From a virus: a stretch of DNA of 28,610 bases. The stretch spans positions 1-28,610 of the IMG/VR virus record IMGVR_UViG_3300046703_000105. The stretch is one strand, 5' to 3'. The notes under the pieces were generated by a model. The model did not search any database. It was not told the origin of the DNA and saw only the letters and a list, made by a program, of their open reading frames with translations. Positions 1-28,610 of this stretch are shown piece by piece (the stretch's first letter is position 1; each line of letters begins with the position of its first letter). The position numbers and the translations under genes were made by a program.

Positions 1-1
1 C

Positions 2-124
2 CCCTTTCAGGAAGTGTTCGTGCTCTGGAAGAACAACAAGTCTGGAATTTCACTCAAAACAATTCGTCACGGCACCCCACTTGAGTGGCGTGGCACATAC
101 TCAAAGGGATATTACTCTTTTTGA
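2..124 (+). CDS. C-terminal fragment of an upstream virion gene, possibly portal (partial)
   Basis: The reading frame is open from the left edge of the window and ends at TGA 122-124, giving about 40 residues rich in Lys, Trp and Tyr, ending in KGYYSF. No domain can be recognised in so short a piece. The gene that normally precedes a prohead protease in HK97-like viruses is the portal, so portal is the best guess from position only. A gap of about 100 bases with a possible promoter separates it from the protease gene. Confidence 0.5.
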   Translation, partial: PFQEVFVLWKNNKSGISLKTIRHGTPLEWRGTYSKGYYSF

Positions 125-193
125 TGTATTAGTCTTTAATAGGTCAAAAACCGACACATAGATACGGTGCGCCTTACAATATGTCACGTGAGT

Positions 194-206
194 GTATATT
201 TTATAC
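194..206 (+). promoter_or_regulatory. Possible TATA-type promoter with inverted symmetry before the capsid module
   Basis: The segment GTATATTTTATAC is a perfect inverted repeat (GTATA, TTT, TATAC) inside a longer imperfect one at 190-208. As an archaeal TATA box it would place the transcript start about 25 bases downstream, near 220-225, just before the ATG at 229, so the mRNA would have a very short leader. The symmetry could also serve a repressor. The call rests on motif and spacing only. Confidence 0.35.
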
Positions 207-228
207 TCCCTAGCCCTGGTGTTTTAAA

Positions 229-858
229 ATGAAACTAGAAACTAACTTAGAATATCCTCTCGAAATAAAGTCTCTTGATGGAGAGGCAGGGCACTTTGAA
301 GGCTATTTGTCAGTTTGGAACGATGTAGACAAACAACAGGACATTGTAGATAAAGGGGCGTGGACTGTCGAACTTAACCCGATGCCTATTTTTTATCGAC
401 ATAACCGCGACGAACCGCTTGGAGCCATCACAGGGTATAAAGAAGATGATTATGGCTTCTTAGTGGAAGGTGATCTTGACCTTACTGTAAAGCGAGCTCA
501 AGAGATCCACTCCTTGATGAAAAAGGGGATACTGAAGCTTTCACCAGGCTACTTAACCGAAGAAGATTATTTTGACGGACAGATCCGCCACATCAAACGT
601 GGGGGACTCTATGAAGCTTCTATTACCCCATTTCCAGCGAACCTTAACGCTGGCTTCACCTCAGTTAAAGAAGAGGACTATGAAGACAGCGACTACGATG
701 AAGATACTGATTCTAAACCAAACAAAACAGAACCAGGCCTCTCACAAAAGGAAGAAGAACTGGCAGCAGTTCTGAAAGCAGAAGAGGGACTTATTTTAAA
801 AACGAAGGAACTGAAGGAGGCTATTTTGACGCTCCTTTCAGAAAAACCACCTAAATAG
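229..858 (+). CDS. Prohead (capsid maturation) protease, HK97 family U35
   Basis: This 209-residue protein should cleave the scaffold part of the capsid protein during head maturation. The N-terminal strand FEGYLSVWNDVDKQQDIV fits the family's opening G-x-(A/L)-S-x-F/W...D...D pattern. His58 (FYRHNRDEPLG) and Ser105 (LKLSPGY) are placed as the catalytic pair of the herpesvirus-assemblin-like fold, and LYEASITPFPANLNA (128-142) is the highly conserved family signature. The last 60 residues are acidic, then Lys/Glu-rich, and probably form a flexible scaffold-like tail. The capsid gene starts 9 bases downstream, as expected. Start ATG 229 gives the standard N-terminus; no strong ribosome site precedes it, which agrees with a short leader. 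Confidence 0.93.
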   Translation: MKLETNLEYPLEIKSLDGEAGHFEGYLSVWNDVDKQQDIVDKGAWTVELNPMPIFYRHNRDEPLGAITGYKEDDYGFLVEGDLDLTVKRAQEIHSLMKKGILKLSPGYLTEEDYFDGQIRHIKRGGLYEASITPFPANLNAGFTSVKEEDYEDSDYDEDTDSKPNKTEPGLSQKEEELAAVLKAEEGLILKTKELKEAILTLLSEKPPK

Positions 859-866
859 GTGAAACT

Positions 867-2078
867 ATGGATGAAACAACTCCAACAATAGAAGAACTAA
901 TAGAACTACAAAAAAAGGAGCTGGGGGCTGCAACTACGAGTGTTAAAGAGTTGCATGACCGCTTCAAGGCCTATGATGATAAAATCACGGCCCAGGATGA
1001 GTTAACGACCTCGCAAAAAGAGGAGGTCTCTGCTCTGACAATGAAGCTCGAAGAAGTCATGACAAGTCTTAATCGCACGGACAAGTCGCTTAGCACAAAG
1101 GAAGAGCTCAGCCAGTTACAGGTCAAGGAGTTCGGGCGCTTTGTTTCGCACGGAACCAACTATGACCAGTCAGTGTTTGCAGAGCTTGGCACCTTTGAAC
1201 AGAAGGCAATGATGAGCGATAACCTCCGAACCGGCGGTTACTGGATGCCCACTACCACGATGTCAGGTATCCTTGAGGACATGGTCTACGTTGACCCGTT
1301 CCGCCAACTCGCGAGTGTTATGTCACTTAGCGAAGGCGACACGCTTGAGGGATTCTATGAAGATGGAACCCTTAGTGCGGCATGGACTACAGAACGTGGG
1401 ACACCTGTTGAGCGGGCAACCCCTGAGATCGACAAGTGGGAGATCCCAACGCACCCAATGTATGTCTACCCAAGGCTCACGCAGAAGATGGCGAGACTCG
1501 CTAACTTCAATGTTGAACAGTGGCTCACAGGCAAGTACGCCAAGGCATTTGGCCTCTTAGAGGGCAATGCGTTCCTTACTGGAACTGGCGTAGGGCAACC
1601 GAAGGGAATTGTTACACACAGTACAGCGGGCAACATCAACCACGTACCGAGTGGAAATGCAAACTTCATTCTGGACTTTGATTGTTTAATCAATGCACAG
1701 GACGCACTCCTGGATCAATATCAGGGTGGTGCAAGTTGGCTTATGACTCGCGGTATGTTCAGCACACTCCGTAAGATCGGTGATGCAATTGGTCACTACT
1801 TAATAGAGCCAGACATCGCAAAGCAGCCGCAACCAACGCTGTTCGGTAAGCCAGTGTACTTCATGTACAACATGCCGACGTACGTTGCGGGCCACGATGT
1901 TATATTCTACGGTGACTTCAAGCAGCTTTACCAGATCGTTGACGCTCAGGGCGCATTTGTTGTGCGTGATGAGGTCACAGACTTTGGCCGTATCATACTG
2001 AAGACGGAACGTCTCGGTGTGGGTGGCGACGTTATAGATTTCGACGCTGCAAAGTGTATTCGCATTGAAGCTGCGTAA
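867..2078 (+). CDS. Major capsid protein, HK97 fold
   Basis: At 403 residues it is a typical HK97 gp5-type capsid protein. Residues 1-105 are charged and helical (coiled-coil delta or scaffold domain), to be removed by the protease upstream. The mature shell domain begins near residue 110 with GGYWMPTTTMSGILEDM, followed by the family-typical VDPFRQLASVMSLSEGDTLE (N-arm and E-loop region) and LLEGNAFLTGTGVGQPKGIV near residues 230-250, a hallmark of the family. The C-terminal P and A domains include FYGDFKQLYQIVDAQG and the closing strand DFDAAKCIRIEAA. Ribosome site AGGTGA lies at 857-862, 4 bases before the ATG. Confidence 0.95.
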   Translation: MDETTPTIEELIELQKKELGAATTSVKELHDRFKAYDDKITAQDELTTSQKEEVSALTMKLEEVMTSLNRTDKSLSTKEELSQLQVKEFGRFVSHGTNYDQSVFAELGTFEQKAMMSDNLRTGGYWMPTTTMSGILEDMVYVDPFRQLASVMSLSEGDTLEGFYEDGTLSAAWTTERGTPVERATPEIDKWEIPTHPMYVYPRLTQKMARLANFNVEQWLTGKYAKAFGLLEGNAFLTGTGVGQPKGIVTHSTAGNINHVPSGNANFILDFDCLINAQDALLDQYQGGASWLMTRGMFSTLRKIGDAIGHYLIEPDIAKQPQPTLFGKPVYFMYNMPTYVAGHDVIFYGDFKQLYQIVDAQGAFVVRDEVTDFGRIILKTERLGVGGDVIDFDAAKCIRIEAA

Positions 2079-2090
2079 GGAGAGGTCATC

Positions 2091-2522
2091 ATGCCAGTAC
2101 CAAGTACAAAATGGTCTGCAACTAGAGATACGATGACTTTTGCCACGGGCAGCACTCTTACGGTAGACGCTGGCGCTACGTTCTCGTGCGCTGGCTATGT
2201 CGCAAGCACCGTCACTACGCTGCGCGTTACGACAACCTCTGAACTCAACGGTAACGTTAGTATGGGGCCTCATGGCGCAGCGACACTAGTCGTTGCAGGG
2301 ACCACTGGGATCGTAACATTGGCAAATTCAATGACGATTGACCCAACGGAGACGGACGTGACTAGGATAGGTAAATTTGGGTTCTGTAATGACACAAGCC
2401 CAGCAGCAACTCCTGCGGCAAACCTCTACACGCTTTACGTGAGCGCCAATACTGAGGGTGATCTTTACCTACTTTCGTCAACTGGCAAGAAAGCCAAGGT
2501 TACGATGGGTGCTTACGCCTGA
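2091..2522 (+). CDS. Capsid-associated structural protein of unknown family (possible decoration protein)
   Basis: The product has 143 residues, very rich in Thr, Ser, Ala and Gly with few charges, in a pattern of short beta strands (TLTVDAGATFSC, GNVSMGPHGAATLVVAG). I do not recognise a named family. Its place directly after the capsid gene, a strong ribosome site (AAGGAGAGG just upstream of ATG 2091) and its composition suggest an abundant virion protein such as a decoration or head-fibre protein. A hairpin with a T8 loop overlaps its stop codon, so capsid and this protein may form a separately terminated, highly expressed transcript. Confidence 0.75.
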   Translation: MPVPSTKWSATRDTMTFATGSTLTVDAGATFSCAGYVASTVTTLRVTTTSELNGNVSMGPHGAATLVVAGTTGIVTLANSMTIDPTETDVTRIGKFGFCNDTSPAATPAANLYTLYVSANTEGDLYLLSSTGKKAKVTMGAYA

Positions 2523-2542
2523 GTTATTTTTTTTTAACTCAG
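2519..2542 (+). terminator. Hairpin with T8 loop after the capsid/decoration genes
   Basis: CTGAGTTA (2519-2526), eight T (2527-2534) and TAACTCAG (2535-2542) form a perfect 8-base inverted repeat whose loop is all T. It overlaps the TGA stop at 2520-2522. A T-run is the core of archaeal termination, and the stem could also protect the 3' end of the abundant capsid mRNA. It may be only a partial terminator, since neck genes follow. Confidence 0.5.
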
Positions 2543-2554
2543 CCTGAATAAAAT

Positions 2555-2713
2555 ATGCAAACGAGTGAAAAGATGCAGATAACGAAAAGTATGGTTGAAG
2601 CCCGCAAAGCCCAGATGATTGCTGAACGAGACAAGCATCTCGCAATAGCAAGCGCCTATAATGGCTCTGCTGAGGATTGCGACCATTGGCTCGAAATCTT
2701 AGACTCAAAATAG
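2555..2713 (+). CDS. Small virion-module protein (52 aa)
   Basis: ATG 2555 to TAG 2711-2713 encodes 52 residues. The core MVEARKAQMIAERDKHLAIA forms a charged amphipathic helix, followed by SAYNGSAEDCDHWLEIL. This helix then G-x-x-x-D-C-x-x-W-L pattern recurs in small proteins of many tailed phages, whose role is unknown to me. It sits between two capsid-associated genes. The next gene begins 17 bases later, after its own AAGGTGA ribosome site. Confidence 0.6.
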   Translation: MQTSEKMQITKSMVEARKAQMIAERDKHLAIASAYNGSAEDCDHWLEILDSK

Positions 2714-2730
2714 ATAAAGGTGAATAAAAA

Positions 2731-3231
2731 ATGGGAAATAAGGAAGAACTCCACGAGTTGAAGTTTAGTACGTGGATTGCCCCAGTTAACTTAGCCACAC
2801 CAACCGCGACTGTAGCCGCTGTCGTTAACGTTGACACGCAGAACTATGAATCAACATTGTTCGTGCTAGACCTCGGCGTGATAGCTGCTGACGTGAACTG
2901 GGTTATCCAGGTGTGGGATGCAGATGCTGCCGGTGCAGAAGGCGCCAGTGGTGCAGCGGTTTGCGTTCCGAATGACGTGATCTTCGCGGTGAGTGATAAC
3001 AGCGCTTTAGTGGCGGCCAAGTATGTAGAGGTCGCTAACACATCACAAACGCTAACGCTTTCAGCCGCAGCTGACGGTGGGCGAGCAGTAATGTTCGCTT
3101 ATAAAGGCAGCAAGCGCTACGCAAGGTTGCACATAACCTCTGCTGGTGACAAAGCTGGACTTGCCGGTGTAACGGTGATCCAAGGACACACGAGATACCA
3201 AGGTAGAGGCGGCATACACACGGTGCCATAA
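2731..3231 (+). CDS. Capsid-associated structural protein (KGSKRYARL-type)
   Basis: The 166-residue protein is mainly beta, with the first half carrying VNVDTQNYESTLFVLDLGVI and the C-terminal third AYKGSKRYARLHITSAGD, then VTVIQGHTRY. The motif Y-x-G-S-K-R-Y-x-R-(V/L) is a recurring feature of structural proteins coded just downstream of the capsid gene in many siphoviruses; its precise place in the head is not something I can state. Ribosome site AAGGTGA (about 2717-2723) lies 7 bases before ATG 2731. A head location is inferred from position. Confidence 0.75.
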   Translation: MGNKEELHELKFSTWIAPVNLATPTATVAAVVNVDTQNYESTLFVLDLGVIAADVNWVIQVWDADAAGAEGASGAAVCVPNDVIFAVSDNSALVAAKYVEVANTSQTLTLSAAADGGRAVMFAYKGSKRYARLHITSAGDKAGLAGVTVIQGHTRYQGRGGIHTVP

Positions 3232-3242
3232 GCAGGCGATAC

Positions 3243-3431
3243 ATGCCCCGTGGCAATCGTGTCTTGATGCTGCGCGATCTCTACCTTTCTGAGGTAGAAG
3301 ATGAGGAGGGTGAAATACGAAAAACGGGCTACGTGCAGGGGATTGTGTACAACTTTCCCACACACATCGCACGAGCCCTTGTGAAAAAGGGATACGCGGA
3401 GTTCTACCATGCGTCTAAGACGTCGAGTTGA
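3243..3431 (+). CDS. Small head-module protein (62 aa)
   Basis: The 62-residue product contains RVLMLRDLYLSEVEDEEGEI followed by NFPTHIARALVKKGYAEFY. Short proteins ending with a N-F-P...A-x-x-L-V-x-x-G-x-A-E-F segment are often coded between capsid and connector genes in tailed phages; no function is assigned here. It overlaps the connector gene by 23 bases, which suggests translational coupling. The start is uncertain: ATG 3243 lacks a clear ribosome site, and ATG 3267 would remove only 8 residues. Confidence 0.65.
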   Translation: MPRGNRVLMLRDLYLSEVEDEEGEIRKTGYVQGIVYNFPTHIARALVKKGYAEFYHASKTSS

Positions 3432-3960
3432 TGCTCAGTCAGAGCCGGTGACAAAGGAACAGGTCAAAGCAGATCTAATCCTCACAGGCACTGCTGATGA
3501 CACGCTGATCGACAGTTACATCACAACTGCACGGCAGTTCATTGAGAACTACGCAAAGGTTTCGATACTTACCCAAACGTGGCAGGTGTCTTTCACCCCA
3601 GATGAACTCATCGCGCCGGTTGAAGGTGAAACACCGGACAGAATTACCCTGCCGCGTCCTCCTATCCAGAGTGTGAATACAATAACATTCATGGACGATA
3701 CGGGCACCTCAACAACGCTGGCCGTTACGACGGACTATCGCTTTGAGGATGAAGATGTGATCTTCGTTAGTCCAGAGGTAGGTGGCAGGTACACCATAGA
3801 CTACACGACAGGATACACTGACACGAGCATTATCCCAGATCCCTTTTTGATAGGGATTAGGATAGCAGCGACAAGCCACTACGAGAACCGTGAGTCGTTT
3901 GTGATCCCACCAGGGATCCGGCAACTTGTCGGTCCATTAAGACGGGGGCGATTAGTATAG
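3409..3960 (+). CDS. Head-tail connector, gp6-like (phiE125 gp8 family)
   Basis: This 183-residue protein should form the ring below the portal. The N-terminal part VTKEQVKADLILTGTADDTLIDSYITTARQFIENY is the helical core typical of HK97 gp6-like adaptors (residue D near the L-I-x-x-x-I-x-x-A-R motif). It is followed by ITLPRPPIQSVNTITFMDDTG (the conserved L-P-x-P-P-I-x-S-V strand), then a Y-R-F...Y-T-I-D-Y-T-T-G-Y segment, and a C-terminal helix with HYENRES. These are the order and features of the family. The gene ends at TAG 3958-3960, where a possible AUA start of the next gene overlaps it. Confidence 0.9.
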   Translation: MRLRRRVDAQSEPVTKEQVKADLILTGTADDTLIDSYITTARQFIENYAKVSILTQTWQVSFTPDELIAPVEGETPDRITLPRPPIQSVNTITFMDDTGTSTTLAVTTDYRFEDEDVIFVSPEVGGRYTIDYTTGYTDTSIIPDPFLIGIRIAATSHYENRESFVIPPGIRQLVGPLRRGRLV

Positions 3961-4073
3961 CAGGACGCAGACCGAGATCATCTCAGTCTCCTGAATCATT
4001 AGCAAACCTTGTTCCGTTCGGTAGGCCAGTTCTTAGCCCATCAATAGGCTCACTGCGCGATACCTTTGACCTG

Positions 4074-4382
4074 ATGCAAAGCACCGAGGGTCGGTCTGAT
4101 ACCGGCTCTGTGACTTCCAATTGGGAGTCCATTGGCACGATGCGTGGAAAACTAACCCCCCTTACGGGGACTGAGATATTCAGGACCCTCCAGGCAGGAC
4201 ACGAAGCCACGCACCAGATCAACATGCGCTTTACTGACCAGCTTGACACGACGATGCAGTTGAGGATATATGACACGGCGTATAGCCGTTACAGATACTT
4301 CACACCCCTCTACGTCCTAGACCCCCAGAACAGACACACACAACTCAATATTTTCGTCAAAGAAATACTACCAGAGGCTTAA
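4074..4382 (+). CDS. Head closure / head-tail joining protein (gp16-like); true start probably upstream
   Basis: The 102 residues from ATG 4074 hold the core of the Phage_H_T_join family: NWESIGTMRGKLTPLTGTEI, then HQINMRFTDQLDTTMQLRIY and a C-terminal strand NIFVKEI. The protein closes the head below the connector. The same frame is open upstream to 3894, and the stretch SIGSLRDTFDLMQSTEG just before and over the ATG resembles the usual family N-terminus, so ATG 4074 is probably internal. No ATG, GTG or TTG exists in frame upstream. The best candidate is ATA 3957, overlapping the stop of the connector gene as ATAG with GGGGGCG at 3944-3950 six bases before it. Confidence 0.85.
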   Translation: MQSTEGRSDTGSVTSNWESIGTMRGKLTPLTGTEIFRTLQAGHEATHQINMRFTDQLDTTMQLRIYDTAYSRYRYFTPLYVLDPQNRHTQLNIFVKEILPEA

Positions 4383-4383
4383 A

Positions 4384-4833
4384 ATGGGATTATTAAACGC
4401 TACGATAGGTGGCCTTGAATCAGCCTTTGGGAGGATCACCACATTTCTTGGCAAAATGGTGGTTTTCCAAGACAGAGCTGTGAGAGATTCTGGCGAGATC
4501 TTAGCTGAAAGGATGCGTGAACTTGCCCCAGAATGGACAGGGCAACTCAAAGCAAGCATCCGTGTCGACAAGACCAGTTATAACACCGTTGAGGTAGGGC
4601 CGCACGTTCCGTACGCATACTACATGGAGTTCGGCGCACCGCCACACGTTCCCCCCAGGGGCGCACTCTACGCTTGGGCAGAGGACAAAGGAATGACTGT
4701 TGAGGCAATCGTGGCAAAGATCACGGAAGAGGGTGTTGACGCACAACCATTCGTCATGCCAGCAGTCGAACAGAGCAAACCAGCAATCCAAGCCAAGGTT
4801 GTCGAGTTGTCTGCGATTGTTTCAGGAATATGA
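4384..4833 (+). CDS. HK97 gp10-family neck / tail-completion protein
   Basis: At 149 residues it matches the HK97 gp10 family. Key segments are ELAPEWTGQLKASIRV (the A-P-x-x-T-G-x-L-x-x-S-I signature, about residues 45-60), VEVGPHVPYAYYMEFGA (the V-G-x...Y-A-x-Y-x-E-F-G strand), and DAQPFVMPAVEQSK near the C-terminus (the Q-P-F-x-x-P-A motif). The ATG follows the previous stop by one base. The family lies at the head-tail interface and is needed for tail completion or joining. Confidence 0.92.
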   Translation: MGLLNATIGGLESAFGRITTFLGKMVVFQDRAVRDSGEILAERMRELAPEWTGQLKASIRVDKTSYNTVEVGPHVPYAYYMEFGAPPHVPPRGALYAWAEDKGMTVEAIVAKITEEGVDAQPFVMPAVEQSKPAIQAKVVELSAIVSGI

Positions 4834-4858
4834 AGTAGGGGGCAGAGAGAACAAAAAG

Positions 4859-5281
4859 ATGGTAAATAAACCTTTTGTATGGGAGCACAGCGCGGAGCTT
4901 GCACTTCGTAGAGTGCTAAACAAGCGTCTAAGCGACGAGGTAAGTTGTCCTGTTTATAACGGCAATGCACCACGCAACAAGAACTTCCCATATATGATTA
5001 TTGGAGAAAGCACCGAGAACGAGTTTTATACGAAACTTAGTAACGGTTCTGAGCTTGTCATAACATTTCACATCTTCACTATGGAGGATGGCTATGACCA
5101 GATCGACGGTCTGAAAGGTGAGCTGTTCAGCGCACTTTCAGGAGCGCCATTCATGTTCGGGGACCCTAACTGGAAGTTAGTGAGCCACGGATTAGACGGG
5201 AGTAGGAAGTTTCGCTTTGATGCGACGAAGGCACACCAGATTGTGTACTTCAGATTTAAAATGCAATATATAGAGACATAA
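4859..5281 (+). CDS. Tail terminator / completion protein, DUF3168-like
   Basis: From ATG 4859 the protein has 140 residues. It opens with a helix (HSAELALRRVLNKRL), then CPVYNGNAPRNKNFPYMIIG, then ELVITFHIFTMEDGYDQIDG and a final beta pair. The pattern V-Y-x...P-Y-x-x-I-G followed by a strand and a G-x-x-x-(I)-x-x helix is that of DUF3168 tail terminators, which cap the tail tube. The frame extends upstream to 4700, but that region overlaps the gp10-like gene in another frame and carries no domain, so ATG 4859 with GGCAGAGAG ahead was chosen. Confidence 0.85.
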   Translation: MVNKPFVWEHSAELALRRVLNKRLSDEVSCPVYNGNAPRNKNFPYMIIGESTENEFYTKLSNGSELVITFHIFTMEDGYDQIDGLKGELFSALSGAPFMFGDPNWKLVSHGLDGSRKFRFDATKAHQIVYFRFKMQYIET

Positions 5282-5297
5282 AGAGGAGAGTTAGAAA

Positions 5298-5708
5298 ATG
5301 ACAGCAATAAATGGTGCCTGTATTTTACTAGCGGTCGACACGACCGATGCGGGCAACTATGTTGAAGTGGGGATGCAAAAGAACGCCACGCTGAACATGA
5401 GTTCAGATACTATTGACGCAGCGTACAAGGCGTGTGGCGCTAACCTATGGAAGTCATACATCCCTGGCTACAAGGACTGGAGTGTTGACGCCGACGCACT
5501 TATCGTTGAGACGGACACGGCACTCGTGCACCTTGAGACCCACTGGCTTGCAGGAACGACTATACCAATAGCGGTAAAGACGCCAGCAAGCGCAACCAAA
5601 TGGACAGGCACAGTAGTTATAAAATCACTGAAATATTCAGCACCGGACGGCGGCCTTTACACCGCAGCAATCAGTCTACAAGGTACTGGCGCATTGGTCA
5701 AGGTCTGA
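5298..5708 (+). CDS. Major tail tube protein (TP901-1 type)
   Basis: The 136-residue product should form the hollow tail tube through which DNA passes. It shows INGACILLAVDTTDAGNYVEV, the N-terminal strand of the tube fold, then NATLNMSSDTIDAAYKACGANLWKSYIPGYKDWSVDAD (in order, the S-L/S-x-x-x-I-D-x-T...W-x...G-x-x-x-W-S-x-x-x-D signature of Phage_tail_2), and a C-terminal strand WTGTVVIKSLKYSAPDGGLY. AGAGGAGAG precedes ATG 5298. Its position between tail terminator and chaperones is standard. No sheath gene is present, which favours a non-contractile tail. Confidence 0.88.
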   Translation: MTAINGACILLAVDTTDAGNYVEVGMQKNATLNMSSDTIDAAYKACGANLWKSYIPGYKDWSVDADALIVETDTALVHLETHWLAGTTIPIAVKTPASATKWTGTVVIKSLKYSAPDGGLYTAAISLQGTGALVKV

Positions 5709-5723
5709 GGAAGTGAGTAAAAG

Positions 5724-6086
5724 ATGACAGAATCTGTACTCACTATAACGACATCGACCGAGGCAGGACACCGGATAGACGATCACATGCTCCAGTGTGA
5801 CGCGGCAGGATCAACCTTTGCGAACGACGGCACTGTTATGTTGTTAGTCGATAGCGCAGGGGCCAAGAGTCCAATACTTACGGTGGTTTACGCACCTGCA
5901 AAAACTTGCCCTTATGGCGTTAGCCACAGCAGGACTTATACGTGTACCCTAGCTCAGATGCACCTGATCGGACCGTTCTCAACAGGGCACTTTAACGATG
6001 ATACTGGGCTGGTCCACATAACGTGGAGTGAAACGGATGCCAGTACAATGTGTTTGGCCTTTAAGAAAGGAGCTACGATGGGTTAG
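5724..6086 (+). CDS. Structural protein, first of a tandem paralogous pair
   Basis: This 120-residue beta protein shares the segments STEAGHRID, TFANDGTV, IGPFSTGHFND and TGLVHITWSE with the next gene. T-F-x-N-D-G...I-G-P-F...F-N-x...G-x-V-x-V-x-(W)-S is a common pattern of small phage proteins coded near capsid or tail genes; some are capsid decoration or fibre proteins. The role here is unknown. GGAAGTGAG lies just upstream of ATG 5724. See the following gene for its paralog. Confidence 0.7.
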   Translation: MTESVLTITTSTEAGHRIDDHMLQCDAAGSTFANDGTVMLLVDSAGAKSPILTVVYAPAKTCPYGVSHSRTYTCTLAQMHLIGPFSTGHFNDDTGLVHITWSETDASTMCLAFKKGATMG

Positions 6087-6099
6087 GTGGTGAGATAAA

Positions 6100-6468
6100 A
6101 TGGCAGCAGAAGCAGCATTAACAGTAAAGACGAGCTCCGAGGCCGGAGCACGGATAGACACGGGAACAACCTACTCGACGGCAAACACAGACGGGCACAC
6201 GTTCGCAAACGATGGAACGGTACTTATCTTCTGTCACAACACCGATGCGGCAGTAGATCCAGTACTCACCATAACCGGACAGAACGCCTGTATCTATGGA
6301 GTCATCCACACCACGACATATACGATGACCCACGCGCAAGCGCACGTCATAGGCCCGTTCAGCACGGCACACTTTAACGACACGGCTGGACTTGTACACA
6401 TCGACTGGAGTGCCACAGAATCAGACTGTGCGTTTTACCTAGTCAAGAAAGGGCCAACGCTAGACTAA
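6100..6468 (+). CDS. Structural protein, second of a tandem paralogous pair
   Basis: This 122-residue protein is a clear paralog of the product at 5724-6086: SSEAGARID, GHTFANDGTVLI, HVIGPFSTAHFND and GLVHIDWSAT align in order with no large gaps. The two genes are 13 bases apart, with GGTGGTGAG ahead of ATG 6100. Tandem duplication followed by divergence is inferred. A virion surface role is possible, since the same fold is often displayed on phage heads or tails. Confidence 0.7.
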   Translation: MAAEAALTVKTSSEAGARIDTGTTYSTANTDGHTFANDGTVLIFCHNTDAAVDPVLTITGQNACIYGVIHTTTYTMTHAQAHVIGPFSTAHFNDTAGLVHIDWSATESDCAFYLVKKGPTLD

Positions 6469-6474
6469 TCCCGC

Positions 6475-6499
6475 ATAACCTTCACAGCCAGAAGGTTAT
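6475..6499 (+). promoter_or_regulatory. Hairpin that covers the ribosome site of the tail chaperone gene
   Basis: ATAACCTT (6475-6482) and AAGGTTAT (6492-6499) are perfect 8-base complements around the loop CACAGCCAG. The AAGG part of the ribosome site GAAGG (6491-6495) lies inside the stem, and the ATG is at 6505. The hairpin may therefore limit chaperone translation, which is needed in low amounts compared with the tail tube. Confidence 0.5.
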
Positions 6500-6504
6500 A
6501 AACA

Positions 6505-6918
6505 ATGAAGAAACTCAAAAATGAAGTCGTAGTTGAAGCAACTGACGAAAACGGTGAGCCTAAGGAGTTTAAATTAAGGTATGACCTTAACGCCTTGGCT
6601 GACTTTGAGGACCTCTATGATAAGAGCATCCTCGAAATATTCTCCCCTAGTATCAACGCTGAAGGAAAGTTTGTCCTTGATGAGGCTGGGATGCCCGTCA
6701 ATGTTTCCTTCCGCATTGGTATGCTTCGTGACCTTATCTGGGTTGGACTAAAGGCAAGACAACCGGAACTCACACGTGAAGATGTGGGTGCCCTGTTTGA
6801 CCTGTCTGACACCGACGCGATAATGCCGCACATCACCGAAGCCCTTGCGATGAGCAACCGCCAGCGGGTCCCGAAAGAGGATATCGTAGAAGAGGGTAAA
6901 GATCGCCCAAAAAAGTAA
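6505..6918 (+). CDS. Tail assembly chaperone G
   Basis: The product of the zero frame has 137 residues. It contains KEFKLRYDLNALADFEDLYD (the family's L-R-Y-D-x-N-A-L-x-x-F-E segment), then FRIGMLRDLIWVGLKARQPELTREDVGALF (R-x-L-I-W-x-G-L...P-x-L-T-x-E-x-V-G), and a short helix HITEALAMSNRQ. These are typical of gpG-like chaperones that coat the tape measure protein before the tube is built. The last codons before its TAA form the slippery site A-AAA-AAG at 6909-6915, so a fraction of ribosomes should shift into the T frame. Confidence 0.88.
   Translation: MKKLKNEVVVEATDENGEPKEFKLRYDLNALADFEDLYDKSILEIFSPSINAEGKFVLDEAGMPVNVSFRIGMLRDLIWVGLKARQPELTREDVGALFDLSDTDAIMPHITEALAMSNRQRVPKEDIVEEGKDRPKK
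6909..6915 (+). promoter_or_regulatory. -1 ribosomal frameshift site AAAAAAG
   Basis: The heptamer reads A AAA AAG in the G frame and fits the X XXY YYZ rule for -1 slippage. The zero frame stops right after it (TAA 6916-6918), and the -1 frame is open from here to 7373. It joins the G protein (137 residues) to a T domain of about 152 residues. No strong downstream stem-loop was noted. Confidence 0.85.
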
Positions 6919-7373
6919 TTACTGACACTGACTTCAAGACCAACTGGGATCTCATTTTTGAGGTAGCATTTGGCCCTCTCGGTTTCGGTCCGCACGAGTT
7001 GGATAAACTTGGCGAACTGACTGTGGGGGAACTGTGCGATATGTACGACGGTTGGGTCTGGCGTAAAGAGCGCGAACGAGAAGATGCCCTAGCGCAGACT
7101 TTCCTTCTTTTGAAAGCATGGGGTTCAGAAAAGCTCAAGTTTGAACAGTTACTTGGCAGACCACTCTATCCTGTTTTACGGTCAGTCCAGACAGAACCAA
7201 CCAAGATTGGGGCTACTAATGAACTCGGTGACAGTAGAACGAAAGAAGAGAAACTTGCGGAAGTCGCTGAGCTGAAAGAGATCTTTAAAGATGTGTTCAA
7301 GCCCAAAAAAGCAGAGGGAGACGACGATATCACCCCCCTCCTGATAGAGGCGGGTATAACAGAAGAGAGGTAA
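6915..7373 (+). CDS. T domain of the tail assembly chaperone G-T fusion (made by -1 frameshift)
   Basis: The -1 frame after the slippery site reads VITDTDFKTNWDLIFEVAFGPLGFGPHELDKLGELTVGELCDMYDGW and continues to TAA 7371-7373. It contains the usual T-domain order: W-x-L-I-F-x-V-A-F-G-x-L-G, then L-x-x-L-T-V-G-E-L-x-D-M, then an acidic, Lys-rich C-terminus. The only start codon in this frame before the domain is TTG 6999, which would cut off the conserved W-x-x-I-F part, so frameshift expression is much more likely. The full G-T fusion would be about 289 residues. The tape measure gene follows 1 base after the stop. Confidence 0.85.
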   Translation, partial: VITDTDFKTNWDLIFEVAFGPLGFGPHELDKLGELTVGELCDMYDGWVWRKEREREDALAQTFLLLKAWGSEKLKFEQLLGRPLYPVLRSVQTEPTKIGATNELGDSRTKEEKLAEVAELKEIFKDVFKPKKAEGDDDITPLLIEAGITEER

Positions 7374-7374
7374 C

Positions 7375-10300
7375 ATGGCGGGCAATGTATTAGCGGATTT
7401 AGTAGTGCGGGTGACGGGGGATATCACCCCTGTTGTCGCAGCATTTGGTAAGTTAAGGACGGAGATGACCGCCCTACAGACCATCGGCGCTGGCTTTACC
7501 GCTGTCGGCGCTGCCATGACCGCTGGCATTACCCTGCCTATAATGGCTATTGGTGCTGCCGCCGTGCAGAGCGCAGTCACGGTGGGTGGCGCTTACAAAG
7601 ACATTCAGGCACAGACTGGGACAACTGGTGCCGAACTGGAGAAGCTTAAACGCGGGTTCGACACCGTCTTTAGTCATGTACCCCAAAGCGCAAAAGAAGT
7701 CGCTCAGGTTATCTCTATTGTTTATGATAAGCTCAATGAGCTCAATTACGCCATCCCAGAAACCTCAAAGAAATTCTTAGACCTCGCCAGAATGTCGCAA
7801 GAGGCACCTCAAAAGCTGGCTGAGAATGTCTCTTCAATGTTATTACAATGGAAAGTACCAGCTTCTGAGGCTGCGAAAACCCTTGACTTACTCTATACCG
7901 CTTATACTAAAACCCACGTCCCAATAACGACGCTCACCAACGACGTTGATAAACAGGGGCAGGTGATGCGACAGGCGTATGGGTTCACCCTCCCTGAGAC
8001 TATTGCCCTGTTCTCATCCTTAAACGAGGTGGGCATTAGCACATCAGATATTATGCGTGGGATGGACTACGGCTGGTCAAATCTCACAAAAGCAATGACT
8101 GGGTCTGCGGGTGCATCGAAGCAGATGGCCCCTGTCGTAGCTGCCATTAATACTGAGCTAACAAAGATGAAGGGTAGCGCCAAGGACTCTGGCGACGTAA
8201 TGGCTGCCTTTTTCCAAGGCATTAAGGATGGTTCAATAACAGCAGGTGACGCTGCACTTGTCTTTGGTAATAGGTTCTCAGCACAAATTATCGGTGCCAT
8301 AAGAGAAGGGCGTCTCGACTTTAAAGATTTCCTGTCAATGCTTAATGAGGCTCCTGTAAGCCTGGATGCAGCCGCCGATGCAACGAAATACTTTTTCCAG
8401 AAGCTTGAGGAGTTAAAACACGGTTTCGAGGTTGCACTTGCTCCGCTCGGTATTGCTGTTATAGGCGTCTTGACAGGGTTCATGCCCGTCATCCAGCAGA
8501 TAATCGGTGGAATTACTAGACTTGTAAGCGCCTTTACTTCACTCCCCCAACCCATTCAAAACGCATTTATTATTATAGCAGGGCTTGCCGCTATCGTCGG
8601 ACCGCTCTTAATAGTTATTGGTCTCTTGATCTCCTCGTTTGCGACGATAGCTATGGGGGCTCTTGCATTTGCAGGGGCAATGATAACGTTAGCCCCCGCC
8701 ATTATCGCTATTGGACTTGTACTCGCACCCATCGTCATCGCTTTGGCCGCATTAGCCGCAGGATTTGCTTTAGCATACACGCAATCGGCAACGTTCCGTG
8801 GGATCCTTGGGACTCTCGCGGGTGATCTTATGGCGTTCGGCGGTCACGTTGCCGCTGCTTTTGGATTCTTTACAAAAGGTGAGTGGAAGCAAGGGCTTGC
8901 TGAACTCAAGAAAGGATTTGACGATCTCTTTAACGATTTAAAGAAGATTGATTGGCACTCTGTTGGGAAAACGATAATCGAGGAGATCCAAAAGGGTGTT
9001 AAAGACCTCATGAATACATGGGGTCCAATATGGGATGAGATTAAAACTAGCTTCACTAACTGGGTGAAAAGTGTCAACTGGCAGCAACTCTCACACGATA
9101 TACCCAATGGGATCATCAACGGGATAAAAGAACTTCAAAGCCTGTTAGGTCCTGTGTGGGATGGCATTGTAACAAGTTTCAAAACTTGGATGGGTAGCGT
9201 CCCATGGGGTCAGCTTGCCCAAGATATACCCAATGCGATCATAAATGCCATTAAACTTGGCATGGCCACCATTGGTCCTGTCTGGGACTTCATCGTTACG
9301 AGTTTCAACAACTGGAAGGCTAGTGTCAACTGGGCGCAACTTGCCGCAGACATACCCCTCAAGATTCAACAAGGGATCCAGACCGCCCAAGGTATAGTTG
9401 GCCCCGTATGGGACTTTATCAAGACCAGCCTAATCAACTGGATACACAGTGTCACGTGGGATGACGTTGGGAACCAGATTGGTTTAGCTATTAGAAATGC
9501 TATAAAGACTGCCCTTAATACCCTCGTTGGTGGCCTAGGTGAGCTTATACCCACAGGTGGTACAACAGGGGGCTCTTCTCTTTTCCAAACTGGATTAAAT
9601 GCCGCTACCAGTTTCCTTAGTGGTTTCCAGAATGGGCTTGGTGATCTCTGGCAACTTGTAATGGACGGGCTTGAGCCGCTTGCTGGAAAGATTGCCGACT
9701 ATATGGAGAATAATGTTAATTGGACGGCCATTGGAACTTTCATAGGTAACATATTAGGAACCATGATCACTTCGGGTATAAACGCCCTGTTCGGTACTGG
9801 TTCTGGGACAGATACTGACAAGGGGGGCGCACCTCCTGATCAAAATTCACCAATTTTTGCGGCAGGGGGCGTCGGAACAACTGGTGCGAGTCCCTATGGC
9901 ACAAAGACATCCGGTTGGACTAAACTAAGCCAGGCCGGTGAAGACGCGGGTGACGCCCTTGTTACCGGCTTTGTTAAAGGTGTCCAAGATGCCATGGCAA
10001 ATATCAAATGGAGTGAGGTTATTAAAAATGCCATCCTTGGTACTGGAAAGAATATAGAGAAGGAAGGGGAACCAATAGGGAACCAGGTGCCAGACCTCTC
10101 ATCTGCGTCTTCATTAAAAGGCGGCATATTTGACCCCAACGGCGAACCTTGGGCTTCAATAAATAGGTTGTTTGGTGGTCCGACAAAGGAAAACCAAGGA
10201 TATGGTTCGCAGTGGGGTACTGGTCAGAATAAAGGTGTAGCTAACCAGGCGGTGATATCTATTGCCTCAAAATTTGTACCAGTCGCCGGTGCTGTTTGGG

Positions 10301-11628
10301 ACTTCATATCAAAAGGAACGGCAAACTTAGCTGTAGAGGTTGTACAAAAAGGCGGCGAGTTCATTAATACACTTAAGAATCTTACCAGTAGGTTCCTTGT
10401 ATTCACTGTAAACATTGTTAAGAAGGGTGGTGAGTGGCTTGCTAACTTCACTGGAAAGGTCGTAGACTTTACCGTAAATATCCTTAAGAAGGGTGGAGAA
10501 TGGATTAGCAACTTCACTGGAAAGGTCGTAGACTTTACCGTAAATATCCTTAAGAAGGGTGGAGAATGGATCAGCAACTTTACTGGGAAGGTTGTTGACT
10601 TTACTGTAAACATCATCAAGCAAGGTGGCGAATGGCTTGACACATTAAAAACCACCGTCATTAATATTGCCGTAGCAATCGGATCGTTTGTCACAACTGT
10701 TGCTGACTCGTGGCTTAACACCATACACAATGTTGCTTCTGGAATAGCAAGTTGGGCTACCAGCGTTGCTGACACGTGGCTTAATACAATACACAACACC
10801 GCAACAGCAATAGGGTCCTGGGCGACTGGTGTCGCAGATACGTGGCTTAACGCAGTACACAACACTGCAACAGCGATCGCAAGCTTCGCCACAGGTGTTG
10901 CTGATTCATGGCTTAACGCAGTACACAACACTGCAACAGCGATCGCAAGCTTCGCCACGGGTGTCGCTGATAGCTGGCTTAACGCTATACACAGCACCTC
11001 AGCACAAATTTGGTCATTTGCTACTGGCGTGGCAGATGCGTGGTTGAACGCACTCCATAGTATCAACATTCAGGGGATTTGGCAAGGGATCTTAGGGGGT
11101 TTGCCTTCTCTTACGATTGACATTTTTGGCGTGCTAAAGCTTGCAGGGGGGGCACTTATTGGCTGGGGTAAAGCAGTAGCAAATAAATTGGGGTGGCGCA
11201 CGGAACCTACCCCACCAACACCTGTCGATCCGATGAAGTATCGCTCACCAGCCGCAGAATCCGCAGGAGCAACTGGTGCGCATGCATCAGGGATATTAGC
11301 GCTCGCAGATGGGCTCAGATCTTTAGCCACCGGCGCCTACGGAGAAGAAGCTCCGGCGTATATGACTAGCAAACCCCAACTCGCCGTGATTGGCGAAGCC
11401 GGTCCAGAAGCAGTCATACCACAGAAGTACTGGTGGGCAATACAGCCGTGGGTGCTTCAGGCATTACCAAAGTTAGGTGGTGGGGCGAGCATCGGTGCTG
11501 GTGCAACAGGGGTCGCTAGTTCTATAGAAATTAATGTTACAGGAAATACAATCCTTGATGACCGAGCAGCCCGCAAACTCGCTAAAACAATAGCCGACAC
11601 GATCAAGCATGAACGTGGGATTATCTGA
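7375..11628 (+). CDS. Tape measure protein
   Basis: This 1417-residue protein sets tail length and is ejected with the DNA. Residues 1-110 carry the PhageMin_Tail-like start (VRVTGDITPVVAAFGKLR, then LQTIGAGFTAVGAAMTAG). Hydrophobic segments fall at about 350-385 and 395-470. Three repeat arrays follow: four units of 42 residues with W-D-x-I-x-T-S (9022-9525), about four of 22 residues with KKGGEW (10327-10641), and six of 22 residues with WLNxxHN (10711-11070). The C-terminus has AVIGEAGPEAVIPQKYW, a classic tape-measure ending, and IEINVTGNTILDDRAARKLA. No lysozyme or peptidase domain was seen. It overlaps nothing and is followed by an A-rich 35-base gap. Confidence 0.93.
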   Translation: MAGNVLADLVVRVTGDITPVVAAFGKLRTEMTALQTIGAGFTAVGAAMTAGITLPIMAIGAAAVQSAVTVGGAYKDIQAQTGTTGAELEKLKRGFDTVFSHVPQSAKEVAQVISIVYDKLNELNYAIPETSKKFLDLARMSQEAPQKLAENVSSMLLQWKVPASEAAKTLDLLYTAYTKTHVPITTLTNDVDKQGQVMRQAYGFTLPETIALFSSLNEVGISTSDIMRGMDYGWSNLTKAMTGSAGASKQMAPVVAAINTELTKMKGSAKDSGDVMAAFFQGIKDGSITAGDAALVFGNRFSAQIIGAIREGRLDFKDFLSMLNEAPVSLDAAADATKYFFQKLEELKHGFEVALAPLGIAVIGVLTGFMPVIQQIIGGITRLVSAFTSLPQPIQNAFIIIAGLAAIVGPLLIVIGLLISSFATIAMGALAFAGAMITLAPAIIAIGLVLAPIVIALAALAAGFALAYTQSATFRGILGTLAGDLMAFGGHVAAAFGFFTKGEWKQGLAELKKGFDDLFNDLKKIDWHSVGKTIIEEIQKGVKDLMNTWGPIWDEIKTSFTNWVKSVNWQQLSHDIPNGIINGIKELQSLLGPVWDGIVTSFKTWMGSVPWGQLAQDIPNAIINAIKLGMATIGPVWDFIVTSFNNWKASVNWAQLAADIPLKIQQGIQTAQGIVGPVWDFIKTSLINWIHSVTWDDVGNQIGLAIRNAIKTALNTLVGGLGELIPTGGTTGGSSLFQTGLNAATSFLSGFQNGLGDLWQLVMDGLEPLAGKIADYMENNVNWTAIGTFIGNILGTMITSGINALFGTGSGTDTDKGGAPPDQNSPIFAAGGVGTTGASPYGTKTSGWTKLSQAGEDAGDALVTGFVKGVQDAMANIKWSEVIKNAILGTGKNIEKEGEPIGNQVPDLSSASSLKGGIFDPNGEPWASINRLFGGPTKENQGYGSQWGTGQNKGVANQAVISIASKFVPVAGAVWDFISKGTANLAVEVVQKGGEFINTLKNLTSRFLVFTVNIVKKGGEWLANFTGKVVDFTVNILKKGGEWISNFTGKVVDFTVNILKKGGEWISNFTGKVVDFTVNIIKQGGEWLDTLKTTVINIAVAIGSFVTTVADSWLNTIHNVASGIASWATSVADTWLNTIHNTATAIGSWATGVADTWLNAVHNTATAIASFATGVADSWLNAVHNTATAIASFATGVADSWLNAIHSTSAQIWSFATGVADAWLNALHSINIQGIWQGILGGLPSLTIDIFGVLKLAGGALIGWGKAVANKLGWRTEPTPPTPVDPMKYRSPAAESAGATGAHASGILALADGLRSLATGAYGEEAPAYMTSKPQLAVIGEAGPEAVIPQKYWWAIQPWVLQALPKLGGGASIGAGATGVASSIEINVTGNTILDDRAARKLAKTIADTIKHERGII
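9022..9525 (+). repeat. Four 126-bp tandem repeats inside the tape measure gene
   Basis: Units start at 9022, 9148, 9274 and 9400, each encoding G-P-(I/V)-W-D-x-I-x-T-S-F/L-x-x-W...I-P-x-x-I. The period is exactly 126 bases (42 residues). The copies differ by many substitutions, so the array is old compared with the 66-base arrays downstream. Confidence 0.8.
10327..10641 (+). repeat. 66-bp tandem repeats (KKGGEW units) inside the tape measure gene
   Basis: Units of 22 residues start at 10402, 10468, 10534 and 10600, with a degenerate unit before them at about 10327. The pattern is F-T-V-N-(I/L)-x-K-x-G-G-E-W...F-T-G-K-V-V-D. Two consecutive units are almost identical at DNA level over more than 50 bases, showing recent copying. 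Trp and Phe are 11 residues apart, the spacing known in tape measure proteins. Confidence 0.85.
10645..11070 (+). repeat. 66-bp tandem repeats (WLNxxHN units) inside the tape measure gene
   Basis: Six units with Trp codons at 10711, 10777, 10843, 10909, 10975 and 11041 encode 22 residues each, W-L-N-(A/T)-(I/V)-H-N-x-A...A-T-G-V-A-D. Two neighbouring units are nearly identical over about 33 bases (10861 and 10927). The exact 66-base spacing continues from the previous array, so both may derive from one ancestral unit. Confidence 0.85.
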
Positions 11629-11663
11629 TCAAAATAAAACAAAAAAAGAGAGTGATTTAAAAA

Positions 11664-12107
11664 ATGGTAGATGTAGCACATTTGTATGATCTAGCAGGGA
11701 TACACTTCGCCCAAGGCGATTTTGTATGGAAGACAACGACGGCGACGTTTTATATGGCGCTCTACACGAGTGCATTGACTCCGGCCCAAACCACTGATGA
11801 GGTGTACAGCAACACGGAAGAACTGGCGTCAGCCAATGGGTACACCCAAGGCGGAAATCCAATAACAATAGTAGCAGATCCGAGCCTCGTTGGAAGTGAC
11901 CCGAACGTTTACACGAAGCTCACAAGTAGTGATGTTACGTGGACGGGCGCAACGTTTACAGGCGTCCGCACCGCGATTATATACAAGAACACTGGTACAA
12001 AATACCTCGTAGGATTCATAACGTGGACTTCTGATAAGGCGGCCCAGGGTGGTCTATTTACGGTTGCAGCTCCGGCTACTGGCTGGTTTAACCTAGCTAC
12101 ACCATAA
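11664..12107 (+). CDS. Small tail-module structural protein
   Basis: The 147-residue protein begins with AHLYDLAGIHFAQGDFVW, then ATFYMALYTSAL, and ends with TFTGVRTAIIYKNTGTKYLVG and a hydrophobic strand. The pattern x-x-M-A-L-Y-T-S...N-G-Y-x-x-G-G-N...W-T-G-A-T-F-x-x-x-R-x-A-x-I-Y is seen in small structural proteins of tailed phages. Its location between tape measure and hub is where a distal tail protein would be expected, but I cannot identify it as one. GAGTGAT lies upstream of the ATG. Confidence 0.7.
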   Translation: MVDVAHLYDLAGIHFAQGDFVWKTTTATFYMALYTSALTPAQTTDEVYSNTEELASANGYTQGGNPITIVADPSLVGSDPNVYTKLTSSDVTWTGATFTGVRTAIIYKNTGTKYLVGFITWTSDKAAQGGLFTVAAPATGWFNLATP

Positions 12108-12109
12108 GT

Positions 12110-12125
12110 GGGGTCGTATGACCCC
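12110..12125 (+). promoter_or_regulatory. Hairpin GGGGTC-GTAT-GACCCC before the hub gene
   Basis: GGGGTC (12110-12115) and GACCCC (12120-12125) form a perfect 6-base stem with a 4-base loop directly after the stop of the preceding gene. It may be an attenuator, an RNA processing site or an mRNA end signal. No T-run follows it, so a full terminator is unlikely. Confidence 0.4.
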
Positions 12126-12143
12126 TGCGGGTAGTTTACGCGG

Positions 12144-12150
12144 TTTATAT
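12144..12150 (+). promoter_or_regulatory. Possible TATA box for the hub and fibre genes
   Basis: TTTATAT lies 48 bases before GTG 12192. A transcript would start near 12172 and include the ribosome site AAGGT about 7 bases before the GTG. With the hairpin just upstream, this may mark a new transcript for the adsorption genes. Confidence 0.35.
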
Positions 12151-12191
12151 GTACACACCTTAGCTGATGGCTTAGAATAAAGGTAGACAAC

Positions 12192-15100
12192 GTGACATTT
12201 CTCACACACACTGGTTATATAGCAGAGAAATCTTCCACAGGTAGCCAAAGCTATACGGGCGTGGGTTTCAAACCGAAAGCCGTCATCTTTTATAGTCAGG
12301 GGTGTTCTGACGTAAATGCATGGCACACTGCAACTGAAACTGGTCTTGGATTTGCTGCGTCGGCCTCACAATATGCGACGGTGGGTGGCTCACTGGCATA
12401 TAACCAAACAGTATCATCCCACAGTCACAGACTCTTTTACTCAGATAAGGCATATGGTAGTGAATGGGATGGAACTGCCTATGGTGTTTTTACCCTAACA
12501 ACTTTCGATAATGACGGGTTCACGGTTAACTGGACAACAGCAGGACAAGCGAACCACAACATCATGTACCTCGCTTTAGGCGGCACTGATATAACAAATG
12601 CCGCAGTGGTTTCTTTTGTATCCCCTACAACTGCAACAACAAAAGCTGTCACAGGTGTCGGGTTCAAACCTGATTTGGTTATTCTAATTGGTGATGAGGA
12701 TACTCAAGCGCGTATTTCCACGGGTTTCGCGCAATGCATGGGTGCGTTTGATAAGTACGGCAACCAATGGGCTAGGTATGCGTATTCTGTTCACGGTGCC
12801 CACCCATCAGCAACGGGGACTATTCAGTCTACTGCGAATTGTTACATCGGTTCTAATGAAACCGCTACAGTAACCCAACGCGCCGCGTTTACCTCAATGG
12901 ACAATGACGGATTTACTATTACATACGGTGTTGCTGATGGAAGTGCTCGATACGTTGGTGCGCTCTGTATAAAAGGTGGTAATTATGAGGTCGGTTCGTG
13001 GGCAAAAACAACAGGCGCAAATGGGTCAACAGACGTAGTTCCATTAAGTACCCTTACAGGTTCTACACCTGGTGCGGTGCTGCTTACGACGGACGCACAT
13101 ACATATAGTGAAAAGACCCGACAAGCAGGATGTCGCTGGAGTATTGGCGCCGGTGACGGAACCAACAACACATGCGAGGTGGGGTCAGATAAAGACAATG
13201 TTAATGCTACTATTAATTACCAGATTAACAGTGCGGCAAAAGCACTAATCGTTAATAATAGTGATTCTAATACAGAGGATGCATATTGTACTCTTGGCAC
13301 ATTTGCCCTTAATAGTTTTACGGCGACGTGGACTCTTAATAACGCTGTAGCGACAGAGATAAATTATGTTGCTTTTGGTAGTAATAATGTCACTTTTGCC
13401 GGAGTTACAGCAACTAAAGATAATTTCACAGCCAACACCGCCCTTATAGGTGTATCAATTCCTGGGGTGACGGCTCACAGTACATTTACTGCAAACGTTG
13501 GAGATGTGCCTCAAGGAACGCCAACCGCACATGCCACCTTTACAGCGCGTATCCCGTTAGTAGGTGTTAGTGTCCCAAGCGAGACCTCCACAGGTATCTT
13601 CACTGCTAACGTTGCTGGGATAGGCTATACCGCTCCAGGTGTCACAGCCACAGGCACCCTCACTGCGAATACTACCGACGTAGACGTTTCAGTCTTAGGA
13701 GTCGAGGCTATATGCACACTTACTGAAAACCTTTCTATAATAGATGTCACTGTTCCAGGGGTTACTGCTAGAGCCACCTTCACCGCTTTTGCAGGAATCA
13801 CCGCGACCCCCGATTATGAATGTGGTATTAATGTTATTATAAACGGCTCTGACAAGACCTCAACGATAGCCCCTGACTCGGTGCAGATCGTTGACCAATT
13901 AGACGGGCGCAACACCTGTACATTCACAACAAGACACAAGACAAGTTCCTTCGCAGGAGAAGTAGGTCAGCCCGTTGATATTTATGTTAAGAGTACTCTG
14001 GGCGCGATCACACACGTGTATAGCGGGCTTATTACTGACCGTGACGATGAACAACTTGGTGGCAACGTCACTGGATACGAGTACAAATATAAATGCGCTG
14101 ATTATACCACGTATGCCACTCGCCACATCATCGCGTGGAACTATGAGGACATGAGTGCCGATGACATCGTGCTCCACATTAACCAGTATTTTATGGCTGG
14201 TGAAGGTGTAGTGGCAGTAAAGCTCGCAAGTGGGGGGCATGTTGAACCAGGCATCACGCTTGACAAAGCAGTCTTCAACTACTGCACGGTCGCTGATGCT
14301 CTTGACCAGATTGCCGAACAGTGTGGGTTTTCATGGTATATAGACTATGATAAAGAACTGCACTTCTTTGATCGAATCAGCAATATAGCGGACTTTCCAC
14401 TCACCACCGTAGATTGTAATTATATCACCCTCAGCATCAACAGGACCGCAACCCAGTACCGTAACCGGCAGTGGATCCAGGGTGGCGACCAATTAAGCGC
14501 ACCCCGCACCGAGGCGTTCCTTGGTGATGGCAAACTCACCTCGTTTAAATTACTATATCAAATCAGCGCTGTGCCAACCGTCACCGTAGATGCCGTTGCC
14601 CAGACCACCGGCATCCAGGGCGTCGATGAGGATAAGGACTGGTACTGGTCTGACAACTCAGACACCCTAACACAGGCACAAAAGTTTGAGGTATATCGTG
14701 AATTTTGTACGGTCGAGTATGACTTTACCGAAACCAGTGGTACGACCCTCACGAATAAAACAGAACATGCCATTGGTTGTGACGCTGTTGCTTACGAAAA
14801 CGATTATATGCCTATTTCTACGGGGGCCGGTCACTGGCGCTTTGACCTTGCCGCAGACTACATCAAGATCCCCCATGACATACCCATTGACAACTTAGGT
14901 GAACACACCTTTGAATTTATCGTTTATATCAACGGCTTCCAGCAAGACGCACGGCTCTGGGATAAGGGTGGCGTTCACACTATATACATCAATAACACTA
15001 ACAAAAATCTAGTCATTTATCGTAGTGGTGTGGGTGGTGGTTACAAACAATATAGTACCCCCCTTAACACCTTCACCGCAGGGAAGTATTACCATATTCA

Positions 15101-16010
15101 GATCGTGTGGGACGCCTCTAAAGTAACTAACCTACCGACCGTTTACATCAACAACATCAAACAGACACTCACTGATGGGAGTGGTGGTGCGGTGTGGGCG
15201 TTCAACAGTGATAGCAGTTATGATGCTTATATTGGCAACCGAGCTACATTTGACCGCTGGTTCGATGGCGCGTTCCTTCTATTTAGACTATGGCGTATGG
15301 CGGCCCTACCCGTCTTTCATAAACTTTCAGAAGAGGAGATCTCTGCTCTTGTAACTGAGGACCAGTTAAAGGCCAATTACTATGCTGAAAAGTGGCGATA
15401 TTCAATTGTAGCCCGTGGAGTTCCACTTACCCAGAACCAGAAGCTCTCTGTGACCTACCAGCATAAGTTCCCCATCTTAGACTCTTTTGATGATACGGTG
15501 GCACAGGCCGCTCGGTTAGCACTTGAGGTCGATGGTACTGGCGTCTATGAAGCGATAGAAAACGACGGCACACTCGATGATACGTCGTGGGCACACGATA
15601 AGGCAACGCGGTTACTTGACAAGTATGGAGATATCCCTGAGACAATAAAGTTCACATCGCACGTCGCTGGTCTTCGGGCGGGGCAACTTATCACTATTAA
15701 TCTCCCTTACCTTGGTATTAATGATTCATACCTTATCACAGAAGTTTCAACAAGTGATGAAAGTTTTGTCTTATTCACGTATGACGTTACGGCGGTCTCC
15801 GGTGAATCTCTTGGGGGTTGGACAAAGTTCTTTACAGATGAGGCCGCCAAGGGGAGGACGTTCAAGATCAATGAGGGTACTACCCTACTCCTTGTAACAA
15901 AGGATGTAATAACCGTAGATGCCCACGAGTTATTCTCACAGACGAACGGCGCACCCGCACATCTCGCCTCAACCGATGCTAAAGTGGGGTTCAGTGAATG
16001 TACAAGTTAA
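12192..16010 (+). CDS. Large tail hub / baseplate protein with N-terminal repeats and a nested LamG domain
   Basis: The start is GTG 12192 with AAGGT 7 bases ahead; the product has 1272 residues. Residues 1-398 hold three related beta domains of about 130 residues, each with a G-V-G-F-K-P-like opening and a Y-L-A-L-G-G-like end. Residues about 400-535 are six to seven units of about 20 residues (GVTAxxTFTAN, VSVP). From about 543 a tail-hub fold follows: INVIINGSDKTSTIAPDS, then LDQIAEQCGFSWYIDYDKEL, typical of gp27/gpJ-like hub proteins. At about 838-1075 a LamG/concanavalin-type domain interrupts it, with FEFIVYINGF and PTVYINNIKQTL. The hub then resumes (QNQKLSVTYQHKFPI to the C-terminus). 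The hub anchors the fibres and probably makes first contact with the host. Confidence 0.82.
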   Translation: MTFLTHTGYIAEKSSTGSQSYTGVGFKPKAVIFYSQGCSDVNAWHTATETGLGFAASASQYATVGGSLAYNQTVSSHSHRLFYSDKAYGSEWDGTAYGVFTLTTFDNDGFTVNWTTAGQANHNIMYLALGGTDITNAAVVSFVSPTTATTKAVTGVGFKPDLVILIGDEDTQARISTGFAQCMGAFDKYGNQWARYAYSVHGAHPSATGTIQSTANCYIGSNETATVTQRAAFTSMDNDGFTITYGVADGSARYVGALCIKGGNYEVGSWAKTTGANGSTDVVPLSTLTGSTPGAVLLTTDAHTYSEKTRQAGCRWSIGAGDGTNNTCEVGSDKDNVNATINYQINSAAKALIVNNSDSNTEDAYCTLGTFALNSFTATWTLNNAVATEINYVAFGSNNVTFAGVTATKDNFTANTALIGVSIPGVTAHSTFTANVGDVPQGTPTAHATFTARIPLVGVSVPSETSTGIFTANVAGIGYTAPGVTATGTLTANTTDVDVSVLGVEAICTLTENLSIIDVTVPGVTARATFTAFAGITATPDYECGINVIINGSDKTSTIAPDSVQIVDQLDGRNTCTFTTRHKTSSFAGEVGQPVDIYVKSTLGAITHVYSGLITDRDDEQLGGNVTGYEYKYKCADYTTYATRHIIAWNYEDMSADDIVLHINQYFMAGEGVVAVKLASGGHVEPGITLDKAVFNYCTVADALDQIAEQCGFSWYIDYDKELHFFDRISNIADFPLTTVDCNYITLSINRTATQYRNRQWIQGGDQLSAPRTEAFLGDGKLTSFKLLYQISAVPTVTVDAVAQTTGIQGVDEDKDWYWSDNSDTLTQAQKFEVYREFCTVEYDFTETSGTTLTNKTEHAIGCDAVAYENDYMPISTGAGHWRFDLAADYIKIPHDIPIDNLGEHTFEFIVYINGFQQDARLWDKGGVHTIYINNTNKNLVIYRSGVGGGYKQYSTPLNTFTAGKYYHIQIVWDASKVTNLPTVYINNIKQTLTDGSGGAVWAFNSDSSYDAYIGNRATFDRWFDGAFLLFRLWRMAALPVFHKLSEEEISALVTEDQLKANYYAEKWRYSIVARGVPLTQNQKLSVTYQHKFPILDSFDDTVAQAARLALEVDGTGVYEAIENDGTLDDTSWAHDKATRLLDKYGDIPETIKFTSHVAGLRAGQLITINLPYLGINDSYLITEVSTSDESFVLFTYDVTAVSGESLGGWTKFFTDEAAKGRTFKINEGTTLLLVTKDVITVDAHELFSQTNGAPAHLASTDAKVGFSECTS

Positions 16011-16540
16011 ACTCAAAAAGTAACGACAATGTAACGATTGTAACGTATGACGTAGACAAACTAGCAAGGTTCTACAATACATCAAAGGAAGAAATAGAAC
16101 ACAGGATTCGCGCAGGTCAGTACTTTACAGAGGCCACTGAAGATATGGTCTCCACACAGACGGCTCATAACCTCATCACCAACGCTGGCCTGGATCTTAT
16201 GGTAAACCGACTCAAAGACAAGGACAGCACGACTGTGAGGCTGACGCACTTCGCCATCGGCACAGGGGACACTGCAGCCACTGTCGCCGATACTATCCTT
16301 GGCACCGAGGTTTACCGTGATATGATAACCTACTTAGGCCATACCTCGACAGGCGTTATCACAATAAAATGTTATATCCCTACCGCATATCCCACGACGC
16401 AGCCAGTTACATTGAATGAAGCAGGGCTTTTCAATGCCTCGACGTTAGGCTCTCTTTTTGCGAGGGTATTGATAAGCCCCCCTGTAAGTAAAACCACTAG
16501 TATTTCAATGACAATCACATGGGAGGTTCACACAACATGA
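15998..16540 (+). CDS. Baseplate- or fibre-linked structural protein (AIGTG type)
   Basis: This 180-residue protein overlaps the hub gene by 13 bases. Key segments are NLITNAGLDLMVNRL, then LTHFAIGTGDTAATVADTIL (the A-I-G-T-G motif), then VTLNEAGLFNASTLGSLFAR near residue 150 and a final strand TWEVHTT. This N-x-I-x-N-x-G-L...I-A-I-G-T-G...E-A-G-L pattern is common in tail fibre- or baseplate-linked proteins. It ends in ATGA, shared with the fibre gene that follows. Confidence 0.75.
   Translation: MYKLNSKSNDNVTIVTYDVDKLARFYNTSKEEIEHRIRAGQYFTEATEDMVSTQTAHNLITNAGLDLMVNRLKDKDSTTVRLTHFAIGTGDTAATVADTILGTEVYRDMITYLGHTSTGVITIKCYIPTAYPTTQPVTLNEAGLFNASTLGSLFARVLISPPVSKTTSISMTITWEVHTT
16521..16527 (+). 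promoter_or_regulatory. Ribosome site deciding the first fibre start
   Basis: GGGAGGT at 16521-16527 sits 9 bases before ATG 16537. It supports this ATG over ATG 16519, which lies before the site and would add six residues. Confidence 0.6.
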
Positions 16541-17967
16541 CTTATGCACCAACAACCTGGTTAGATAATGACAGTATAACCGCTACCAAGCTCAACAATA
16601 TGGAGGGGCAGTACGATGCCGCTAAGACCGACTTTGGCGCTATTACCGTGACGGTTACAGTGGCAGTTGACGGCACGTCAATCCACGCCATTGGGGCGGA
16701 CTACCTCGTGCCTATTGGTTCAACCACTGCCGAGACGTACATCAACGCCGCGATAGACGCTGCGGTGGCCGCCGGAGGTGGAGAAGTGCTCTTGCTTGAG
16801 GGGACTTACGTTATCGACGGCGAAATAATGGTACACGACAATATCACCCTGAGTGGTATGGGTGCTAACACAATTATTAAGATAAAGGACAGCTCTGCTT
16901 CGCTTAGTGCCATTCGGAACAATAGCTACACGGCGCCTGGTAACAAGAATATTGTCATTAAAGACTTAACTATTGACGGCAACAAAGGCGCCCAGGCGAA
17001 CACCCAGTACGGTATGAACATCAACTACTGCACCGATACTTCTGGGCGGATTATCATACGCAACTGCTTTATCAAGAATGTTCGTGACTATGGTATTCAT
17101 GTTTATGGTTCAAAGACCGTGCTTATCGACAAGTGTGTCTTGACCGGCTGTGGAAAGGTGGGTAACGAAGCACTTATCAGATGTGATCTTTCAAACGTGG
17201 CAGTGACAAACTGTACGTGTGGTGATAGCACTAACGGAATCTGGTTGTATGGTTGTAACGATTCAATCATCTCAAACAGCGCCTGGTTTTCGACAACTGG
17301 CTCTGGCATTTCCCTTACTAATAGTACAGTACGAACAGCGGTGACTGGTTGTACATCTTATGATACTGTTGCGGGTATTTATATCAACGATTCTGCATAT
17401 ACGGCGCTTGCTGGCAACACGTTCCGCAACAACACCTCTTATGGTGCCTGGATGTCAAGCGCAAGTCATTATACTAACATCACCGGAAACTCATTTTACA
17501 AGAATGGTTACAATATCAGGGCGGTTAGTTCAAACTATGTACTTATCAGCGGGAACACCTGTTCTTATTCCACCGCTTACGATGGCATCAAACTTGAGTC
17601 CTGCAATCGAGGGGAGGTCTCATCAAACGTCGTATATATGAACGGTGGGTATGGCATATACCTCTACAGCTCGACACGGAATGTTATTGCAGGAAACAAC
17701 GTAACCGCCAATGCACAGGTCCTTGCAGGGCCAAATATCTACCTGTACATGAATAGTTCTTACAATTCAGTAACAGGGAACTTGTGCTATAAAGGAAGTG
17801 GCCCCAAATACCCCACGTGGGGTATCGACATTGGAAGCACCAACTGTGCGTATAATTTAGTAACAGGGAACAACATTAAGGAAGGGGGGTCATCGGGAGC
17901 CATATACGACAATGGGGGATCCACCGATAAAACTGGTTGGATGGCCGCAGGGAATAAGGTGGCGTGA
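16537..17967 (+). CDS. Tail fibre/spike with right-handed beta-helix (first)
   Basis: From ATG 16537 the protein has 476 residues. It opens with YAPTTWLDNDSITATKLNNMEGQYDAA, a small fibre-attachment domain common in phages (Y-x-P-x-x-W-x-D...I-T-A-x-x-L-N-x-M-E). Near residue 60-115 AAGGGEVLLLEGTYVIDG and IMVHDNITLSGMG open a pectate-lyase-like right-handed beta helix. Many short turns follow (NxIxxNxxxx, GIYLYxS). The C-terminus, with IYDNGGSTDKTGWMAAGNKVA, is shared with the next gene. Such helices bind or cut surface glycans; no catalytic residue was identified. ATGA overlaps the preceding gene, and TGA overlaps the next gene's start. Confidence 0.85.
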   Translation: MTYAPTTWLDNDSITATKLNNMEGQYDAAKTDFGAITVTVTVAVDGTSIHAIGADYLVPIGSTTAETYINAAIDAAVAAGGGEVLLLEGTYVIDGEIMVHDNITLSGMGANTIIKIKDSSASLSAIRNNSYTAPGNKNIVIKDLTIDGNKGAQANTQYGMNINYCTDTSGRIIIRNCFIKNVRDYGIHVYGSKTVLIDKCVLTGCGKVGNEALIRCDLSNVAVTNCTCGDSTNGIWLYGCNDSIISNSAWFSTTGSGISLTNSTVRTAVTGCTSYDTVAGIYINDSAYTALAGNTFRNNTSYGAWMSSASHYTNITGNSFYKNGYNIRAVSSNYVLISGNTCSYSTAYDGIKLESCNRGEVSSNVVYMNGGYGIYLYSSTRNVIAGNNVTANAQVLAGPNIYLYMNSSYNSVTGNLCYKGSGPKYPTWGIDIGSTNCAYNLVTGNNIKEGGSSGAIYDNGGSTDKTGWMAAGNKVA

Positions 17968-20900
17968 TGACAACCCCAACAACAACTAATTTTGGGAGCA
18001 TTCCCCTCACCTATACGCGCTATGGTGCTGGGGGGCCACTACTTGAATTTCCTACATCAACTGATGGCGAATTTAACGTTTTTAGTTTAATAAAAACATC
18101 GACCACTACGATAGCAAACCCAATTAATAAGTATTATCTATATACCTCCCCACACGCCTCCCCAGGGGAGATATTTCTTTATACTGCCCCCACACCAGAA
18201 GGGCCTTGGAGTTTATACAGTCAAACCCCTGTGATCCCATTCTCTATACTGGGGGGTTCACCTTCAGCACTCCACGTTTCGTCGCCCCAGGTTGTATGGA
18301 ATCCGAGCACCAGCTTATTAAACTGTTACTTCCACGTAGGGGGGCAGACAGGCCCTATTGCTACTGGTCAACAGTCAATATTTTTGGCGACATCTCCTAA
18401 TGGAATAAATTGGACATTATATAGCCATACGGCAGTCCTTAACTGGGGAACATCGCCAGCATGGGATTGTTATTATGTAGCGTATCCTACAGTCGTTAGG
18501 ATAGATAGCACCCACTGGTATATGTGGTATCAAGCGACAGGGGGGGATGGGTTAGGTGCGTTGAGCATCGGCCTTGCCACGAGCACAAATGGGCTCACAT
18601 GGACTAAGTATGGAAGCAACCCAGTTATATTCTGCGAAGCAGCGTTAGGAGAGCCCACCACCCCTGGTGCGATGGCCCCAGCGGTTTATCACAATAATGA
18701 CAGTGGTGGCATGTTCTACATTTTATATACGTGCGGTACTGGTGGAGACGGAAGTATCTACATAGCCAAGACCGCAGACACGCACAATTATTATAAGTAC
18801 ACTGACAATCCAATATTTATCCCGACAGCTGATGGGTGGGACGGGGGTAACGTCGGGTGTGGGGACTTTTTATATGACAATGGTAATTACTATCTTTTCT
18901 ATGTTGGCGTAAGTGTCGCCAACCAAGTCACTTATGCGGGTGCAAACTTAGGACTCACCACTAATCCACTTATCCCACAAGTAACCCTTGGAGTAGCCCA
19001 ACGGATATATGAGTCTACGATGGTGGGTTGTGTTGCTAGATATGACATGGAAGAGTCGATAGGCCCAATTGTTAACAGAATCACCCCAGGCACCCACGAC
19101 CTCCTCAACTTTGGGGGTGTGCAGGGGGTGGCGACAAGCCATGCAAAGTTCTATGGGTTTAATGGTACGAGTGCGTATATGGAAATGAATGACACATACA
19201 CTCTCACTGATGATTTCTCTGTTGAGGTGATCTGTTCGATAAGTGCTAGTACTGGGGCTGATCAACTCATTTTTGGTGATATGTCTGGTGGGACGGGTTG
19301 GGCTCTTTACTATGATGACTCTGCGACAAAGTTTTGGTTTGTGTCAAAGTTAGGGGGTGCACCCCTCATCACTATTTCAAGTTTAGCCAATGTCACGTTT
19401 GGAAAAGTGAATCATATTCTCATCACTCACGATGCAGATGGGGGGGCTAATAACACAAAGATATACATTAACGGCACCCTCAACAACTCAGCGACCAACG
19501 CAAGCCCACCAGGCGGCCACGGAGTCTACGGAATCGGTGCGGGAGAATATCTAAAGGGGCGCGTTTTCCTTTGTTGTATCTATAATAGGGTCTTGTCCGA
19601 CACCGAGGATGCCCAGAACTTTGAGAGTGAACGGTGGCGCATACCCCACACTAGACATACATGGGCTGCGGCACCATCAGCAGCGGCTGTTCATACTTAC
19701 GCACGGATAACAAACCTTGAAAAGCAATGGGAGCACCTTGCCTGTGACATTGGACCCATTCAAGCCACACAGATCGTGGCCACAACGACCTCTTTAAAGA
19801 AGGCCGGAGCCGACTTCATTTGTGATGGTACGGCAGATGACGTGCAGATCCAAGCGGCTGTTGACGCGGCACACGCTGTTGGTGGGGGGACTGTGATGAT
19901 CCTCGACGGCACGTACGTTCTCGCGGCTTCCATTAAACTCTATGACAATATCACTCTTTGTGGTATGGGGCGTGCCACTAAGTTAAAACGCTACGGTGGT
20001 GTCGGATATTACGCTATCGAAAACTATGACGGGAACGAAGGGAACGCAGGAATTACTATACGGGATCTAACTATCGTTGGAAATGGCGGCACATCATTGG
20101 CGAACACGTGTGAAAAAGGGATCTTTTTTACCAACTGCATAGAGGTCCCATACATAAGCATCCAAAAAGTTCACTTTAGTGACAATGTGTACGAAGGGAT
20201 TGAACTTACAGAATGTCAGCACGTTGTTGTTGATGGCTGCTCAAACGTAGGGCGGCAGGCGAGTGGTGCTGGGAGTTTTCTTTTGTATGGTGATAATTCT
20301 AAGTTTCTTCAGATAGCTAATTGTTCTGCTTTAGAATACAGTGGGATCTATTTGTACCAATGTAGTGACAGCATGATAAAGGGGTGTGTAGTGACAACAA
20401 ACGCCGTAGCCGCTTATAATTTCTTTGAGTGCACTCATTGTGGGGTTATAGGTTGTTCATCTGCGCCAGATAGTGTGGGGTCGCCGTTTATGGGTATACT
20501 GGATAGTACTGGCCTACAGAACCTCTTTACTAATAACGTTATCTATAAAGGAACGGCTGGGGGGATTGATATGGACTCTGACTCTGTAGGTAACGTTGTT
20601 ATAGGTAACGTCATCCGAGACACCGAAGGCTATGGGATCCTTTATGGGGACAGCTTAGGATACGCGAACTTATCCTTTAACAACATCAGTAACGCTAGTA
20701 AAGACGGCATACGCGCCCCCTACGTATCAGCTGCCACAATAAGTGGGGGGGTCATAAACAGTAACAACATATTTTACTGTGCACGTAACGGGATAGTTCT
20801 TTCAGCGGTAGCACGTAGTGTATGCAACTATAATGTTTGCTTTCAAAACACCCACACCGATAACACTGGTTCAAACATAGCCATCTACGACGAAGCGTCG

Positions 20901-21119
20901 GGATACTATAGCAGTGAGAACCTTGTCAGCCAGAACCTTTGTCATAAAGGAGATACAGCCCCCAGACCGTCCCAAGGCATCTGGATTGGAACTGGCTCCA
21001 CTAACAATATGGTTACAATGAACTATCTTAAAGATAGTGGTCAGACAGCAGCACTTACCAATAGTGGCACCACCACTGACTTAAAGACTTGGATGACTGC
21101 CGGTAATAAGATCGCTTAG
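17967..21119 (+). CDS. Tail spike with beta-propeller, LamG and beta-helix domains (second)
   Basis: From ATG 17967 it has 1050 residues (GTG 17964 is an alternative; AAGGTGG at 17956-17962 fits ATG better). Residues about 30-345 form a five-bladed propeller-like region with repeats of Y-L-Y-T...A-P-T-P-E-G-P-W and FLATSPNGINWTLYS, as in GH43/GH32-type glycosidases. Residues about 353-565 are LamG-like (CVARYDMEE, YIEM-like strand, IYINGTLNNSA, IYNRVLSDTE). From about 615 a beta helix begins with ADFICDGTADDVQIQAAVDAA and GGGTVMILDGTYVL, as in the previous gene. The C-terminal TWMTAGNKIA matches the first fibre. It is likely a glycan-binding or cutting spike; catalytic carboxylates were not assigned. 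Confidence 0.85.
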   Translation: MTTPTTTNFGSIPLTYTRYGAGGPLLEFPTSTDGEFNVFSLIKTSTTTIANPINKYYLYTSPHASPGEIFLYTAPTPEGPWSLYSQTPVIPFSILGGSPSALHVSSPQVVWNPSTSLLNCYFHVGGQTGPIATGQQSIFLATSPNGINWTLYSHTAVLNWGTSPAWDCYYVAYPTVVRIDSTHWYMWYQATGGDGLGALSIGLATSTNGLTWTKYGSNPVIFCEAALGEPTTPGAMAPAVYHNNDSGGMFYILYTCGTGGDGSIYIAKTADTHNYYKYTDNPIFIPTADGWDGGNVGCGDFLYDNGNYYLFYVGVSVANQVTYAGANLGLTTNPLIPQVTLGVAQRIYESTMVGCVARYDMEESIGPIVNRITPGTHDLLNFGGVQGVATSHAKFYGFNGTSAYMEMNDTYTLTDDFSVEVICSISASTGADQLIFGDMSGGTGWALYYDDSATKFWFVSKLGGAPLITISSLANVTFGKVNHILITHDADGGANNTKIYINGTLNNSATNASPPGGHGVYGIGAGEYLKGRVFLCCIYNRVLSDTEDAQNFESERWRIPHTRHTWAAAPSAAAVHTYARITNLEKQWEHLACDIGPIQATQIVATTTSLKKAGADFICDGTADDVQIQAAVDAAHAVGGGTVMILDGTYVLAASIKLYDNITLCGMGRATKLKRYGGVGYYAIENYDGNEGNAGITIRDLTIVGNGGTSLANTCEKGIFFTNCIEVPYISIQKVHFSDNVYEGIELTECQHVVVDGCSNVGRQASGAGSFLLYGDNSKFLQIANCSALEYSGIYLYQCSDSMIKGCVVTTNAVAAYNFFECTHCGVIGCSSAPDSVGSPFMGILDSTGLQNLFTNNVIYKGTAGGIDMDSDSVGNVVIGNVIRDTEGYGILYGDSLGYANLSFNNISNASKDGIRAPYVSAATISGGVINSNNIFYCARNGIVLSAVARSVCNYNVCFQNTHTDNTGSNIAIYDEASGYYSSENLVSQNLCHKGDTAPRPSQGIWIGTGSTNNMVTMNYLKDSGQTAALTNSGTTTDLKTWMTAGNKIA

Positions 21120-21190
21120 TCCTAATAAATCGAACTCTTTATACTGTCGCAACTGCATATTTTATACGAGGTGATACTATCGACCCGACC

Positions 21191-21475
21191 GTGTATATGG
21201 GTGTCGCTGGCCTCGTTATAGTGCTCGTTGAGTTTATCAAGACCGCACTAGAACCCAGAGTAAACCCCGTACTTATGCCAAAGTTGGTCCCTATATTAGT
21301 ATTAGGGTTATCAATGGCAATATTTGTCAGTGTATCTATGATGTATCCTAACTTTGACCCAATGCTCGCTCTTAGGGATGGCTTTGTATTAGGCCTCTTG
21401 AGCAGTGGAATTTATGGGTTAGGTAAGGCCGTCATTGAAAAACTGCCCGTACAACCTGAACAGCCCTCTCCGTGA
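21191..21475 (+). CDS. Holin-like membrane protein; true start possibly AUC 21179
   Basis: The reading from GTG 21191 gives 94 residues with two or three membrane segments: about 5-18 (GVAGLVIVLVEF), 30-50 (LVPILVLGLSMAIFV) and 65-82. The arrangement, a first helix leading into K-T-A-L-E-P and a P-K-L-V-P-I-L-V-L-G-L segment, matches holin-like proteins of tailed phages. The position after the fibres fits. GTG lies 16 bases after the ribosome site, which is far. ATC 21179, in frame and 4 bases after GAGGTGA (21168-21174), would give M-D-P-T-V-Y-M at the N-terminus; the capsid gene has the same AGGTGA-N4-ATG layout. A lysis role is likely but not shown. Confidence 0.6.
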   Translation: MYMGVAGLVIVLVEFIKTALEPRVNPVLMPKLVPILVLGLSMAIFVSVSMMYPNFDPMLALRDGFVLGLLSSGIYGLGKAVIEKLPVQPEQPSP

Positions 21476-21494
21476 GCGGCTGTTGTCTTTTTTT
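21459..21494 (+). terminator. Intrinsic-type terminator at the end of the late operon
   Basis: AACAGCC (21459-21465) pairs with GGCTGTT (21478-21484), followed by GTC and a run of seven T (21488-21494). It begins before the holin stop (TGA 21473-21475) and should end the long plus-strand late transcript. The hairpin plus T-run form is standard in bacteria; archaeal polymerases also stop at such T-runs. Confidence 0.75.
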
Positions 21495-21524
21495 ATCAAT
21501 ATTGTCGTTTGTTGTTGCAAAGCC

Positions 21525-21532
21525 TTTTATAC
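21525..21532 (+). promoter_or_regulatory. TATA-type promoter and ribosome site for the regulator gene
   Basis: TTTTATAC at 21525-21532 would start transcription near 21552 and give a leader of about 36 bases, which contains the perfect ribosome site GGAGGTGA (21574-21581). A second AT-rich element TATATAAAAT (21556-21565) lies within that leader and could be an alternative promoter or an autoregulatory site. Confidence 0.4.
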
Positions 21533-21587
21533 AAGTGAACCCCTAATACGTACTGTATATAAAATACGCCCTAGGAGGTGAGAGGAT

Positions 21588-21839
21588 TTGCCCCAAGCGG
21601 AGAACGAATTTAACGATGACCTGTATATTATAAAACGCGCAAACAACATGCGGATAGCGAGGCTAAAGAGAGGTCTCTCACAGGCACAAATGGCGCGCTT
21701 AGTCCATACGTCACAACCCACTTACAGCCGTATTGAGAGTGGTGTTACGTTTCAACCTGATGAGGAGCTCATACGGCGGGTTGCCACGGTTCTTAAAATT
21801 CAACCACGCAGACTGCGTGAAAAAGCACGTGTTGAATAA
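21588..21839 (+). CDS. XRE-type helix-turn-helix regulator
   Basis: The start is TTG 21588, 6 bases after GGAGGTGA, giving 83 residues. The HTH lies at about 22-60: RIARLKRGLSQAQMARLVHTSQPTYSRIESG, with the typical G-L-S-Q-x-x-x-A-x-x-(V)...Q-x-x-(Y)-S-x-I-E-S-G pattern of Cro/CI-like repressors. The end (VATVLKIQPRRLREKARV) is a short helix. There is no larger sensor domain, as in Cro-type factors. It probably controls a viral lysogeny or early/late switch. Nearby candidate operators are the direct repeat at 21925-21962 and the palindromes at 23288 and 25693, though which one it binds is unknown. Confidence 0.85.
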   Translation: MPQAENEFNDDLYIIKRANNMRIARLKRGLSQAQMARLVHTSQPTYSRIESGVTFQPDEELIRRVATVLKIQPRRLREKARVE

Positions 21840-21871
21840 ATAGATTTAAATACTATCTTTTCTTTTACTGT

Positions 21872-21924
21872 GGGGGAAGCCACAGCGCCGACACTACCCT
21901 CCCAGGAGTGCCTCTGTGGCTCCC
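21872..21924 (+). ncRNA. Structured hairpin between the regulator and the next gene (possible RNA element)
   Basis: AGCCACAG (21878-21885) pairs perfectly with CTGTGGCT (21914-21921), and GGG (21874-21876) with CCC (21922-21924) around one bulged A. An inner stem CACT (21892-21895) with AGTG (21907-21910) encloses CCT-ccc-AGG. The long bulge-stem form follows a T-rich tract (21858-21866) after the regulator. It may be a small RNA, a processing signal, or part of an operator. Paired bases are seen in the sequence; the role is inferred. Confidence 0.4.
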
Positions 21925-21988
21925 TTCATACTTGACATTTTATACAATAATTCATACTTGACGCTTAGGTTTATTATATATACAATAA
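21925..21988 (+). promoter_or_regulatory. Duplicated promoter/operator module
   Basis: TTCATACTTGAC occurs at 21925-21936 and 21951-21962, 26 bases apart. Each is followed by an AT-rich TATA-like stretch ending in ATACAATAA (21942-21950 and 21980-21988). In a bacterium TTGACG (21958-21963) and TACAAT (21981-21986), with a 17-base spacer, would be a strong sigma-70 promoter; in an archaeon TTTATTATATATAC is a TATA box. The element lies 40 bases before the ribosome site of the next gene. Repeated boxes upstream of a promoter often bind a regulator. Confidence 0.5.
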
Positions 21989-22028
21989 CATACTAATTAC
22001 TTGGCATAGGATCCCTGGGAGGGTGAAT

Positions 22029-22319
22029 ATGCAATACGAAACATCGACAACAGACACAAAGACGGTTCAAACAATCAGTGATTGTTTTCAGGAAGGTGTG
22101 TTTACCAATGCCGAGATACAAGAGTTACTCAGTAAGTCTGAATGTGCCGCGATCTTTAAGGGCATAGCAGCAATCTCGGCACAGACAAAAGAGATCAATA
22201 GCACATTGATAGAGCACTATAATATGCTCCGATGGGGGCGTATGATGATGGGGGTCGGTGCGGTGCTCCTTGTGGTACTTATCGTTATACAGATCAATAT
22301 ATTCCTAGCTGTTGGGTGA
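22029..22319 (+). CDS. Small protein with one C-terminal membrane segment
   Basis: ATG 22029, 6 bases after GGGAGG (22017-22022), gives 96 residues. The N-terminal two thirds are soluble and polar with a helical region IQELLSKSECAAIFKGIAAI. A single strongly hydrophobic helix (MMMGVGAVLLVVLIVIQINIF) ends the protein, so it is likely anchored with its N-terminus in the cytoplasm. No family was recognised. It follows the duplicated promoter module and lies alone before a convergent terminator, so it may be a separately controlled gene, for example in lysogeny or superinfection exclusion; that is a guess. Confidence 0.6.
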   Translation: MQYETSTTDTKTVQTISDCFQEGVFTNAEIQELLSKSECAAIFKGIAAISAQTKEINSTLIEHYNMLRWGRMMMGVGAVLLVVLIVIQINIFLAVG

Positions 22320-22362
22320 TACGCACAAACATTTATTATCCATCAGCGCTAACCCCCTTAGT

Positions 22363-22405
22363 GTAAGAGTAATTTAAACCCCTCTTACCCCCTTTCTTGG
22401 GGGGT
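22363..22405. terminator. Two hairpins between convergent genes (bidirectional terminator)
   Basis: GTAAGAG (22363-22369) pairs with CTCTTAC (22382-22388), and ACCCCC (22387-22392) pairs with GGGGGT (22400-22405); the two stems compete at 22387-22388. They lie between a plus-strand gene ending at 22319 and a minus-strand gene ending at 22414. No long T-run adjoins, so the strength is uncertain. Confidence 0.4.
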
Positions 22406-22413
22406 CTTGGCAC

Positions 22414-22722
22414 TTACATTCTTTGGGTTAGGTACTCAAAATACTCTTCTGCCGTCTTTGTCTTTTTCTTTATATTACAAGACCTACATGATAGGGCTAC
22501 ATTAGAAAGGTCTAACGTACCCCCTCGCGAAAGTGGTGTTTTATGTTCCACAGTATATGGGGGTAAACACACACCACAATAAAAACAATATCCCTCTTGC
22601 ACTTCAAAAAGAGAACTTATCTGGCTTATTGAAAGGTTATATTTTCTTAAACGGGCATCGTTGAGGCGGAGTCCTATCCTGATGCTGTGATACCTAGTAA
22701 GAAATGAGGGGAGTTCTTGCAT
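22414..22722 (-). CDS. HNH endonuclease (zinc-binding type)
   Basis: This 102-residue minus-strand protein carries the HNH motif: C46-x-x-C49 (YCFYCG), E59-H60 (TVEHKTPLSRGG), N74 (LSNVALSC) and C79-x-x-C82 (CRSCNIKK). Two CxxC pairs bind one zinc ion, and H60 should be the catalytic base. The N-terminal helix is basic. The ATG follows directly on the stop of the upstream minus-strand gene, so both are one transcript. HNH genes of this size are usual free-standing nucleases of phages and could nick or cut DNA during replication, or act as selfish elements. Confidence 0.85.
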   Translation of the reverse strand: MQELPSFLTRYHSIRIGLRLNDARLRKYNLSISQISSLFEVQEGYCFYCGVCLPPYTVEHKTPLSRGGTLDLSNVALSCRSCNIKKKTKTAEEYFEYLTQRM

Positions 22723-23253
22723 CTATTTTACCACCCTATAACGCTCAACGGGCTTAGCATCTTGGAGGATTCTTTTTATTTCAGTGAGGTCCGCAGCCTC
22801 TAACTCTTTTTGCTTTTTAACTACCTTCAACTTGTTTTCTATCATTGCTTGCTCAAAGACCTCTTGCCCTGGTACGGTGAGATGTGCAGGATTCATACAA
22901 GCTTTTATTTTACATACTGTTTCAACTTTTTCACCATCAGGAATACGCTCGAAGTGCAAAAGATACATAAGCCTTCGGGCAGATACTGTCTTGCCTTTTG
23001 GTATGTGGATCTGTCCAGGGCGCGGGGCAACCTCTCGGTGATTCAGAAAAAATTGCCCATCGCCTTGGTGCGATCCGCTGTATATCCAATGAGGATCATT
23101 TAGCTCGCCAGCAGTCACACACTTCGCTTTTAGCCGCACTAGGATGGCCTCGCGGTTGGCGTGGGACCCAAGAATATCATTTAACTGCATAAAATACTCA
23201 TAGCTTTCATGATTTATAAGCTTTCCTAGTTCGTTCCTAGTGATTCTTTCCAA
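22723..23253 (-). CDS. HNH-like protein with degenerate active site
   Basis: The start is TTG 23251-23253 (minus strand), giving 176 residues; no strong ribosome site is visible. Residues 85-125, GKTVSARRLMYLLHFERIPD then ETVCKIKACMNPAHLTV, match the common phage HNH domain. C114, C119, N121 and H124 are present, but the usual His-His before the first Cys is replaced by Thr-Val, so the catalytic base seems missing. It may bind DNA without cutting. The C-terminal 50 residues are a Lys/Glu-rich helix. It is the first gene of the minus-strand pair, transcribed away from the palindrome at 23288. Confidence 0.75.
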   Translation of the reverse strand: MERITRNELGKLINHESYEYFMQLNDILGSHANREAILVRLKAKCVTAGELNDPHWIYSGSHQGDGQFFLNHREVAPRPGQIHIPKGKTVSARRLMYLLHFERIPDGEKVETVCKIKACMNPAHLTVPGQEVFEQAMIENKLKVVKKQKELEAADLTEIKRILQDAKPVERYRVVK

Positions 23254-23287
23254 ATCTAAACAAACATCTTAAAAAGAGTGGCTGATG

Positions 23288-23330
23288 TATATCAATGTGC
23301 ATCGCGTATGCACAATTGATATATATAATA
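23288..23330. promoter_or_regulatory. Palindromic operator with flanking TATA-like elements
   Basis: The left arm TATATCAATGTGCAT (23288-23302) and the right arm ATGCACAATTGATATA (23308-23323) are inverted repeats around CGCGT, apart from one extra T in the right arm. ATTGATATA occurs on both sides, and AT-rich boxes lie on both flanks, so promoters in both directions are plausible: minus toward the HNH pair, plus toward the early operon. The core GTGCAT-N4-TATGCA then AATTGAT recurs at 25693. Confidence 0.6.
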
Positions 23331-23539
23331 AGTGCTATACCCCTACAACATTGTATTATTTTTTATATCTCTAAACTACCCAAATCCACCCAACTTAGCC
23401 GCAGAGTAAATCACTAGGAAGGTCGCTAGGAAGGCTTAACCCATCATCACTGAGAAAAGGAAGCTTTCAGGGGCCTCTACTCATGAGAAAAGATCCACTT
23501 GTGTTATGGGTATGTTCCCAGCGATATTAAAGCCAGCGG

Positions 23540-23552
23540 TTTATATATTATA
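23540..23552 (+). promoter_or_regulatory. TATA-type promoter of the accessory operon
   Basis: TTTATATATTATA lies about 45 bases before the first small gene at 23596. A start near 23572 would give a short leader with no visible ribosome site. The call is by motif and spacing. Confidence 0.4.
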
Positions 23553-23595
23553 CTCTAAGTAACTTTAAATAGCTTCACGTTCTAGTGTATATTAT

Positions 23596-23790
23596 ATGCA
23601 AGTAGCTCACGAAATGCCTATCAACTGGTCTGGCTATAGGATGCAGATAGCAAGAGTCAAGTGTCCTATGCACAGGTGGACCAAGAAAGATCGCAACGGC
23701 CTGAGCTCTATTCGCCGTTGCTATAGCTGCAACAACTACATCGACCGCACTAAGGATATCCTTCAGTGTGCTTTCGAGAGGAGAATATAA
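23596..23790 (+). CDS. Small Cys/His zinc-finger-like protein
   Basis: Sixty-four residues contain C-P-M-H (25-28), then C-Y-S-C (42-45) and a further C near 58, a likely zinc ribbon or knuckle. The rest is basic. It is the first gene of the plus-strand operon. The next gene starts at ATG 23790, overlapping its TAA stop. The function is unknown; DNA, RNA or protein binding is possible. No ribosome site is visible. Confidence 0.55.
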   Translation: MQVAHEMPINWSGYRMQIARVKCPMHRWTKKDRNGLSSIRRCYSCNNYIDRTKDILQCAFERRI

Positions 23791-23927
23791 TGAGGACACA
23801 ACCAGAGATAGAATCAGAGATTGAATACTTCAAGGCTTTTGCTAGGGCAACAGCCACAGCCCTGGAAGATATAAGAAAACGATTAACTCGCATAGAAAAG
23901 GGAGACCGATATGGACCTAACCTCTAA
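23790..23927 (+). CDS. Small helical protein (45 aa)
   Basis: ATG 23790 overlaps the previous stop as TAATG and has AGAGGAGAA upstream. The 45 residues (MRTQPEIESEIEYFKAFARA start) form a charged helix with ALEDIRKRLTRIEKGD. No family was recognised. It overlaps the next gene by 17 bases in another frame. Confidence 0.55.
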   Translation: MRTQPEIESEIEYFKAFARATATALEDIRKRLTRIEKGDRYGPNL

Positions 23928-24072
23928 TGGAATTGTCATTGGTGAAGTAAAACTCCTCGACATTGGTATCCCAGACTCACTCCCCGTAGTCATCCTTGTC
24001 ATCACCGACGAAAGTGTGCGGGGCCAGATCTTTGAACAGATGAAAAACAAAGGTGAGGTGGAATTGATATGA
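23911..24072 (+). CDS. Small protein of unknown function (53 aa)
   Basis: ATG 23911 lies inside the end of the preceding gene with GGGAGACC upstream. It encodes 53 residues (MDLTSNGIVIGEVKLLDIGI start) with a beta-rich N-terminus, VVILVITDESV, and a short helix EQMKNKGEVELI. It ends in ATGA shared with the next gene. Tight overlaps support it as real. Confidence 0.5.
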   Translation: MDLTSNGIVIGEVKLLDIGIPDSLPVVILVITDESVRGQIFEQMKNKGEVELI

Positions 24073-24428
24073 CTTGTGAGGATATTGACGAACTACGTAG
24101 CGAAGTTAAAGTACTCAGGCGCCACCTGACCGACTTAGAAAACAAGGTCAACCGTTGTATATGGGGTCCCGCCAAACCCGAAGGCATTGCAGCCTACCCG
24201 TACTCACTATCTGAGGAGGAGCTCAAGGAACACTTCAAGCGATACATAGGTAAAGACCTTGAGAAATGCCTCCGAGAGCACATAGAAAACGAGATCAAAG
24301 AGGTAGAAGAACGCGAAGCAGCAGAGGAGTGTCGATTTGGTTCCAGATCACCAATGAAAGCATACTGGGCTGGCATGAAAGTAGGCTACACAAACATCCG
24401 CTGTTGGCTTGACCAGCGAAGGGGTTAG
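24069..24428 (+). CDS. Charged helical protein with an N-terminal coiled coil
   Basis: The 119 residues contain an N-terminal coiled coil (DIDELRSEVKVLRRHLTDLENKV), a central linker IWGPAKPEG, then an acidic helix (EELKEHFKRYIGKDLEKCL and HIENEIKEVEEREA) and a C-terminal KAYWAGMKVGYTNIRCWL. No family was recognised. Ribosome site AGGTGGAAT and the ATGA overlap support the start. Confidence 0.6.
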   Translation: MTCEDIDELRSEVKVLRRHLTDLENKVNRCIWGPAKPEGIAAYPYSLSEEELKEHFKRYIGKDLEKCLREHIENEIKEVEEREAAEECRFGSRSPMKAYWAGMKVGYTNIRCWLDQRRG

Positions 24429-24430
24429 TC

Positions 24431-24577
24431 ATGACCACCGCAATGTGTACCCAATGTGGCAAGCCCATCCACACCAGGACAGATCAACACTACTATTGTG
24501 AAATAGATGGGGCCACTCAATATCTACACCCTGCCTGTTGGGCCGACTATGTGAAATCAATGGAGGGTGAGAAATGA
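24431..24577 (+). CDS. Small CxxC zinc-finger-like protein (48 aa)
   Basis: ATG 24431 to TGA 24575-24577 encodes 48 residues. It has C-T-Q-C (6-9), a second Cys (YYCEI, 23) and H-P-A-C (33-36), a pattern like a short zinc finger of the four-ligand kind. It overlaps the next gene as ATGA. Function is unknown. Confidence 0.55.
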   Translation: MTTAMCTQCGKPIHTRTDQHYYCEIDGATQYLHPACWADYVKSMEGEK

Positions 24578-24783
24578 AATTTCAATCCTTTGATCACACC
24601 CTATCTATATTATGTGTGCTACTTAGTTTTATTATAGGTGCAATTGCGTTCGGTGAGGGTATGTTTCTTTATGCAGTGCTAGGGATGCTCTCGGCATTAG
24701 CGTTTTTTACTTACGCTAAACACCTAGAGGATCCGCTACGAGAGGTTGAATGGTTGAAGCAGGAATATTTTGGGGTGGAATAA
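24574..24783 (+). CDS. Two-helix membrane protein (69 aa)
   Basis: The 69 residues form two hydrophobic segments: about 9-28 (TLSILCVLLSFIIGAIAF) and 31-47 (FLYAVLGMLSALAFFTY), then a charged tail REVEWLKQEYFGVE. It may insert in the host membrane. GGAGGGTGAGAA lies upstream. The gene overlaps the previous one as ATGA. Confidence 0.6.
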   Translation: MKFQSFDHTLSILCVLLSFIIGAIAFGEGMFLYAVLGMLSALAFFTYAKHLEDPLREVEWLKQEYFGVE

Positions 24784-24799
24784 AAGAAGGCGAATAAAA

Positions 24800-24964
24800 A
24801 TGACCCTCATTAATATTGAAGCCGTAATAACGTGGTTAGAAGACAATCTTGAGCATTATGATTTGTTATTTGATTCAGAAGACCCCGACTTTCCAGTGAG
24901 AAATTGGCGGGATTTACGAATTGATTTACGGCAGTTTGCGAAAGAAAAAGAAGGCTCACCATGA
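24800..24964 (+). CDS. Small acidic protein (54 aa)
   Basis: ATG 24800, with GAAGGCGA 7 bases ahead, is chosen over the frame's earlier ATG 24770. It gives 54 acidic residues with NIEAVITWLEDNLEHYDLLF and NWRDLRIDLRQFAKEKEG. No family was recognised. It overlaps the following gene by 4 bases (ATGA). Confidence 0.55.
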   Translation: MTLINIEAVITWLEDNLEHYDLLFDSEDPDFPVRNWRDLRIDLRQFAKEKEGSP

Positions 24965-25158
24965 CTGACGAAATAGTTGGTATTATATTTGATTCTAAAT
25001 CAGGCGATGGTATATTGCGTTTTAAAATTGATGACACAATAACAGAAGTACACATCCTTCTTAAACGGATTAGAGAGCTGCTTTACGCAGGTCAAGAGGA
25101 TGACGCTTACGATTTGGTATTACAAGCACTAGAGTTAATGGAAGGTGAATCTAAATGA
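24961..25158 (+). CDS. Small protein of unknown function (65 aa)
   Basis: The 65 residues start with TDEIVGIIFDSKSGDGILRF and end with a helical pair (VHILLKRIRELLYAGQEDDA, YDLVLQALELMEG). The N-terminus could be a beta hairpin and the C-terminus a tetratricopeptide-like helix pair, but it is too short for assignment. It overlaps its neighbours by ATGA on both sides. Confidence 0.55.
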   Translation: MTDEIVGIIFDSKSGDGILRFKIDDTITEVHILLKRIRELLYAGQEDDAYDLVLQALELMEGESK

Positions 25159-25253
25159 CAGAAACTGAACACTTTTCCTGGCCGCTATACTTCATTATAT
25201 GTGCACTGTGTCTAGCGCCCTTCGCTATCCTGTGGATTATGCTGGGGTTGTAG
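25155..25253 (+). CDS. Single-helix membrane micropeptide (32 aa)
   Basis: ATG 25155 overlaps the preceding stop. It encodes 32 residues: a polar N-terminus (MTETEHFSW) and one membrane helix (YFIICALCLAPFAILWIMLG). Ribosome site GGAAGGTGAA lies upstream. Short membrane peptides in phage early operons may act on host membranes or on other proteins; no role is known here. Confidence 0.45.
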   Translation: MTETEHFSWPLYFIICALCLAPFAILWIMLGL

Positions 25254-25263
25254 GGGTAATTAA

Positions 25264-25674
25264 ATGACCGGCTGTTGGATATGGCCCCGTGCAAAAGATC
25301 ATTTAGGATATGGGGTGATCTGGGATCCTAAGCAGAAGAGACAAGTTAAGGCACACAGGTACTACTATGAATTATTTATTAGCGAGGTGCCTGAAGGAAT
25401 AAAGGTTCTTCATCACTGTGACAACCCCTCATGTTACAATCCTAGACACCTATTTCTAGGAACTCAAAAAGATAATATGCAAGACTGTGTCAAAAAAGGG
25501 CGTTTAAAGAGTAAAGGAAAAGCAAAGTTGACACAAGCAATGGCAGATGAGATCCGCAGACGATACTCACGAGGTATCAATCAGAACCAACGAGGTAATA
25601 AAAACCAACTTGCTGAAGAGTTTGGTATAACCCCCCTATATATTTTAGATCTGGTGCGCGGCAGACGTTGGTAA
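25264..25674 (+). CDS. HNH endonuclease with a C-terminal helix-turn-helix
   Basis: This 136-residue protein has the full HNH active site: H50-H51-C52-D (VLHHCDNPSC), C57, N59 and H62 (YNPRHLFLGT), N71. It is the same type as the minus-strand protein at 22723-23253, but with intact histidines. Residues 85-136 contain AKLTQAMADEIRRRY and NQLAEEFGITPLYILDLVRGRRW, a helix-turn-helix that would target DNA. These free-standing HNH enzymes act as homing endonucleases or help in replication and packaging. GGGGTAATT lies 5 bases before the ATG. Confidence 0.85.
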   Translation: MTGCWIWPRAKDHLGYGVIWDPKQKRQVKAHRYYYELFISEVPEGIKVLHHCDNPSCYNPRHLFLGTQKDNMQDCVKKGRLKSKGKAKLTQAMADEIRRRYSRGINQNQRGNKNQLAEEFGITPLYILDLVRGRRW

Positions 25675-25676
25675 TA

Positions 25677-25685
25677 TTTTTTTTT
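25677..25685 (+). terminator. T9-run terminator after the HNH gene
   Basis: Nine T (25677-25685) follow the stop of the HNH gene with no clear hairpin, as expected for archaeal termination. It would end the first accessory transcript before the next promoter. Confidence 0.55.
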
Positions 25686-25692
25686 CACTCTT

Positions 25693-25720
25693 GTGCATAC
25701 AATATGCAAATTGATTTATA
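25693..25720 (+). promoter_or_regulatory. Shared operator plus TATA box for a leaderless gene
   Basis: GTGCATACAATATGCA (25693-25708) then AATTGAT (25709-25715) repeats the motif seen at 23297. TTTATA (25715-25720) would place the transcript start at about 25744-25746, which is at GTG 25746, so the mRNA is probably leaderless. The operator sits beside the TATA box, where a bound protein would block the promoter. Confidence 0.55.
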
Positions 25721-25745
25721 GGGTAAGAACAGATATACCCATAGC

Positions 25746-25931
25746 GTGTATTTAGAAACCCACAGCGGAGCTCCTGCACTCATCTGTGACAAGTGCTACC
25801 GCTCTTTAAAAGATGTCAAAGATGAATATATTATATACCACCATGGCCGACACTACTGTCCAGACTGTTGGAGGCTACACCAGAACTACGAACGACGCCT
25901 CCAGTGGATCAAGGAACTAAAAGATGGATAA
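25746..25931 (+). CDS. CxxC/CxxC zinc-ribbon protein (61 aa)
   Basis: GTG 25746 lies about where transcription would start from TTTATA 25715, so it looks leaderless. The 61 residues contain C-D-K-C (15-18) and C-P-D-C (38-41), a likely zinc ribbon, with LHQNYERRLQWIKELKDG at the end. It overlaps the nuclease gene by 8 bases. It may bind DNA or help the nuclease; that is inferred from position. Confidence 0.6.
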   Translation: MYLETHSGAPALICDKCYRSLKDVKDEYIIYHHGRHYCPDCWRLHQNYERRLQWIKELKDG

Positions 25932-26655
25932 AGAGTTCTACACAGTAAAGGGCGAAACCATGCCGCGTGTTACCCACGTCCTTGGGATCGTAGGTAACAA
26001 ACAACACCTCATCCAATGGGCGGCAAACTCGGCGGTAGAATACATTGAGCAGACGCTAGAGCCCCTCAAGAAGACACCCTACCAGATCCCCCACATACTC
26101 CCCGAAACCCTAGCCGCAGCCAAGAAGCGTCACCTTATCATCAGAGACTCAGCTGGAGACCGTGGTAAGGAGCTCCACAAGCTTTTGGAACGCAAGCTCA
26201 AGGGTGAAGAGGTAGACATGACCCCCTACGTGGGTGACAAGGTCATCACCAAAGCCCTCAAGCAACTCGACTCCTGGATAGCCGAGTGGGGATTCACACC
26301 AGTCACTTACACAACAGCCATCGGAGCTCAGGCACCCTCAGTTGAGGTGCAGGTTCACTCCGACACTCATCACTACGCAGGAACAGCCGACGCCATAGGC
26401 CGCAACAAAGATGGGCAACTCATGCTCATTGACCTCAAGACAGGGAAATCCACACACAAGTCAATGGAGATCCAATGTGCCGCCTATGCAATGGCCTGGG
26501 GTGAGATGTGTGGCGACTACCCCGACACCTGTATGGTCCTCCACACACTTCCATCAGGATCCATCCGAGCAAAACACATAATGAACCGCAAGGACTACGA
26601 GCAGCGGTTCGAGCTCTTCCTACACGCACTGGCAATCTATGACTTTTACCGTTAA
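25924..26655 (+). CDS. PD-(D/E)XK nuclease, RecB/Cas4-like exonuclease
   Basis: The 243-residue protein contains the full motif set: MPRVTHVLGIV near the start, G81-K-E-L-H85 (the G-x-x-x-H motif), E141 in the strand VEVQVHS, Y-A-G-T-A-D156, D170-L-K172-T-G (the catalytic D-x-K), and Q184-x-x-x-Y188. Such nucleases process DNA ends in recombination and replication, or degrade DNA. The absence of Cys clusters argues against a Cas4 iron-sulphur type. ATG 25924 overlaps the zinc-ribbon gene; the lipoprotein gene overlaps its end by 17 bases. Confidence 0.88.
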   Translation: MDKEFYTVKGETMPRVTHVLGIVGNKQHLIQWAANSAVEYIEQTLEPLKKTPYQIPHILPETLAAAKKRHLIIRDSAGDRGKELHKLLERKLKGEEVDMTPYVGDKVITKALKQLDSWIAEWGFTPVTYTTAIGAQAPSVEVQVHSDTHHYAGTADAIGRNKDGQLMLIDLKTGKSTHKSMEIQCAAYAMAWGEMCGDYPDTCMVLHTLPSGSIRAKHIMNRKDYEQRFELFLHALAIYDFYR

Positions 26656-27391
26656 GCTGTTGGTAGCCTTCGCAGCTTTACTCATTATCATAAGCATGAC
26701 TGGATGTGTTAAAAATGTCACACCGACCCCACCTTCACAAACCCCGACGGTATATGTCACGCTTGCGCCTACGCCGACTTCATCTCCTACGCCTACGCCG
26801 AAAGCTACAGTTACTCCTACTCCCTCACCAACTCCTCCACTACCAACGCCGACTCCGGCAGTCCCTCCCTACGGCTCCTACATCCTCTCAGGAACCCACG
26901 TCAACCCCAACACACAGTTTTATTTTAACCCAGCTGGATCTCCCCCAGGGACCTTGGGTGCTCTCCAGGCAGCGATGAATACTTGGGCTTCTAAAATACC
27001 CGCCGGTAGATTCAAGCCGATCATCACTGGGAACTCAACCCCCTGCCAACTCGACGGTAAGAACACCATCGGCTTCGGACCGCTTGACACCGGCACCCTC
27101 GCAGAGACATGGACGTGGGGTAACGGAGAGATTGACATGATCTTCAACACCTACTACCTCTGGGGCAATGACCCCGACGGGGAAGGTCCCCTCCACCTCC
27201 CCGTTAACACCTACGACCTACAGAACACAGCCACCCACGAGTTCGGCCACGTTGTAGGACTCAATGACATTTACAACTCAGCCTTCAGCTACGTCACAAT
27301 GTATGGTGAGGCCGACACTGCTGAATCCTACAAAGACAGCCTATCACCGCCTGATATATACGCCGTTCAAATGATCTACGGAGCCTCATAA
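26639..27391 (+). CDS. Secreted lipoprotein metalloprotease (metzincin, matrixin/snapalysin-like)
   Basis: The 250-residue protein has a signal peptide and lipobox SMTGC with Cys23, then a Thr/Pro-rich linker (about 27-76; TPTPSPTP repeats), and a protease domain. H200-E201-F-G-H204-V-V-G-L-N-D210 is the HExxHxxGxxD zinc motif, with Asp as third ligand as in snapalysins, and TMYG (Met221) is the Met-turn. This is unusual among viral proteins. It should be anchored outside the host cell and could cut surface-layer proteins for release or block entry of rivals. The gene overlaps the nuclease gene, so it is part of the same operon. Activity is inferred from motifs. Confidence 0.82.
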   Translation: MTFTVKLLVAFAALLIIISMTGCVKNVTPTPPSQTPTVYVTLAPTPTSSPTPTPKATVTPTPSPTPPLPTPTPAVPPYGSYILSGTHVNPNTQFYFNPAGSPPGTLGALQAAMNTWASKIPAGRFKPIITGNSTPCQLDGKNTIGFGPLDTGTLAETWTWGNGEIDMIFNTYYLWGNDPDGEGPLHLPVNTYDLQNTATHEFGHVVGLNDIYNSAFSYVTMYGEADTAESYKDSLSPPDIYAVQMIYGAS

Positions 27392-27549
27392 TGCCCTTCC
27401 TATCACAAGCACAACGGCGCTGGATGTACAAGAACAAACCAGCGATGGCTTCTGAATGGGAGTCTGTCACACCTAAAGGAAAGAAGCTCCCGCAGCACGT
27501 CAAGAAGAAGAAGAAGACGATAAAGAAAGCCAGTAAGAAGAGGAGGTGA
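27391..27549 (+). CDS. Small basic protein (52 aa), conserved phage type
   Basis: ATG 27391 overlaps the preceding TAA by one base. The 52 residues begin with FLSQAQRRWMYKNKPAMA, then EWESVTPKGKKLP, then a Lys-rich tail (KKKKKTIKKASKKRR). The pattern S-x-A-Q-R-R-W-M-Y...M-A-x-E-W...T-P-x-G-K-K-L-P is very common in small phage and plasmid proteins of unknown role. The basic tail suggests nucleic-acid binding. Strong conservation supports it as a real gene. Confidence 0.75.
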   Translation: MPFLSQAQRRWMYKNKPAMASEWESVTPKGKKLPQHVKKKKKTIKKASKKRR

Positions 27550-27555
27550 ATAAAT

Positions 27556-27861
27556 ATGGGATTCATAAACCACTACAGTGAAAAATGCAGAGATTGTCCC
27601 AACTATAGAAGTGTGGGGACGATGGCCTTTGGCCGTGATAAAGACGACCACAAGACCTGGCAGACAGAGACCTCATACTACTGTAATATCCACGCGAAGT
27701 GCGAGGATACTAAATGTTTGTTGTATGGGCTCACTCCGCGTATAGACACGCTCGAAGGGGAAGCGGTAGTCTTAAACACGGAGATCGGTCGACTTGAAAA
27801 GAAAGTAACACGGTTGGAAAAAGAACTGTTTGATGAAAAGGAGCTCAACAGAGATGACTGA
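27556..27861 (+). CDS. Cys-rich protein with a C-terminal coiled coil
   Basis: The 101 residues have C-R-D-C (11-14), a further YCNIHAKC and DTKC (about 43-54), then a coiled coil with EGEAVVLNTEIGRLEKKVTR. The cysteines may hold a zinc or iron-sulphur cluster. AGGAGGTGAATAAAT lies ahead of the ATG. No family was recognised. Confidence 0.6.
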   Translation: MGFINHYSEKCRDCPNYRSVGTMAFGRDKDDHKTWQTETSYYCNIHAKCEDTKCLLYGLTPRIDTLEGEAVVLNTEIGRLEKKVTRLEKELFDEKELNRDD

Positions 27862-27928
27862 ACTAATCTACATTCTCGTGGTGATAATCATACTCTTGAT
27901 TATCCTAAGACTTGCGGGGCTACTCTAA
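27854..27928 (+). CDS. Single-helix membrane micropeptide (24 aa)
   Basis: ATG 27854 overlaps the preceding gene by 8 bases. It encodes 24 residues, almost all a membrane helix (LIYILVVIIILLIILRLAGLL). It lies just before the CcdA gene, so it could be an accessory subunit of that membrane protein. It could also be a chance ORF. Confidence 0.35.
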   Translation: MTELIYILVVIIILLIILRLAGLL

Positions 27929-27929
27929 G

Positions 27930-28583
27930 ATGCAAGAACTGACCGAACCCATAGCCTTCCTGGCTGGCATCGTCTCAATCTTCAGCCCCTGTGTCCTCCC
28001 CCTACTCCCAGCGATAGTGGCATCCACCACCGAACGCGGTAAGCTACGTCCCCTTGCTATTGTAATGGGCCTTGCCGTGACTTTCGTGCTGATGGGTGTC
28101 CTCGCCGGAACATTAGGGGAGGTTTTCGGCCAGTTCCAAATCTACCTGACCGCAGCATCCATCGGGATCCTCGTCTTTATGGGCCTCTATATGCTGTTCG
28201 ACATCCACCTCCCTTTCACACAACAACTAAACTTCTTTAACCGACTCAGTTATCACACCTATTCAATTCCCTCTGAAGGATTAGTTAGTGGTATCCTTTT
28301 AGGTATGGCACTCGGTATCATCTGGATCCCTTGTGTTGGCCCAGTATTGGCAGCAGTCCTCACGATGGTAGCAGTGTCAGAAAGCCCACTCACCGGAGCG
28401 TGGATGTTATTCGTTTATTCGTTAGGCCTCGCTGTCCCTATGCTCGCAATAGCATACATGAGTAGCCTCAGCATGGGCCTGGTCCACAACGCTTCAAGAA
28501 TGATCTGGATTAAGAAAATTGGCGGGTTCGTTCTTATACTGATAGGCGTTTACCTAGCCTTCCCTTACTTACACATCTACTAA
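27930..28583 (+). CDS. ccdA: CcdA-type cytochrome c biogenesis / thiol transfer membrane protein
   Basis: From ATG 27930 the protein has 217 residues with six hydrophobic segments, matching the DsbD/CcdA family. C21 in FSPCVLPLLPA (first helix) and C135 in IIWIPCVGPVLAAV (fourth helix) are the redox pair that moves electrons from cytoplasmic thioredoxin across the membrane. They serve haem c maturation or thiol repair outside the membrane. The length is normal for CcdA. It sits in the virus accessory operon, so an auxiliary metabolic gene or an adjacent host gene are both possible. TTG 27912 would add six residues but has no ribosome site. Confidence 0.88.
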   Translation: MQELTEPIAFLAGIVSIFSPCVLPLLPAIVASTTERGKLRPLAIVMGLAVTFVLMGVLAGTLGEVFGQFQIYLTAASIGILVFMGLYMLFDIHLPFTQQLNFFNRLSYHTYSIPSEGLVSGILLGMALGIIWIPCVGPVLAAVLTMVAVSESPLTGAWMLFVYSLGLAVPMLAIAYMSSLSMGLVHNASRMIWIKKIGGFVLILIGVYLAFPYLHIY

Positions 28584-28591
28584 CCAACACC

Positions 28592-28610
28592 ATGACAATA
28601 GGTCCACTCA
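28592..28610 (+). CDS. Start of a further gene, cut by the window edge
   Basis: ATG 28592 opens M-T-I-G-P-L and runs out of sequence. It lies 8 bases after the CcdA stop. A thioredoxin-like partner would be expected next to ccdA but cannot be judged from six residues. Confidence 0.25.

Follow-up and report, generated by a model that had tools for sequence, protein, structure and literature searches.

Many long-tailed phages produce tail assembly chaperones of the G and G-T type by frameshifting, and the haloarchaeal viruses HVTV-1, HCTV-1, HCTV-2, HCTV-5 and Hardycor1 have also been reported to use -1 shifts (PMC5009743, PMC8211752, PMC7911831). The site used in HCTV-2 is A AAA AAC (PMC5009743, PMC7911831). 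The locus described here is very likely the tail assembly chaperone G/G-T of a long-tailed virus, with a -1 frameshift at CCCAAAAAAG.

Gene order around G and T

The window, that is, the whole stretch of DNA analysed (28,610 nt), is the 28.6-kb virus record IMGVR_UViG_3300046703_000105. A sister virus, IMGVR_UViG_3300048804_000205, was used as the reference for the substitution tests. The window carries genes for a prohead protease (starting at 229), an HK97-type capsid protein (starting at 867), connectors (starting at 3409 and 4384), a tail terminator (around 4850) and the major tail (tube) protein (5298-5708, + strand; phrog_1407, E 6e-31), the last of these upstream of G. The frame overlap of G and T sits between the major tail protein gene and the tape measure protein gene (7375-11628, + strand), which was identified by phrog_1272 (E 1e-45) and TIGR01760 (E 1.6e-13). 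The genes encoding tail-tip and beta-helix proteins are found 3' of the tape measure gene.

Some other features of the record are worth describing. Near the 5' end of the capsid gene there is an A run (910-917), and an A AAA AAG heptamer in the proper phase is found at 911. The major tail protein gene and G are separated by two tandem paralogous genes (5724-6086 and 6100-6468, about 120 aa each), whose products are possibly tail decoration proteins. In the tape measure gene, the region 10250-11070 encodes the repeated peptide units FTVNILKKGGEW... and ATGVADTWLNAVHNTATAI..., and the DNA repeats align to the sister in several registers. Further downstream, 16519-17967 and 17964-21119 encode two right-handed beta-helix (NosD-like) proteins that are consecutive and related, with a laminin-G-like domain in the second one. 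These are probably receptor-binding tail proteins, and the beta-helix genes (16519-21119) are more diverged from the sister than the tail module is. Three HNH-type nuclease genes are also present (22414-22722 and 22723-23253 on the - strand, 25264-25674 on the + strand), and the first of them resembles, by profile search, the HNH part of IscB/Cas9 proteins.

Overlapping reading frames and the slip site

G (6505-6918, + strand) is an open reading frame whose product by standard decoding has 137 aa. It runs from the ATG at 6505 to the TAA stop at 6916-6918 (+ strand), and its 3' end reads GAT CGC CCA AAA AAG TAA, with CCA at 6907-6909, AAA at 6910-6912 and AAG at 6913-6915. Starting at 6900, the -1 frame contains 157 codons without interruption up to its stop at 7371-7373, which leaves one base before the tape measure gene begins at 7375. 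On the 5' side, this frame is closed by the TAA at 6897-6899 (+ strand), so the frame switch must occur within 19 nt. The T domain (6915-7373, + strand, -1 frame) has 152 aa, and the G-T fusion has 289 aa, with the junction ...DRPKK-VITDTDFKTNW.... The earlier note had placed the end of G, A-AAA-AAG-TAA, at 6909-6918 and the end of the open -1 frame at 7373, and both coordinates are exact. It had also stated that no ATG precedes the T domain, which agrees with a first in-frame ATG only at 7041, within LTVGELCDMYDGW; 5' of TTG 6999 the frame contains no ATG, GTG or TTG. The probability of a random 157-codon opening at the local composition is around 1e-4, and the longest off-frame stop-free stretch inside the other genes of the window has 114 codons, versus 157 for the T frame.

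Within the site CCCAAAAAAG, two slip heptamers with a common phase overlap: C CCA AAA (6906-6912, + strand) and A AAA AAG (6909-6915, + strand). Considering that X-XXY-YYZ heptamers in the correct phase appear at only 0.13% of codons, the probability of one within the 19-nt overlap is about 0.008. A slip at either of them would give the identical protein, RPKKVIT. The shift had previously been assigned to AAAAAAG; this heptamer is indeed present and phased, and it is also found in the sister virus, but the overlapping C CCA AAA was overlooked, and the latter is the one common to all relatives as C CCA AAN. A AAA AAG is replaced by A AAA AAC in the virus IMGVR_UViG_2799112252_000001 (L027) and is missing from Geobacillus phage GBK2 and Bacillus phage Silence. 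Ribosomes may shift at C CCA AAA besides, or in place of, A AAA AAG. In lambda, the slip site is G GGA AAG. According to PMC5009743, the heptamers C CCA AAG, G GGA AAG and A AAA AAG are all prone to shifting in E. coli. A second copy of CCCAAAAAAG, at 7302-7311, was discarded as a slip site, as its phase does not fit the T frame and it lacks conservation.

According to the proposed mechanism, most ribosomes would translate G up to its TAA stop. A minority, as we infer both for the slip itself and for its rate, would slip back one base on CCCAAAAAAG (at C CCA AAA and/or A AAA AAG) and read the -1 frame to 7373, giving the G-T fusion and, with it, a peptide spanning RPKKVITDTDFK. If the two products work as they do in lambda, numerous G and few G-T molecules would coat the tape measure protein, and T would recruit the tail tube subunits.

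Given the run of six A at the site, the frame change could also be explained by slippage of the RNA polymerase, which would produce mRNAs of varied length without any shift of the ribosome. Nevertheless, longer runs are usually required for polymerase slippage, GBK2 and Silence present the same layout with only three A, and the A run of the window is phased as ribosomal heptamers, which makes this explanation highly improbable.

Concerning the stimulation of the frameshift at CCCAAAAAAG, a Shine-Dalgarno-like GAGG (6892-6895, + strand) is located 10 nt before the first heptamer and could act as a stimulator. The distance between GAGG and CCC is exactly 10 nt in the window, the sister, GBK2 and Silence, and this repeated spacing is suggestive of such a role, as far as sequence comparison allows, although it is conserved in part because the proteins share homologous E-x-x-x-x-P peptides. 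The spacing also resembles that in E. coli dnaX. The strength of GAGG was not retained as evidence by itself, given that 27% of coding intervals are equally strong. On the 3' side, a possible stem-loop (6921-6989, + strand) begins 5 nt after the second heptamer. In GBK2, Silence and L027, the slip site is followed after 7-8 nt by a strong hairpin (z -5 to -6; 7 nt in Silence), whereas that of the window is weak, with z values from -0.1 to -1.8 by length and a rank in the top 14% of nearby stretches. In the sister, one pair of this hairpin is broken and the region folds differently. The stem-loop is at most a candidate stimulator, its energy being unexceptional and the structure not being kept in the sister. 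A hidden RNA signal after the slip site was rejected, since the 62-nt run identical to the sister is within chance; the 20 unchanged codons in this comparison are not unusual either (permutation P 0.28).

Relatives of G and T and selection on the -1 frame

GBK2, Silence and L027 each encode distant homologues of G as well as of T, arranged with this order and -1 relation, and near the 3' end of G they carry C CCA AAC, C CCA AAG and C CCA AAA AAC, respectively. In Silence (AKU43354/AKU43353), G (30%) and T (35%) are homologous to those of the window, T is in the -1 frame and adjoins the tape measure gene, and C CCA AAG is immediately 5' of the G stop. Its genes were deposited joined as a 'tape measure chaperone' with a product of 247 aa. 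On the other hand, Silence differs from the window in its single heptamer, its strong hairpin, its bacterial host and its shorter T (107 aa). GBK2 genes 12 and 13 are also homologous to G and T, but in this case T was deposited truncated and without a join, and one codon (GAG) separates the slip site from the stop. A search through the capsid protein among viral contigs found no further relatives, and the genome scan with T found no homologue.

G and T show 93% amino-acid identity with those of the sister virus. The DNA of the sister is around 13% diverged, yet the slip site, the G stop and the next bases are identical. In the T region, 20 of the 27 substitutions are third-position changes with respect to the -1 frame, and dN/dS is 0.07 in this frame versus more than 1 in both other frames. 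The third-position bias and the low dN/dS indicate that T is translated in the -1 frame, which, judging from this comparison, is under strong purifying selection. These data also bear on whether T could be an in-frame extension of G that has decayed or was mis-sequenced, through a one-base assembly error or a frameshift mutation. A-runs are indeed prone to sequencing error. However, the junction is identical in the diverged sister, the independent isolates Silence and GBK2 keep the same -1 relation, and T is still under purifying selection, so it is almost certainly not an artefact or a remnant of this kind.

It could also be argued that T is a separate gene with its own start, translated through internal initiation or because ribosomes re-initiate once G has ended. 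TTG (6999-7001, + strand) is in the T frame, ATT 6918 shares its first base with the G stop, and both ATT 6918 and ATT 6954 are present in the sister; moreover, T4-like phages reportedly make their chaperones without frameshifting, by another mechanism. Nevertheless, an own start for T is very unlikely. TTG 6999, the alternative start named in the earlier note, is TCG in the sister virus, and initiation there would omit NWDLIFEVAFGPLGF, which is aligned with LDWxxI..A(Y/F)GPLN in the relatives. As for ATT 6918, GAGG lies more than 20 nt 5' of it, a gap too distant for normal initiation. Furthermore, none of the relatives has a start codon at a conserved position 5' of the T motif: start-like codons are placed differently in each of them, while the position of the slip motif is constant.

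Regarding protein families, G matches the phrog_2115 tail protein (E 9e-13) and one of its homologues matches the phrog_183 tail chaperone; no Pfam or NCBIfam family matched G or T. The AlphaFold models were of low to middling confidence (pLDDT 64 for G and 53 for T). The comparison of the G model with BFVD retrieved viral tail assembly chaperones, with the best three at E 1.5e-4 to 2.6e-4, and one BFVD entry of 247 aa, the same length as the joined product of Silence, was the top match for both G and T. Nothing convincing was matched among the solved structures of the PDB. The reading of this locus as a G/G-T chaperone, already made in the earlier note, is supported by the gene order, the homologues with the same layout (joined in Silence), the coding evolution of the -1 frame and the loss of TTG in the sister.

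Host and comparison with described systems

The gene at 27912-28583 encodes a CcdA/DsbD-like membrane protein. Its genome relatives are archaeal in 16/16 cases, mostly from Ca. Methanoperedens, in a search with no bacterial comparison set, and it is matched in 34/34 Methanoperedens family genomes with up to 49%. For the matrixin-like lipoprotein encoded at 26639-27391, which contains a TP-rich linker, there is a 41% relative in the genome with the best CcdA match. Both genes are at the contig end, outside the part common to the sister, and may therefore represent host flank or cargo. The tail and capsid proteins match those of bacterial phages (25-39% identity), the tail ones mainly from Firmicutes. 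Among the 34 Methanoperedens family genomes, no convincing nucleotide match that would provide a CRISPR-spacer or provirus link was found, the matches being short, A-rich or inside the TP-rich linker, and no T homologue was detected; capsid-protein matches were weak and appeared in 1/16 genomes. The T match obtained in a single genome of the Methanoperedens class (L044) was weak and was rejected, as it adjoins an AAA ATPase-like ORF and no tape measure gene was seen. From these gene relationships, an archaeal host seems reasonably probable. The archaeal setting considered in the earlier note is likely in view of the CcdA-like gene relatives, but the tail genes resemble those of Firmicutes phages.

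If the host is Methanoperedens, its lysine tRNAs could be relevant to the slip. tRNA-Lys(CUU) is clear in a Methanoperedens genome analysed with ARAGORN. This program calls another tRNA (L070, 1501-1596) as Asn or Leu, and it resembles an intron-bearing tRNA-Lys(UUU); the Methanoperedens tRNA-Lys(UUU) probably sits in this miscalled, intron-bearing gene. tRNA-Lys(CUU) should re-pair poorly when slipping from AAG to AAA, and the C CCA AAA heptamer would then be favoured. There are few worked cases of archaeal frameshifting, and a test would be informative given the lysine tRNAs of archaea. Tentatively, the window could come from a Methanoperedens virus that shifts to the -1 frame at a double site (C CCA AAA/A AAA AAG), aided by the upstream GAGG and not by a hairpin. 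If true, this would extend -1 recoding beyond the haloarchaea, to a tail module whose relatives are in Firmicutes phages.

A literature search of partial coverage found no such slip site in viruses of methanogens or Methanoperedens. The earlier note had presented the locus as a case of archaeal frameshifting on condition that the host is archaeal; the locus itself is well supported, but haloarchaeal viruses already have reported -1 shifts. With these viruses the window shares a -1 heptamer ending the gene before the tape measure gene and, probably, an archaeal host (PMC5009743, PMC7911831). They differ in that their quoted sites are a single A- or G-led heptamer, and they are known isolates from halophilic hosts. 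With lambda gpG/gpGT, the window shares the position, the direction of the shift and the two-product logic (PMC5009743). What is added is a well-supported G/G-T locus from what is probably a virus of an uncultured methane-oxidising archaeon: the mechanism is familiar, and what is less common is its occurrence with a host that is likely archaeal.
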